A stretch of 64,000 bases of DNA from an uncultured Synechococcus sp. (lineage in GTDB: Bacteria > Cyanobacteriota > Cyanobacteriia > PCC-6307 > Cyanobiaceae), in assembly GCA_913049535.1 (NCBI GenBank), contig CAJWYF010000001.1:62001-126000 (forward strand), written 5' to 3'. The position numbers and the translations under genes were made by a program. Each line of letters opens with the position of its first letter. The stretch's first letter is position 1. This document shows positions 1-64,000 of this stretch, piece by piece. A model generated the notes under the pieces. That model was given only the letters and a program-made list of their open reading frames with translations, had not been told where the DNA came from and did not search any database.

Positions 1-2
1 TG

Positions 3-233
3 CTGGGCGGTGAACTTCCTGAGCCTTTGCAGCCGTGGAAACCACTGGGCCCAGAGCGAGCGGGCTTAGCTGAGTTGCAGCTGCTGGCCCGCCCGGTCCC
101 CCTGGAGGTGGCTGGTCTTCTCCCTCCTGGGATGCCGGCTGAGATTCAGCGGAGTGCTTTGCTGCGCGCCAGCTGGCGCGGGGCCGCTAGCGGAGAGGGG
201 CCCGCTCAGCTGGAAGCGCTGCTGGCTCCTTGA
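3..233 (+). CDS. C-terminal fragment of an unidentified protein (5' end outside window)
   Basis: Frame open from the left edge to a stop at 233; convergent with psb29. Family not recognised. Confidence 0.4.
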   Translation: MGGELPEPLQPWKPLGPERAGLAELQLLARPVPLEVAGLLPPGMPAEIQRSALLRASWRGAASGEGPAQLEALLAP

Positions 234-886
234 CGCTGTTCGCGTTTGCGTCGTTCGGCGGCGATGGTTTCCTCGAGCAGCTCGACGGCCTGGGACATCT
301 TCTCGAGGTTGCTGGCGTAAAGCCCCATGTCCTTTTCGAGCTTGTCCTGTTGCAGTCCGAGTCCTGAGCCGATCTCGCGCGCTCGCTTCTGCAGGGCTTC
401 AGGGTCCTGGTCATCGCCACCACCGAGGTCCTGCAGCAGTCCCATCAGGCCCACGGCATGGAGTCTGGAGTAGTGAAAGTCGCTGCGGGCCGCGTGCTGC
501 AGCACTTCGCGCAGCACCTCAGGCGCCCCTTCTCCCTGCTGCTGGATCCAGGTCTGGATCTCAGCTTCGCCATGGGGGGTGAGGCTGTCCCTGAGGTGGT
601 TGGCTGCACCGCGCAGGGCTGAGGCATCCATATCGTTGGCGCTGCAGAGTGCGCTCAGCAGTTCACCGCGGCGCTCCTCCGGCTGCAGGCCCTGCATGAA
701 GTTGTCGAAGACCTGGGTCAGGCCCAGGGCGAAGAGCGCATCAGCGCTGAAACCGGCCTGGCCGGAGAGCAAATGCAGTTCGACCAGCAGTTCATCAACG
801 ACCCGGCGATACAGGCCCGGGATCACCCGAGGGTATGCGCTGTAGAAGCGGCGCTTGCTGTCGGCCACTGTCTGACGATCGCCCAC
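206..886 (-). CDS. thf1: Photosystem II biogenesis protein Psb29 / thylakoid formation protein Thf1
   Basis: Translation MGDRQTVADSKRRFYSAYPRVIPGLYRRVVDELLVELHLL is typical of Thf1/Psb29; adjacent to clpP. Confidence 0.9.
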   Translation of the reverse strand: MGDRQTVADSKRRFYSAYPRVIPGLYRRVVDELLVELHLLSGQAGFSADALFALGLTQVFDNFMQGLQPEERRGELLSALCSANDMDASALRGAANHLRDSLTPHGEAEIQTWIQQQGEGAPEVLREVLQHAARSDFHYSRLHAVGLMGLLQDLGGGDDQDPEALQKRAREIGSGLGLQQDKLEKDMGLYASNLEKMSQAVELLEETIAAERRKREQRQGASSASS

Positions 887-967
887 AACCCTGTTTCAAA
901 GACCGAGACCTTAGCGCTCAGCGTCTGCTCCGGCGTCGGTAGGATTCACTGAGCAACGTTCAGCCCC

Positions 968-1558
968 ATGATTCCCATCGTCATTGAGGATTCAGGAAGG
1001 GGCGAGCGCGCGTTTGATATCTATTCACGGTTGCTGCGCGAGCGCATCATCTTCATGGGGGAACCCGTGACGGCTGAATCGGCCAACCGCATCGTGGCTC
1101 AGCTCCTGTTTCTGGAAGCAGAGGATCCTGACAAGGACATCTTCCTCTACATCAATTCACCCGGCGGATCGGTGTACGACGGTCTTGGCATCTTTGACAC
1201 GATGCAGCACGTCAAACCCGATGTGCAGACCGTGTGTGTTGGTCTTGCCGCCAGCATGGGGGCTTTCCTGCTTTGCGCTGGTGCCCCTGGCAAACGCAGC
1301 AGCTTGCAGCACTCCCGCATCATGATTCACCAGCCCCTCGGCGGTGCTCGCGGTCAGGCCAGCGACATCCGCATTCAGGCCGATGAAATCCTCTTTCTGA
1401 AGCAGCGACTCAATGAAGAGTTGGCCCAACGCAGCGGTCAACCACTGGAGCGCGTGCAGAAGGATACTGATCGTGATTTCTTCATGTCACCCCATGAAGC
1501 TGTTGAATACGGCTTGATCGACAAGGTGATCGACCAACGTCCGATTCATGCCCTCTGA
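968..1558 (+). CDS. clpP: ATP-dependent Clp protease proteolytic subunit ClpP
   Basis: ClpP motifs ([47 protein letters not shown]). Confidence 0.95.
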
Positions 1559-1579
1559 TCAACAGATTGGCGCGAGATT

Positions 1580-1604
1580 GAGCTGATCAAGGTTTGATCA
1601 GCTC
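1580..1604. terminator. Convergent intrinsic terminator-like hairpin
   Basis: GAGCTGATCAA-GGT-TTGATCAGCTC: perfect 11-bp stem, 3-nt loop, between clpP and the convergent ORF and containing the latter's stop codon. Confidence 0.6.
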
Positions 1605-1868
1605 ACCGTGACTCTCCTTGAGTTGTTTCCAGATCTGACGTATTTCATTGAAGGCATGTTCCTGGCTGACTTTTCCGTTCGCTTGAAGAGCAACGATTAA
1701 GCCGACGCGTTCAGCGAACTGCTCAAGATTCTGATGGAACATCAAACGATTGGGGCTCCAATCGTCGCCGCGGTAGGCCGATACGGCTTCCAACGGTGAA
1801 TGGGTCCCTTCCTGTCCAGCAGGAATGGGACCCTCAAAAATTTCCTCACCGTCGGATGTTTTTCCCAT
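1587..1868 (-). CDS. Conserved cyanobacterial hypothetical protein (93 aa)
   Basis: Intact ORF with plausible composition; sits between clpP and ftsH. Confidence 0.75.
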   Translation of the reverse strand: MGKTSDGEEIFEGPIPAGQEGTHSPLEAVSAYRGDDWSPNRLMFHQNLEQFAERVGLIVALQANGKVSQEHAFNEIRQIWKQLKESHGELIKP

Positions 1869-1910
1869 CGGGTCATCAACGCGATGACCCGAGTATGGCC
1901 CTGAAACTGA

Positions 1911-3830
1911 TCAGGAGGCTGTCTGCAGGAAGGGAGTGAAACGCTCTTTTTCAGGAATTGAGGTGAAGGTGGCGACTTCCTTGCGGAAATCATCGCCATC
2001 AAGCGTTTCCTGCTCGATCAGCTGCTCGACCAGACGGTCCATGCAAGGCCGTTGGGCGGCCAGCAATTCGACGGTGTCGCGGTAGCAGCTGTCCACAATC
2101 AGACGGACCTGCTCATCAATGCGATTGGTAATGGAGTCCGAGACGTCGCTGCGTGTCATCAGGTCGCGGCCCAGGAAGACCTCCTGGTTGCCAGCCTCCA
2201 GAGACAGAGGGCCAAGATCACTCATGCCGAAGCGTGTCACCATCTGACGCGCCATGCCCGCCACCTGCTGGATGTCGCCGCCGGCACCGGTGGTCACTTC
2301 CGCATGGCCGAAGACGATGTCCTCAGCTGCACGCCCCCCCAGGGCGCCCATAATGCGAGCACGCAGCTGGGCGCGGCTGACCAGCATCTGCTCTTCATCG
2401 GGGGCAAACCAGGTCAGGCCCTGGGCCTGGCCACGGGGAATCAGGGTGACCTTCTGCACGGGATCGTGCTCCTTGACCAGGGTTCCCACCAGGGCGTGAC
2501 CCACTTCGTGGTATGCAATCAGGCGCTTGCTGCGGCCATCGGTCAAGGGTTGACCCTCCATGCCGGCGATGACGCGATCAACGGCATCATCAATTTCACT
2601 CAAGGTCGTGGCTTCCTTGCGGCGGCGTGCCGTCAGAATGGCGGCCTCGTTCAACAGATTGGCCAGGTCAGCGCCGGTGAAGCCAGGGGTGCGGCGGGCG
2701 ATGACCTCAAGGCTGACATCATCGGCCAGCTTTTTGTTGCGGGAGTGGACTTTGAGGATCGAGAGGCGGCCTTTGATGTCAGGAGCATCCACAGTCACCT
2801 GACGGTCAAAACGACCGGGACGCATCAGGGCCGAATCCAACACATCGGGACGGTTGGTGGCCGCAAGAATGATGATTCCGCTGTTGCCCTCAAAGCCGTC
2901 CATTTCGGTCAGCAGCTGGTTGAGGGTCTGCTCACGCTCGTCATTACCACCACCAATGCCGGCGCCGCGCTGACGACCGACGGCATCGATTTCATCGATG
3001 AAGATCAAGCAGGGGGCATTTTCCTTAGCGCGCTTGAACAGATCGCGCACTCGGCTGGCGCCGACGCCCACGAACATCTCGACGAATTCAGATCCGGAGA
3101 GGGAGAAGAAGGGAACATCCGCCTCACCGGCGATGGCCTTGGCAAGCAAGGTTTTACCCGTGCCAGGAGGGCCCACCAGAAGCACACCACGGGGGATGGA
3201 AGCACCCAGTGCTGAGAAGCGCTCAGGTTGCTTGAGGAAGGTCACCACCTCCTCGAGGTCCTGCTTGGCTTCCTCCACACCGGCGACATCGTCGAATTTG
3301 ACCCCGGTCTCGGCTTCCATCGAGAAGCGAGCTTTGCTCTTGCCGAACTGCATGGCCTGGCCAGGACCGCCAGGCATGTTGTTGGATCGGCGGGCCAGGA
3401 AGATCAGTGAACCGATCAGCAGCAGGGGGAAGAGCAGGTTGCCCAGAATTCCAAGCACCGGTGGGGTGGACCGGGGCGGATGCACATCAAAGCTGATTCC
3501 CTGCTCATCGATCTTGCTGATCAATTCAGGAGCCAGGCCGGGCAGATCAACGCGCAGGCGCTGCACCCGGTTGTCGATATAAGGGTCGACGGCTTCCACA
3601 ACGGCCGTGCGGCCGCCGTCATAGATATCAACAGCAGTGATTCGGCCTGAGTCGAGGTAGTTCAGGAAACGGCCGTAGGCGATTCGCGCTACGGCACTGT
3701 TGCGAGGAGCGACGGTTGGGCCGTTGGCCACCTGCATGGGGCCGCCGCCGCGCATGATTTGGAAGGCAAAGAACAGCACCAAGCCGATGGGCAGAGCCCA
3801 CAGCGCGATCAGCCGCCAACGGTTGTTCAT
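1911..3830 (-). CDS. ftsH: ATP-dependent zinc metalloprotease FtsH
   Basis: Walker [22 protein letters not shown] region, HEVGHALVG zinc site, N-terminal TM; start placed at [11 protein letters not shown]. Confidence 0.95.
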
Positions 3831-3912
3831 AGAGACCGGTCCCGCCGATGACAAAAATGTTTCGTGATTGTAAAGACACTGAGGACGTTTCGCGGAATCC
3901 TCTTCAGCTTTC

Positions 3913-4338
3913 TCAGTGCAGTCCCTGTTCCCGTTCCAGCTCCAGGACGGCGCGCTGCAGCGATGGAGCAAGTGCACGTCGTTCCTGTCGTTTGGGGCTC
4001 CAGACGGTGCCGCTGCGAATTTCTTTCAGCGGCGCCAGCACCATGTCTTGACCTTCCAGCAGGCGCAGCTCTGTCAGTGCTGGTGTGAGCCTGCCGCGAA
4101 AGAAGTGGGCAACGCGGCGGCTTTCGCGGTGAACGAACCAAAGGGGTAGTTCAGGCGCATCCCAGTCGATTTCCTCCTTGAGCTCACGCAGCAGGGCCTG
4201 CTCAGGGGTTTCTCCTGGATCGAGATGGCCACCGAACAGGGCCCATGTGCCCGGATGCACGATCCCTTCGATGTCGTCGCGCAGCTGCAGCAGCCAGCAG
4301 CCGTCTTGTTCCAGCATGGCGAGTGCGACTTCTATCAC
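3913..4338 (-). CDS. NUDIX hydrolase
   Basis: Nudix box [22 protein letters not shown]. Confidence 0.9.
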
Positions 4339-5606
4339 AATCGTCTGAGGGCAACGATCGGATCAAGCTTGGCGGCCCGCCTTGCAGGCACCACCCCGAA
4401 AAACAAGCCAATCGAGCCGGAGAGCACGACGGTGCCCAGCACACCTCCTGCGCTGATGCTGGCCGGGAGGGGGGTAATCGCCGCGACCGCAAGCACGGCA
4501 CCCACGCCCAGTCCGCTGCCCAGCAGGCCGCCGAGGCTCGACACCACCAGGGCCTCCACCAGGAACTGCAACAGGACATCGCCACTGCGGGCTCCCACCG
4601 CCTTGCGCAGACCGATCTCCTGCGTCCGTTCGCTGACCGACACCAGCATGATGTTCATGATGCCGATGCCGCCCACCAGCAGTGATATCGCACCGATGGC
4701 GGCCAGCATCAAGGTGAGCCCGCCGGTGATGGTGCCAACGATCGAGAGGGCATCCTTCTGGGAGCGCACGGCGAAGTCGTCCTCGCGCAGGATGCGGTGG
4801 CGTTGTCGCAGCAGGTTGGTGATCTGAAATTTGGCAGCACTGATTGATGCCGGGTCACGCGCCTCCACGCTGATGAAGGTCAAAGACGTGCCATAGGTGG
4901 GATCACGACCGCTGAGGCGGGCCACCATCGTCGATAAAGGGACGTAGGCGGCGTCATCCTGGTTCTGCCCAAGGAAAGCTCCCTTGGGCGCCATGACGCC
5001 GATCACCTGGAAGGTCTGATTCTTGATCCGCACCTGTTTGCCGATCGGCCCTCTGCCTGGCAGCAGTCGCGCCGCCAGATCAGGACCCAGCACCGTGACG
5101 TTCCGTGCTGATTTGAGGTCCTGTTCGGAGAAAAACCGACCCTGCCCCATCTCAAAGCGCCGCACCGAGAGGAACGCCGGAGTGATGCCTGAGACCGTGA
5201 CGGTGGCACTGCGGTTGCCGGCACGCATCGTCTCGCTGCTGGTGACCTGCGGAGCGACACGGGCCACGCTTGGCACCTGATCGGCAATGGCTTCTGCGTC
5301 CTCCAGCACCAGTGTGCGTGGATTGGCAATGCCGCGACGCCGAGTGTCGTTGTTGCCTGGAACGACAAAAAGGACATTGGCCCCCAGGCTGCTGAGCTGA
5401 CCCTCCGCCAGATTCTGCGCGCCCTTACCCACCCCGACCAGGGTGATCACCGATGCATTGCCGATGACAATGCCCAGCATGGTCAGCGCTGAGCGCAGAC
5501 GGTTAGCCCCCAGGGCCCCCAAGGCCATGCGGACGGTCTCGCGCAAAGGGAGCCGAGCGGCGATCGCCTGAGGGCTAGCCGATCGTGTCGGCGCTGCTGT
5601 GGTCAT
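4335..5606 (-). CDS. MacB/FtsX-type ABC transporter permease
   Basis: N-terminal periplasmic core, then GGIGIMNIMLVSVSERTQEIGLRKAVGA FtsX-domain motif and C-terminal TMs. Confidence 0.88.
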   Translation of the reverse strand: MTTAAPTRSASPQAIAARLPLRETVRMALGALGANRLRSALTMLGIVIGNASVITLVGVGKGAQNLAEGQLSSLGANVLFVVPGNNDTRRRGIANPRTLVLEDAEAIADQVPSVARVAPQVTSSETMRAGNRSATVTVSGITPAFLSVRRFEMGQGRFFSEQDLKSARNVTVLGPDLAARLLPGRGPIGKQVRIKNQTFQVIGVMAPKGAFLGQNQDDAAYVPLSTMVARLSGRDPTYGTSLTFISVEARDPASISAAKFQITNLLRQRHRILREDDFAVRSQKDALSIVGTITGGLTLMLAAIGAISLLVGGIGIMNIMLVSVSERTQEIGLRKAVGARSGDVLLQFLVEALVVSSLGGLLGSGLGVGAVLAVAAITPLPASISAGGVLGTVVLSGSIGLFFGVVPARRAAKLDPIVALRRL

Positions 5607-7359
5607 GAACGTGGGTCCCGCGATGCACCACGCCGTGGCGAACGTCGAGCGTAACCACCTCACCGGTGCGCACGTCTCGCGTGGCGTTGTGAACGCCAGT
5701 GATCACAGCGATGCCAAGCCGCTGGCCAATCACTGCCGCATGGCTCTGGCTGCCGTCTTCTTCGGTGATCACACCGCCGGAGCGACGGATCGCGTCGAGG
5801 TAATCAGCGCTGGTGCTCGGCACCACCAGGATTTCGCCGCTCTCGATGCGTGCCGCTTCCGCCGGGGTGTTGGCGACGCGCACCTGACCGCTGACGGACT
5901 GGCTGCCGTAGCCGCTGCCGCGCCCCAAGACCGCTGAGACGATGCCGACCTTGACCAAGTCGGTGGAGCCGCTCACCCCGGCCAGGGTGCCGGCGGTTTG
6001 AATCACCAAATCTCCCTCTTGGAGCAGGTTTTGCTCCTGTGCGACCCCCATCGCCATGCTGAAGGTGCGGCTGGTGGAGGACTGGTTGGCGATCACCAGG
6101 GGATTCACGCCCCAAACCAGTTGCAGCTGACGGGCCACCTTCACATCACTGGTTATCGCAAGGATGGGTGTTGCAGGGCGGAATTTACTGACGTTGCGGG
6201 CTGTGGCCCCGCTTTTGGTCAGCGGCAGGATCGCTGCGGCATCCAGCTGGGTGGCAATGGTGCTCACGGCCATGCTGATGGCATTGGGGATGGTGCTGGT
6301 CAGCTGGGTGTCGGGCTGGCGGTTGGGATAGTCCTGCTCGATGCGCTTGGCGATGCGGGCCATGGTCTCGACCGCTTCGATGGCGTAGTCGCCAACAGCG
6401 GTTTCGTTGGAGAGCATCACAGCATCGGTGCCATCGAGAATGGCGTTGGCCACATCGCTCACCTCAGCGCGGGTCGGGCGGGCGTTGCTCACCATGCTGT
6501 CCAGCATCTGGGTGGCGGTGATGATCGGGATGCCGATGGAGTTGGCCTTGCGGATCAACTCCTTCTGCAGCAGCGGCACCTCCTCGGCAGCCATTTCGAC
6601 CCCAAGGTCGCCGCGGGCCACCATCACCCCATCGCAGAGGGGCAGGATCATGTCGATCTGATCGATGGCCTCAAATTTCTCGATCTTGGCCACCACCGGT
6701 GTGGAGAAGCCCAGAGAGTTGATCAGCTCCCGGATCTCCTGCATGTCAGAGGGGTTGCGCACAAAGCTCAGGGCAACCCAGTCGACCCCGAGCTGGAGAC
6801 CAAAGGCCAGATCCTGCCGGTCTTTGGCTGTCAGGGCCCGCACCGAGAGCAAACAATCAGGGAAATTCACCCCCTTGTTGTTGGAGAGCTTGCCGCCGAC
6901 TGTCACCTTGCAGTGCAGGGTCTCTTCGGCCTGGTCAATCCAGTCGACCTGCATCTCAACCTTGCCGTCATCCAGCAGGATTCGGCTGCCGGGCTCCACT
7001 TCATGAGCCAGCTTGTCGTAGGTGACCGTGGCGATCTGCTGGTCACAGGCGACCGATCGTGCGGTCAGGGCGAAGGGATCTCCCTTGGCCAAGGTGATGG
7101 GACCACCCTCAAAGCGGCCCAGACGGATCTTGGGGCCCTGCAGGTCCTGCAGGATGCCGACATGGACGCCGAGCTCGTGGGCAACCTGCCGGATCGTGGC
7201 GGCCCGCTGAGCGTGCTCGTCATGGTTGCCGTGGGAGAAATTCAGCCGGAAGGTGGTGGCACCGGCAAGAATCAGGGAGCGAATGCTTTCAGCGGACTCG
7301 GTGGCCGGCCCGATGGTGGCGACGATTTTCGTGCGTCGCTGGTGATCGGGCATGGGCAT
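5575..7359 (-). CDS. pyk: Pyruvate kinase with C-terminal PEP-utilizer (swivelling) domain
   Basis: TKIVATIGPATES, MVARGDLGVE, and a C-terminal GGVITEEDGSQSHAAVIGQRLGIAVITG mobile domain. Confidence 0.95.
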   Translation of the reverse strand: MPMPDHQRRTKIVATIGPATESAESIRSLILAGATTFRLNFSHGNHDEHAQRAATIRQVAHELGVHVGILQDLQGPKIRLGRFEGGPITLAKGDPFALTARSVACDQQIATVTYDKLAHEVEPGSRILLDDGKVEMQVDWIDQAEETLHCKVTVGGKLSNNKGVNFPDCLLSVRALTAKDRQDLAFGLQLGVDWVALSFVRNPSDMQEIRELINSLGFSTPVVAKIEKFEAIDQIDMILPLCDGVMVARGDLGVEMAAEEVPLLQKELIRKANSIGIPIITATQMLDSMVSNARPTRAEVSDVANAILDGTDAVMLSNETAVGDYAIEAVETMARIAKRIEQDYPNRQPDTQLTSTIPNAISMAVSTIATQLDAAAILPLTKSGATARNVSKFRPATPILAITSDVKVARQLQLVWGVNPLVIANQSSTSRTFSMAMGVAQEQNLLQEGDLVIQTAGTLAGVSGSTDLVKVGIVSAVLGRGSGYGSQSVSGQVRVANTPAEAARIESGEILVVPSTSADYLDAIRRSGGVITEEDGSQSHAAVIGQRLGIAVITGVHNATRDVRTGEVVTLDVRHGVVHRGTHVHDHSSADTIG

Positions 7360-7404
7360 GAACCGGGCCTAAAGCGTTGCGGAAGCTATCACCGGACCGT
7401 TCCC

Positions 7405-7734
7405 ATGGATCTCAACACCTATCAAGAGCAGGCGGCCTTGACAGCCCTCTACCCAGGTCGTGGCAGCAATCCCATCTATCCAGCCCTTGGGCTTTGTGGT
7501 GAGGCCGGTGAAGTGGCGGACAAGGTGAAAAAGGTGATCCGTGATCACGAGGGGAGCTTCACCGACGAGCGCTGCCACGCCATTGCACTGGAGCTCGGCG
7601 ATGTGCTCTGGTACGTGGCACAGCTGGCGCATGAACTCGGTTACAGCCTTGAGAGCGTGGCTCAGGCCAATCTCGACAAGCTGGCCAGCCGGGCATCGCG
7701 TCAGGTGATCTCCGGCAGTGGTGACGAGCGATGA
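7405..7734 (+). CDS. MazG-like nucleotide pyrophosphohydrolase
   Basis: MDLNTYQEQAALTALYP...LCGEAGEVADKVKK...ELGDVLWYVAQLA, the EExxE/ExxD MazG pattern. Confidence 0.85.
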   Translation: MDLNTYQEQAALTALYPGRGSNPIYPALGLCGEAGEVADKVKKVIRDHEGSFTDERCHAIALELGDVLWYVAQLAHELGYSLESVAQANLDKLASRASRQVISGSGDER

Positions 7735-8189
7735 GTCGATGGTTGGCGGCCCTTATGGCCCTGTTGCTGCTCTTCCCCGGCGGCGCCCTGGCAATTGACC
7801 TGGTGGTGTCTGATCCGGTGGTGGAACCGTGCCCGGCCGATGATTCCGCTGCCCAGAGCGATCTGAAACGTCCCGTGGGAGCCAGCTGCTACGCGTTGCG
7901 CGGGCTGGTGAGCAACCCCGGCAAGCGGCCTGTGGTGGACACCGATGTCTTCGCGCAGATCATTGATGGCAGTGGTGAACCAGCCCTGGCCAACCGCACC
8001 CGTGTGGGCTCGATCGGTGATGTCCCGCCGGGCGACTCCCCTTTTGCTCTGAGGCTTTCAATCCCTGCAGGGACGCCAGGCCCATTCAGCGTGAACAAGG
8101 CCCGTGCCCGTGGTTTCAATGCTCCTGTACGCACACGCGCCGGCGCCGAGGACGAGCTCTTGCCCTTGGAGCAGGACCTCAGTAGCTGA
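7731..8189 (+). CDS. Secreted hypothetical protein with signal peptide
   Basis: MSRWLAALMALLLLFPGGALA signal peptide; 4-nt overlap with the upstream gene. Confidence 0.7.
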   Translation: MSRWLAALMALLLLFPGGALAIDLVVSDPVVEPCPADDSAAQSDLKRPVGASCYALRGLVSNPGKRPVVDTDVFAQIIDGSGEPALANRTRVGSIGDVPPGDSPFALRLSIPAGTPGPFSVNKARARGFNAPVRTRAGAEDELLPLEQDLSS

Positions 8190-8466
8190 TGCCGCTGTAC
8201 ATCGAGACGCTGGCGCTGGCCAGCAGTTGTTGCACCAGGTTCAAGGCGACGAAGGCGATGATCGCCGAGAGATCCAAGCCACCGAGCGGTGGGATCAGCC
8301 CGCGGAAGACATTCAAGTAAGGGTCAGTGATGGAACTGACAGCACTTAACACTGGGTTACCCCAATCCAGATTGGGGAACCAGCTGAGCAGAACACGCAC
8401 AATCAGCACCACGGTGTAGATGCTGAGGGTCTGAGCAAGCACTCCGAGCAGGAAGCCGAAATCCAT
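8179..8466 (-). CDS. YggT family membrane protein
   Basis: YggT-like sequence VLIVRVLLSWFPNLDWGNPVLSAVSSITDPYLNVFRGLIPP. Confidence 0.9.
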   Translation of the reverse strand: MDFGFLLGVLAQTLSIYTVVLIVRVLLSWFPNLDWGNPVLSAVSSITDPYLNVFRGLIPPLGGLDLSAIIAFVALNLVQQLLASASVSMYSGISY

Positions 8467-8544
8467 GGGCCAATCGCTTTATTGCTGAATCTATCGAGCC
8501 CGAGCATCCCGAGGAAGCCTTCTGCCATTCGGACCGCTTCTGGG

Positions 8545-8600
8545 CATGGGCTATGACAGAAAAGCCACAAGGTGTCCCATTGTTTCTGTCATAGCCCATG
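8545..8600. repeat. Perfect 18-bp inverted repeat with 20-nt spacer, 3' of the phycobilisome linker gene
   Basis: CATGGGCTATGACAGAAA (8545-8562) and TTTCTGTCATAGCCCATG (8583-8600), exact reverse complements. Confidence 0.9.
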
Positions 8601-8604
8601 GGGA

Positions 8605-9537
8605 TCACTTCCCAAGGAACAGAGCAGGGATGCGGTCAAGACCGTTGAACCCCGCGATCTGACACATCACGTTGATGGCCATGCCCGCTAGGTGGGCACC
8701 CCCAACGATGGTGAGGCCGCGCCAGAGCTTCTCGAATTCAGCTGGAGGTTTGCCGTTCCCCCAGGCCGCGGAGACTCCCACGTAGTTGACCTTGGCAGAC
8801 GCCTTGATGGGTAAGGGTGTGCCGTTGGTCAGATTGCGCAGAAGAATTGATGCAGATCCATTGTTTCTGTCGCTGGTCACAAAGTTCTGCTCTAGTGCTG
8901 CCATGCGCACGAAATTAATCATTGGCATGCCGCTGGCGGAAGTCCAAGACCGTCCGTAGGGAACGGTGTCATTGCCGAACACCTCGCTGTATTCAGCCGA
9001 ATCAACAAGGTGATCCACCATGGCTTCATAGCCTTGCTGTGCCTGTATGGCGATGGTTGTAGCGACTTCCTGCTGATTCAGTGGGGGCCGGCCGAGGAGA
9101 TGCTTGTAGGCCAGTTCAATGCCTCGATGGGGTGCGACTGTTGAGAAGAACCGATCTTTATAAAAGTCCCGTTTCACCAGACCACGAACGAATTCACGCA
9201 TGCTGATGCGGCCCTGCCCTAGCTGGGATTCCAGTTCAGAAGCTCGCTCATTTGACATCACATAGCAGTTGCCATGGAGCTGACGGTAGGCAGCCAGTAT
9301 TGCCACCTCAAGCGAGCTGCTGTCGGAAGGGGCGTACACATCAAATGTGACGCGATAGGGGCATTCCTGGTGATCCCTGGGCCCAGTGCCGAGCTTCATC
9401 TTTTCGCATGAGGCACGCTTGTAATCGGCTTGGCTCAGTGCAATATTTTGGCTTGCGTTGGGTTGATTTCTGTAGGAGAGGCCACTGGATTTAGTAGTGG
9501 CACCAAAATCCATCTTTGGTGAGAGTGAGTTGTACAT
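8605..9537 (-). CDS. Orphan phycobilisome linker-domain protein with hydrophobic C-terminus (CpcL/CpcG-like)
   Basis: PBS linker signatures (YRQLHGNCYVMSNERASELESQL, MREFVRGLVKRDFYKDRFF, YKHLLGRPPLNQQE, YSEVFGNDTVPYGR); C-terminal GLTIVGGAHLAGMAINVMCQIAGF. Confidence 0.85.
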   Translation of the reverse strand: MYNSLSPKMDFGATTKSSGLSYRNQPNASQNIALSQADYKRASCEKMKLGTGPRDHQECPYRVTFDVYAPSDSSSLEVAILAAYRQLHGNCYVMSNERASELESQLGQGRISMREFVRGLVKRDFYKDRFFSTVAPHRGIELAYKHLLGRPPLNQQEVATTIAIQAQQGYEAMVDHLVDSAEYSEVFGNDTVPYGRSWTSASGMPMINFVRMAALEQNFVTSDRNNGSASILLRNLTNGTPLPIKASAKVNYVGVSAAWGNGKPPAEFEKLWRGLTIVGGAHLAGMAINVMCQIAGFNGLDRIPALFLGK

Positions 9538-9846
9538 CAGTCGGTGGAAATGCTAGGTGGTTGTCGCAAAGTAAGTACACCTGGAGTGCCCATTTAGGTC
9601 GCTCTGGTTATTGCTGATGTAAGAATCAACGAAATAAAAATACTCTTCTGAGGAAAGATGATCTGGCTGCTACACAAAAATTCAGCACGAAAGCATATCT
9701 TTATGTTGAATAATGTGAAATACTATGACATGTAAGCTGCTTTCAATAGTTGTGTTAACAGCTATTGAGTTTTGGTTGGTTTGTTTGGCTTTTGGTTGGC
9801 CTGGATTGCCTCCTGTTGTCCGTCCCTGGTCTGACATGGCGCTGAT

Positions 9847-10347
9847 TCAAGCTGCCGGGATGTCGTCGCTTTCATGTCCTTTCAGCGCAAATGTGCGATG
9901 GAACTTGTCAGTCAGGCTGATCCAGAACGAGCGCCCCTCGCTCTGACGTTTGCGCTCGATGAAGCCTCGCTCCATCAGTTCCTTGATGTGGTCGTAGGCG
10001 CCGCTGCCGCGCAGCTCCACCAGTTCGGACTGAAGAATGCGTTTTTTGAGGGCCACGGTCGCCAGGGTTCTGAGGCTGGCGGTGCTCAGGTCGACAGGCA
10101 CCAGCTCCTGGACCAGTGCAGCAAGGTCCGTGCGCAGCTGCAGGCTGTAACCATTGCTCTCCTGCCGAATTTCAAGCGCGGTGTCGCGATGGGCGTAGTC
10201 CGCCATCAGCGTGATGAGGGCCAGTTCCACCTCATCGCGCGGCACGTCGGCCAATTCGCTGAGCTCAGCCAGGCTGAGGCAGCGACCCTTGAGATAAAGA
10301 ATCGCCTCCAGCCGGGCTGGTAGGGAGATCGCTGAGAGGCTGGACAT
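9847..10347 (-). CDS. scpB: Segregation and condensation protein B
   Basis: ScpB winged-helix sequence LEAILYLKGRCLSLAELSELADVPRDEVELAL. Confidence 0.85.
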   Translation of the reverse strand: MSSLSAISLPARLEAILYLKGRCLSLAELSELADVPRDEVELALITLMADYAHRDTALEIRQESNGYSLQLRTDLAALVQELVPVDLSTASLRTLATVALKKRILQSELVELRGSGAYDHIKELMERGFIERKRQSEGRSFWISLTDKFHRTFALKGHESDDIPAA

Positions 10348-10412
10348 GGCTCACACCGGGCCTTCTGGGACCGGACGATGTGATCTGGCGCACCGTAGCG
10401 GTCGCCTCTGTT

Positions 10413-11963
10413 TCAGGCCAGGAAGAGCCGGTAGGCCGGATTGTCACTTTCGTCCCAGCTCGGGAAGGGCAGGCGGGCGAGGAACGTTTGCCAGTGCTCC
10501 ATCTCCGCTTGAGGCACTTGCACGCCCACCACGATGCGGCCGACGTCGGATCCCTGGTTGCGGTAATGAAAAATGCTGATGCTCCATCCGGGATGGAGAG
10601 CATCGACAAAGGCCATCAATGCCCCTGGCCTCTCCGGGAACTCGAAGCGGTAGAGCTTTTCTGCGGTGGTGACATCCGTCTGTGCCTCCAGCGGCTGACG
10701 GCCTCCGACCATGTGGCGCAGATGCAGCTTGGCGAGCTCATTGCCGGAGAGGTCAACACAGGCAAACCCGCCAGCCTCGAGATCGGCCATGAGCTTGCCT
10801 GCATCGGCACGGTCACTGATCTCCACACCGACAAAGATGTGGGCCTTGCTGCCGCCGCTGGCCATCCGGTAGCTGAATTCGGTCAGGTTGTGGGAGCCCA
10901 GCAGGCGGCAGAAGCGCCTGAGGCTGCCTGGCTGTTCAGGAATTTCGACGGCGAGCATTGCTTCTCGCTCCTCCCCGAGCGCCGCCCTTTCGGCCACAAA
11001 GCGCAGACGCTCGAAGTTCATGTTGGCTCCGCAGGCCACCGCCACCAGCTGGCTGCCGCTGCTCCAGTTCGCCGCATCAGCCTTGAGCCCCGCCACCGCC
11101 AGAGCGCCTGCGGGTTCCAGGATCGAGCGGGTGTCCTCAAAAACGTCCTTGATGGCGGCGCAGATGGCATCGCTGTCCACCGTCACCATGCGATCCACCA
11201 CCTGCTGGGCCAGCCGGAACGTCTCCTCGCCCACCTCACGCACGGCCACGCCATCGGCGAACAGCCCCACCTGCTCCAGCCGCACCCGCTCACCTGCCGC
11301 CAGAGAGCGGGTCATGGCATCGGCATCCACCGGCTCCACGCCGATGATCTGCACCCCTGGCCAGAGAGCTTTCACATAGGCCCCCACACCGCTGATCAAC
11401 CCCCCTCCACCAACGGCCAGATAGATGGCATCAGGCGGTTCGCTGCACTGCCGCAGAATCTCCAGCCCGATGGTTCCCTGACCGGCAATCACCTCCGGGT
11501 CATCAAAGGGGTGGATGAAGCAGAGATGGCGCTCCTGCTCGAGGGCCCTGGCCCTGGCTTGGGCTTCATCGAAGGTGTCGCCGTGCAGAACCACCTCTGC
11601 TCCGAGGTGCCTGACGGCTTCCACCTTGGTGCGCGGTGTGGTGAGGGGCATCACGATGACCGCGCTGCACCCCAGCTGCCGCGCTGAGAGGGCCACCCCC
11701 TGAGCGTGATTTCCCGCACTGGCGGCGATCACCCCGCGTTTGAGCTGCTCGGCGGGCAATTGGGCCATTCGATTGAAGGCACCCCGCAACTTGAAGGAGA
11801 AGACCGGCTGCAGATCTTCCCGCTTGAGCAGCACGTTGTGGCCAAGCCTGGCCGAGAGGTGACGTGCCGGTTCTAAAGGGGTTTCCTGCGCCACCTCGTA
11901 CACCCGGGCCCGCAGAATTCGCTGCAGATATCCCTCCATCCCGTCCTTGATATCTGGCTCCAT
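10413..11963 (-). CDS. ilvA: Threonine ammonia-lyase, biosynthetic
   Basis: LLKREDLQPVFSFKLRGAFNRM (PLP lysine), ASAGNHAQGVALSA, VAVGGGGLISG, two C-terminal ACT-like domains. Confidence 0.95.
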   Translation of the reverse strand: MEPDIKDGMEGYLQRILRARVYEVAQETPLEPARHLSARLGHNVLLKREDLQPVFSFKLRGAFNRMAQLPAEQLKRGVIAASAGNHAQGVALSARQLGCSAVIVMPLTTPRTKVEAVRHLGAEVVLHGDTFDEAQARARALEQERHLCFIHPFDDPEVIAGQGTIGLEILRQCSEPPDAIYLAVGGGGLISGVGAYVKALWPGVQIIGVEPVDADAMTRSLAAGERVRLEQVGLFADGVAVREVGEETFRLAQQVVDRMVTVDSDAICAAIKDVFEDTRSILEPAGALAVAGLKADAANWSSGSQLVAVACGANMNFERLRFVAERAALGEEREAMLAVEIPEQPGSLRRFCRLLGSHNLTEFSYRMASGGSKAHIFVGVEISDRADAGKLMADLEAGGFACVDLSGNELAKLHLRHMVGGRQPLEAQTDVTTAEKLYRFEFPERPGALMAFVDALHPGWSISIFHYRNQGSDVGRIVVGVQVPQAEMEHWQTFLARLPFPSWDESDNPAYRLFLA

Positions 11964-12041
11964 CCTCAGCCTGCGGTGGTGACCGCGTCATCAGCTCTGG
12001 GTCGGGGGTTCTAGATTTGCGGCTTACGGGACGTCTGGCGG

Positions 12042-13964
12042 ATGCATCTCAGCGAGCTGACCCATCCCAATCAGCTGCACGGGCTGAGCGTGATGGAACT
12101 GGAGGGAGTCGCCCGTCAGATCCGCGAAAAGCATCTTGAAACGGTTTCAACAAGCGGTGGCCATCTCGGACCGGGCCTTGGGGTGGTGGAACTCACCCTG
12201 GCCCTCTACCAAACCCTGGATCTCGATCAGGATCGGGTGGTCTGGGATGTGGGCCACCAGGCTTATCCCCACAAGCTGATCACTGGTCGCTACGTCAATT
12301 TCCACACCCTGCGCCAGCAAGGGGGTGTTGCCGGTTACCTCAAGCGCAGCGAAAGCCGTTTCGACCATTTCGGTGCAGGCCATGCTTCCACCAGCATCTC
12401 CGCTGCCCTGGGGATGGCCATGGCGCGGGACAACCAGGGTCAGAGCCACAAGTGCGTTGCGGTCATCGGTGATGGAGCCCTGACGGGGGGCATGGCCCTG
12501 GAGGCCATCAACCATGCCGGCCACATGCCGAACACCCGGCTGCTGGTGGTGCTTAACGACAACGACATGTCGATCTCACCGCCGGTGGGAGCGCTCTCGA
12601 ACCACCTCAATCGCATGCGGCTGAGTCCGCCCATGCAGTTCCTCACTGGCAGTGCGGAGGAAGCGGTGCGCCATCTGCCCTTCATGCAGGGTCAGCTGCC
12701 CTCAGAGCTCAACAGGCTCAAGGAGGGCATGAAGCGCCTGGCGGTGCCCAAGGTCGGGGCTGTGTTCGAGGAACTCGGCTTCACCTACATGGGGCCCATC
12801 GATGGCCATGACATCGGTGCCATGGTGCGCACTTTTCAGGAAGCCCATCGTTGTGAGGGGCCGGTGCTGGTGCATGTGGCCACCACCAAAGGCAAGGGCT
12901 ACCGCTACGCAGAAGCCGACCAGGTGGGCTACCACGCCCAATCAGCATTTGATCTGACCACGGGCAAATCCCATCCCGCAAAGAAGCCCAAACCCCCCAG
13001 CTACAGCAAAGTCTTTGGCCAGACCCTGGTCAAGCTTTGTGAGCAGGATCCCCGAATCGTTGGCATCACCGCCGCCATGGCCACCGGCACGGGTCTGGAC
13101 CTGCTTCAAAAAGCGCTGCCTGAGCAGTACGTCGATGTCGGTATCGCCGAGCAGCATGCCGTCACCCTGGCCGCTGGCATGGCCTGCGATGGGTTGCGTC
13201 CGGTGGTGGCGATCTATAGCACCTTCTTGCAACGGGCTTTTGATCAGTTGATCCACGACGTCGGCATCCAGAAGCTTCCGGTCACCTTCGTGCTGGATCG
13301 TGCAGGCATCGTCGGGGCTGACGGCCCCACCCACCAGGGCCAGTACGACATCTCCTACCTGCGTTGCGTGCCCAACTTCACCGTGATGGCACCCAAGGAT
13401 GAGGCGGAGCTGCAGCGCATGCTGGTCACAAGCCTTCAGCACGATGGCCCCATCGCCATGAGGATTCCCCGCGGCTCTGGTGAGGGGGTTCCCCTGCTTG
13501 AGGAGGGCTGGGAGCCCCTGGAGATCGGTCGCGGCGAACTGCTCGCCGACGGCGATGATCTGATGATCGTCGCCTACGGCTCGATGGTGGCGCCGGCGAT
13601 GGCGACGGCTGGCCTGCTCCAGGAGCACGGCATCCGCGCCAGTGTGGTCAATGCCCGTTTCCTGAGGCCCCTCGATGAGAGTCTGCTGGTGCCCATGGCG
13701 CGCCGCATCGGCAGGGTCGTCACCATGGAGGAGGGTTGCCTGGCCGGCGGTTTCGGCGCCGCGTTGCTGGAGGCGTTGCAAGAGCATGATGCCCTGGTGC
13801 CGATGCTCCGGCTGGGCATCGGCGATGTGATGGTGGATCACGCCACACCCGATCAATCCAAAGAGGCCATTGGCCTGACACCACGGCAGATGGTGGAGAG
13901 CATCCTGGAGCGTTTTGGCTCCTCCCTTCCCTCCAACGCCAGCCGTCGTCCCATCAGCGTCTGA
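12042..13964 (+). CDS. dxs: 1-deoxy-D-xylulose-5-phosphate synthase
   Basis: Full-length transketolase-like [56 protein letters not shown]. Confidence 0.97.
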
Positions 13965-13967
13965 GCC

Positions 13968-15176
13968 CTGAAGCGCACCACTGTCCTGGTCGTGGGTGCA
14001 GGGCCAGCGGGAGGCTCCCTGGCGCGACGCTTGGCTCTGGCCGGCGTTTCTGTCACCCTGGTGGAGCGGCTGGTCTCCCTGGATCATGCGGCCTTCAGCA
14101 GCGCCGCCATCCCGCTGGCGGATGTCTCGCGAATGAACCTTCCTGCGGAGGTGATCGCTGCGCGCTGGAACGCCTGGCAGCTGCTGGGTCCCTCCCGGCA
14201 GTGGCGGCATTGGAGCAGCCGTTCAGGCTCTCTGGGCTTTGTGCTCGATTTTGGGCTGTTGCGTCAGTGGTTGGCCGAGCAGGTGCGGCGTTTGGGCGGT
14301 GATGTTCTCCTCGGTGTGACGGCGTTGCGCACGCACCAGCAGAGTGATGCCTCCATGTGCACCAGCCTGCGCACCCGAAGCGGAGAGCTGATCGAGATCA
14401 GCAGCGAGTGGGTGGTGGATGCCACGGGCCAGAGCCGCGCCCTGATGGGTGAGACGGATCATCCCTCTGATCCGATGGTTGCCGGGGTGGGCCTGGAGTG
14501 GTTGCTCAAGGTGGGTGAGGCCCAGTGGCAGCTGTGGGCTGGGCGCTTGAGTTTTCTGTTTGGCAGTGAGCTTGTTCCCCAGGGCTATGGCTGGGTGTTT
14601 CCCATGCAGCCGGGCCATCTGAAAGTGGGTGTCTGCCGCCTCTGCGACTCGCGGCAATCTCAGCCCTCACTCATCAGCCTGCAGCGACGGCTGCTGGGCA
14701 TCAGCGGCCTGGAGCAGGCCGAGGTGTTGGATCGCCATGGCGGGCTGATCCGCAGCTGCATCAGCCGTAGTGACCGCCATGTCCGCGGGCGGTTGATTGC
14801 TTTGGGCGATGCCATCAGCACCGCCAACCTCTTGGGCGGCGAGGGGATTCGCCACGCCATGGCCAGCGCTGAGGTGGTGGCTGATCTGTTGTTGGAACAG
14901 CTGGGCACCACCACGGCCGTGCTGTCCGACGGGCTGGAGACCCACTACCGCAAGGCCATGAATCGCCGCCTTGGCTGGCGGTGGTCCCTCAGTGGCCGCT
15001 TGGGCCGTCGCACCTGGCTTGGACTCAACAGCGCCCATGCCGATCGTCGCCTGGAGCGATGGCTCACGTTGCTTGAAAAGAGCAGTGCAGAGGAGCTCTC
15101 GGCACTGCTCTTTGACTACCGCTTTGAACGGTTTGGTCTTAAGGCTCTGCCTTACCTGCTCGGCCTGAGGGGTTGA
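13968..15176 (+). CDS. FAD-dependent oxidoreductase, geranylgeranyl-reductase-like family
   Basis: Rossmann motif VLVVGAGPAGGSLARRLALAGVSVTLVE; GDAISTANLLGGEGIRHAMASAEVVA. Completing the motif needs a CTG start at 13968; the track starts at GTG 13992. Confidence 0.8.
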   Translation: MKRTTVLVVGAGPAGGSLARRLALAGVSVTLVERLVSLDHAAFSSAAIPLADVSRMNLPAEVIAARWNAWQLLGPSRQWRHWSSRSGSLGFVLDFGLLRQWLAEQVRRLGGDVLLGVTALRTHQQSDASMCTSLRTRSGELIEISSEWVVDATGQSRALMGETDHPSDPMVAGVGLEWLLKVGEAQWQLWAGRLSFLFGSELVPQGYGWVFPMQPGHLKVGVCRLCDSRQSQPSLISLQRRLLGISGLEQAEVLDRHGGLIRSCISRSDRHVRGRLIALGDAISTANLLGGEGIRHAMASAEVVADLLLEQLGTTTAVLSDGLETHYRKAMNRRLGWRWSLSGRLGRRTWLGLNSAHADRRLERWLTLLEKSSAEELSALLFDYRFERFGLKALPYLLGLRG

Positions 15177-15191
15177 GTGGGTTCGGTTGGA

Positions 15192-15482
15192 TCAGAGCAC
15201 GCCTGTGGCGGCAAGACCCTGAATGGAAGCGATGCCGATCACGTGGCCGAGGCTTGTGGTTCCAAGCAGAGCACCCAGGCCCATGCCGCCAAAGAACGAG
15301 GCGTTGGGCAGTGCACCACCTTCGTTGGGATATTTGATGGTGGCCTTACCCAGGGCGATGGCCATCACGTTGCAGATGATCATCACCAGGCCCACCTTGG
15401 GGCTCCAGGCAACAGTGGCGGGGGCCACGGCCAGCACAGGGCTGAACAGAGTGGGGAGCAGAGTCATGGTTGCAGCGATCAA
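15192..15482 (-). CDS. psaK: Photosystem I reaction centre subunit PsaK
   Basis: VAWSPKVGLVMIICNVMAIALGKATIKYPNEG...GTTSLGHVIGIASIQGL is typical PsaK. Confidence 0.92.
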   Translation of the reverse strand: MIAATMTLLPTLFSPVLAVAPATVAWSPKVGLVMIICNVMAIALGKATIKYPNEGGALPNASFFGGMGLGALLGTTSLGHVIGIASIQGLAATGVL

Positions 15483-15500
15483 AAGATCCGGACTTCTGGG

Positions 15501-15851
15501 TCACGATTTCAGACCCGATTGATCATCTGTCGGCTGAGACGATTCGGGGTTGACCCGTAAGAGTTGTTCACCCCCGAAGCCAAGCAGCAGGATCAAATTG
15601 CTGATGCTGAGGAAGGCTTCTGCCCCGCCATGCAGCCAATCCACATTGGCCAACTCGGCTCCGTAGCGGACCTGGGCAACGACAGCGGCCACAATCGTGA
15701 TCGCCACAAACAGCAGCGTCAGCGCAAAGCCCAGCAGTGCCAGCGGGGGGAACCGCTTGCTACGCCAAGCCCACCACAAAAACAGGAGATAGGGCGCCAG
15801 TGAGAGGGCAAAGAGCGGTGCTGCCGGATCGCTGGCCAGGGTTTGATCCAT
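15501..15851 (-). CDS. DUF3593-like conserved membrane protein
   Basis: LFALSLAPYLLFLWWAWRSKRFPPLALLGFALTLLFV; multi-TM; TGATG overlap with upstream gene. Confidence 0.75.
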   Translation of the reverse strand: MDQTLASDPAAPLFALSLAPYLLFLWWAWRSKRFPPLALLGFALTLLFVAITIVAAVVAQVRYGAELANVDWLHGGAEAFLSISNLILLLGFGGEQLLRVNPESSQPTDDQSGLKS

Positions 15852-16156
15852 CAGAGCCGAGCCTCTTGTCGGCGGCGAAACAGGTGCCAGGCCGCCAGGG
15901 CCAGGGTGCTGTTGCCCACCAGGGTGAGGGCCGCTTGCAGTGTCACCAGCCAGTGCAGACCTGGGGAATTATCAAAGACATGCCAGGTGCAGGCGCAGAG
16001 GGCGCTGGCCAGGGCCGGCAGCATCGCCAGAGCCAGCCAGCGCCATTCCGGTTCGCGGCAGCGCTCGCCCCAGGCCACCACGGCAGCCATGGCCAGCATC
16101 CACTCCAGCACTGAGCTGATGTGAATCACCCAGGTGTGGAAGGACAGGGCGTGCAT
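15851..16156 (-). CDS. DUF2499-like conserved membrane protein
   Basis: MHALSFHTWVIHISSVLEWMLAM...CTWHVFDNSPGLHWLVTLQAALTLVGNSTLALAA. Confidence 0.78.
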   Translation of the reverse strand: MHALSFHTWVIHISSVLEWMLAMAAVVAWGERCREPEWRWLALAMLPALASALCACTWHVFDNSPGLHWLVTLQAALTLVGNSTLALAAWHLFRRRQEARL

Positions 16157-16202
16157 CCGACCCGACAGGGATCCGTAATGTACGGGCCATCGGCATCCTG
16201 CA

Positions 16203-17270
16203 GTGGGTAGCACCTGGGCCAAGCCACTTCTGTGCGGCTACTACGGCGAGCACAACCTCGGCGATGACGCCCTGCTGGAAGCGCTTCTGTTGCAGCTTCC
16301 AAGCGGCGTTCAAGCGTGTGTGACCGCTGCTGATCAGGCGCTTGTGGAGCAGCGCTTTGGGGTGCGCAGCTGCAATCGGCTGAGCTTGCCTGCAGTGCTC
16401 GCCGCCTTGGGCCGTAGCGATGCGCTCGTCTTCGGCGGGGGCAGCCTGCTGCAGGACAGCACCAGCTTCCGCAGCCTGACGTATTACGCCGTCTTGATCA
16501 TTGCGGCGCGTTTTCAGCACAAGCCGGTGCTGCTGTGGGGCCAGGGTTTGGGTCCCTTGCGCCGTCGCCGCAGTCGCCTGTTGGTGCGCGCTCTGCTGCC
16601 TCTGGTCACAGGGGCCTGTTGGCGCGATCCGGAATCAGCCGCACTGGCCACTCGACTGGGACGGGAACCGCGTGCTGCTGATGGACAGGGCAGTGATCCG
16701 GTCTGGGGATTGCCGCCGCAACCTTGGCGTGGTCGCGGTGGCGCGATTGTGCTGGCTTGGCGTCCGACGCCGCTGCTGCAGAGCCCTCAATGGCGCCAGC
16801 TGTTGGAGGCTCTTGATGCGTTGGTCGCCACTTCAGCCCGTGAGGTGATCTGGTTGCCCTTTCACGCCCATCAGGATCGTGATCTGCTCAGCGAACTCCA
16901 GCGGCAAGGTCTGCTGCCTGATCGCTTGCAGCAGTGTTCCCGTCAGGTGGAGTGCTCCACAGTTCAGGAGGCCATGGCGATCTGCAGCAGCGCCGGGCTG
17001 GTGCTGGCCATGCGTTTGCATGCCCTGATTCTGGGGGCCCTGTCGGGGGCCCCGGTGGCCGCACTCAGCTACGACCCCAAGGTGGCCGCAGCTGCTGCTG
17101 GTCTTCCGTGTCCCTGCGTGCCGCTCGGCCAACCCCTGCCTGAATCGGCGGCCTTGGCCAAAAGCTGGCAAGACGCGCTTGACCGACCGCCGGCATCAAC
17201 GTCGTTGATGGATCTGGCGGCCGATGCAGCCCGACACCGTCGTCTGTTCAGACCTGTTGAAGCTGCTTGA
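16203..17270 (+). CDS. csaB: Polysaccharide pyruvyl transferase CsaB
   Basis: LLCGYYGEHNLGDDALLEALL, FGGGSLLQDSTSFRSLTYY, LVLAMRLHALILGALSGAPVAALSYDPKV. Confidence 0.9.
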   Translation: MGSTWAKPLLCGYYGEHNLGDDALLEALLLQLPSGVQACVTAADQALVEQRFGVRSCNRLSLPAVLAALGRSDALVFGGGSLLQDSTSFRSLTYYAVLIIAARFQHKPVLLWGQGLGPLRRRRSRLLVRALLPLVTGACWRDPESAALATRLGREPRAADGQGSDPVWGLPPQPWRGRGGAIVLAWRPTPLLQSPQWRQLLEALDALVATSAREVIWLPFHAHQDRDLLSELQRQGLLPDRLQQCSRQVECSTVQEAMAICSSAGLVLAMRLHALILGALSGAPVAALSYDPKVAAAAAGLPCPCVPLGQPLPESAALAKSWQDALDRPPASTSLMDLAADAARHRRLFRPVEAA

Positions 17271-17805
17271 GCGTGCTGAGCACTTCTTGGCTATGGGGGC
17301 CGGGGTTGACGCCAACAAACCGCGCCCTCAGGACACCACCAGGATCGATGATGAAGGTGTGCCTCTGGCTGAAGGGGGGTATCCAGGATCCATAGCGCTT
17401 GCTGACGCTGCCGCCTGGATCGGAGAGCAGGGGATAGGCCAAGCCCTCGCTCGTGCAGAAACTGGCGTGCTGTTCACTGCCGTCAGCACTGACGCCCACC
17501 ACGGCGGCGTTGATGGCTTTGAAGGCGTCCAGATCACGCTGAAACCCCTGGGCTTCGAGCGTGCAGCCGCTGGTGAAATCGCGCGGATAGAAATAGAGAA
17601 CAAGCCAGCTGCCGTTAAAGGAATCGCGGCTCAGACGCTGGCCGAGGGCACCATCTTGACCAGCGGCTTCAAGATCAAAATCCGGTGCTGTTGCATCCAG
17701 CTCCGGCAGTGTTCCGCCGAGAGCATGGACTTTGGCGGCCGGCAGTTGAGCTCCTGCCACCACAGCAGCGCCGACAATCAGGCGCAGAACATTAGCCCGC
17801 TTCAT
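17248..17805 (-). CDS. Exported PrxQ/BCP-type peroxiredoxin
   Basis: Signal-like N-terminus; LYFYPRDFTSGCTLEAQGFQRDLDAF peroxidatic Cys motif. Confidence 0.87.
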   Translation of the reverse strand: MKRANVLRLIVGAAVVAGAQLPAAKVHALGGTLPELDATAPDFDLEAAGQDGALGQRLSRDSFNGSWLVLYFYPRDFTSGCTLEAQGFQRDLDAFKAINAAVVGVSADGSEQHASFCTSEGLAYPLLSDPGGSVSKRYGSWIPPFSQRHTFIIDPGGVLRARFVGVNPGPHSQEVLSTLKQLQQV

Positions 17806-17859
17806 GGCATATCCAAGCGGGGCTGACCTTAACCACCCGCTGGGCTTGGACGCTGAAGC

Positions 17860-18096
17860 TCAGAACTTCGAAAGGTCCACACCGAGTTGCTTGGCGTAGG
17901 CGCCCAGACCCTTCTTCTGGATGGTGCGCAACGCTGAGGTGGAGACCCGCAGCCTCACCCAGCGGTTGCCTTCGGCCCACCAGAGGCGACGCTCCTGCAG
18001 ATTCACTTGCTGCAGCTTCTTGGTGCGCACGTGGGAGTGGCTGACAGCCATGCCGTTATTGGCGCGCTTGCCGGTGAGTTGGCAGACCCGAGACAT
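17860..18096 (-). CDS. rpmB: 50S ribosomal protein L28
   Basis: [40 protein letters not shown]. Confidence 0.95.
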
Positions 18097-18247
18097 GACT
18101 TCAACCGTTTGTGGACAGCACTGGGCTTTCGCCCAAGCGACCATCCTATCAACAAAGGGTTAACCCACCTCCCAGGCCTGCGGAGCTAACGGTGTGGACG
18201 AGTACCGCATGAGCTACGGCTGATCGGTAGCATCTTTACAAATCGAT

Positions 18248-19219
18248 ATGTCCATGGCCGGTGATTTCTCCGATCTGACGCGGCTGCTTCAGTCTCGGCC
18301 AAGGCCTGTTCTTGCCAGTGGTGAGCACCGGGCCATTGTCGGCTGTGGCTATGTCGGCTCAGCCTTGATCCAGCAGTGGCGTGCCCGGGGCCATGCCATT
18401 AGTGCCACCACACGCCGGGCCTCCCGTCTGGCTGACCTTGAGGCTCGGGTGGATCAGGCGGTTCTGTTTGATTCCGAGTCCGAGAGCAACGATCTGAGTT
18501 TCATCGAGGACATTGATGTCCTGGTGATCTCACTGGCGCCAACCGGTCAGCAGCAGGTTGATCTTGAGGCCTACCGCTCGGTGTTCAGCCGCGGCATCGA
18601 GCGCCTGTGCCGAGCGATTTCCGAACGCCGCTCGAGCACTCCGCTCCAACTGATCCAACTGAGCAGTTGCGGCCTCTACGGCGATCGCGGCGGTGCGATC
18701 ACCACCGAGCAGAGCACGCTTGATCTCAGCCATCCCATCAACGCCTTGCTGGCCGGTGCCGAGGAGCGTCTACAGGCGCTGCGCGATGAGCACATCAGGA
18801 TCTGCACGCTTCGCCTCGGTGGCATTTATGGCCCTGGGCGGGAAATTCCCGAATGGTTGCTTGCTGCAGCCGGCCAGCGCGTGGAGCGTGATGGCGATCA
18901 CACCCCTTGCTGGGTCCATGTTGATGATGTGGTGCAAGCGATTGATTTGGCTGCCGAGCGGCAGCTCAATGGTGTGCTCAACGTTGTGGATGATCTAGCC
19001 CTGACCAAGCGCGCGATCACCGACCGGCTGTGTGAGGCCACCGGTTGCGCGCCTGTCTGGTGGGCTGGATCACCGAGACATGACCGTGTCTTGGATGCCT
19101 CGGTTTCCAATGCCTATGCCAAGGGGCTGGGGCTGATGTTGCACCACCCCTCGATGATTGATTGGTATCTCTCAACCCGCGATGCGGGCGAGGCTCAGAG
19201 GCCTCGCTCCATCAGTTGA
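18248..19219 (+). CDS. NAD-dependent epimerase/dehydratase family protein
   Basis: AIVGCGYVGSALIQQW Rossmann fold; LSSCGLYGDRGG, LRLGGIYGPGREIP. Confidence 0.85.
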   Translation: MSMAGDFSDLTRLLQSRPRPVLASGEHRAIVGCGYVGSALIQQWRARGHAISATTRRASRLADLEARVDQAVLFDSESESNDLSFIEDIDVLVISLAPTGQQQVDLEAYRSVFSRGIERLCRAISERRSSTPLQLIQLSSCGLYGDRGGAITTEQSTLDLSHPINALLAGAEERLQALRDEHIRICTLRLGGIYGPGREIPEWLLAAAGQRVERDGDHTPCWVHVDDVVQAIDLAAERQLNGVLNVVDDLALTKRAITDRLCEATGCAPVWWAGSPRHDRVLDASVSNAYAKGLGLMLHHPSMIDWYLSTRDAGEAQRPRSIS

Positions 19220-21096
19220 CCCATCAGATCACTGCTGCGCTGCTGGAAACCGGCGAGTTCGTTGGGCTCCAGTCCGCCAACGGAGAGCTTGGCCATTTCA
19301 TAGAGGTGACGGCTGAGCTTTTCCGCGAGTTCCTGAGTTGGTGAACTGCCCGCCCCGGTGATCACTGCTCCGGCACTGAGTTTCTGCAGGCCTTCCACTA
19401 GGCGGTGCCGGCGGTTCACCAGCAACACGTGGTGTTCGGGCAGTCCGGGCAGCCGCTGTTCCATCATTGCGCCCATGTCATTCATGCGGCGCATCTGTTC
19501 GGGCAGCAGGATCAGTGCCGCCGGGGCGTTGTCGCCTTTCAATGCCTGCACTTGAACGGTCACCTTGTCATTGGCCAGGGATGTTTTGAACAGATCGCGC
19601 AGGCTTTCGCTGCTGTCCTTGCCTTCTGCATCACTGAGGCCGCTGTCTTGCTCTTGTAGCGATGCATCCAGTTCGGCATCCACCCGCTGGAAGGTCAGTT
19701 CCTCATGGCGATACTCAAGCCAGGGAATGAACTGGGTGTCGATAAACGTATCCGCCAGCAACACCTCTGCACCCTGTCCCTGCCACAGGGCCAGTGCACC
19801 GGCCTGTCCAGCCTCATCGGTGCAATAAAGAATCCGCTTGTCATGGTCTGGGCCCAGGCGCGAGCGGTATCCCGCCAGGGTGGTGAAGCGCTTGCCCCCC
19901 TCAGCCTGCACAGGGTCGGGACTGTCGCCTTCTCCAGCGGCTGCTGTGGTGCCGTACAGGACAAGATCGGCGACCTGGTCGGCGAACTTCTCATCCTCCA
20001 TCGCACCGATCTTGATGAATGGAGCCAACGACTCCCAGATCTCGGCATAGCGCTTGGGCTCGTCGCGGTGGAGCTGCTTGAGACGGTCACCCACTTTCTT
20101 GGCCACAAAGCCACCAATCGAGCGCACACGGCGGTCGGTCTGCAGCGCGGAGCGGCTCACGTTCAACGGGATGTCCGGTGAGTCGATGACACCGCGCAGT
20201 GGCAGCAGGTATTTGGGCACCACCTCCTTGATGGAGTCACTGACAAAGACCTGGTTGCAGTAGAGCTTGATCTCGCCTTTCTCCCAATCGGCGCGACCTG
20301 TTGCTTTGGGGAAATAAAGGATGCCCTGCAGGTTGTAGGGATAGTCGGTGTTGAGGTGCACCCACAGCAGGGGATCGCCCTGGAAGGGGTAGAGGTAGCG
20401 ATAGAGCTCGATGTAGTCCTCATCGCTCATCTCCCTGGGGCTCTTGCGCCAGGGGGCCTCACGCTTGTTGACCGCCTCACCTTCAAGCTGCACCTCCACC
20501 GGCATGAAGTCGCAGTAGGTGCTGATCAAGGTGCGAATGCGTGAGGGCTCGATGTACTCCAGTTCCTCCTCCTGCAGATGCAGGATCACATCGGTGCCGG
20601 GTTCACTGCGCTCAGCCGCCTCGAGGCTGAAGTTCGGTGAACCGTCGCAGCTCCAGCGGACTGCTTGCGCCTCAGGCCTAGCACTCAAGCTCACCAGTTC
20701 CACTTGGCTGGCCACCATGAAGCTGGAGTAAAAGCCAAGCCCGAAGTGGCCGATGATCGCGTCGCCTTCGCTTTTGTACTTTTCAAGGAATTCTTCAGCG
20801 CTGCTGAAGGCCACCTGATTGATGTAGCGCTTGACTTCATCGGCCGTCATGCCGATGCCGTTGTCGCTGATGGTGAGCGTTTTGGCTTCCCGGTCGATGC
20901 GGATGCTGACCAGTCCATCGGGCCCTTCGCTGCAATCGCCTGCCATTGCAGCCATCCGCCGCTTGTTGATGGCATCGGTGCCGTTGCTCACCAGCTCCCT
21001 GAGAAACACCTCATGGCCGCTGTAGACGGCCTTTTTGATGATCGGGAAGATGTTCTCGGTATGGATCTGGATCTGGCCTTGCTCGAGCACCGACAT
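19195..21096 (-). CDS. htpG: Molecular chaperone HtpG (Hsp90)
   Basis: HTENIFPIIKKAVYSGHEVFLRELVSNGTDAI, ISDNGIGMTADEVKRYINQVAFSSAEEF, GHFGLGFYSSFMVA. Confidence 0.97.
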   Translation of the reverse strand: MSVLEQGQIQIHTENIFPIIKKAVYSGHEVFLRELVSNGTDAINKRRMAAMAGDCSEGPDGLVSIRIDREAKTLTISDNGIGMTADEVKRYINQVAFSSAEEFLEKYKSEGDAIIGHFGLGFYSSFMVASQVELVSLSARPEAQAVRWSCDGSPNFSLEAAERSEPGTDVILHLQEEELEYIEPSRIRTLISTYCDFMPVEVQLEGEAVNKREAPWRKSPREMSDEDYIELYRYLYPFQGDPLLWVHLNTDYPYNLQGILYFPKATGRADWEKGEIKLYCNQVFVSDSIKEVVPKYLLPLRGVIDSPDIPLNVSRSALQTDRRVRSIGGFVAKKVGDRLKQLHRDEPKRYAEIWESLAPFIKIGAMEDEKFADQVADLVLYGTTAAAGEGDSPDPVQAEGGKRFTTLAGYRSRLGPDHDKRILYCTDEAGQAGALALWQGQGAEVLLADTFIDTQFIPWLEYRHEELTFQRVDAELDASLQEQDSGLSDAEGKDSSESLRDLFKTSLANDKVTVQVQALKGDNAPAALILLPEQMRRMNDMGAMMEQRLPGLPEHHVLLVNRRHRLVEGLQKLSAGAVITGAGSSPTQELAEKLSRHLYEMAKLSVGGLEPNELAGFQQRSSDLMGQLMERGL

Positions 21097-21187
21097 GAGC
21101 TGCTTGTTCGCTGACCACCGACCTTAGGAACGGCCCCCTGATGGACTCAATGGCCTTGATGGCGGGAAGCCCGAACTGCTGCAGCGC

Positions 21188-21412
21188 TCAGTTGGTGGTC
21201 TGCAGATCAGGTCGCTCCTCCGGAATGATCGCGCCTTCGACAGGACAGACCTGCAGGCAGATCCCGCAATCGATACAGGTCTGAAAATCAATCCAGTAGA
21301 AGCCTGTTCCTTTGCTGTTAGCGCCCTGTCCAGGATGGATGCAAGCCACGGGACAGGCATCAACGCAGTCGGCGATGCCTTCGCACACATTGGTGACGAT
21401 GGTGTGAGCCAC
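21188..21412 (-). CDS. Bacterial-type (two-cluster) Fe-S ferredoxin
   Basis: VCEGIADCVDACPVACIHP and CIDCGICLQVCPVEGAI cluster motifs. Confidence 0.9.
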   Translation of the reverse strand: MAHTIVTNVCEGIADCVDACPVACIHPGQGANSKGTGFYWIDFQTCIDCGICLQVCPVEGAIIPEERPDLQTTN

Positions 21413-21445
21413 AGGAACAACTGCGATGTGAACCGATCTTAAAGA

Positions 21446-22624
21446 TCAGCCCAGCCAGACCAGCTCTCCTCCCCGAAGGGCGGCGATCTGTTCGGCCTCC
21501 TTGGCGCTGCTGCAGCATTCTGGCCAGAGCTCAGCCCTCTGTCCCTGGCGGTGCAGCTCCTGCACCCGGTCGAGAGCCGCCTGAAGTTGATTGCTGCGGC
21601 CATAGGCCACCAGCTGAACGGAGGCGCCACCGCTGTCTGGAACGCCATTGCCGCTTTGAAGCAGCTGGCGCAGGGACTCCACGGCAAAGCTGAAGCCAAC
21701 GCCAGAGGCTTCATCATCTCCAGGGGCAAAACGCCGTACCAATCGGTCGTATCGCCCACCACTGGCCACGGCCATCGGAGCGTGCTCTCCCTGACAGACC
21801 AGCTTGAGCATCACCCCGTCATACAGGGCGAAGTCAGGGTGGAACGTGGGGTCAAGCTGCAGACGGATGCCCTGCCGATCGGCCTGCTGCTGAATGGTGC
21901 TGACCAGTTGTGACAGCTCCAGCAACAGCGTTGAGGCGCCAACCATCCGTTCGATCTCAGCCAGCACGCTGCTGGGTTCGCCGCGGAGATCCAGCAGAGA
22001 CCGGTAACGCTCCTTCAGATCAGCACCGATCTCCATTGCTTCGAGGCTGACCCGATCAAGGCTGCACATCACCCGCCGCAACTCCTGATGTTGGCCCTGC
22101 GGCGCACGCTCCAGCACCAGGTCGAGCAGGCCGTGGTGACCGATCAGCAGGGTGGGTTCCTGCTCACGGCTGAAGGGGAGGGCTGCAGCGGCATCCAGCA
22201 GCAGGCGCAACAGTTCGCCGTCTCCAGCAACACCGGCAGCGCCCATGAGTTCGACGCCACTCTGCAGTTCCTCTTCAATGCGGATGCCTTGATCCTCGAT
22301 GCGTTGCGCTTTGAAGGTGGATCCGCGGTAGTGAAGTCTCAGCGGCCGGTGCATGGCGGCCAGGCGCGTGCAGGCGGCCCGGGCAATGCTGGCTGTCATT
22401 TCCGGTCTCAGGCCTAGCGCTTCATCGGCCACGACCTGAAGCACCTGGCTGGCTTCAATCGCGCCACCGGCCTCGAGGGTGTCGAGCCGTTCGAGGCTCG
22501 GTGGTGTGACCTCCTCGTAGCCCCAGCGGCTGTAGATCGCTGCCAGCTGTTCGCAGATCCAGCGATTAACTCCAACATCACGGGGAAGCAGGTCCTGGGC
22601 ACCACTGGCGGGCTGAAGGGCCAT
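21446..22624 (-). CDS. hisZ: ATP phosphoribosyltransferase regulatory subunit
   Basis: HisRS-like: GVNRWICEQLAAIYSRWGYEEVTPPSLERLDTLEAG; RPEMTASIARAACTRLA. Confidence 0.88.
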   Translation of the reverse strand: MALQPASGAQDLLPRDVGVNRWICEQLAAIYSRWGYEEVTPPSLERLDTLEAGGAIEASQVLQVVADEALGLRPEMTASIARAACTRLAAMHRPLRLHYRGSTFKAQRIEDQGIRIEEELQSGVELMGAAGVAGDGELLRLLLDAAAALPFSREQEPTLLIGHHGLLDLVLERAPQGQHQELRRVMCSLDRVSLEAMEIGADLKERYRSLLDLRGEPSSVLAEIERMVGASTLLLELSQLVSTIQQQADRQGIRLQLDPTFHPDFALYDGVMLKLVCQGEHAPMAVASGGRYDRLVRRFAPGDDEASGVGFSFAVESLRQLLQSGNGVPDSGGASVQLVAYGRSNQLQAALDRVQELHRQGQRAELWPECCSSAKEAEQIAALRGGELVWLG

Positions 22625-22670
22625 CGGATTGCTGAAGCTGCGGCCAGATCCTATGGACCGGCGTGGCGCC

Positions 22671-23513
22671 CTAAGGCGAGGGCGGTGTGATCCGAGCGTT
22701 GTAGAGCTCAGGTGGCAATGGTTGGCATTGCGCTAATCCCTCCATCAACGGTTGCTGCAGCGCCTGGGGGCAGGCCAGAACCCGACCGTTGCTCAGATCA
22801 AGCGCTTGGCCGTCGTAATCGCTCACCACGCCACCGGCACCTTCCACCAGGGCGACACCGGCTGCCAGATCCCACGGTTGCAGGCCCCGCTCCCAGTAAC
22901 CATCGAGGCTGCCTGAGGCAACAAAAGCCAGATCCAGAGCTGCGGCTCCACCTCGGCGCACGCCATGGGTGAGATGGGAGAAGTGGCAGAACTCGGTGTA
23001 GTTGTTGTCGATCACCTCACGGCGGTCGTAGGCAAAACCGGTGACTAGCAAGGCATCCATCAAGCGGTTGCAGCTGGAAACCTGCAGGGCTTGCCCATTG
23101 CAGAAGGCCCCCAAGCCATGCCCGCCGCGGTAATGCTGCTGGACACCAGGGGCGACCACAGAGCCCAGGCGGGGCTTGCCTTGATGCAGCAGACCCACCG
23201 AGCAGGCGAAAAGCGGAAACCCATGGGCGTAGTTGGTGGTTCCATCGAGTGGATCGACGCACCACTGCAGCTCAGCACTGCTGCCCTTGGAGAGGCCGCT
23301 CTCCTCGGCCAGGACACCAATCTCCGGCGTGCGTTCAGCCAGCACCTTGAGCACGGCGGCCTCGGCAGCAAGGTCGGCTTCGGTGACCAGATCGCCGGGG
23401 CGTCCTTTGCTGCGGATCTGGTTGAGGGAGCGCCAGTGTTTCGAGAGGACCTGTCCGCCGGCGTCCGCCGCCTCGCTTGCCACGTCAAGCAGCTGCTGCC
23501 AATCCATGCTCAC
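22671..23513 (-). CDS. Inositol monophosphatase family protein
   Basis: VDPLDGTTNYAHGFPLFACSVG, EESG, and C-terminal WDLAAGVALVEGAGG. Confidence 0.92.
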   Translation of the reverse strand: MSMDWQQLLDVASEAADAGGQVLSKHWRSLNQIRSKGRPGDLVTEADLAAEAAVLKVLAERTPEIGVLAEESGLSKGSSAELQWCVDPLDGTTNYAHGFPLFACSVGLLHQGKPRLGSVVAPGVQQHYRGGHGLGAFCNGQALQVSSCNRLMDALLVTGFAYDRREVIDNNYTEFCHFSHLTHGVRRGGAAALDLAFVASGSLDGYWERGLQPWDLAAGVALVEGAGGVVSDYDGQALDLSNGRVLACPQALQQPLMEGLAQCQPLPPELYNARITPPSP

Positions 23514-23878
23514 TCCTCTTCCATTGGGATGGCGCGCCGCACGCGGCCTTTGCCAAAGGCATTGCCGAACTGCAGCATGTACACCTCATCCTCGTCTTGG
23601 GTTTCGACGGTCAACGGCCCCTGCACGGTCGCCACACACAGCAGGCCGTAGCCCTGGCGGCGCAGGTCATGGGAGAGGCCCAGGGCCTCGCGTTGATCCA
23701 GTTCTCCGCTCAGCACGCGAACAGCACAGGTGGTGCAGCAGCCGTTTCGGCAACTGAAGGGAAGCGGTTGTCCAGCCGCTTCAAATCCTTCGAGCACGTA
23801 ACGGCCTTCTTCGATTTCGGCTTGAAGCACCGTGCCGTGCTGCCGGTCATGGACAGTGACCGTGTGGCTCACGCTCAT
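23510..23878 (-). CDS. 2Fe-2S plant-type ferredoxin
   Basis: PFSCRNGCCTTCAVRVLSG...LLCVATVQGP CX4CX2C...C motif; overlaps the IMPase start. Confidence 0.88.
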   Translation of the reverse strand: MSVSHTVTVHDRQHGTVLQAEIEEGRYVLEGFEAAGQPLPFSCRNGCCTTCAVRVLSGELDQREALGLSHDLRRQGYGLLCVATVQGPLTVETQDEDEVYMLQFGNAFGKGRVRRAIPMEEE

Positions 23879-23933
23879 AGATGGGGGCGAAGTTGACTGC
23901 TAGGTTGCCAGCTGCACAGCGGGGCTGTGCCGG

Positions 23934-24020
23934 GGAGAGGTGGCCGAGTGGTCGAAGGCGCAGCACTGGAAATGCTGTATAGGGGCAACTCTATCGAGGG
24001 TTCGAATCCCTCCCTCTCCG
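23934..24020 (+). tRNA. tRNA-Ser (GGA anticodon)
   Basis: GGAGAGG acceptor arm pairs with CCTCTCC; anticodon loop CTGGAAA; variable-arm region; T-arm GAGGGTTCGAATCCCTC. Confidence 0.95.
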
Positions 24021-24096
24021 TTCTCTTCTGTAGACGGATCAACTTTTTTTTATTGGTTGCTCTGCCTTAAAGCGACCAAAACGAATCCTGGCGACG

Positions 24097-25170
24097 ATGA
24101 ACGGGACGGTATTCCGTGTCATGGTTCCCCTTCGGTCGACGTCTTTGACGCTGCTGCTTGCGATCGGCGTCGCGGCTTCTCCCTTTGCCCATCAAGCCCT
24201 CAGAGCTCAGAGCAACGGAACAATCAGCATCAGTGGCTCGAGCACCGTTGGCCCGATCACCACTCTGGCTGTCGAGGGGTTCAAGGCCACAACGTCGGGC
24301 AAGGGTGCGACGTTCAGCCCCGTTCTTGAGAATGGCTCCACCGGTGGATTCCGGCAGTTCTGTGCCGGTCAGACAGCCATCAGCAACGCCTCACGTCCCA
24401 TCAGTGCCGAGGAGTTGAAGACCTGCGCGGCCAACGGAGTCAGTTTCTATGAGCTGCCTGTGGCCTTTGATGCCATCACCGTGGTGGTGAACCGCAAGAA
24501 CACCTGGGCCAAGAGCATCTCCCTGCCAGAGCTCAAACGGCTTTGGTCCGAGCAGGCCCAAGGCAAGGTCAAGCGTTGGAACCAAGTGAGCCTTGACTGG
24601 CCCAACAAGCCCATCGCTTTGTTCGGACCAGGTCAGGACTCAGGCACGTTTGACACCTTTAACAAAGCGGTGAACGGCAACAAGCGCAATTCCCGCACGG
24701 ACTACACCAGCAGCGAAAATGACAATGTGCTGGTGCGTGGCGTTGCGGGCAATGCCAATGCTCTTGGCTACTTCGGTTTTGCCTACTTCAATGCCAACCG
24801 GGACAAGCTGCGCGCCTTGGCGATCAAAGGTCCAAAAGGCACGGTGAAGCCCTCGGTCCAAACTGTTCAGAACGGCAGTTATCTGCCCCTTTCTCGCCCG
24901 ATCTTCATTTACGTCAGCCAGAACCAGCTCAAGGCCAACCCCAGCCTGCGTGCCTTTGTGAGCTATTACCTCAAGAACGCCACTGATCTGGTCGAGAAGG
25001 AAGGCTCGATCCCGTTGACCACAGCGCAATACAGGATTGTGGAAGGCAAGATGCTCAAGCAGATCACAGGCAGCGCTTTTGCCGGTCAGATCCCTGTTGG
25101 CCTCACGTTGAGCGAATTGCTCAACCGCAACATCGATCAACAGACCAAACGGCCTGAATATCACCAGTGA
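24097..25170 (+). CDS. sphX: PstS/SphX-type phosphate-binding protein
   Basis: Signal peptide; ISGSSTVGPITTLAVEGFK...STGGFRQFCAGQTAISNASRPI; SphX-type substrate-binding protein apart from the pstSCAB set. Confidence 0.82.
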   Translation: MNGTVFRVMVPLRSTSLTLLLAIGVAASPFAHQALRAQSNGTISISGSSTVGPITTLAVEGFKATTSGKGATFSPVLENGSTGGFRQFCAGQTAISNASRPISAEELKTCAANGVSFYELPVAFDAITVVVNRKNTWAKSISLPELKRLWSEQAQGKVKRWNQVSLDWPNKPIALFGPGQDSGTFDTFNKAVNGNKRNSRTDYTSSENDNVLVRGVAGNANALGYFGFAYFNANRDKLRALAIKGPKGTVKPSVQTVQNGSYLPLSRPIFIYVSQNQLKANPSLRAFVSYYLKNATDLVEKEGSIPLTTAQYRIVEGKMLKQITGSAFAGQIPVGLTLSELLNRNIDQQTKRPEYHQ

Positions 25171-25220
25171 TGCGGTGTTGTTGGGTGCAGTGCTAAGGCC
25201 TAACAGCTGCACCCGCAGCC

Positions 25221-25265
25221 ATCAGTAAGCCCCCGCGCCAGTGCGCGGCGTGGGGGCTTACTGAT
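25221..25265. terminator. Bidirectional terminator-like hairpin between sphX and pstB
   Basis: ATCAGTAAGCCCCCGCGC ... GCGTGGGGGCTTACTGAT, 18-bp stem with one mismatch (G-U), between convergent genes. Confidence 0.75.
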
Positions 25266-26080
25266 CAACCAAAACGCCCGCTGACGTATTCCTGGGTTGC
25301 TTCCTGTTTGGGGTTGTTGAAGATGTTTGCGGTTTCATCAAATTCGACCAGATAGCCGACCTTGCCTGAGCCACCCTCAACGGCGACAGCGTTGTAGAAG
25401 GCGGTCATGTCAGAAACACGCACCGCCTGCTGCATGTTGTGGGTCACGATCACAATGGTGAACTCCTTCTTGAGCTCGTGCATCGTCTCTTCCACTTTCA
25501 GCGTCGAAATCGGATCGAGGGCTGAGCAGGGCTCATCCATCAAGATCAGGTCAGGCTGGGTGGCGATGGTTCGGGCAATGCAGAGACGCTGCTGCTGACC
25601 GCCAGAGAGCGAGTATCCGCTCTGGTTGAGCTTGTCTTTGCACTCATCCCAGACGGCGGCGCGACGCAGGGAGCTTTCCACAAGCTCATCCATGTTGCCG
25701 GTGTAGCCATTGATGCGAGCACCGAACGCGATGTTCTCGTAGATGCTCTTGGGGAAAGGATTCGGCCGTTGGAACACCATGCCGATGCGGCGGCGCACTT
25801 CCACAGGGTCGACGTTGGGGGCATAGAGGTCCTGGCCCTCGTAAATGACCCGGCCCTTGAGGCTGCAGCTGGGGATGAGGTCGTTCATCCGGTTGAAGCA
25901 GCGCAGCACCGTGCTCTTGCCACAGCCCGATGGTCCGATGAAGGCCGTCACCTTGCCGCGAGGGACCTCAAGGAAGACATTTTTGACGGCCTCAAATGAC
26001 CCGTAGCTGATCGTCACATCGTCACAGGTGAGCGCCACCTGTTCATCAGGCACGTCAGCGATGTGGCTGGAGAACGTCAT
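25265..26080 (-). CDS. pstB: Phosphate ABC transporter ATP-binding protein
   Basis: [53 protein letters not shown]. Confidence 0.97.
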
Positions 26081-26127
26081 GGGGTGAGAAGCAGAGGTTG
26101 CTCTAAAGAAAGTTTGACAGTGGGGGC

Positions 26128-27018
26128 TTAACGCTGGGCAAAGCTGGAGATCCAGCGAGCCAGCAGATTCATCGTCAAAATCATGACCACCAACACGAAC
26201 GATGCAGCCCAGGCCAACTGGACCTGAGCTTCATAGGGCATGATCGCGTAGTTGAAGATCATCACTGACATCGTTGCCATGGGCTCAAGCAGTCCATCCG
26301 GCCAGTACGGCGAGAAGAACGCCGTGAAGATCAACGGTGCCGTCTCGCCAGCAGAGCGCGCGATGCCGAGCACCACGCCGGTGGCGATCGGCGCGATGGC
26401 TGAGGGCACAACCACCTTGGCGGTGGTAACGAATTTGGAGGCTCCCACACCCAGAGCACCCCAGCGCAGCTCCTGGGGCACCAGCTTGAGGCCCTCGTCG
26501 GTGGTCTTGATGATGGTGGGCAGCATCAGCACCGCCAGGGCCAGACCACCGGCAACAGCGGAGAAGGTGCTGCCAAACAGGATCCGGCTGGAGACGATCA
26601 AGCCGTAGATGAACACACCAGCAATGATCGATGGCACACCAGCGAGAACGTTGGTGCCAAAGCGAATGAATTCAGAGAAGCGGTTGTTGCCGCCATATTC
26701 CGACAGGTAGATGCCACCACCAACACCAATGGGGATGGCGAACAGGCAGGAGAGGCCGGTGACGATGAAAGTACCGACAAACGCGTTGCCGATGCCTCCA
26801 CCCATGTCCTGACCGGGAACGGGGGGTAATTCAAAGAACATCGCCGGCCTGAGGAAGGCGAAGCCTTTGAACAGCACATAAGCAATCACAGCGATCAATG
26901 GAATGATCGCGATCACCGCAAAGAGACAGGCAATCGATGTCAGCAGACGATTGCCCTGGTTGCGGAGGAGCCCCGGCTTGAAGAGAAGATCCGGGTTGTT
27001 GACACTGGAGGAGGTCAT
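26128..27018 (-). CDS. pstA: Phosphate ABC transporter permease PstA
   Basis: PstA permease following pst[31 protein letters not shown]. Confidence 0.92.
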
Positions 27019-27022
27019 GGGA

Positions 27023-27997
27023 TCAGTCGTACTTGAGGGCGAGTCGCTTGACAATCCACTGGGCCAATACATTTACAAAGAATGTGATGATCATCAGCAC
27101 AAAGGCGGCATACATCAGCGCTGACATTTGAAGATCGCCAGCCTCGCCAAACTGGTTGGCAATCAGTGATGCGATTGTGTTGCCTGGTGCAAACCAGGAG
27201 ATATTGAACGTTGTCTGGTTGCCGATGATCATGGTGACGGCCATGGTTTCACCCATGGCCCGGCCGAGCGCCAACATGATGCCGCCGATGATCCCTGAGA
27301 TTGCCGCTGGGATCATCACTTTCATGATGGCTGTCCAGCGGGTGGCGCCAACGCCGTAGGCCGCCTGGCGCAGATCGCCTGGGACCTGGTTGAGCGAATC
27401 GCGGCTGATGGCGGTGATGATCGGCAGCAGCATGACCGTCAGGATCAGCACGGCAGGCATGACACCTGGTCCTGAGGGGTTCGTGCTGAAAAACGGGATC
27501 CAGCCCAGCACGTTGTGGATGAATTGCAGGACCGGCCGAATGAACGGCTCCAGCACGAAAATCGCCCAGAGTCCAAGCACGACGGAGGGGATGGCGGCCA
27601 GGAGCTCCACCATGTTGGAGATCACGCTCCGAACCCTGGCGCCGATGAAATCCTCTGTCAGGAAAATGGCGGTTCCGACCCCAAGGGGCACGGCAAACAC
27701 CAGCGCCAACAATGACGTCAGCAACGTGCCGTAGATCGCAGTGAAGGCGCCGTAGACGTCACGAACTGGATCCCAGGTGGAACTGAAAACGAAGTTGATC
27801 CCAAAGGCTTGCATGGCCTGCCAGGCCTGGCCACCAACGACCAGAAAAATGCCAAGCAGGATGAGTGCCACCATGAGCGCCAGAATCATCACCAGATTCC
27901 GGAATCCCGTGTCAACCAGCTTGTCGCTGGGCGGACGGTGGCGAAGTTTGTAAAGGCTGTCCGTGCCGGAGGCCGCCATGGGCTGAGTCGCAGGCAT
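27023..27997 (-). CDS. pstC: Phosphate ABC transporter permease PstC
   Basis: WDPVRDVYGAFTAIYGTLLTSLLALVFAVPLGVGTAIFL; LALGRAMGETMAVTMIIGN. Confidence 0.94.
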   Translation of the reverse strand: MPATQPMAASGTDSLYKLRHRPPSDKLVDTGFRNLVMILALMVALILLGIFLVVGGQAWQAMQAFGINFVFSSTWDPVRDVYGAFTAIYGTLLTSLLALVFAVPLGVGTAIFLTEDFIGARVRSVISNMVELLAAIPSVVLGLWAIFVLEPFIRPVLQFIHNVLGWIPFFSTNPSGPGVMPAVLILTVMLLPIITAISRDSLNQVPGDLRQAAYGVGATRWTAIMKVMIPAAISGIIGGIMLALGRAMGETMAVTMIIGNQTTFNISWFAPGNTIASLIANQFGEAGDLQMSALMYAAFVLMIITFFVNVLAQWIVKRLALKYD

Positions 27998-28046
27998 TTG
28001 GAGATTAGGTCGGTCTGCTTACGGGACCGTTAACAGCAACAGTCAA

Positions 28047-28079
28047 TAAAAAAGGGGGAGGAGATTGCTCTCCTCCCCC
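28047..28079 (-). terminator. Rho-independent terminator downstream of pstS, ahead of pstC
   Basis: Minus strand GGGGGAGGAG-loop-CTCCTCCCCC (perfect 10 bp), followed by a T run (A run at 28047-28053 on plus). Confidence 0.88.
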
Positions 28080-28113
28080 AGGGTTATGAGTCCTCGTTTG
28101 AGGAATCAATGAA

Positions 28114-29097
28114 TCACTGAATCTGCTGAACAGCAGCCAGGGACTTGCGGCGGATGCCGGAGGGCAGGGGCACATAGCCGAGGCTGGGGGCCTGGCTCTG
28201 AGCCTTGTTGCTCAGCATGTAGGCGAAGGTCTTCTTCAGCGCAGGGGTGTTGTCACCGTTCTCGGTGGCGTAGGCCAGAACCCAGGTCAGGGTGCTGATG
28301 GGGTAGGCGTTAGCGCCCTTGGGGTTGGTGTCGGTGCCAGCCAGGTTCTCGTCGAGGACGATGCCAGCCAGACCGGCGGAACCGTTCTTGGAGGTGGGCT
28401 TGACGAAGTTGCCATCAGCGTTCTGGATGGCAGCGGCCTTGATGGCGCCCTTCACGTAAGCCTGGTTCACATAACCCAGACCACCAGGGGTGTTCTTGAT
28501 CACGCCGGCAACGCCGCTGTTGCCCTTGCCGCCGGAACCGGTGGGCCAGTTCACAGACTTGCCAACGCCGATGTCATCCTTGAAGGCGCCGCTCCAAGCA
28601 GCGACAGCGTTGGTGAAAGCGAAGGTGGTGCCGGAACCGTCAGAGCGGTAGGCCACGGTGATGGGGCCAGCAGCGCAACCGACTTGGCTGTAATCGGTGA
28701 TCTTGCCGAGGAAGATCTCAGCAACCTGCTTCTGGGTGAGCTTGAGGTTGCAACCGGGCTTGTTGTAGCCAACGGCGATGGTGCCGCCGGTCATGGGGAT
28801 CTGGATCACGCCACGCTTGATCTTGGCGCGCTTCTTGTCGCTCAGGGGCTTGTCGGAAGCACCAAAGTCAGAGGTGCCTGCGATCATCTGGCGAACGCCA
28901 GCACCGGAACCCACGGCCTGATAGTTGACCTTGGGGCCACCGGAAGCAGCCAGTTCCTGGAACCACTTCTGGTACAGGGGAGCGGGGAAGGAAGCACCAG
29001 CGCCGTTGAGGGACTGCTGGGCCAGAGCGGGAGCGATTGCGGCAGCGCTCAGAGCAACGAGGGAGCTCAGAGCGATGGCCTTCTTGGCGACGGGCAT
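28114..29097 (-). CDS. pstS: Phosphate ABC transporter substrate-binding protein PstS
   Basis: Signal peptide; LNGAGASFPAPLYQKWFQEL, GSGAGVRQMIAGTSDFGASDKPLS. Confidence 0.96.
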   Translation of the reverse strand: MPVAKKAIALSSLVALSAAAIAPALAQQSLNGAGASFPAPLYQKWFQELAASGGPKVNYQAVGSGAGVRQMIAGTSDFGASDKPLSDKKRAKIKRGVIQIPMTGGTIAVGYNKPGCNLKLTQKQVAEIFLGKITDYSQVGCAAGPITVAYRSDGSGTTFAFTNAVAAWSGAFKDDIGVGKSVNWPTGSGGKGNSGVAGVIKNTPGGLGYVNQAYVKGAIKAAAIQNADGNFVKPTSKNGSAGLAGIVLDENLAGTDTNPKGANAYPISTLTWVLAYATENGDNTPALKKTFAYMLSNKAQSQAPSLGYVPLPSGIRRKSLAAVQQIQ

Positions 29098-29139
29098 GGG
29101 AGCCAGACGAGACGTCAGATCCTTGATACGGCTGAGTTG

Positions 29140-29283
29140 TTAAGAACTCATTGTCTCGTCCGTATCGATTCCTACGGAAACCCCCAAAAACAACGGATCC
29201 ATGTGCAAGAAGTCTTCTGGCCTCGGCGGCACAGGGGGCGGAGGACCGATGTCACCCTGACGCGAAGGGGCTGATTCCTTCAT
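29140..29283 (-). CDS. Candidate small proline-rich protein (47 aa)
   Basis: In-frame ATG to stop; MKESAPSRQGDIGPPPPVPPRPEDFLHMDPLFLGVSVGIDTDETMSS; lies in the otherwise noncoding pstS/dnaK divergent gap. Confidence 0.4.
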   Translation of the reverse strand: MKESAPSRQGDIGPPPPVPPRPEDFLHMDPLFLGVSVGIDTDETMSS

Positions 29284-29403
29284 CGAAACCGCAGCAGCGA
29301 GAGCGGTTTGTTGGAGCGACTCGGGCCGGGGAACATCGCCGAGATGGCCAGCCTTGGAACTCTGCGGCCAGGACCGGTAGCGTGAGCGGAATTGCTTGCG
29401 GTC

Positions 29404-31365
29404 ATGGGTCGGATCGTCGGCATCGATCTGGGCACCACCAATTCCGTGCTGGCGGTCCTCGAGGGCGGCCGCCCTGTTGTGGTGGCCAATGCCGAAGGGC
29501 TGCGCACCTCCCCTTCGGTGGTGGGTTTCAGCCGAGAGAAGGAGCTCTTGGTGGGTCAGGCGGCCAGGCGGCAGCTGGTGCTGAACCCTCGCAACACCTT
29601 CTCCAATCTCAAACGTCTGATCGGTCGACTCTGGAGTGAGCTGGATGAGGCCAGCCAGGGCGTGGCCTACACAATCCGTGCCAACGATCAGGGCCAGGTC
29701 CGGGTGGTTTGCCCTGTGACCGAGCGCGAATACGCCCCGGAAGAGTTGGTGGGCTGCTTGCTGCGCAAACTCGTGGATGACGCCGCCAGTTATCTGGGAG
29801 AAGAGGTGGAAGCGGCGGTCATCACCGTGCCGGCCTATTTCGATGATGCCCAGCGCCAGGCAACACGTGATGCAGGCCGTCTGGCGGGTCTGACCGTCGA
29901 GCGCATTCTCAATGAGCCCACAGCCGCTGCCCTGGCCTACGGCTTTGACCGCAGCCGTTCTCAGACCGTTCTGGTGTTTGATTTGGGGGGAGGCACCTTT
30001 GATGTGTCGATCCTGCGGATCGCCAACGGTGTTTTTGATGTCAAAGCCACCAGCGGTGATACCCAGCTGGGCGGCAACGATTTCGATCAGCGCATCGTTG
30101 ATTGGCTGGCCGAGGGCTTCCAGCAATCCCATGACGTGGATCTGCGCCGTGACAGGCAGGCGTTGCAGCGCTTGCTTGAGGCGGCTGAAAAAGCCAAGCA
30201 AGAGCTCTCGGGAACCCTGAAAAGCACTATTTCTCTTCCTTTTATCGCCACAGGCAGTGAGGGGCCGCTGCATCTGGAGACAAGCCTTGATCGCCGCACC
30301 TTTGAGTCCCTCTGCCCCGATCTGTTGGATCGCTTGCTGAGGCCGGTTCAGGCGGCCTTGCGCGATGCCCGCCTCACCCCCGATGACATTGATGAGGTGG
30401 TGTTGGTCGGTGGTTCCAGTCGCATGCCGATGGTGCAGCAGCTCGTGCGCACCCTTGTTCCCAAAGAGCCCAGCCAAAACGTCAATCCCGACGAAGTGGT
30501 TGCCATTGGCGCTGCGGTTCAGGCCGGCATCCTCACCGGAGAGCTGCGCGATCTGATGCTCAATGACGTCACTCCTCTCTCGGTGGGTCTGGAGACCATC
30601 GGCGGGCTGATGAAGCCGATCATCCCCCGCAACACACCCATTCCTGTGCGCCGCTCTGATGTGTTCAGCACCTCTGAACCCAACCAGTCCTCGGTGGAAA
30701 TCCATGTGCTGCAAGGGGAGCGGCCGATGGGTGAGGACAACAAATCGCTCGGTCGTTTTCGGCTTGCTGGCATTCCTCCTGCCCCGCGCGGTGTGCCCCA
30801 GGTGCAGGTCTCGTTTGACGTTGATGCCAATGGGATACTTCAGGTCTCGGCCACCGATCGCACCACCGGGCGTCGTCAGAGCGTCACGGTGCAGGGCAGC
30901 TCCAACCTCAGCCAGCAGGAAATTGATCAACTGATTGCCGAGGCGGCCAGTCAGTCCCTTGAAGATCGGCGCCGCCGCAGTGCTGTTGATCGGCGCAACC
31001 GGGCTGAGACGTTGATTGCCCAGGCCGAGCGGCGGCTGCGTGATGCTGCGCTCGAACTTGGTCCCTACGGGGCTGAACGTCAGCAGCGGGCTGTGGAGCT
31101 GGCCCTGCGTGATCTACGTGACGGGCTTGAGCAGGGTGATGAGCGCGAGATGGACCTGCTCGTCAGTCAGCTTGAGGAGGCCCTCTATGGCCTCAACCGG
31201 CGCCTATCAGCCGAGCGCCGCGAAGCCGATGGTGGGGCCGGTCCGCTGCAGGGGCTGCGCAGCACCTTGGGGTCGCTCAAGGATGAGCTGTTCGCTGAAG
31301 ACGACTGGGATGACTGGGATGGCCCTCCCGGTCGCCGCGGTGATGACCCCTGGGGGCGCTATTGA
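29404..31365 (+). CDS. dnaK: Hsp70 chaperone DnaK (variant C-terminus)
   Basis: GIDLGTTNSVLAVLEGG, VFDLGGGTFDVSIL, VVLVGGSSRMPMVQQLV; C-terminus EDDWDDWDGPPGRRGDDPWGRY. Confidence 0.95.
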   Translation: MGRIVGIDLGTTNSVLAVLEGGRPVVVANAEGLRTSPSVVGFSREKELLVGQAARRQLVLNPRNTFSNLKRLIGRLWSELDEASQGVAYTIRANDQGQVRVVCPVTEREYAPEELVGCLLRKLVDDAASYLGEEVEAAVITVPAYFDDAQRQATRDAGRLAGLTVERILNEPTAAALAYGFDRSRSQTVLVFDLGGGTFDVSILRIANGVFDVKATSGDTQLGGNDFDQRIVDWLAEGFQQSHDVDLRRDRQALQRLLEAAEKAKQELSGTLKSTISLPFIATGSEGPLHLETSLDRRTFESLCPDLLDRLLRPVQAALRDARLTPDDIDEVVLVGGSSRMPMVQQLVRTLVPKEPSQNVNPDEVVAIGAAVQAGILTGELRDLMLNDVTPLSVGLETIGGLMKPIIPRNTPIPVRRSDVFSTSEPNQSSVEIHVLQGERPMGEDNKSLGRFRLAGIPPAPRGVPQVQVSFDVDANGILQVSATDRTTGRRQSVTVQGSSNLSQQEIDQLIAEAASQSLEDRRRRSAVDRRNRAETLIAQAERRLRDAALELGPYGAERQQRAVELALRDLRDGLEQGDEREMDLLVSQLEEALYGLNRRLSAERREADGGAGPLQGLRSTLGSLKDELFAEDDWDDWDGPPGRRGDDPWGRY

Positions 31366-31373
31366 CCGCCGCA

Positions 31374-32234
31374 ATGGATCCCTCTGCGAGTGTCGATCAC
31401 TGGGAGGTGCTTGGCCTGGAGCCTGGCGCGGATCCCGATCGACTCAAACAGGCCTTCCGCCGTCAGGCGCGCCGTTGGCATCCGGATCTCAACGGCAACG
31501 ACCCGTTGGCGGAGGAGCGCTTCAAGCGCATCAATGAGGCCTATGAAGTCCTCAGTGATCCGCGGCGCCGAGAGGCTTGGGAAGCCGGCGCTGGTGAGGA
31601 CCTGGCCCATGACCCGTTCGGCGGGGGGTTCCCGAATTTTCACGATTATCTCGATCACCTCTTTGGCCGTCGTCAGAGCGCACGCCCCCAGGCACCTCCA
31701 GAGCGCAGGCCGGTGGCCTCCCCACCGCCTCCTCCGCCGGTGCAGGCCCAGGATGATCTCGAGACCACAGTGGAACTGACCCCAGAGCAGGCGCTTGAGG
31801 GGACATTGGTGGAAGTGGAGCTCGCAGAAGGCCTCACCGTTGAAGTGCAGACCCCCATCGAGGCTGGTGATGGCTGGCGCCTACGCCTGGCAGGTGTTGC
31901 CCGTGGCGGGCGAGACCATTTCCTCCAGCTTCATGTGCGCACGCAGGAGGGTCTGCGGATTGATGGGCTGCGGGTTCTTTACCGCCTCGATCTACCGGCC
32001 CCCGAGGGCGCGCTTGGCGGTGCTGCGGTGGTGCCGACCCTGGATGGACCGGTTCGCCTGCGGATTCCTCCAGGCACCTCAAGTGGACGGCTGTTGCGCC
32101 TGCGCGGCAAGGGGCTTGAGCGCGGTGGCCGGCGCGGAGATCAGATTGTTGAGGTACGCCTCGTTGTCCCGGATGCGCTGGACGAGGCCGAGGCTGCCCT
32201 CTACACCCGACTGCGGGATTTGCTGAGAGACTGA
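31374..32234 (+). CDS. DnaJ-family co-chaperone without Zn-finger
   Basis: J-domain HWEVLGLEPGADPDRLKQAFRRQARRWHPDLNGNDPLAEERFKRINEAYEVLSD; DnaJ C-terminal domain; no CXXCXGXG. Confidence 0.92.
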   Translation: MDPSASVDHWEVLGLEPGADPDRLKQAFRRQARRWHPDLNGNDPLAEERFKRINEAYEVLSDPRRREAWEAGAGEDLAHDPFGGGFPNFHDYLDHLFGRRQSARPQAPPERRPVASPPPPPPVQAQDDLETTVELTPEQALEGTLVEVELAEGLTVEVQTPIEAGDGWRLRLAGVARGGRDHFLQLHVRTQEGLRIDGLRVLYRLDLPAPEGALGGAAVVPTLDGPVRLRIPPGTSSGRLLRLRGKGLERGGRRGDQIVEVRLVVPDALDEAEAALYTRLRDLLRD

Positions 32235-32246
32235 TTCTCAGCGTCA

Positions 32247-32666
32247 GTGCGTCTCTTGAGCGATCGCGTTCACGTCCTCCTTTTTGATGCCGGCAGCGAT
32301 GTTGAAGGCATTCATTCCCTGGAACTCAACGGCCACACCGTGGTGCTGTTGTTTGACGATGAGGACGACGCCCTCCGTTACGCCGGTCTGCTGGAAGCAC
32401 AGGACTTTCCACCAGCCACCGTCGAAGCGATTCCCCGCAGCGAGATCGAGACCTTCTGCACCCAGGCCGGCTATGAAGCCCGCTCTGTTCCCAAGGGTTT
32501 CATGCCAGCCAGTGCAGAGGAGCGGCTGATGCTCGCGCCGCCGGAGCAGAACCTCGACACTTCCGGCTGGCGCGAGGAGCTCACCCCACCCCTTGAAGCT
32601 GCAGCGGATGCAGCAGAGGCCGATGATCTCGAGGCCTTCCGCCGCTCGCTGGAGGGTCTGCTGTGA
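32247..32666 (+). CDS. DUF3110-like protein
   Basis: VHVLLFDAGSDVEGIHSLELNGHTVVLLFDDEDDALRYAGLLEAQDFP is DUF3110-like; 4-nt overlap with murQ. Confidence 0.78.
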   Translation: MRLLSDRVHVLLFDAGSDVEGIHSLELNGHTVVLLFDDEDDALRYAGLLEAQDFPPATVEAIPRSEIETFCTQAGYEARSVPKGFMPASAEERLMLAPPEQNLDTSGWREELTPPLEAAADAAEADDLEAFRRSLEGLL

Positions 32667-33595
32667 GTCCCGATCTCGATCGCGGTCACTTGCTGACCGA
32701 GCAGGCGAACCCCGCCAGTCGCGAGTTGGATCTGCTCTCCACGGCCGATCTGGTCCAGCTGTTCTGCGAGGAGGACCGTCGCCCTCAGCAGGCGGTGGCA
32801 GCGGCGGCGCCTGCCTTGGCGCAAGCGGTGGATGCCATCGCCTCTCGACTTCAGGCCGGTGGCCGGTTGTTTTACGTCGGTGCCGGCACCTCAGGACGGC
32901 TCGGGGTCCTGGATGCGGCTGAATGTCCCCCCACCTTCTGCAGCGATCCTCAGCTGGTTCAGGGTGTTCTCGCCGGGGGTGCTCCGGCCCTGTTGCGCAG
33001 CTCAGAAGGGCTGGAGGACTCCTTTAGTGGAGGCCGCGATGACCTGATCAACCGCGACTTCAGCGGCGCTGATGCCCTGGTGGGGATTGCCGCTGGCGGC
33101 ACCACCCCCTATGTCCATGGCGCTTTGAGCCATGCGCTGGAGATTGGCGCCGAGGCGATCGCCATGGCATGCGTGCCTGCTGATCAGGCCCCGATGCCCT
33201 GCCGTATCGATATCCGTTTGCTCACCGGCCCGGAGTTGCTGACCGGATCCACCCGACTCAAAGCGGGCACCGCCACCAAGATGGCCCTCAACATCCTCAG
33301 CACCGGTGTGATGGTGCGCCTTGGCAAGGTCTTTGGCAATCGCATGGTGGATGTCTCGGTCTCCAATGCCAAGTTGGAGGATCGAGCCCTGCGCATCCTG
33401 CGCGATCTGGCCGGTGTGCCTCGAGAGGAGGGTGCCTCGCTGCTGGCTTCCAGCCACGGCTCGGTCAAGTTGGCGTTGCTGATGGCCGCCGCTGCTCTAC
33501 CGGTTGATGGCGCTCAGCAGCACCTGGAGCAGGCCGGCGGCAATTTGCGCCTGGCGTTGCAGCGCAGTGGGGCTCAGCTGCAGGGTCCCCAGTAG
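32663..33595 (+). CDS. murQ: N-acetylmuramic acid 6-phosphate etherase
   Basis: GRLFYVGAGTSGRLGVLDAAECPPTF, GIAAGGTTPYV, KAGTATKMALNILSTGVMVRLGKVFGN. Confidence 0.95.
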   Translation: MSPDLDRGHLLTEQANPASRELDLLSTADLVQLFCEEDRRPQQAVAAAAPALAQAVDAIASRLQAGGRLFYVGAGTSGRLGVLDAAECPPTFCSDPQLVQGVLAGGAPALLRSSEGLEDSFSGGRDDLINRDFSGADALVGIAAGGTTPYVHGALSHALEIGAEAIAMACVPADQAPMPCRIDIRLLTGPELLTGSTRLKAGTATKMALNILSTGVMVRLGKVFGNRMVDVSVSNAKLEDRALRILRDLAGVPREEGASLLASSHGSVKLALLMAAAALPVDGAQQHLEQAGGNLRLALQRSGAQLQGPQ

Positions 33596-34488
33596 GGGCG
33601 GGTGAAGAGATCCAGGCGACGTCGGGTTTCTGTCGGCACCTGATCGGCGGGTGTCATCAAGCTGTTGCAGAGCGCCGTGTGAGCGCTGCTGGCCGGCCGC
33701 TCTCGCTGAATGGCAGCCGCCGCCTTGCAGACCACCTGTTGAGCGGTTTCGGCGTTGGCACGCAGGTTGCCGATCACCATCTCCACGGTGACAGCGTCGT
33801 GGTCTGGATGCCAGCAGTCGTAGTCAGTGACCATCGCCAGGGTGCTGTAGGCGATCTCCGCCTCCCGGGCCAGGCGGGCTTCGGTGTGATTGGTCATGCC
33901 GATCACATCACAGCCCCAGCTGCGATAGAGCTCTGATTCAGCGCGGGTGGAGAAGGCCGGCCCCTGCATGCAGAGGTAGGTGCCGCCGCGGTGCAGCTGA
34001 CGATCGGCGGGCAGGACCGCTTGCACGGCATCACCCAGAAGCCTTGAGAGATCAGGGCAGAACGGCTCGCCAAAGGCAATGTGTGCCACCGCCCCTTGGC
34101 CAAAGAAGCTGGCGTCTCGGCCCTGGGTGCGATCGATGAACTGATCGGGGATGACAAGGTCCAAGGGCCGCAGCTCCTGGCGCAGCGATCCCACGGCTGA
34201 GCAGGAGAGGATCCAACGCACCCCCAGGCTTCGCATCGCCCAGATGTTGGCTCGGTAGGGGACTTCCGAGGGCAGATAGCGGTGGTGACGTCCATGACGC
34301 GCCAGGAAGACCACCGTGGCTTCGCCGATGCGGCCCCGCACGAGCGCATCGGACGGCGTGCCGTAGGGGGTCTCGAGCACCAGCTCTTCCACGTCGCTGA
34401 GCCCGTCCATGGCATACAGGCCACTGCCTCCCAGGACGCCGATCACGGCGGTGGGGAGATCCGCCACGGGAGGGGTCGCAGTCGACAT
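33574..34488 (-). CDS. mtnP: S-methyl-5'-thioadenosine phosphorylase
   Basis: [64 protein letters not shown]. Confidence 0.93.
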
Positions 34489-34531
34489 CGTGCTGTGCGA
34501 GGGTTCGGGGACCACTTTGCTCCCCGCACTG

Positions 34532-34972
34532 ATGACCAAGGCTGTGATGGACACCGATGCCGGCCAGATCACACTCGAGCTGTTCGATACCGATGCCCCC
34601 AACACCGTGGCCAACTTTGTGAAGCTGGTCAAAGACGGCTTCTATGACGGCCTGTCCTTCCACCGCGTCATCCCCGGCTTCATGGCCCAGGGCGGCTGTC
34701 CCAACAGCCGGGACGGTGCCAAGGGCATGGCCGGAACGGGAGGTCCTGGTTACATGATCGATTGCGAAATCAATAACCAGAAGCACCAGGCCGGCACCCT
34801 CTCGATGGCCCACGCCGGTCGCAATACCGGTGGCTCTCAGTTCTTCATCTGCCATGAGGCCCAGCCCCACCTCGATGGGGTGCACACGGTGTTTGGCCAT
34901 ACCGGCGACCTCGATGCCGTGCTGGCTCTGCGTCAGGGCAGCAAGATCAAGTCCGTCACCATCACCGACTGA
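34532..34972 (+). CDS. Cyclophilin-type peptidyl-prolyl cis-trans isomerase
   Basis: [59 protein letters not shown]. Confidence 0.96.
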
Positions 34973-34976
34973 GCCA

Positions 34977-36629
34977 TCAGCTCCAGCGCGTCAGGGACCA
35001 GAGCGGAGTCTCTTCTGGTTCCTGGGCGTTGGTGGATAAGGCGTCGTCATCCCCCATGCGCAACGTCTCCAGCGTGCAGCAGGTGGGCTCGAGATCGGCT
35101 GGTGGATGCTCGCTGCGCTGCAGGTCAGGCCCCAGCAGCAGCTGCAAACTGCCGGTGTCGATGCGTGCGGCCAGGTGGCGCAGTAGCTGCAGTGAGCCCG
35201 TTTGGATGTCGATGCCATCGAGAGCCTTGAGCCGTAGGCAGAGGGCGGGCTGACCCAGCACGGCCAGCACCCGATGGTGATCTTCCGCTTCGATTTGAAG
35301 CCCAAAACCCGACGCGAGCTGCTGCAGTTGCTGCAGCAGTTCCAGGTCGCGACGCCGGCGAGGACCATCACTGGCATGCCATCCCACCAATGCCCCTGGG
35401 CCGGTGAGCAGATGGCCCAACTTGCGCTCCTTGGTCTTGAGGTAGCTGGCGTTGTGCTCCCCGGGATTCATCACCAGTGGCACCCGCTCCACCACCACCA
35501 GGCCGTAGCCACCTAAACCGGCAATTTTGCGTGGGTTGTTGGTGATCAGCCGCAGACGTTCAATGCCGAGATCCGAGAGGATCTGGGCGCCAACGCCGTA
35601 GTTGCGCAGATCAGCCGCAAAGCCGAGCAGTTCATTGGCCTCAACGGTGTCAAGGCCACCGTCCTGGAGGCTGTAGGCCCTGAGCTTGTTGATCAGTCCG
35701 ATGCCGCGACCCTCCTGACGCAGATACACCACAACACCGGAACCCTCCGCTTCGATCATGCGCAAGGCCGCCTCCAGTTGGGGCCGGCAGTCGCAGCGCA
35801 GGGAGCCAAAGGCATCGCCAGTGAGGCATTCGGAGTGCACCCGCACCATCACCGGTTCACCATTAGCGCCTGGATTGCCTTTGATGATGGCGATGTGATC
35901 GTCCCCATCGAGCTGGTTGCGGTAGCCGATGGCCCGGAAATCACCGAATTCGCTGGGCAGCGCTGCATCGGCTTCACGCACCACGAAACGCTCGTTATCG
36001 AGCCGGTAGCGGATCAGATCGGCAATGGAGATCAAGCAGAGGTTGTGCTCGCGGGCGTAGGCCGCCAGCTGCGGCAGCCGGGCCATCGAGCCATCGCTGT
36101 TCTGGATCTCGCAGATCACACCGGAGGGATGCAGACCGGCCAGCCTGGAGAGATCCACGGCGGCCTCGGTGTGACCAGCGCGCTTGAGCACCCCACCTTC
36201 CCTTGCTCTGAGCGGAAAGATGTGTCCTGGCCGTCGTAGATCCGATGGGCGGCTGCTGGGGTGGAGCGCCACTTGAATCGTGCGAGCCCGATCTTCCGCG
36301 GAGATTCCTGTGCTGACGCCAGCTTCCGGCCCAGCATCGATGCTCACGGTGAAGGCGGTCTGGTTGCTGTCGGTGTTCTGATTCACCATCAAGGGCAGAT
36401 CGAGTTGATCCAGGCGGTCGCCCTCCATGGCCAGGCAGATCAGGCCGCGCGCCTCGGTGGCCATGAAATTGATCTGTTTGGGGGTGGCGAACTGGGCCGC
36501 GCAGATCAGATCACCCTCGTTCTCCCTGTTTTCGTCATCGACAACCACCACGCAGGCGCCATCGCGGATCGCCTCGAGTGCGCGCTCGATGGGGTCAAAG
36601 CGAACGGTGGTGCCCACCGTGACAGTCAT
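34977..36629 (-). CDS. ribBA: Bifunctional DHBP synthase / GTP cyclohydrolase II
   Basis: [81 protein letters not shown]. Confidence 0.97.
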
Positions 36630-36728
36630 TGCTGTTGTGCATTGCGTTCCTCGGTTATAGGGCGCTGACTCGCCGCAATGGGGCTCCAGGGGGTTGGTCC
36701 CTAAAGTCGATCCTCCTCAGGCCGTTGC

Positions 36729-37808
36729 ATGAGCGCCGCGACCCCCTCCATTCAGCGTGTGGCCGTGATCGGGGCGTCCGGATACGGCGGTCTCCAGACC
36801 CTGCGCCTTCTGGAGGATCACCCCCACTTCCGCGTGACCTTCCTTGGCGGGGAACGCAGTGCCGGCAAGCGCTGGTCAGAGCTCACCCCCTTTCTGCCGC
36901 TCCATGGTGAGCTGGTGGTGCAGCCCCCGGATCCTGAAGCCATCGCAGCTGTTGCCGATGCCGCTGTCCTCTCGCTGCCGAACGGTCTGGCCAGTGAATT
37001 GACACCTCAACTCGTTGAGCGTGGCGTGCGGGTGGTGGACCTCTCGGCGGACTACCGATTCAATGATTTGAATCAGTGGGCCAGCACCTACAGCGCAGAA
37101 GCTTCCAGCCATGCCCGCACGGATCAGGCCCTGTGTTCCGAGGCCGTTTACGGCTTGGTGGAGTGGGCCGGTGAGGCCCTGGCCTCCGCTCGGATCGTCG
37201 GTGCACCAGGGTGCTTTCCCACGGCCAGCCTGCTAGCCCTGCTGCCCTTGCTGCAGCAGGGGTTGATTGAAGGGGAAGGCATCGTCATCGATGCCAAAAC
37301 CGGCACCTCAGGTGGTGGCCGGGCCGCCAAGGAACATCTGCTGCTGGCGGAAGCGTCCGAGTCGGTGGCGCCCTACGGCGTGGTGGGCCACCGCCATACC
37401 GCCGAGATTGAACAGCTCGCCAGTCGCGCTTCGGGGCGAGGAATCCAGCTTCAGTTCACTCCGCACCTGATCCCAATGGTCAGGGGGCTGCTGGCCACGG
37501 TGTACGGCCGCTTGCGCGATCCCGGACTCACTGCAGAGGACCTGACTACCGTTTATCAGGTCACCTATCGCGACCATCCCTGCGTTGAGGTGCTGCCCGT
37601 CGGCACTTACCCGGCCACCAAGTGGGTGCGTCAGACCAACCGGGCTCTGATTTCGGTGGCTGTCGATCAGCGCACCAGTCAGGTGGTGGTGATGAGTGCC
37701 ATCGACAACCTCCTCAAAGGCCAGGCCGGCCAAGGCGTTCAGTGCCTCAACGTCATGGCGGGCCTCCCCGCCCAGACCGGCTTGCCCCTGCTGCCCTTCT
37801 ATCCCTGA
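36729..37808 (+). CDS. argC: N-acetyl-gamma-glutamyl-phosphate reductase
   Basis: VAVIGASGYGGLQTLRLLEDHP, GAPGCFPTASLLALLPLL, KTGTSGGGR. Confidence 0.95.
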   Translation: MSAATPSIQRVAVIGASGYGGLQTLRLLEDHPHFRVTFLGGERSAGKRWSELTPFLPLHGELVVQPPDPEAIAAVADAAVLSLPNGLASELTPQLVERGVRVVDLSADYRFNDLNQWASTYSAEASSHARTDQALCSEAVYGLVEWAGEALASARIVGAPGCFPTASLLALLPLLQQGLIEGEGIVIDAKTGTSGGGRAAKEHLLLAEASESVAPYGVVGHRHTAEIEQLASRASGRGIQLQFTPHLIPMVRGLLATVYGRLRDPGLTAEDLTTVYQVTYRDHPCVEVLPVGTYPATKWVRQTNRALISVAVDQRTSQVVVMSAIDNLLKGQAGQGVQCLNVMAGLPAQTGLPLLPFYP

Positions 37809-38437
37809 GCCGCCTGGAGCAGGAGCTCAGCTGCCCGCTGCATCACCATCTGCGGCAGCAACTGGTGTTCAGCGGCGTGGATGCGCTCACTCAGGCTGCT
37901 CTCGGTGTCATCAGGTAGGACGGGCACCTCGCGTTGGCCAAGGATGGGGCCTGCATCAACGTCCTGCACGACGTCATGCACCGTGCAGCCGGTTTGGCTG
38001 ACACCAGCCTCGAGGGCCTGACGGATGGCGTGCATGCCGCGGAACTGCGGCAGCAGGCTTGGGTGGATGTTCAGCAGACGCTGCGGAAAAGCCTCGATCA
38101 AGACCAGGGTGACCACCCGCATCCAGCCAGCCATCACCACCAGCTCGACGTGGCGCTGTTGCAGGGTTTCGACCACGGCGCGATCCAGTGCTTCCCGACT
38201 TGGGTATTGGGTGTGATCCAGCAGCTCGCATGGCACACCCAAGCCTCGGGCCCTTTCCATGGCGCCGCAGCCTGGACGATTCACGATCAGCTGCACCACC
38301 TCGCAGCAGGGTGCATCCGCTTGTCGGCAGCGGTGCACCAGTGCCTCGAAGTTGCTGCCCGATCCTGAGGCCAGTACTCCCACTCGCAGCGGGCCACGGC
38401 TAGTGTCGGGTCCCGAGGAGATTGCGGTATGTCCCAT
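37799..38437 (-). CDS. purN: Phosphoribosylglycinamide formyltransferase
   Basis: RVGVLASGSGSNFEALVHRCRQ, MAGWMRVVTLVLIEAFPQRLLNIHPSLLPQFRGMHA, GCTVHDVVQDVDAGPIL. Confidence 0.94.
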   Translation of the reverse strand: MGHTAISSGPDTSRGPLRVGVLASGSGSNFEALVHRCRQADAPCCEVVQLIVNRPGCGAMERARGLGVPCELLDHTQYPSREALDRAVVETLQQRHVELVVMAGWMRVVTLVLIEAFPQRLLNIHPSLLPQFRGMHAIRQALEAGVSQTGCTVHDVVQDVDAGPILGQREVPVLPDDTESSLSERIHAAEHQLLPQMVMQRAAELLLQAAQG

Positions 38438-38770
38438 CTCTCCATCCTGCCCACGGTTCTGCGGGATGAGCAGCTACTCGCCCATAGCCTTGAATCGCTC
38501 GGTCACCGGCCTCATTGGGATGGTGTCATCACCACCCCGATCGGTGCAGAACCCGTGCGTCTTCACCTGCAATTGCCCAGTGGGCAGCGGCTTGGCTGGC
38601 GTCAGGAGGGTGCCAACGGCCATCTGGTGCTGGTGGCCGATCTGGAGCGACTCAGCCATGACATCACCGTGCAGCAGCTGCTCTCCAAGCTCACCCGGGC
38701 CTATGCGGTGCGGGAAGCCCTGCAAGCCGCTCAGTCCTGCCCCGGTGCTGTGGTGAGTCAGCTGGGCTGA
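38429..38770 (+). CDS. DUF1257 (Ycf35-like) protein
   Basis: MSHLSILPTVLRDEQLLAHSLESLGHRPHWDG; C-terminal YAVREALQAAQ. Confidence 0.75.
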   Translation: MSHLSILPTVLRDEQLLAHSLESLGHRPHWDGVITTPIGAEPVRLHLQLPSGQRLGWRQEGANGHLVLVADLERLSHDITVQQLLSKLTRAYAVREALQAAQSCPGAVVSQLG

Positions 38771-38771
38771 C

Positions 38772-40478
38772 GTGCAGCAGCTTCAGTACTTGCTTGATCT
38801 GCGTGAACCTGAGCGCCATCGGATTCAGGTCACACTCCAGGTTCACTCCCATGGTGATGAGCTGCTCTTGAGCCTGCCGAGCTGGACTCCAGGCTCCTAT
38901 CTCGTGCGCGATTACGTCCGGCATCTCGAGGCTTTGTGGGCCCGTTGTGGTGATCGCCTGTTGCAGAGCGAGCGCATCAACCGTCACAGCTGGCGGATTG
39001 CCGGCCTCAGCAGCGGCGACCTGGTTGAAGTGCACTACGCCGTTCTCGGTGTTGAGAGCAGCGTGCGCACAAACTGGCTCGACCCCCACTGCGGCTTCCT
39101 GACGGCAGCGGCCTGGGCTCTGGCGGTTGATGGTTGCCGCTGGCAGCCCCACCACCTGAAGCTTCACCTACCGGAGGGTTGGCAAGTGGCGACAGCGCTA
39201 CCAGCCCTGTCCGGCGGCTGGTGCGCCCGTGACTACGACCAGCTGGTCGACGCTCCTCTGGCGTTGGGCCACCTTTCATCGCTGGACTTTCAGGTGGGCG
39301 GAGTGCCGCACCGGTGGGTTTGGCAGGGTCTACGGACGCCAGCTCCGGTGAGCTCCTGGCAAGAGCATCTGCCGCGCCTGTGCCAGGCGGTCTGCGCCCT
39401 TCTCGGCAGCGAGCGGCCGGTGAGCGACGACTACCTCTTCATGACCCGCTTCACAGCGGGGGGGTACGGAGGGCTTGAACATGACGACTGCACGGCCTTG
39501 ATGTTCTGCCGCCGTGATCTGGCGACAGCTGCTGGGTCGCGCCAATTGCTGCAGCTGGCCGCCCACGAGTACCTGCATCAGTGGAATGTGCGGCGGTTGC
39601 GTCCCGCCCAGCTGCGCCCCTACAACTACAGCGGTGCTGTCTTGATTCCCGAGCTCTGGTTTGCCGAGGGCATCACCAGCTATTACGACCAGCTGGTGCT
39701 TCTGCACGCTGGACTCTGCTCAGAGGAGGACTACCTCGCGGACCTGGCCAAGGACATCAGCCGTTTGCTGACCACGCCCGGCCGCTCGGTTCAGAGCCTG
39801 CTTGAAAGTGGCACCGAAGCATGGGTCAAGCTCTACCGCCGCGATGCCCACAGCGACAACCAGCAGGTGAGCTACTACCTCAAAGGGGCCCTCATAGCTC
39901 TGCTGATGGATCTGCATTTGCTCGCTGCTGGCTCAGGCTTGCATCTGCTGCTGCAGCAGCTCTGGCAGCAATTCGGCCCAGCGGAGCGGGGCTATACCCA
40001 GAGTGATCTGATGGCGGCGATCAGCGCACTTGATGCTGATCTGGGCACCTTGGTGCTGCCATGGCTCAGTGGCGTGGACGATTTGCCGTTGGCTGGCTAT
40101 TTAAAAAAAGCGGGCTTGCTGCTGGCCCCCGAACCTTGCTCGGTTCCTTTCACCGGTCTCCATCTCGACCGCGTTGAGGGCCAGGTGCAGGTGCGTCGGG
40201 TGGAGCGCAGCAGTCCTGGAGAGGATGCAGGTCTCTCCCCCGGTGATGAGTTGCTCGCTCTTGATGGTGAGCGTCTGCGCCGTTCAGAGCAGTTCGAGCA
40301 GTGGCTCCAAGCCGGCCTCGAGCAAAAGCTGCTCATCTGCCGCGATGGCGCCATCCGTCAGGTCGACCTGCTCTCCCGCTCTCCCCAGCCCAAGAGCTGG
40401 ACGTTGCGTCCCGACCCAGAAGCCTCTGAGGAAGCATGTCGTCTCCGCACCCGCTGGTTCATGGGCCCGATCCTCTGA
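38772..40478 (+). CDS. M61-family metallopeptidase with PDZ domain
   Basis: LAAHEYLHQWNVRRLRP (HExxH) plus LWFAEGITSYYDQL; C-terminal PDZ SSPGEDAGLSPGDELLALDGERL; GTG start. Confidence 0.9.
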   Translation: MQQLQYLLDLREPERHRIQVTLQVHSHGDELLLSLPSWTPGSYLVRDYVRHLEALWARCGDRLLQSERINRHSWRIAGLSSGDLVEVHYAVLGVESSVRTNWLDPHCGFLTAAAWALAVDGCRWQPHHLKLHLPEGWQVATALPALSGGWCARDYDQLVDAPLALGHLSSLDFQVGGVPHRWVWQGLRTPAPVSSWQEHLPRLCQAVCALLGSERPVSDDYLFMTRFTAGGYGGLEHDDCTALMFCRRDLATAAGSRQLLQLAAHEYLHQWNVRRLRPAQLRPYNYSGAVLIPELWFAEGITSYYDQLVLLHAGLCSEEDYLADLAKDISRLLTTPGRSVQSLLESGTEAWVKLYRRDAHSDNQQVSYYLKGALIALLMDLHLLAAGSGLHLLLQQLWQQFGPAERGYTQSDLMAAISALDADLGTLVLPWLSGVDDLPLAGYLKKAGLLLAPEPCSVPFTGLHLDRVEGQVQVRRVERSSPGEDAGLSPGDELLALDGERLRRSEQFEQWLQAGLEQKLLICRDGAIRQVDLLSRSPQPKSWTLRPDPEASEEACRLRTRWFMGPIL

Positions 40479-41347
40479 AACGGGCGCAGCGCCAGCAGCG
40501 TGCGGCGCTGATCGCTGTGGCCATCGGTGCTGGAGTCACCCTGGGCCTGGTGGGTGTGCTGGTGCCTCAACAGCGCCGTCAGCAGGCCGTTGATCAGTCG
40601 CCGTTGATGATCAAGCCTCCCGTGATGGACTGGTTGGAAGATGCGGTCAAAGGGCCGGCGGAGCAGACCGCGCTGACGCCAGCACCGCCTTCCAGCCGCA
40701 AGTGGGTCTCCCCGCTGCTCAAGGCCTGCCCAGTTGCGGACCCGGTGCTGCAGCAACGCCTGGTCAGCATGCCGCTGCAGCTGCGACGGATTCAAGCGGA
40801 TCCGAGCAATTACGGGGAGCGCACCATGGTCGATGCCCATGGTCAGCGCATCGATCCCACGCCGGCGGTGATCGTGCTGCACGAAACGGTCTACAGCCTT
40901 GGATCGGCGGTCAACACCTTCACCACCCCCCATCCCAACGACAACGATCAAGCCAGTTACCACACCCTCGTCGGTCAGAAGGGGGAAATCGTTCAGGTGG
41001 TTGATCCCAGCAAGCGGGCCTACGGAGCAGGCCATTCCGCCTTTGACGGTCGCTGGGTTTTCACCTCCAAACACTTCAGCGGCTCCATCAATAATTTCGC
41101 CTTGCACGTCAGCCTTGAGACCCCTGCCGACGGCATGGGTCCTGGACAGGGCCACAGCGGCTACTCCTCAGCCCAATACGACGCCCTCAGCCGGGTGATC
41201 GCCGACTGGCTGGTTCGCTATCACATCGAACCGCGGGCTGTGACCACGCACCGCTACGTCGATCAAGGGGGTGCGCGCAGTGATCCGCGCAGTTTCGATT
41301 GGGGTGAATTGCAGAAACGCTTGACGGCTCTAGGCCTGGTCTGCTGA
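40436..41347 (+). CDS. N-acetylmuramoyl-L-alanine amidase (amidase_2) with N-terminal membrane anchor
   Basis: N-terminal TM; PAVIVLHETVYSLGSAVNTF, ASYHTLVGQKGEIVQVVDPSKRAYGAGHSAF, VTTHRYVDQGGARSDP. Confidence 0.87.
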   Translation: MSSPHPLVHGPDPLKRAQRQQRAALIAVAIGAGVTLGLVGVLVPQQRRQQAVDQSPLMIKPPVMDWLEDAVKGPAEQTALTPAPPSSRKWVSPLLKACPVADPVLQQRLVSMPLQLRRIQADPSNYGERTMVDAHGQRIDPTPAVIVLHETVYSLGSAVNTFTTPHPNDNDQASYHTLVGQKGEIVQVVDPSKRAYGAGHSAFDGRWVFTSKHFSGSINNFALHVSLETPADGMGPGQGHSGYSSAQYDALSRVIADWLVRYHIEPRAVTTHRYVDQGGARSDPRSFDWGELQKRLTALGLVC

Positions 41348-41364
41348 TTGCAGCTCGCAACAGC

Positions 41365-42177
41365 TCAGATCATCGGGGTCAGAGGACGCCGCTTCTGCCC
41401 ATAAATCAAGCCATGCAGTGCTGGGTCCTGCATGTAGCGCAAGATCCTGGTGGGGTAATCCAGCTTGCCGTTGTGCAAATAAGCCAGGGTGGCGATCCAA
41501 TGGGCATCGCGGTGGCTGCTGCTGGCCTGCAGTTGGTGGCGGCTTGGGATCCCCAAGGCCTTGGAGAGGCGGCTCATCTTGCCGGCCAGTAGGGCCACGT
41601 TGCGTTCGGGATCAAGCAGCTCCTCGCGGGCCGCCTGCAAGGCTTCCGGGCCAGCATCACGGGGGAGCAGGCCCTGATGCATCAGCTCTTCCACACCGAG
41701 CTGGGCCGGGCCATGGGTCTGCAGCAAGCCGGAGTGCACCAGGAACCTGGAATCCTCTCCCGGCTTGGCGTGCTGCATCTCGTCAAACAGGATCGCGCTC
41801 AGCAGCATGGGGTTGATGCCGCTCCGCTTGGCTTCCCGGCGGATCGCCGGCGCCAGGGCCTCGATGCGGGAGAGGGTGTGGTTGCGCAGGGGCTGCCAGT
41901 GGTCGAGTCCGGCTGTAAACAGCTGGGCCAGAGCGGGTTGGGGGCCGTGCACCCCGAAGCGACGCTGGAGTTCCTTGAGCTCTTCTGGCGTGAAGTCAGC
42001 GGGGTCAGGACGTTGCCCCTCAGCCACCAGCGGTTGCGCGTCTGAAGGGTCGCCAATCCAATCGATGTGCGGACTGGGCTGCTGGCTTGCGCTGGGCAGC
42101 ACACTCAGTGACGCGACCAGGGCCGAGACAATCAAAGGGATCGGGCGTCTCACGGCGTCGCAAGAATTAAGTCCCAC
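41365..42177 (-). CDS. Exported protein resembling DUF1402 / lytic-transglycosylase-like fold
   Basis: Hydrophobic N-terminus; IEALAPAIRREAKRSGINPMLLSAILFDEMQHAKPGED...LLQTHGPAQLGVEELM. Confidence 0.6.
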   Translation of the reverse strand: MGLNSCDAVRRPIPLIVSALVASLSVLPSASQQPSPHIDWIGDPSDAQPLVAEGQRPDPADFTPEELKELQRRFGVHGPQPALAQLFTAGLDHWQPLRNHTLSRIEALAPAIRREAKRSGINPMLLSAILFDEMQHAKPGEDSRFLVHSGLLQTHGPAQLGVEELMHQGLLPRDAGPEALQAAREELLDPERNVALLAGKMSRLSKALGIPSRHQLQASSSHRDAHWIATLAYLHNGKLDYPTRILRYMQDPALHGLIYGQKRRPLTPMI

Positions 42178-42312
42178 AACATCAATTTAAGGACAGTTAT
42201 CAGGACTGCACAGCATTTTCGCTTCTTATCGGCAATGTGAGCACTGTCTTCCCATAACCCGCTCTGGCTTCTTCCTGCATACCTTGCCTGAAGAGCCTTC
42301 AAGGGTCATTCG

Positions 42313-43935
42313 ATGAGCACCATGAGTATGGCGACCACCCTCCCCGACCTCAATGCTGCTGATGCTGCCGGACAGTGGCAGCGCTTCTGCGAGCTGCTCT
42401 GGCACCACGAACCCCTAGGTCTGTGGCTCGATGTCAGTCGCATGGCCGTGACAGCCCAGCAGTTCCGCGACTTTGAAGCACCCTTTGCCCAGGCCTTCGA
42501 GGCAATGGATGCGCTCGAGAAGGGGGCGATCTCCAACTCGGATGAAGGTCGCCAGGTGGGCCATTACTGGCTGCGCAATCCCGAACTGGCCCCCGAGCGG
42601 GCGGTTGGTGAGCACATCAGCAGTGAGATCAGCCGTCTGCAGTCCTTTGGCGCCGACGTGCTCGAGGGGCGCCTCAAGGCCAGCAATGGCGAACGCTTCA
42701 CCGATGTTGTCTGGGTGGGCATCGGCGGCTCAGGCCTCGGCCCACTGCTGATGATCCGTGCCCTGCAGGAGAACCGTCAGGGCCTGCCGTTCCATTTCAT
42801 CGACAACGTCGATCCTGCCGGCATGAGCCAGCTCTACGACGCGCTCGGCGAGCGCCTGCGCACCAGCCTGGTGATCATCGTCAGCAAGTCGGGCGGTACC
42901 CCAGAGCCTCACATCGGCATGGTCCAGACCCGTGAGCGCCTCGTGCAGCTCGGTTGCCGCTGGAGCCAGCAGGCTGTCGCGGTCACCATGAAGGACAGCA
43001 AGCTGGATCAGGAGGCCGCGGCAGAAGGCTGGCTCAACCGCTTTGACATGTTCGATTGGGTGGGCGGGCGCACCTCGATCACCAGCGCTGTTGGTCTGCT
43101 GCCAGCCGTGCTGGCCGGCATCGATGTGGATGCCTTCCTGCGCGGTGCTGCCGTCATGGATGCAGCCACCCGCCGGCCCAGCCTGCGTGAAAACCCTGCA
43201 GCGCTGATGGCCACCTCCTGGTATGTGGCCGGCGAGGGCAAGGGCAAGCGCGACATGGTGGTGCTTCCTTACCGCGACCGCCTCGAGGTTTTCAGCCGCT
43301 ACCTGCAGCAGCTGGTGATGGAATCGTTAGGCAAGCGCCTTGATCGTCAGGGCCGTGTGGTGCATCAGGGCATTGCTGTTTACGGCAACAAAGGTTCCAC
43401 CGACCAGCACGCCTACGTGCAGCAGCTGCGCGATGGCGTCGACAACTTCTTTGTGACATTCATCGAGGTGCTGGAGGATCCCGCCGATATCCCCGTGCTG
43501 GAGGACTCCCTTCCCGGTGACTTCCTCGATGGCTTCCTGCAGGGCACCCGCGCCGCCCTCTCAGAAGGTGGGCGCCAGAGCATGACGCTGACGTTGCGGC
43601 AGTTCAATGCCACCACCCTGGGTGCCCTGATCGCCCTGTTCGAGCGCGCGGTGGGCTTCTACGGCGAGCTGGTTGATATCAACGCCTATCACCAGCCCGG
43701 TGTTGAGGCGGGTAAGAAAGCTGCGGCCGCCATCCTTGAGCTGCAGAAAAAGGTGGAGCAGCTGCTGGCTGACGGTCAGACCCGCACCGTTCAACAGATC
43801 AGCGAAGCTCTCGGCGACCCCAGCCATCAGGAGGCGGTGTTCTTCATCCTGCGCCACCTCAGCGGCAACCCCCGCGGCGTTGAGGCCGTGGGTGACTGGG
43901 CTGATCCCTTGAGCCTGCAGTTCCGCAAGGTCTGA
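42313..43935 (+). CDS. pgi: Glucose-6-phosphate isomerase
   Basis: VWVGIGGSGLGPLLMIRALQ, VIIVSKSGGTPE, YGNKGSTDQHAYVQQLRDG. Confidence 0.96.
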   Translation: MSTMSMATTLPDLNAADAAGQWQRFCELLWHHEPLGLWLDVSRMAVTAQQFRDFEAPFAQAFEAMDALEKGAISNSDEGRQVGHYWLRNPELAPERAVGEHISSEISRLQSFGADVLEGRLKASNGERFTDVVWVGIGGSGLGPLLMIRALQENRQGLPFHFIDNVDPAGMSQLYDALGERLRTSLVIIVSKSGGTPEPHIGMVQTRERLVQLGCRWSQQAVAVTMKDSKLDQEAAAEGWLNRFDMFDWVGGRTSITSAVGLLPAVLAGIDVDAFLRGAAVMDAATRRPSLRENPAALMATSWYVAGEGKGKRDMVVLPYRDRLEVFSRYLQQLVMESLGKRLDRQGRVVHQGIAVYGNKGSTDQHAYVQQLRDGVDNFFVTFIEVLEDPADIPVLEDSLPGDFLDGFLQGTRAALSEGGRQSMTLTLRQFNATTLGALIALFERAVGFYGELVDINAYHQPGVEAGKKAAAAILELQKKVEQLLADGQTRTVQQISEALGDPSHQEAVFFILRHLSGNPRGVEAVGDWADPLSLQFRKV

Positions 43936-43973
43936 GCTGCAGCACCCTCCCAACCCATTACTACCCCTGCGTC

Positions 43974-45398
43974 GTGTCGAAAACCGTCCAGGCTTACATC
44001 GAAGAAATCCCCGCCTGGTCCAGTGGCACGGCCATGGCATCAGCGCCGCTGTCGGCCATGCAGTGGCTGGTGTGGTCCCTGGCCACTGCGGGCAAGTTCT
44101 TTGAGGGAATGATCGTGTTCATGGGGGGCATTGCGCTGCCTCTGCTGACCGCTGAATTCGGCCTTGGTGATGCGGCCAAAGGCGCGATGACATCGGCCAC
44201 CCTGGCCGGGATCTTGGTTGGTGCTCTGGTGCTTGGCGGCCTGGCCGATCGCTTCGGTCGCAAGCCGGTGTTCATCGGTGAGATGGTGCTGTTGCTGGTG
44301 GCCTTGATCGGCGCTTCCACCAGCCCTGGCATCGCTGTTCTGCTGGTCTGGCTGTTCGTGATCGGCCTGGCGCTGGGGGCGGACTACCCGACGGCGCATC
44401 TGGTGATCTCCGAGAGCATCCCCGCCTCCATTCGTGGTCGTCTGGTGCTGGGGGCCTTCAGTTTTCAGGCCATTGGAGCCATCGCTGGCACGGCCATTGC
44501 AGCGGTGGTGCTGGCCCAAAAGCCCGAGCTCTCCACCTGGCGCCTCTTCTATCTGCTGCCGGTGATCCCGGTGATTCTGGTCATCTGGGGACGCCTGTTC
44601 CTGCCAGAGAGCAGCCACTGGCTGGTCAGCCAGGGGCGCCATGAGAAAGCGGAAAAGCAGCTGCGCAAGTTGCTCAATCGCAAGGACATCGATTTACTGC
44701 GCGTGGAGATTGCTGATCAGATCAGTGTTCCCAAGCGCTCCAACAATTTCGCCAAGTTGTTTCAAAGCAAGCAGCGACGCCGCACGCTTCTGGCGTCCTT
44801 GCCGTGGTTCTTGCAAGATCTCTCCACTTACGGCATTGGCATCTTCACGCCGGTCATCATCGCGGCGGCGTTCGGCGCCAAGGCGGGCGGTGTTGATGTC
44901 GCATCGATCATCCACGACGACCTGATCGGTGCCAAAGGCACGGCCTTGATCGATATCGGTTTTCTGGTGGGCATCAGTGTGGCGATCTATCTGGCTGATC
45001 GCTGGGGCCGAATTCCGTTGCAGATCACCGGGTTCATCGGTTGCGCGGCGGGCCTGTTGGTTGCCCTGATTGGTCGCAGCGGCGGTGCGGGCAACCTCCC
45101 GTTGATTGTGGTGGGCTTTGTCATGTTCCAGTTCATGACCAACCTGGGGCCCAATTCCCAGACCTATCTGATTGCCGGCGAGGTGTTTCCAACCAAATAC
45201 CGGGGCATCGGTGCCGGTCTTGCGGCAGCCAGCGGCAAAGTCGGCGCTGTGCTGACGGCCTTCTGCTTCCCCTTCCTGATGGCAAGCATCGGCACCGATC
45301 GCTTGCTGGTGCTGCTGGTGATCACTTCCCTGCTGGGGGCCCTGGTCACCTGGCTGTTCCGCGTGGAGACCAAAGGCCTGGATCTGGAGCGTCTCTGA
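43974..45398 (+). CDS. MFS transporter with PHS-type (phosphate:H+ symporter-like) motifs
   Basis: LADRFGRKPVF, LALGADYPTAHLVISESIPASIRGRLV, LPWFLQDLSTYGIGIFTPVII, TNLGPNSQTYLIAGEVFPTKYRGIGAGLAAASGKVGAVL. Confidence 0.85.
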   Translation: MSKTVQAYIEEIPAWSSGTAMASAPLSAMQWLVWSLATAGKFFEGMIVFMGGIALPLLTAEFGLGDAAKGAMTSATLAGILVGALVLGGLADRFGRKPVFIGEMVLLLVALIGASTSPGIAVLLVWLFVIGLALGADYPTAHLVISESIPASIRGRLVLGAFSFQAIGAIAGTAIAAVVLAQKPELSTWRLFYLLPVIPVILVIWGRLFLPESSHWLVSQGRHEKAEKQLRKLLNRKDIDLLRVEIADQISVPKRSNNFAKLFQSKQRRRTLLASLPWFLQDLSTYGIGIFTPVIIAAAFGAKAGGVDVASIIHDDLIGAKGTALIDIGFLVGISVAIYLADRWGRIPLQITGFIGCAAGLLVALIGRSGGAGNLPLIVVGFVMFQFMTNLGPNSQTYLIAGEVFPTKYRGIGAGLAAASGKVGAVLTAFCFPFLMASIGTDRLLVLLVITSLLGALVTWLFRVETKGLDLERL

Positions 45399-45413
45399 GC
45401 CGTTCGCTCAGAG
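45393..45413. terminator. Small hairpin containing both convergent stop codons
   Basis: CTCTGAGC-CGTTC-GCTCAGAG perfect 8-bp stem; MFS TGA at 45396-45398 and HAD TGA (tca at 45408-45410) lie in opposite arms. Confidence 0.55.
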
Positions 45414-46058
45414 CTCCAGATCATCGAGGCGTTCGAGCAGGGTGACCGCATCGGGGTAGTGATGGGCTCCAAGCCCCGGAGCTGGCACCACAAAGACGCG
45501 GCAGCCTGCGGCCACGGCAGCTTCAGCTCCGGCAACGGCATCTTCAAACGCCCAGCACTGCTGAGGGGGGACGCCCAGGCGCCGAGCGGCCTCGAGAAAA
45601 AGATCCGGTGCCGGCTTGCCGGCGCTGATGCTGGGGTCGTCGCCATAAACCCTGACCGTCACAGGCTCAAGCCAGCTGTGGGGATCAAGCTTGAGCGTGG
45701 CTGCCTGCTGGCTGCTGCTGGTGGCGATCGCCATGGGGATCGCCAGCACGCGGCAGCGCTCCACCAGCTCGATGGCACCGGGCATCGGTGCTGCAGACCC
45801 CACCTTGGCCCTGGCCCTTGGCTGCTGCTGGGCCAGCAGCTCATCGCTGCTGATCGGCAGCTTGAGGCTTGTGATCACGGCCCTGGCGTTGTCGTACTTG
45901 TTGCGACCGCGCAGGCTCAGCAGCAACTCCTCGCTCGCTTCGCCGCCGAAGTGGCGGATCGCTTCACGCCAGGCCTGCGCGTGGATCGGTTCGGTATCGA
46001 GCAGCAGACCATCGAGGTCAAACAGGCAGCCGCCTGGCTGGGGAGTCATCCAGTCCAT
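45408..46058 (-). CDS. HAD-superfamily hydrolase (beta-phosphoglucomutase-like)
   Basis: GCLFDLDGLLLDTEPIHAQAW, MAIATSSSQQAATLKL, GKPAPDLFLEAARRLGVPPQQCWAFEDAVAGAEAA. Confidence 0.9.
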   Translation of the reverse strand: MDWMTPQPGGCLFDLDGLLLDTEPIHAQAWREAIRHFGGEASEELLLSLRGRNKYDNARAVITSLKLPISSDELLAQQQPRARAKVGSAAPMPGAIELVERCRVLAIPMAIATSSSQQAATLKLDPHSWLEPVTVRVYGDDPSISAGKPAPDLFLEAARRLGVPPQQCWAFEDAVAGAEAAVAAGCRVFVVPAPGLGAHHYPDAVTLLERLDDLEL

Positions 46059-46166
46059 GGATTGCGCTGCCACCGCTGCCGCCGATCCATTGAACATCCG
46101 TGTCAGCTCCACGGCAGGGGCAGGCTGCAGTGGGTTTAATCGTCACAGTGCGAGCTCGCCGCCTCG

Positions 46167-48140
<1,974 letters not shown>

Positions 48141-48187
48141 GCTTGGCCCTGGCCGGCTCTGCACAATGACCCGATCGACCTGAACCG

Positions 48188-49270
48188 ATGGCGTTTGCCA
48201 CCAGCTTCCTGCAGATCCTTGCTGGCATTTTGCTGCTGTTCGCCGGTGGCGAATTCTTTGTGGCGGGCTCGGTGGCCCTTTCACTCCTTCTGGGAATTCC
48301 CCAGATCGTCATCGGCCTGACGGTGGTCTCCTTTGGCACCAGTGCTCCGGAGCTCTTTGTCAGCTTGCTCTCCACCCTGCAGACCGGCGGCAGCACCGAT
48401 GCCATCGCCGTGAGCAATGTGGTCGGCTCGAATGTCTTCAATCTGCTGGTGGTGCTCGGTGCCAGCGCCCTGGTCACTCCGCTGCGGGTTCAGAGCCGCC
48501 TGATCCGACGCGATGTCCCCCTGCTGATCGCTGTCTCCATGGCCACCTGGGCCATGGGTTCTGCCGGCACCTTCACCTGGGTGGCGGGACTGGCGTTGCT
48601 GACGGTGCTGGCCATCAATCTCACCTGGGAGGTGCGCACCGCCCGGGAAGAGGGTGGCAGCAGCAATGATGCCCTCGATGACGATGCTGCGGCCAGCTTG
48701 CCGGTGGCCATCGGCAAGGGCGTGGCTGGATTGGTGCTGCTCGTTCTGGGCTCCCATGTGCTTGTGCGTGGTGCCACCTCAGCAGCGCTGGCCCTGGGCG
48801 TCAGCCAGACCGTGATCGGCCTCACGATCGTTTCAGCCGGTACCGGCATGCCCGAACTGGTCACCTCTCTGGTGGCGGCTTACAAGGGCCGCACCGATCT
48901 GGCCATCGGCAATGTGGTCGGCAGCAATCTGTTGAACCTGCTGCTCATCCTCGGTGCTTGCGCCCTGGCCACCGGCGGCCAGGGTCTGGTGGTCGATCCG
49001 GTGCTGATCAACCGAGATTTTCCGATCATGGTGGCGGCCACCTTGGGCTGCCTGCCCATCTTCTGGAGTGACGGGGCCATCAGCCGTTTTGAGGGGCTGA
49101 TCCTGGTGCTGCTTTATGGCCTGTATTTGGTCGAGCAGGTGTTGAGCAACACCCTGCCTTTGGGTGATGAGGATCCGTTCCGTCTGGGTGTGCTGGTGGT
49201 GGTGCTGCCGGCGGTGTTGATCTTCATTGTCTGGAGTTCGCTCAATTGGCAGCGGCGGCAGCGCTCCTGA
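48188..49270 (+). CDS. Calcium/sodium antiporter (CaCA family, YrbG-like)
   Basis: Alpha repeats TVVSFGTSAPELFVSLLS...VSNVVGSNVFNLLVVLG and TIVSAGTGMPELVTSLVAA...IGNVVGSNLLNLLLILG. Confidence 0.93.
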   Translation: MAFATSFLQILAGILLLFAGGEFFVAGSVALSLLLGIPQIVIGLTVVSFGTSAPELFVSLLSTLQTGGSTDAIAVSNVVGSNVFNLLVVLGASALVTPLRVQSRLIRRDVPLLIAVSMATWAMGSAGTFTWVAGLALLTVLAINLTWEVRTAREEGGSSNDALDDDAAASLPVAIGKGVAGLVLLVLGSHVLVRGATSAALALGVSQTVIGLTIVSAGTGMPELVTSLVAAYKGRTDLAIGNVVGSNLLNLLLILGACALATGGQGLVVDPVLINRDFPIMVAATLGCLPIFWSDGAISRFEGLILVLLYGLYLVEQVLSNTLPLGDEDPFRLGVLVVVLPAVLIFIVWSSLNWQRRQRS

Positions 49271-49976
49271 TCCCCCCCCGCTGTTGCCACCACTGCTCAA
49301 TGGCCTCAGCAAGGCGGTTGAGTTCCCGTTGCCGAGGCCCATCGCCTAGGCCCCCCAGCCACTGCTGCCTCAGGCCGGCACTGGCAGGGGTGAGGTGATC
49401 GCCGCCGAGCTGTTGCAGTTCATTGAACGCTTCTCCGCCTGGCAGAAAGCGCAGGAGCTGACGGCTCTGATCGAGCTGATCATCACGGAAGCGGATCAGC
49501 AGCCGCGGTCGCTGCGGCAGTTGGCTGTTGATGATCCGCAGGGTTTCATCGGGGCCCGGGCTGAATTCGGTTGTGACCCCAAGCCGCGGTGCCAGTTCTC
49601 CCAGAAGCGGGATCGAGCGATCAGCAGCGAAGTTGTTGAAGCTCAGCAGCACCTCGGCCTGGGCGCCACGGCCCTGGTCGGGCGCCAGAAGGTGCAATTT
49701 GCATCCCATGCTGTGGCCCAGCCGCAACACCGGCAGCTGCTCCTGGCGCTGGCTGCGGAAGCCACGCCAAGCCTGCACCGCCAGCAGCTGGTGGTCAAAG
49801 CCCGGCAGGTAGGACCAGCACTGCACCAGCCAACCCCTCTGGGCCATTGCCTCCAGCAGCCGCCTGTAGCTGAGCTGTGGTGTGGCACCAAGACCGCTGC
49901 CACCGATGAACTGGATCACCCCCTTGGCCTGTGCTGGTGCCAGAAGCCAAAGCGCATCGCGCTGTTGCCACTGCAT
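49242..49976 (-). CDS. DUF1350-like (alpha/beta-hydrolase-like) protein
   Basis: KGVIQFIGGSGLGATPQLSYRRLLEAMAQRGWLVQCWSYLPGFDHQ; LGHSMGCKLHLL. Confidence 0.82.
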   Translation of the reverse strand: MQWQQRDALWLLAPAQAKGVIQFIGGSGLGATPQLSYRRLLEAMAQRGWLVQCWSYLPGFDHQLLAVQAWRGFRSQRQEQLPVLRLGHSMGCKLHLLAPDQGRGAQAEVLLSFNNFAADRSIPLLGELAPRLGVTTEFSPGPDETLRIINSQLPQRPRLLIRFRDDQLDQSRQLLRFLPGGEAFNELQQLGGDHLTPASAGLRQQWLGGLGDGPRQRELNRLAEAIEQWWQQRGGIRSAAAAAN

Positions 49977-50440
49977 CAGGCCGCCAGTTGCTGCAGTGCG
50001 GCCTTGGCTTGAGCCACGTGCGCGGTGGCATCGAGCAGGGCGTTGAAGACCAGGCGCACCACGCCGCCTCCATCGATGACGTAGGTGACGCGGCCGGGCA
50101 GCACAAACAGGGAGCGGGCCACACCAAAGGCCTCACGCAGCTTGTTGCTCTCATCAACCAGCAGGGGGTAGGGGAGCTGGTGGCGTTCGGCAAAGCGACG
50201 GTGGCTGCTGGCTCCATCACCGCTCACGCCCCATACCTCGGCGCCCAGTGCCTGCAGTTCGCTGTAACTGTCGCGGAAGGCACAGGCCTCCATCGTGCAG
50301 CCAGGGGTGTCGTCCTTGGGATAGAAGAACAGCACCAGTGGTTTGCCTGCAAGGCTGCTGAGACTGCGCTCCTCGCCGTTCTGATCCTTGAGGCAGAAGT
50401 CAGGGGCCTGATCGCCCGTGGTCAGAGGCATCGGCTGCAT
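49976..50440 (-). CDS. bcp: Thioredoxin-dependent peroxiredoxin (BCP/PrxQ)
   Basis: MPLTTGDQAPDFCLKDQNGEE...LFFYPKDDTPGCTMEACAFRDSY. Confidence 0.94.
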   Translation of the reverse strand: MQPMPLTTGDQAPDFCLKDQNGEERSLSSLAGKPLVLFFYPKDDTPGCTMEACAFRDSYSELQALGAEVWGVSGDGASSHRRFAERHQLPYPLLVDESNKLREAFGVARSLFVLPGRVTYVIDGGGVVRLVFNALLDATAHVAQAKAALQQLAA

Positions 50441-50521
50441 CGCAAGAGCGCAACGACCTTAATCAGAACCCTGGCCCGGCCGATGTGTGGCTGGGACCAT
50501 GGGACGCGTCGCCTGGCCTTG

Positions 50522-51340
50522 ATGAGAGAAGAGCCTTCTTCCCCCTGGGAGCAGACCAGTCTTCTGGCTCTGGTGGGAGAGCCTCAGGCCCCTTCCGCAC
50601 CAGAGCAACCCACCGCTGATCCTGTGGCCGCCGCCTCACCCCCGCCTGCAGCGATTGACCAGGTGCTGATCCTCGATACCGAAACCACTGGCCTGGATCA
50701 GCAGCGTGATCAGGTGATTGAGGTGGGCGCGATTCTGTTTTCCGTGCCGCAGCGGGCCGTGCTGGCCCAGGTCTCCTTCCTGCTCCCCTGTCAGAGCAAC
50801 GCGGCTGAGCCCCTCAATGGCATTGCACCAGCGGCCACAACGGCGCCTCAGCCCTGGCGTCAGAGCCTTTCTCTGCTGCAAGAGCTGGCGGCAAGCGCCC
50901 AGTTGGCCGTGGCCCATAACGCGGCCTTTGACCGCCCCTGGTTTGGTGCCGGTGGCCTGCCAGAGCTGCACCTGCCCTGGTTGTGCTCGATGGAGGACAT
51001 CAGCTGGCCGGCCTGCCGTCAACTGCGGCCTCGACCATCGGTGCGCGACCTTGCCTTGGCCTATGGCGTTCCGGTCTGGGCCGCCCACCGAGCGCTCACC
51101 GATTGCATCTACCTGGCCCAGGTGTTTGAGCGCTGTGATGAGCTCGAGCAGCTAATCGCCGAGGGGCTTGAACCCCGTCATCTGTTCAGGGCCAAGGTGA
51201 GCTACGACGAGCGCCATCTCGCCCGCGAGGCCGGTTTCCGCTGGAATGAACCCTTGCAGGGGGCCTGGAGCCGCCGGCTGAGCGAACGTCAATTGCAGGC
51301 CATGGCCCTGCCGTTTGATGTCATTGCGGTTGCCGGCTGA
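50522..51340 (+). CDS. DEDD/DnaQ-like 3'-5' exonuclease
   Basis: VLILDTETTGLDQQRDQVIEVGAILF; AVAHNAAFDRPWF; AHRALTDCIYLAQVF. Confidence 0.9.
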   Translation: MREEPSSPWEQTSLLALVGEPQAPSAPEQPTADPVAAASPPPAAIDQVLILDTETTGLDQQRDQVIEVGAILFSVPQRAVLAQVSFLLPCQSNAAEPLNGIAPAATTAPQPWRQSLSLLQELAASAQLAVAHNAAFDRPWFGAGGLPELHLPWLCSMEDISWPACRQLRPRPSVRDLALAYGVPVWAAHRALTDCIYLAQVFERCDELEQLIAEGLEPRHLFRAKVSYDERHLAREAGFRWNEPLQGAWSRRLSERQLQAMALPFDVIAVAG

Positions 51341-51428
51341 GTTCGGGCGATGCAGCACTTTGCTTCATCACTCCGAATTCCTCTGGATGGCTTCTGGTGC
51401 TTAGCAAATTCGCCGTCAGGGTGTGGTC

Positions 51429-51656
51429 ATGGAGCCATCCACTCCCCTCTGTCTACGTCTGGCCACCTGGCAACGGGCCCGGACCTTGGCGCGTCTGATC
51501 CGCGAAGCGGAGGACCTCTGGCATGTGGATGTCAAGGACCTGCGCCGCCTCGGTGCCCTTGAGCTCGATCAGCTGCTGCACGAGGTGCCCACGGGCCTGC
51601 GCCCTCGAGTCAATCGCTGGCTCAAGGGCTACGGCGCCAAGACACGCATGCACTGA
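51429..51656 (+). CDS. Small conserved hypothetical protein
   Basis: 75-aa ORF between exonuclease and ferredoxin genes; MEPSTPLCLRLATWQRARTLARLIREAEDLWHVD. Confidence 0.6.
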   Translation: MEPSTPLCLRLATWQRARTLARLIREAEDLWHVDVKDLRRLGALELDQLLHEVPTGLRPRVNRWLKGYGAKTRMH

Positions 51657-51665
51657 GGAAGGAGC

Positions 51666-51950
51666 TCAGGCGAGCTCCTCCTCCACGTTGGCCTTGATGG
51701 TGCAGTCGCTGGTGGGGTAGCTGACGCACAGCAGGGCAAAGCCCTGCCCCATCTGATCATCATCAAGAAAGCTCTGATCAGATTGATCGACTGAGCCGCT
51801 CACCAATTTGCCGGCGCAGGTGGAGCATGCACCGGCGCGGCAGGAATAGGGCAGATCCACACCGGCTTCCTCGGCGGCATCGAGGATGTAGGCGTCGTCG
51901 GCGCAGTCAAAGCTGGCGCCACCCTCGATGGAGATCTTGAAGGAGGCCAT
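51666..51950 (-). CDS. petF: Photosynthetic-type 2Fe-2S ferredoxin
   Basis: [54 protein letters not shown]. Confidence 0.95.
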
Positions 51951-52000
51951 TCAATTGGATCCGTTTCTTCGTTGGTAGCAAGCTGCTACCAATTCGGCAT

Positions 52001-52029
52001 AAAAAAACCGTCTCGAATCAGAGACGGTT
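52001..52029 (-). terminator. Rho-independent terminator downstream of tRNA-Pro
   Basis: Minus strand AACCGTCTC-TGATTC-GAGACGGTT followed by T run (A run at 52001-52007 on plus). Confidence 0.85.
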
Positions 52030-52062
52030 CTCGGGGATTTGGATCTCAAGGTCCGGCTGAAA

Positions 52063-52136
52063 TCGGAGCGGCGGGATTTGAACCCACGACCCCCACTACC
52101 CCAAAGTGGTGCGCTACCAAGCTGCGCTACGCCCCG
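52063..52136 (-). tRNA. tRNA-Pro (UGG anticodon)
   Basis: Reverse complement CGGGGCGTAGCGCAGCTTGGTAGCGCACCACTTTGGGGTAGTGGGGGTCGTGGGTTCAAATCCCGCCGCTCCGA folds as a tRNA with a TGG anticodon. Confidence 0.95.
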
Positions 52137-52168
52137 GACTTAGTGAAAGTAACACGCCAAGGGGCCAG

Positions 52169-52501
52169 TCAGCGACGGCGTTTCAGCCGTTTGAGCAGAA
52201 CGGCATTGAGCTGATCCCGTCCCATGCCGGCATGGCCTTTGAGCTTTAGTGCAGCGGCCAGCTGGCGCAGCTCCAGCATGCTCATTGAGGCGAGCAGCAG
52301 CTCGGGCACACGGCGCCAGGCCACCGACGCCGCCGGCAGCATCGAATCGCCATCAGGTTCCTGCAGGCCCGCCAGGGCGCCGCCGGCAATCCATTCCGGC
52401 ACCAGCACCATCAGCACCGCCAGCAATCCATACAGCTCCACCAAGCCCTTGGGCAGTGGATGCAGTGGCTTCACTGGCCGGGAACTGAGATCGTCGCTCA
52501 C
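52169..52501 (-). CDS. Conserved hypothetical protein with TM segment and SAP-like C-terminus
   Basis: VELYGLLAVLMVLVPEWIAGG; LELRQLAAALKLKGHAGMGRDQLNAVLLKRLKRRR. Confidence 0.65.
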   Translation of the reverse strand: MSDDLSSRPVKPLHPLPKGLVELYGLLAVLMVLVPEWIAGGALAGLQEPDGDSMLPAASVAWRRVPELLLASMSMLELRQLAAALKLKGHAGMGRDQLNAVLLKRLKRRR

Positions 52502-52839
52502 GCCTGCTCGTACCGCTGGCAGCGCCGCAGGGAGAGTAGATCCTCCAGCTCCACCTCATCGCCTTTGATCGTCACCTTGAGGCGATCGCTGATGTAGCGC
52601 TTGAACAGCGGTGAGCGCTGGTCGCGGAACAGGTTCATCTTGTAGCCGCCCATGTAGATCGAGGCCTGGGCTTCATTGCGCTCGATCAGCAGCTCCTCGT
52701 CGCCATCGCAGCGGTATTTGTCCTGGCGCTCGTAGTGCTCCCACCAGGGCGATGGACCGGCGTGAACCCCATGGGGCAACAGCAGTGAAAGCACCACTGC
52801 CGCTGCAGCCAGGGACTTCTCAGAGGCTGATGGGCGCAT
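52498..52839 (-). CDS. Secreted hypothetical protein (113 aa)
   Basis: MRPSASEKSLAAAAVVLSLLLPHGVHAGPSPWWEHYERQDKYRCDG, signal peptide then mature domain; overlaps flanking genes at both ends. Confidence 0.7.
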   Translation of the reverse strand: MRPSASEKSLAAAAVVLSLLLPHGVHAGPSPWWEHYERQDKYRCDGDEELLIERNEAQASIYMGGYKMNLFRDQRSPLFKRYISDRLKVTIKGDEVELEDLLSLRRCQRYEQA

Positions 52840-53530
52840 TTTCACCACGCAGCACACAGTGACTGATGGACCAGTCGTAGTGGCTCCAGACCGCCGGCGG
52901 AAGCTTGTAGGTGCAACCTTCAAAGCTGCCCAGTTCCACCTTGGTGGGCATGGCTGAGCAGTACGGACGGCTGCCAGGCCGAGCAAGGTACTGCTGGTGG
53001 TAGTGCTCCGCTGCGAAGAACAGAACATTCTCACGGATTTCCGTGGTGATTGGCCCGAAGCCTTGGGCTGTGATCAGGGCCTGGTAGCTCGCCTTGCTGG
53101 CTTCTGCAATCTTCAGCAGCTCTGGATCGTTGACGTAAATGGTGGAGCGGTACTGGCTACCGGTGTCATTGCCCTGGCGGTCGCCCTGGGTGGGGTCATG
53201 GCATTCCCAGAACAGCTTCAGCAGATCGCTGAAATCAATCAAGCCCGTATCCCAGACCACGCGGACCACCTCGGCGTGGCCGGTGCGGCCGCTGCAGACC
53301 TGCTCATAGCTGGGATTGCTGCCACTTCCGCCGGCATACCCAACGGCGGTAGTCACCACGCCGGGCAAGCGCCAGAAGCCTTTTTCAGCCCCCCAGAAGC
53401 AACCACAGCCAAACTGCGCTTCCTGCTGGCCCTCAGCCGGTGGAGCCGTGATCGGGGTGCCGAGCAGCACATGCTGTCCTGGCTCGAGGGTCGCCCCACC
53501 TTCACCGCCGCCAGTGAGCCAACTGAGCAT
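52820..53530 (-). CDS. msrA: Peptide-methionine (S)-S-oxide reductase MsrA
   Basis: AQFGCGCFWGAEKGFWRLPGVVTTAVGYAGG; ECHDPTQGDRQGNDTGSQYRSTIY. Confidence 0.96.
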   Translation of the reverse strand: MLSWLTGGGEGGATLEPGQHVLLGTPITAPPAEGQQEAQFGCGCFWGAEKGFWRLPGVVTTAVGYAGGSGSNPSYEQVCSGRTGHAEVVRVVWDTGLIDFSDLLKLFWECHDPTQGDRQGNDTGSQYRSTIYVNDPELLKIAEASKASYQALITAQGFGPITTEIRENVLFFAAEHYHQQYLARPGSRPYCSAMPTKVELGSFEGCTYKLPPAVWSHYDWSISHCVLRGENAPISL

Positions 53531-53543
53531 GGTGCTGCTGCTA

Positions 53544-53789
53544 TCAACCCTTCGGTTCTAGGGCAATGTGATTGAGCAGCGTGGTGGTGAAGGCAAAGAG
53601 CAGAAACGGCAGGGAGAGCACCAGGATCAGACCCACCCCCAGCAGCGCGAACAGGGGCCGGCTGGCCCCCATCAGCCCCAGGGCCATGGCCAGGCTGACG
53701 AAGATCACTCCCATCCAGGCGAGTACCTGGCCGTAGATGTCACCAAAGGTGAGGGTGCAGCGCAGCTGGTAGCTCTCGTGGGTCTCCAT
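53544..53789 (-). CDS. Small conserved membrane protein
   Basis: Two hydrophobic segments (VLAWMGVIFVSLAMALGLMGA, LFALLGVGLILVLSLPFLLFAFTTTLL). Confidence 0.65.
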   Translation of the reverse strand: METHESYQLRCTLTFGDIYGQVLAWMGVIFVSLAMALGLMGASRPLFALLGVGLILVLSLPFLLFAFTTTLLNHIALEPKG

Positions 53790-53874
53790 GGCCCTCGCGG
53801 CGGCGATATGCCTCCAGCTAAGCCCGCTTCCGAGCCGCGACCAGCCGATGCGGGTAGATCTTCAGGAAAAGGGA

Positions 53875-55653
53875 TCAGGCAGCTTCGAGTTGCTGACTGG
53901 CCTGCTCCCGCTCCCACAGCCGGCGGTAGGTGCCGTTGATGCTCACCAGCTCGCGGTGATGCCCCTGCTGGACCACCTGCCCTTGCTCCAGCACGAGCAC
54001 CCGGTCGCAGGCTGCAGCGGCAGAGAGCTGGTGGCTGATGAACAGCACCGACCGCTGCTGGTTGAGGGTGAGGGATTGCAGGATCGCTGCGGCGGTTCGG
54101 TTGTCGACGCTGGCTAAGGCGTCATCGAGCACGAGGATCGGAGCATCCACCAGCAGGGCGCGAGCCAGGGCACTGCGCTGGCGCTGTCCACCGCTGAGGG
54201 TGATGCCGCGCTCGCCCACCAGGGTCTCGTAGCCAGCGGGGAAGGCTTGGATGTCGGCCTCGAGCTGGGCTTGCCGTGCTGCGGCGCGGAGCTCACTGTC
54301 ACTGGCCTGGGGATTACCGAAGCGAAGGTTCTCCGCCAGCGTTGCGGTGAAGAGGTACCCCTCCTGAGGCACCAGGGAGATCTTGGTGCGCAGATCACGG
54401 AGTGTCAGTGCCGTGATGTCTTGACCATCGATCCAGAGCTGCCCGCTGGGCACCTCCACCATGCGGCCTAGAGCTCGGGCCAGGGTGGTCTTGCCGCAGC
54501 CCACCGGCCCCACCACAGCCACCAGCTCCCCTGGCTTGACGTCAAAGTCGACTCCAGCCAGTGACTCTGATGGCGCATCGGGGTAGCGCACGCGCAGACC
54601 TCTGGCCCTGATCGCGCCTGGGTTAGAGACCACCTGGAGGGGCTGAGGATCAACCGGGTCTTGGATGGTGGATTCGCGTTTGAGGAGTTCCTCAACGCGC
54701 TCCAGGCTCACCTGGCCGGTCTGGAAGGTGCTCAAGGTGAAGCCCAGCAAGGCGGTCGGAAACACCAACCGCTCGACGTAGAGGATCAATGCCACAAGGC
54801 CACCGAGGCTGAGGCTGCCGGCGGCGAGCTGGCCACTGCCAATGGCCAGCAGCACCAGCAGTGAGAGGGAGCTGATGCCCTCCAGCAGTGGAAACAGGGT
54901 GCTGCGGGTGCGGGCCAGGGCCAAAGCCGCATCGCGGTAGCGATCACTGAGCCGCGTGAAAGCTTCCTGCTCCGTTGGTTCCTGCCGGTAGATCTTGATG
55001 GCACTGATGCCTGAAAGGTCCTCCTGGATCAGGTCGCTCAGTCCGGCTAGCTCACGCTGTTGCTGCCGCTGTTGTCCCATCATCCGGCCGCCGCTGGCAC
55101 CCACCACCAGCAACATCAGCGGATAAAGCGCAATGGCCGCCAGGCTCAGCCAGGGATCGATGGCCAGCATCGCCGGCAGGGTCAGGCTGTAGGCCAGCGC
55201 CGTGTTGGTCAGGCTGAGCACAGCAAATCCCAGCAGCCGGCGCACGTTCTCCACATCGCTGGTGGAGCGGCTGATCACCTCGCCGCTACCGGTCTGCTGC
55301 ACCCAGCCCGGTTCTTGCTTGAGCAGGTGATCGAAAATCCGTTGGCGCAGGGTCACCTCCACCTGACGTCCCGCACCGAACACCAACACCCGCGACCAGA
55401 GCCTGACCAAGGCCATCGCGGTGGCCAAAGCAGCGATCAGGGCGGCCTGCTGCAGCAGCTGCGGCAGCGAGAAACCTTCCTTGAGGCTGTTGACGGTGTT
55501 CTGCACCAGCAGGGGCAGGCTCACCCCCACGAGATTCACCACAACCAGGGCCACGGCCCCCTGGAGCAGCTCGCGGCGTTGCGGCCGCAGGTGGCGGATG
55601 ATCAATCCCAGCTTGAGGGGGGCAGCCATCCGTGCATGCATGAATGGGCCCAA
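53875..55653 (-). CDS. ABC exporter, fused TM + ATP-binding (MsbA/MDR-like)
   Basis: GPVGCGKTTLARALGRMVEVPSGQLWIDGQDI; GITLSGGQRQRSALARALLVDAPILVLDDALASVD; 6-TM N-terminal half. Confidence 0.93.
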   Translation of the reverse strand: MGPFMHARMAAPLKLGLIIRHLRPQRRELLQGAVALVVVNLVGVSLPLLVQNTVNSLKEGFSLPQLLQQAALIAALATAMALVRLWSRVLVFGAGRQVEVTLRQRIFDHLLKQEPGWVQQTGSGEVISRSTSDVENVRRLLGFAVLSLTNTALAYSLTLPAMLAIDPWLSLAAIALYPLMLLVVGASGGRMMGQQRQQQRELAGLSDLIQEDLSGISAIKIYRQEPTEQEAFTRLSDRYRDAALALARTRSTLFPLLEGISSLSLLVLLAIGSGQLAAGSLSLGGLVALILYVERLVFPTALLGFTLSTFQTGQVSLERVEELLKRESTIQDPVDPQPLQVVSNPGAIRARGLRVRYPDAPSESLAGVDFDVKPGELVAVVGPVGCGKTTLARALGRMVEVPSGQLWIDGQDITALTLRDLRTKISLVPQEGYLFTATLAENLRFGNPQASDSELRAAARQAQLEADIQAFPAGYETLVGERGITLSGGQRQRSALARALLVDAPILVLDDALASVDNRTAAAILQSLTLNQQRSVLFISHQLSAAAACDRVLVLEQGQVVQQGHHRELVSINGTYRRLWEREQASQQLEAA

Positions 55654-55685
55654 ACTACGGAGCCACAGCGCTTGACCGGCGATCG

Positions 55686-56018
55686 ATGAGCAACAGCCAC
55701 GAGAGCACGCCGCAGCAGGCCCATCCGCTGGAGCTCAGCGACCGTCAGATCGTTGATGGCTTGCTTGCTACCACGGTCCCAACAGATGGCCATCTGGTCG
55801 ATGCTGCCCGCTTGTTGATGCGATACAGCGGTTTTCCTGGGGCCGATGCACTGCAGCGGGATCTGGCCAAGGCCATCAAGCTCTGGGGCCTCAGCCGCGA
55901 TCAGCTCAATGCCCGCTGCCGCGAGATCTGGGCTTCCGGCTACCGCCCTGGCCAGGATGCAGCAGTTGAACCGCAGGCGGTGGGCAGTGGATTTGATGCC
56001 GCCGATTCCGAGGGCTGA
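55686..56018 (+). CDS. DUF3288-like protein
   Basis: AHPLELSDRQIVDGLLATTVPTDGHLVDAARLLMRYSGFPGA. Confidence 0.8.
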   Translation: MSNSHESTPQQAHPLELSDRQIVDGLLATTVPTDGHLVDAARLLMRYSGFPGADALQRDLAKAIKLWGLSRDQLNARCREIWASGYRPGQDAAVEPQAVGSGFDAADSEG

Positions 56019-56087
56019 GCAAATGATGTCCAGCTAACAAAAGTCCCCCTGGTCCATGGGTAAGAATTGGGCGTCCCCATCACCTGG

Positions 56088-56120
56088 CCCGGGATGCTTT
56101 TGCATCCGGGTCTTTTTTTT
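56088..56120 (+). terminator. Rho-independent terminator between DUF3288 gene and trpD
   Basis: CCCGGGATGC-TTTT-GCATCCGGG stem (one bulged G) followed by TCTTTTTTTT. Confidence 0.82.
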
Positions 56121-56165
56121 GGGCTGATTGTTCTGCAAAGTTCATCTCGCCCGCGGCGCGTTTCC

Positions 56166-57212
56166 ATGACAAGCACTGACACCTTCTCTTGGCCTGTGCT
56201 GCTGGAGCAGCTTTGCTGCGGCGAAGTGCTGCAGGCCGATCAGGCCAAGGCGCTGATGCAGGCCTGGCTGGATGGTGCCCTGGAACCTGTCCAGACCGGT
56301 GCCTTTCTCGCTGCCTTGCGCTGCAGGCCTTATCAAGCCGTGGAACTGGCGGCTATGGCCCAGGTGCTGCGTGAGGCCTCAGCACTGCCCTGCCCCAGGC
56401 CGGCGATGGCGTTGGTCGACACCTGCGGCACCGGCGGTGATGGTGCTGACAGCTTCAACATTTCCACTGCTGTTGCCTTTACCGCTGCAGCCTGCGGTGT
56501 GGTGGTGGCCAAGCACGGCAACCGCAGTGCCAGCGGCAAGGTGGGTTCCGCCGATGTGCTCGAAGGTCTCGGTGTGCAGCTGGGTGCACCGCTCGAGCGG
56601 GTGGTTGCGGCCCTTGAGCAGACCGGCGTGAGCTTTCTCTTTGCGCCTGGATGGCATCCGGCGTTGAAGGGATTGGCCCCCTTGCGCCGCAGTCTCGGCG
56701 TGCGCACGGTGTTCAACCTGCTGGGCCCTCTGGTGAATCCGCTCCAGCCAGAAGCGCAGGTGCTTGGTGTGGCAACCCCAGCATTGCTGGAGCCGATGGC
56801 CGGTGCCTTGCAGCTGCTCAGCCTTGAGCGGGCCGTTGTGGTCCATGGCCATGGCGGCCTCGATGAAGCCAGTCTTTCGGGCCCAAGTCAGCTGGTGGTG
56901 CTGGAGAACGGGTGCTTGCGCCATGCATCGTTGGATCCCGTGGCCCTTGGCCTGAGCCCGGCGCCGTTGCAGGCGCTCAGCGGCGGGGATCTCCAATGCA
57001 ACCAGCAGATCCTTGAGGCGGTGCTGCAGGGCGAGGGGACGGAGGCTCAGCAGCAGGTGGTGGCCTTGAACACAGCCCTGGTGCTCTGGAGTGCTGGCGC
57101 TGTGAACAGCTGGTCAGATGGCGTTCAACAGGCGCTTTCAGCCTTGGCTTCCGGTTCCCCCTGGCAGCGTCTCCAGCAGCTTTCAGGGGCTCTTGCCAGC
57201 GCTGAGGGATGA
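56166..57212 (+). CDS. trpD: Anthranilate phosphoribosyltransferase
   Basis: [62 protein letters not shown]. Confidence 0.96.
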
Positions 57213-57233
57213 TCTCCTGAGATGTTCAGACCC

Positions 57234-58382
57234 ATGGACGCCCTGCTTGTGCTGGCTGATGGCACCGTGCTGCGCGGCAGGGGCTTTGGCGCCATTGGTA
57301 CAGCCATCGGTGAAGTGGTGTTCAACACCGGCATGACCGGTTACCAGGAGGTCATCACCGACCCCAGTTACACCGGTCAGCTGATCACTTTCACCTACCC
57401 GGAGCTTGGGAACACCGGCATCAATGGTGAGGATCTCGAGGCCGATGTACCGGCCGTTAACGCCGTGATCACCCGTGAGCTTGCCCCTGCAGCCAGCAAC
57501 TGGCGCAGCAGCGGCAGCCTCGAGTCATGGCTGCAGCAGCATGGCGTTGTGGGCTTGAGCGGTGTCGACACCCGTGCCGTAGTGCGGCTGCTGCGCGAGG
57601 GCGGTGCCATCAATGGCGCCGTCAGCAATGACGGCACCAGCCCGCAGGAGCTCCTCCAGCGTGTGCGTCAGGCCCCATCCATGGAGGGCCAGAACCTGGC
57701 GGCTCAGGTCAGCACGGCAAGCCCTTACCAGTGGCAACAGGCGACAGCGGCCGGCTTTGACCAACGGCTGCAGGCCCAGCCTGCGCGGCCTTACCGGGTC
57801 GTGGCCATCGATTTCGGCATCAAACGGGCGATCCTCGAGCGCCTCAGCGCCCATGGCTGCCATGTGGAGGTGTTGCCCGCCAGTGCCGGGATTGATGAGG
57901 TGATGGCCCTGCAGCCCGAGGGGGTCTTCCTCTCTAATGGCCCTGGCGATCCAGCGGTGGTGAGCAGTGGGATCGCCTTGGCTGAGGCCCTACTGCTGCA
58001 ACCGCAATTGCCGCTGTTCGGGATTTGCCTGGGACACCAGATCCTCGGTCTGGCCCTCGGTGGCACCACCTTCAAGCTCGGCTATGGCCATCGCGGGCTC
58101 AACCACCCCTGCGGCGGTGACGGTCTGGTGGAGATCACCAGCCAGAACCATGGGTTTGCCATCGATGCAGCCAGCTTGGATTCCAAGCGTGTCGCGATCA
58201 CCCACCACAACCTCAATGACGGCACGGTGGCGGCACTGGAGATGCGTGATCAGCCGGTGTTCGGAGTGCAATACCACCCGGAAGCCTCGCCAGGGCCCCA
58301 CGACGCTGACCACCACTTCAGCCGTTTCACAACCTTGATGGCAGAGCGGCGCAACATCGATAAGATGGAGCGCCTCCAGTAG
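57234..58382 (+). CDS. carA: Carbamoyl-phosphate synthase small subunit
   Basis: [65 protein letters not shown]. Confidence 0.97.
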
Positions 58383-58411
58383 GCGGCTGTTCGTGCAAGA
58401 GGTCTGGAACC

Positions 58412-58780
58412 ATCACTGATCTTCAGCGACTCACTGTCTCCCTCCGGGGCGGATTCGAGCCCCAGGATCACTGTCTGCTGTTCCATTTCACTGGACAGCT
58501 TGATGCTTATTCCGAGCGTCAATTCCGTGATTTCATTGCCGATCAATCCACTGGCCAGTCATTGCCGCTGGTGCTTGATCTGAGCCGGATTGATTTCATC
58601 GACTCTTCAGGATTGGGCGCACTTGTTCAACTCGCCAAGCAGTGGAACGAGTCCAAGCGACGCTTTCTGATTGTCGGCAACAGCCGTGTCCTGCAAACCG
58701 TCAAGCTCGTGCGGCTGGAATCGTTCTTGAACCTTCAGCCCGACCTGTCGACGGCCATGGGCAGCCTTGCCGCTGCCTGA
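58412..58780 (+). CDS. STAS-domain protein (anti-sigma factor antagonist family), candidate AUC start
   Basis: TDLQRLTVSLRGGFEPQDHCLLFHFTGQLDAYSERQFRDFI...LVLDLSRIDFIDSSGLGALVQLAKQWNE. No ATG/GTG/TTG in frame between the upstream stop (58361) and TTG 58562. Confidence 0.75.
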   Translation: MTDLQRLTVSLRGGFEPQDHCLLFHFTGQLDAYSERQFRDFIADQSTGQSLPLVLDLSRIDFIDSSGLGALVQLAKQWNESKRRFLIVGNSRVLQTVKLVRLESFLNLQPDLSTAMGSLAAA

Positions 58781-59153
58781 CGGCGTCCAGCCAGGCCCCG
58801 CCCAGTTGGCATGGCTGGGTGATGCCGTCTGGGAGTTGCACCAGCGTCGTCGCTTTGTTTTTGAGCCCGGTTCGACAGCCCAGCTCCATCGCCGCACGGT
58901 GGCGTTGGTGCGAGCTGAGGCACAGAGCACTGCTTTGGCCCAACTTGAGCCTGATCTGTTGCCTGAGGAGTTAGAGCTGGTGCGCAAGGGGCGCAACGCC
59001 GCTGGACGAGGACCAAAACGCAGTGATCCGGGTGTTTATGGTCGGGCCTCAGGATTTGAGACAATGGTGGGCTGGCTCTATCTGAACAACCCCGCACGGC
59101 TCGAGCAGCTGCTCAGCCGCCTGGAGCGTTGTTGCTCCCCCGATCCGGGGTGA
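58767..59153 (+). CDS. mrnC: Mini-ribonuclease III (MrnC-like)
   Basis: LAWLGDAVWELHQRRRFV...ELVRKGRNAAGRGPKRSDPGVYGRASGFETMVGWLYL. Confidence 0.87.
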   Translation: MPLPDGVQPGPAQLAWLGDAVWELHQRRRFVFEPGSTAQLHRRTVALVRAEAQSTALAQLEPDLLPEELELVRKGRNAAGRGPKRSDPGVYGRASGFETMVGWLYLNNPARLEQLLSRLERCCSPDPG

Positions 59154-59188
59154 GCAGGTCTGGAGCCCTGACTGTCTGCGTTGTCTCC

Positions 59189-60541
59189 ATGCCTCCCCGT
59201 TCCCGTCGCCCCTTCAGCCGCCCCGATGGGCCCGGCCGACCTGGGGGACGGCGCGGCGGCTCCGATCGTTTTGAGCGGCGTGAGCGTCCCTACCGTTCAG
59301 AGCGATCTGATCGTGGCGAGCGCCCTGATCGCTTTGACCGTCCTGATGGAGAACAGCGGCCTGGCCGGGGTGAGCGAGCCGTTGGTGGCCGCGCCCGTTT
59401 CGATCGTTTTGACCGCAGCGAGCGACCGGGCAACCGCGGCCGCAGCTCCAGGCCGGAACGTTTCGATCGTGGTGAGCGCTTCTCTCGCTCTGGCCCGCCA
59501 CGCCGTGATGGTGAGCGCCGTGACGGCGAGCGGCGCGATGGTCGCCCTGTGCGTCGCTTTGCTGCTGCTGGTCCGCGCCCGGAGCGCCAGGAGCGGTTTG
59601 ATCGCTATGAGCGCCGTGACCATGAACCTCCCGTTGCTGAAAGTTCTGCCAGTCCTGAAGTCGATGATCTGATCTGGGGCCTGCATGCAGCCCAAGCAGC
59701 GCTCGAGAGCGGCAGGCCTATCCACAGGATCTGGTGCACAACGGAAATGCGCTTTCGCAGCCGTTTCCTGCAGTTGCTCAGAGAGGCCAAGGGCTCTGGC
59801 GTTTTGGTCGAGGAGGTCACCTGGGCCCGTCTGGCCCAGCTCAGCGGCGGCGGCGTGCACCAGGGCATCGTCCTGCAGACCGCTGCAGCCGACACCGTTG
59901 ACCTTGATGCCCTCATCAACGGCTGCTCCCGCATCGGTGAAGCTCCCCTGCTGATGGCGGTGGATGGCCTCACAGACCCCCACAACCTCGGTGCCATCGT
60001 CCGCAGCGCCGAGGCTCTTGGTGCCCATGGGCTGGTGCTGCCTCAACGGCGCAATGCAGGCCTGACCGGATCGGTGGCCAAGGTGGCCGCTGGCGCTTTG
60101 GAACATCTGCCGGTGGCTCGGGTCGTCAACCTCAACCGGGCGCTGGAGAAGCTGAAGGATTCTGGCTACAGGGTGGTCGGTCTGGCTGAGGAGGGCAGTG
60201 CCACCCTCGTTGAGGCCGACCTCGACGGTCCCTTGGTGGTGGTGACCGGCTCTGAGGGTCAGGGCCTTTCGATGCTCACCAGGCGCCATTGCGATCAGCT
60301 GATCCGCATTCCCCTCAGGGGCATCACTCCGAGCCTGAACGCATCGGTGGCCACGGCCATGCTCTGCTATGAGGTGGCGCGCCGCGGTTGGATGGCCAAC
60401 CTCAAGGGACAGGACCCAGCGCCGCGGATTCAACGCGCCCAGATCCACGTGGATCCTGCTGATGTCAGCACCACAGCCGCTGAGCCAGAGGGCTCAGAGC
60501 CTGCATTCGATGCACAACCGGACACGGAGATTCGTCTATGA
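59189..60541 (+). CDS. rlmB: SpoU/TrmH-family rRNA 2'-O-methyltransferase (RlmB-like) with RG/FDR-rich N-terminal extension
   Basis: C-terminal SpoU motifs (DGLTDPHNLGAIVRSAEALGAHGLVLPQRRNAGLTGSVAKVAAGALEHLP; VVTGSEGQGLS; IPLRGITPSLNASVATAMLCYEV); N-terminal Arg/Asp/Gly repeats. Confidence 0.9.
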   Translation: MPPRSRRPFSRPDGPGRPGGRRGGSDRFERRERPYRSERSDRGERPDRFDRPDGEQRPGRGERAVGGRARFDRFDRSERPGNRGRSSRPERFDRGERFSRSGPPRRDGERRDGERRDGRPVRRFAAAGPRPERQERFDRYERRDHEPPVAESSASPEVDDLIWGLHAAQAALESGRPIHRIWCTTEMRFRSRFLQLLREAKGSGVLVEEVTWARLAQLSGGGVHQGIVLQTAAADTVDLDALINGCSRIGEAPLLMAVDGLTDPHNLGAIVRSAEALGAHGLVLPQRRNAGLTGSVAKVAAGALEHLPVARVVNLNRALEKLKDSGYRVVGLAEEGSATLVEADLDGPLVVVTGSEGQGLSMLTRRHCDQLIRIPLRGITPSLNASVATAMLCYEVARRGWMANLKGQDPAPRIQRAQIHVDPADVSTTAAEPEGSEPAFDAQPDTEIRL

Positions 60542-60593
60542 GGTGGCCTCGGCTGGATAGCCATGCACAATGGGCGCGCGTCCAGTCAGCCCC

Positions 60594-60839
60594 ATGGGTG
60601 CCTTCTCCTCCCCCTTCCGTGCCACAGCCAATCTTCTGGGCTTGGCCTGGTGGGCACGGGTGGACACCCGTAACCCTGATGTGACCTACTGGTTCGGTCC
60701 GTTCGTGCGCCGCAGCACCCTGGAGAGTGAACTCCAGACCTTCCTTGCTGATATCCGCTCAGAGCAGCCTGCAGTTGTCGAGCATCAGCTGCTGCGCACC
60801 CGCCGTAGTGAGCCCTTCACCGTCGAGCATCAGGGCTGA
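60594..60839 (+). CDS. DUF1816-like protein
   Basis: LAWWARVDTRNPDVTYWFGPFVRRSTLESELQTFLADIRSEQP. Confidence 0.8.
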   Translation: MGAFSSPFRATANLLGLAWWARVDTRNPDVTYWFGPFVRRSTLESELQTFLADIRSEQPAVVEHQLLRTRRSEPFTVEHQG

Positions 60840-60887
60840 ATCTAGCCACCGCGCACTGATAGCGTCGCCTCCAGCCAATGAAGCGTG

Positions 60888-62345
60888 ATGGCGATCTCTG
60901 CCTGGTCTGATGCCCTGCGACGTGGGGAGGCATCAGCCAAGGATCACGCCAAGAGCAGCCTTGAGCGCATTGCTTCAACCGATGGGGAGGTCAAGGCCTT
61001 CCTCACCGTGACCGATGAGGCAGCCCAGAGCGCAGCAGCCGCTGTCGATGCCAGCGTCGCTGCAGGAGGAGAGCTTGGTGCCCTGGCCGGCGTTACCGCC
61101 GGCATCAAGGACAACCTCTGCACCAAAGGCGTTGCCACAACCTGCTCCAGCCGCATGCTGGAGGGCTTTGTGCCGCCCTACGAGTCCACCGTCACCCAGC
61201 GGCTCTGGGATGCCGGTGCCGTGCTGGTGGGCAAAACCAATCTCGACGAATTCGCCATGGGCAGTTCGACGGAGACCTCAGCCTTTGGCATGACACGCAA
61301 CCCCTGGAACACCGGGCGGGTGCCGGGAGGGAGTTCAGGCGGCAGTGCCGCCGCTGTTGCCGCCGGCCAGTGCGATGTGGCTCTGGGATCGGATACCGGT
61401 GGTTCCATTCGTCAGCCGGCCAGTTTCTGCGGGGTGGTGGGCCTCAAGCCCACCTACGGCCGGGTGAGCCGCTGGGGCCTGGTGGCCTTTGCCAGCTCGC
61501 TGGATCAGGTGGGTCCCTTCAGCCGCACCGTTGCCGACTCTGCGGCTGTGCTGCAGACCATTGCCGGCCACGATCCCCGGGATTCCACCAGCCTGGATGT
61601 GCCGGTGCCTGATTACCTGGCGGCGCTGGCGCGTCCGATCAAAGGTCTCAAGGTGGGGGTGCTCAAAGAAGCCTTTGTTGACGGTCTTGATCCCCAGGTT
61701 GAGCGCTCGGTTCGCGCTGCGGCCAGCTTGCTGGAGAGCCTGGGCTGCGAGCTGGTGGAGGTGAGCTGCCCCCGTTTCCAGGCTGGGATCGCGACGTATT
61801 ACGTGATCGCTCCTTCTGAAGCCTCGGCCAACTTGGCCCGGTATGACGGCGTCAAATACGGCTACCGCAGCCCTGATGCCGACAGCCTCAGCAGCATGAC
61901 CGCCCGCAGCCGTGCAGAAGGCTTTGGCGATGAGGTGAAGCGCCGCATCCTGATCGGCACCTATGCCCTCTCGGCCGGCTATGTCGATGCCTACTACAAA
62001 AAAGCGCAGCAGGTGCGCACGCTGATCCGTCGCGAGTTTGATGCGGCCTTTGAACAGGTGGATCTGCTGCTGACACCGACCGCTCCCACCACGGCCTTCG
62101 CCCCTGGAGAGCATGAGAATGATCCGCTGGCGATGTACCTGGCGGACCTGCTGACTATTCCCGCCAATCTGGCCGGACTGCCTGCCATTAGCGTTCCATG
62201 CGGTTTTGATGATCAAGGGCTGCCGATCGGCCTCCAGTTGATGGCCCCGGTCCTGGCGGAAGAACGGCTGCTGCAGCTCGCTCATCACTACGAACAGGCC
62301 GCTGATGTGATGGCTTCTCGCCCAAAGGCACCCCTGGTGCCCTAA
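60888..62345 (+). CDS. gatA: Asp-tRNA(Asn)/Glu-tRNA(Gln) amidotransferase subunit A
   Basis: [64 protein letters not shown] amidase signature. Confidence 0.97.
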
Positions 62346-62422
62346 TTAGAACCGTCTGCTCTGGTCCCACCAGATCTGGTGTGCCTCGATAGGATGGACC
62401 ATCGACTTGTGGAGTGCTGCCC

Positions 62423-64000
62423 GTGAGCTTTGTGCCGCTCCACAACCACAGCGACTACAGCTTGCTGGATGGGGCCACGCAACTACCGGCGATGGTGCAG
62501 CGTGCTGTCGATCTGGGCATGCCTGCTGTGGCCCTCACCGATCACGGTGTGATGTACGGCGCTGTCGAGCTCCTCAAGCTCTGCTCCAAGGCTGGAATCA
62601 AGCCGATCATTGGCAACGAGATGTATGTCGTCAACGGCAGCATCGATGACCCACAGCGCAAAAAAGAACGCCGCTACCACTTGGTCGTTCTGGCCAAGAA
62701 CCGCACCGGCTATCGCAATCTGGTCAAGCTCACCAGCATCAGCCACCTGCGTGGCATGCGCGGCCGGGGCATCTTCTCGCGCGCGTGCATTGACAAGGAG
62801 TTGCTCAAGGCCCACAGCGAAGGGCTGATCGTCGCGACGGCCTGCCTCGGCGGCGAGATTCCCCAGGCGATCATGCGGGGGCGCATGGACGTGGCCCGCG
62901 AAGTGGCCCAGTGGTATCAGGAGATCTTTGGCGAGGACTTCTACCTCGAGATCCAGGACCATGGTTCACCAGAGGATCGCATCGTCAACACCGGGCTGGT
63001 GACCCTGGCCCGTGAGCTCGGCATCAGCCTGATTGCCACCAATGACGCGCACTACCTCAGCAGCGCTGATGTGGAAGCCCATGACGCCCTGCTCTGCGTG
63101 CTGACCGGCAAGTTGATCAGTGATGAGAAGCGCTTGCGCTACACCGGCACGGAATACATCAAGAGCCGCGAGGAGATGGCGCAGCTCTTCGCCGATCATC
63201 TCGAGCCCGAGGTGGTGGAAGAAGCTCTCAACAACACCGTCAAGGTGGCTGAGAAGGTGGAGGACTACGACATCCTTGGCCGCTATCAGATGCCCCGGTT
63301 CCCGATTCCGGAGGGGCACACACCGGTCAGTTATCTGCGCGAGGTGACCGAACAGGGCCTGCGGGAGCGGCTGCAGTTATCGCCTGGCGATGGCATTGAT
63401 GCCCTCTACGGCGAGCGTCTCAGCCATGAGCTCAAGATCATGGAGCAGATGGGGTTTCCCACCTACTTCTTGGTGGTCTGGGACTACATCCGCTTTGCGC
63501 GGGAGAGCGGCATTCCGGTCGGCCCTGGACGGGGCTCTGCCGCCGGTTCGCTTGTCGCCTACGCCTTGGGAATCACCAACATTGATCCGGTCAGCAACGG
63601 TCTGTTGTTCGAGCGATTCCTCAATCCCGAACGCAAATCCATGCCTGATATCGACACCGATTTCTGCATCGAGCGCCGTGGTGAGGTGATCGACTACGTC
63701 ACCCGTCGCTACGGCGAGGACAAGGTGGCACAGATCATCACCTTCAACCGCATGACCTCCAAGGCTGTGCTCAAGGATGTCGCTCGGGTGCTCGACATTC
63801 CCTACGGAGATGCCGACCGACTCGCCAAGCTGATCCCTGTGGTGCGGGGCAAGCCCGCCAAACTGGAGATGATGATTGGCGAGGAATCGCCTGAGCCTGA
63901 GTTCCGTCAGAAGTACGAGAGTGATCCCAACGTCAAGCGCTGGGTTGACATGGCCCGCCGCATTGAGGGCACCAACAAGACCTTTGGAGTCCATGCCGCT
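62423..64000 (+). CDS. dnaE: DNA polymerase III alpha subunit, 5' portion (runs off window)
   Basis: GTG start; [50 protein letters not shown] (PHP domain); [25 protein letters not shown]. 526 codons open to the window edge. Confidence 0.96.

Follow-up and report, generated by a model that had tools for sequence, protein, structure and literature searches.

The window, a stretch of 64,000 nucleotides from an uncultured Synechococcus sp., contains downstream of carA an open frame coding for a STAS-domain protein, whose conserved N-terminus is encoded ahead of every canonical start codon (ATG, GTG or TTG) that the frame offers. This raises the question of which codon starts its translation. The features of the region, all on the forward strand, are listed below with the evidence for each.

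57222–58382 (+): carA, carbamoyl-phosphate synthase small subunit, the upstream neighbour, in another frame (Pfam CPSase_sm_chain and GATase; ORF)
58361–58363 (+): in-frame TAA closing the STAS frame upstream (sequence)
58399–58402 (+): GAGG, Shine-Dalgarno-like, 9 nt before the start codon (sequence; comparison of 196 loci)
58412–58414 (+): ATC (AUC) start codon of the STAS gene (ATT, ATC or ATA in 195 of 196 distinct orthologous loci; family scan)
58412–58780 (+): STAS-domain anti-sigma-factor antagonist, Ssr1600 orthologue, 122 aa if started at the ATC (Pfam STAS, TIGR00377, AlphaFold2, SpoIIAA match in the PDB)
58604–58609 (+): serines S65 and S66 of the DSSG motif, corresponding to the phosphorylated S59/S60 of Ssr1600 (sequence; numbering of PMC12329169, offset 6)
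58767–59153 (+): mini-ribonuclease III, the downstream neighbour, start codon not certain (Pfam Ribonuclease_3, 82.6 bits)
59129–60541 (+): 23S rRNA methyltransferase whose N-terminal part is rich in Arg and whose start is uncertain; we take it to be RlmB-like from recognition of its sequence (ORF, gene order)

The STAS frame of the window

The frame is opened by the TAA at 58361–58363 and ends at 58780. According to the preliminary description, no ATG, GTG or TTG occurs in it between TAA 58361 and TTG 58562, and a reading of all the codons gave the same result; TTG 58562 is the first canonical candidate start. The Pfam STAS domain is matched with 59.6 bits (cut-off 22.6) by residues 34–131 of the open frame. 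When TTG 58562 is taken as the start the score falls to 40.8 bits and half of the domain is lost, as had been anticipated. The ATC at 58412–58414, which had been put forward as a start candidate with a GAGG about 9 nt upstream of it, is indeed separated from GAGG 58399–58402 by a 9-nt spacer. Of the in-frame codons of the window, 7.2% are canonical starts, and at this frequency a run of about 66 codons devoid of them has a P of ~0.007 per gene. Coming from a single genome, this statistic is weak: the gap is unusual but is not decisive alone, and it is the cross-species comparison that gives it significance.

At the STAS start, a search for RNA elements in Rfam returned sub-threshold matches only, and neither a sigma-70 promoter nor a terminator was found in the STAS region of the window. 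In L011, L014, L030 and many other marine Synechococcus and Prochlorococcus loci, a CTACACTTC element is conserved about 40–50 nt before the start codon. Its resemblance to a −10 box suggests a separate promoter and a short leader for the STAS gene at those loci. The window does not carry this element, and just 29 nt lie there between the end of carA and the ATC. Elsewhere in the window, a long start-less open frame at 28102–29268 (+) runs antisense to a PstS-like gene (28114–29097, −); since it has no Pfam match, it is most likely a spurious antisense frame.

Start codons in the family and across the class

A contig scan of genomes yielded 48 relatives. Where the window has ATC 58412, all 44 picocyanobacterial relatives, as well as the one from Leptolyngbya, carry ATC, ATT or ATA, and the other three (L045, L047 and L048) have an ATT one codon farther upstream, as aaaggagggtagaATT. 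When 400 genomes of the same family were scanned with a degenerate pattern covering codons 1 to 10, the form of the pattern beginning with ATT, ATC or ATA (ATH) was matched in 327 of them and the ATG form in none of the 400; the CTG/GTG/TTG form was matched in none of 121 genomes.

With a protein profile, the gene was detected in every one of 242 Cyanobacteriia genomes, representing 120 genera; among about 100 genomes from the phylum's other classes, no match appeared at E 1e-15. One class member (G306, family f30, 99% complete) has other STAS proteins and gave no match to the gene profile; gene loss or divergence is possible there. The start regions of 196 distinct orthologous loci, pooled from several genome sets, were aligned on the conserved LTVSLRG motif for the comparison of start codons that had been recommended as a check. 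The start codon is ATT in 115 loci, ATC in 53, ATA in 27 and ATG in a single one, and it stands exactly six codons before the motif in 191 of the 196. An earlier thought, that the orthologues might start elsewhere in frame after an upstream frameshift, does not fit these loci.

The noncanonical start is a class-wide feature of Cyanobacteriia, far beyond an oddity of one genome. Among the options first considered for ATC 58412, a genuine AUC start is the one supported by the ATT, ATC or ATA of 195 of the 196 loci. A recent change from ATG to ATC is excluded, the orthologues almost never having ATG, and a sequencing error is excluded by the 196 loci together with the family scan. An error, a recent mutation or a pseudogene in one genome would account for that genome if it were read alone, but the same feature is present in hundreds of independently sequenced genomes, including the complete ones of RCC307 (L005) and WH7803 (L030), and we give this explanation practically no credence.

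The only ATG locus (L111, also L235) belongs to G148 (G148:C1:21743-22093), the sole genome of its genus in the sample, and it retains a GGGAGG site and a TTG at codon 7. AUG is tolerated at least this once. A FastTree phylogeny of 194 proteins requires 26 or more changes of the start codon; it drifts freely among ATT, ATC and ATA, and one change leads to ATG. If the third base changed freely, about one third of the changes would be expected to lead to ATG; for the observed 1 in 26, P is ~4e-4, a value that is approximate because the tree was built from a short protein.

The surroundings of the codon are conserved as well. A purine-rich, Shine-Dalgarno-like run is found about 10 nt upstream in nearly all of the 196 loci, with a G at −10 in 96% of them; an exact complement of four or more bases to the anti-Shine-Dalgarno sequence is present in 161 of the 196, and most of the others have runs of G. 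Both −2 and −1 are occupied by pyrimidines in 182 of the 196 loci, and a dipyrimidine at −1/−2 has been mentioned as a suggested cyanobacterial initiation signal (PMC5622118).

No canonical start occurs between the upstream stop and ATH in 126 of the 196 loci, an in-frame stop is found at most six codons upstream of ATH in 59, and 32 have a canonical start neither upstream nor within the first 30 codons. An in-frame canonical codon is present somewhere upstream of ATH in 70 loci, and many loci have a TTG or GTG 6–10 codons downstream of it (for example a TTG as the seventh codon or a GTG as the ninth). Individual loci may make minor use of such codons. That ATH is an internal Ile of a longer protein was considered and rejected, in view of the stops a few codons upstream and the lack of a canonical start in many genomes.

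The short distance from carA, of which the end is just 29 nt upstream of the ATC in the window, could also mean that the protein is an in-frame extension or a frameshift product of carA and needs no start codon. However, carA is in another frame and has its own stop, many genomes have an in-frame stop immediately ahead of ATH, and no conserved peptide was found upstream of ATH among the orthologues. The gene order carA, STAS, mini-RNase III and rlmB is common to the window and Roseofilum (L045). At locus L220 a TPR protein is encoded upstream instead of carA and a mini-RNase III-like ORF follows, yet the ATT and its Shine-Dalgarno site are unchanged. A product of carA is very improbable on this evidence.

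Other genes served as controls. A canonical start was found near the N-terminus of carA in 31 of 31 loci, and stand-alone STAS paralogues from the same genomes had one at the expected place in 17 of 17 cases, 16 of them ATG.

Relation to Ssr1600

The STAS protein of the window scores 59.4 bits against TIGR00377 (cut-off 53.45) and 35.3 bits against the SpoIIAA equivalog TIGR02886, below its cut-off of 114.75. Its AlphaFold2 model (pLDDT 90.6) has an extended strand from residue 11, and the top Foldseek match of the model is to a Bacillus-type SpoIIAA (1tid_B, E 5.5e-08, TM 0.82); the matches from a profile search of PDB sequences include anti-sigma-factor antagonists. The protein has the STAS fold and the phosphorylatable serine of the DSSG motif in common with SpoIIAA and RsbV, from which the score below the equivalog cut-off sets it apart. 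D64, S65, S66 and G67 are invariant in the protein alignment and correspond to the S59/S60 loop of Ssr1600 from Synechocystis PCC 6803.

The residues of Ssr1600 listed in PMC12329169 were compared by hand with L220, a comparison that covers these listed residues. L24, D25, F27, S28, R33, G43, F56, I57 and D58, as well as S59, S60, L62, G63, V66, Q67, K70, L93, V94, L96 and F99, all match L220 at a constant offset of 6, so that the DSSG serines, the interface residues and the suppressor sites are common to both proteins. It is on the ground of this constant offset that the STAS gene is identified as the orthologue of the gene for the anti-sigma-factor antagonist Ssr1600. The Ssr1600 of Synechocystis, a phosphorylation target of Slr1861, governs the formation of the SigC holoenzyme; its amount controls RNAP-SigC, loss of this amount rescues, and overexpression of Ssr1600 slowed growth in high CO2 (PMC12329169).

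The offset also means that the published numbering of Ssr1600 begins at residue 7 of the ATH-started protein, six codons after ATH, and the annotated start of Ssr1600 would be a downstream codon. The term "start codon" does not occur in the text of PMC12329169. Taken at face value, this numbering implies that a downstream TTG or GTG is the true start and that ATH lies in an untranslated leader, and many loci have a codon that would serve for this, a TTG in seventh or a GTG in ninth place. These downstream codons are not conserved, though, and the 32 loci devoid of a canonical start both upstream and in their first 30 codons have none to offer; what is conserved in register, in 191 of 196 loci up to LTVSLRG, is ATH, the Shine-Dalgarno site and the six intervening codons. 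The Shine-Dalgarno site is normally spaced from ATH and about 24–30 nt away from the downstream codons, and half the domain would be lost in the window if the first downstream start were used. We consider a downstream start quite unlikely. The comparison supports the ATH codon very strongly as the start position, and it shows the conservation of this codon, the lack of canonical alternatives, the Shine-Dalgarno site and the identity of the protein.

Outside the window, the same genome encodes one clear HATPase_c_2 (RsbW/SpoIIAB-like) protein of about 153 aa (61.2 bits, G000:C1:147070-147363), which could be a candidate kinase partner of the STAS protein.

Noncanonical initiation and its possible role

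To our knowledge, the well-characterised noncanonical starts of bacteria are few, namely those of infC, pcnB and sigR. Third-base mismatches to the initiator tRNA give start codons that IF3 discriminates against; infC of E. coli and other bacteria, with AUU or AUC instead of AUG, falls into this class like the STAS gene. The preliminary description had cited infC as a precedent, which is apt in kind, but the gene codes for an anti-sigma-factor antagonist and not for infC's product, IF3, so there is no direct feedback loop. In cyanobacteria infC itself is mostly canonical, a canonical start being found near the N-terminus in nearly all of the 30 loci used as a control. The infC genes of L209, L212 and L214, which belong to one genus of family f24, lack ATG and GTG near the N-terminus, where the only candidates are a TTG, 18 codons ahead of INERIRF, or an ATC, 11 codons ahead of it; this genus may use a noncanonical start for infC.

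As in infC, pcnB and sigR, the STAS gene has a near-cognate codon at the right Shine-Dalgarno spacing and no usable canonical start. E. coli pcnB likewise starts with AUU, its expression being limited by the inefficiency of this codon according to a title cited in PMC9410913, and its protein is unrelated. Another likeness is to sigR of Streptomyces. This gene has a AGGAGGTG site, starts with GTC and undergoes repression by IF3, and giving it a canonical start breaks the balance between sigma and anti-sigma factor (PMC5472188). Both genes code for sigma-control proteins of ratio-sensitive systems, and both have an extended Shine-Dalgarno site and a noncanonical start that is misannotated in databases. 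They differ in that sigR codes for a sigma factor, has GTC or GTT and is reported as conserved within Streptomyces only (PMC5472188), whereas the STAS gene codes for an anti-sigma antagonist and has AUU, AUC or AUA class-wide; IF3 control, shown for sigR, is inferred for the STAS gene.

It is very probable, in our judgement, that translation starts at the conserved AUU, AUC or AUA (AUH) and that AUG is selected against, most likely to keep the output low and sensitive to IF3. The AUC of the window, and AUU, AUC or AUA elsewhere, would be read as a third-base-mismatched start by the initiator fMet-tRNA, with fMet as the presumed first residue, and the strong Shine-Dalgarno site and the pyrimidine pair just before the codon would hold the AUH start in place. 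Selection would keep AUG out across the class Cyanobacteriia. By discriminating against AUH, IF3 would slow synthesis, and the amount of Ssr1600 would follow IF3 and the 30S initiation capacity; the ratio of the antagonist to its kinase/anti-sigma partner, set in this way, would determine the share of RNA polymerase carrying SigC. In vitro, IF3 cut the full-length output from AUU with a CAU-anticodon initiator to 31% (PMC10158994). An IF3-responsive scarcity is proposed here because the layout of the gene, with its strong Shine-Dalgarno site, near-cognate codon and ratio-sensitive product, is like that of sigR. We infer that the output is low, that IF3 governs it and that this is its physiological purpose.

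The AUH start could also be real and simply set a fixed low rate of synthesis, free of regulation by IF3, with the strong Shine-Dalgarno site tuning the level and the weak codon retained on account of the harm done by overproduction. The slower growth in high CO2 on overexpression of Ssr1600 (PMC12329169) agrees with this, as does the free drift among ATT, ATC and ATA, which is expected if weakness alone matters, and the title cited in PMC9410913 describes E. coli pcnB as translationally limited by its inefficient AUU start. However, a weak Shine-Dalgarno site combined with AUG, GUG or UUG would do equally, as in other genes, and a strong one combined with AUH in nearly every lineage is the arrangement of infC and sigR. 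We see a fixed low rate as a possibility worth keeping in mind and lean against it. Our preferred reading, of an IF3-sensitive start, can be extended to an ancient, class-wide translational sensor, in which IF3 and the 30S capacity, and with them the growth state, would act through the antagonist level on which sigma factor is chosen, in oxygenic cyanobacteria as a whole, AUG being actively selected against. This extension is offered tentatively, at a little under even chances.

A paper by Nakamura et al. from 2024 reportedly deals with PmgA and Ssr1600. Proteogenomics of Nostoc 7120 yielded eight genes that, as revised, start with ATA or ATT; the main text leaves them unnamed (PMC8557916). 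The AUH start may have been noticed earlier in either of these works. No description of an AUH start of the Ssr1600 gene was found in the open full-text literature searched, where only unrelated papers came up for non-AUG starts in Prochlorococcus, and its class-wide conservation is, as far as we have seen, apparently unreported there. It follows from the finding that the Ssr1600-type protein is truncated, extended or overlooked by gene finders in many genomes. It also follows that the published numbering of Ssr1600, and any construct derived from it, begins about six residues late and lacks the native start. Almost all of the cyanobacteria examined keep the AUH start, Prochlorococcus and marine Synechococcus among them, an unusually deep conservation, and it falls in a gene whose dosage sets the use of SigC, responding to inorganic carbon and probably to light.
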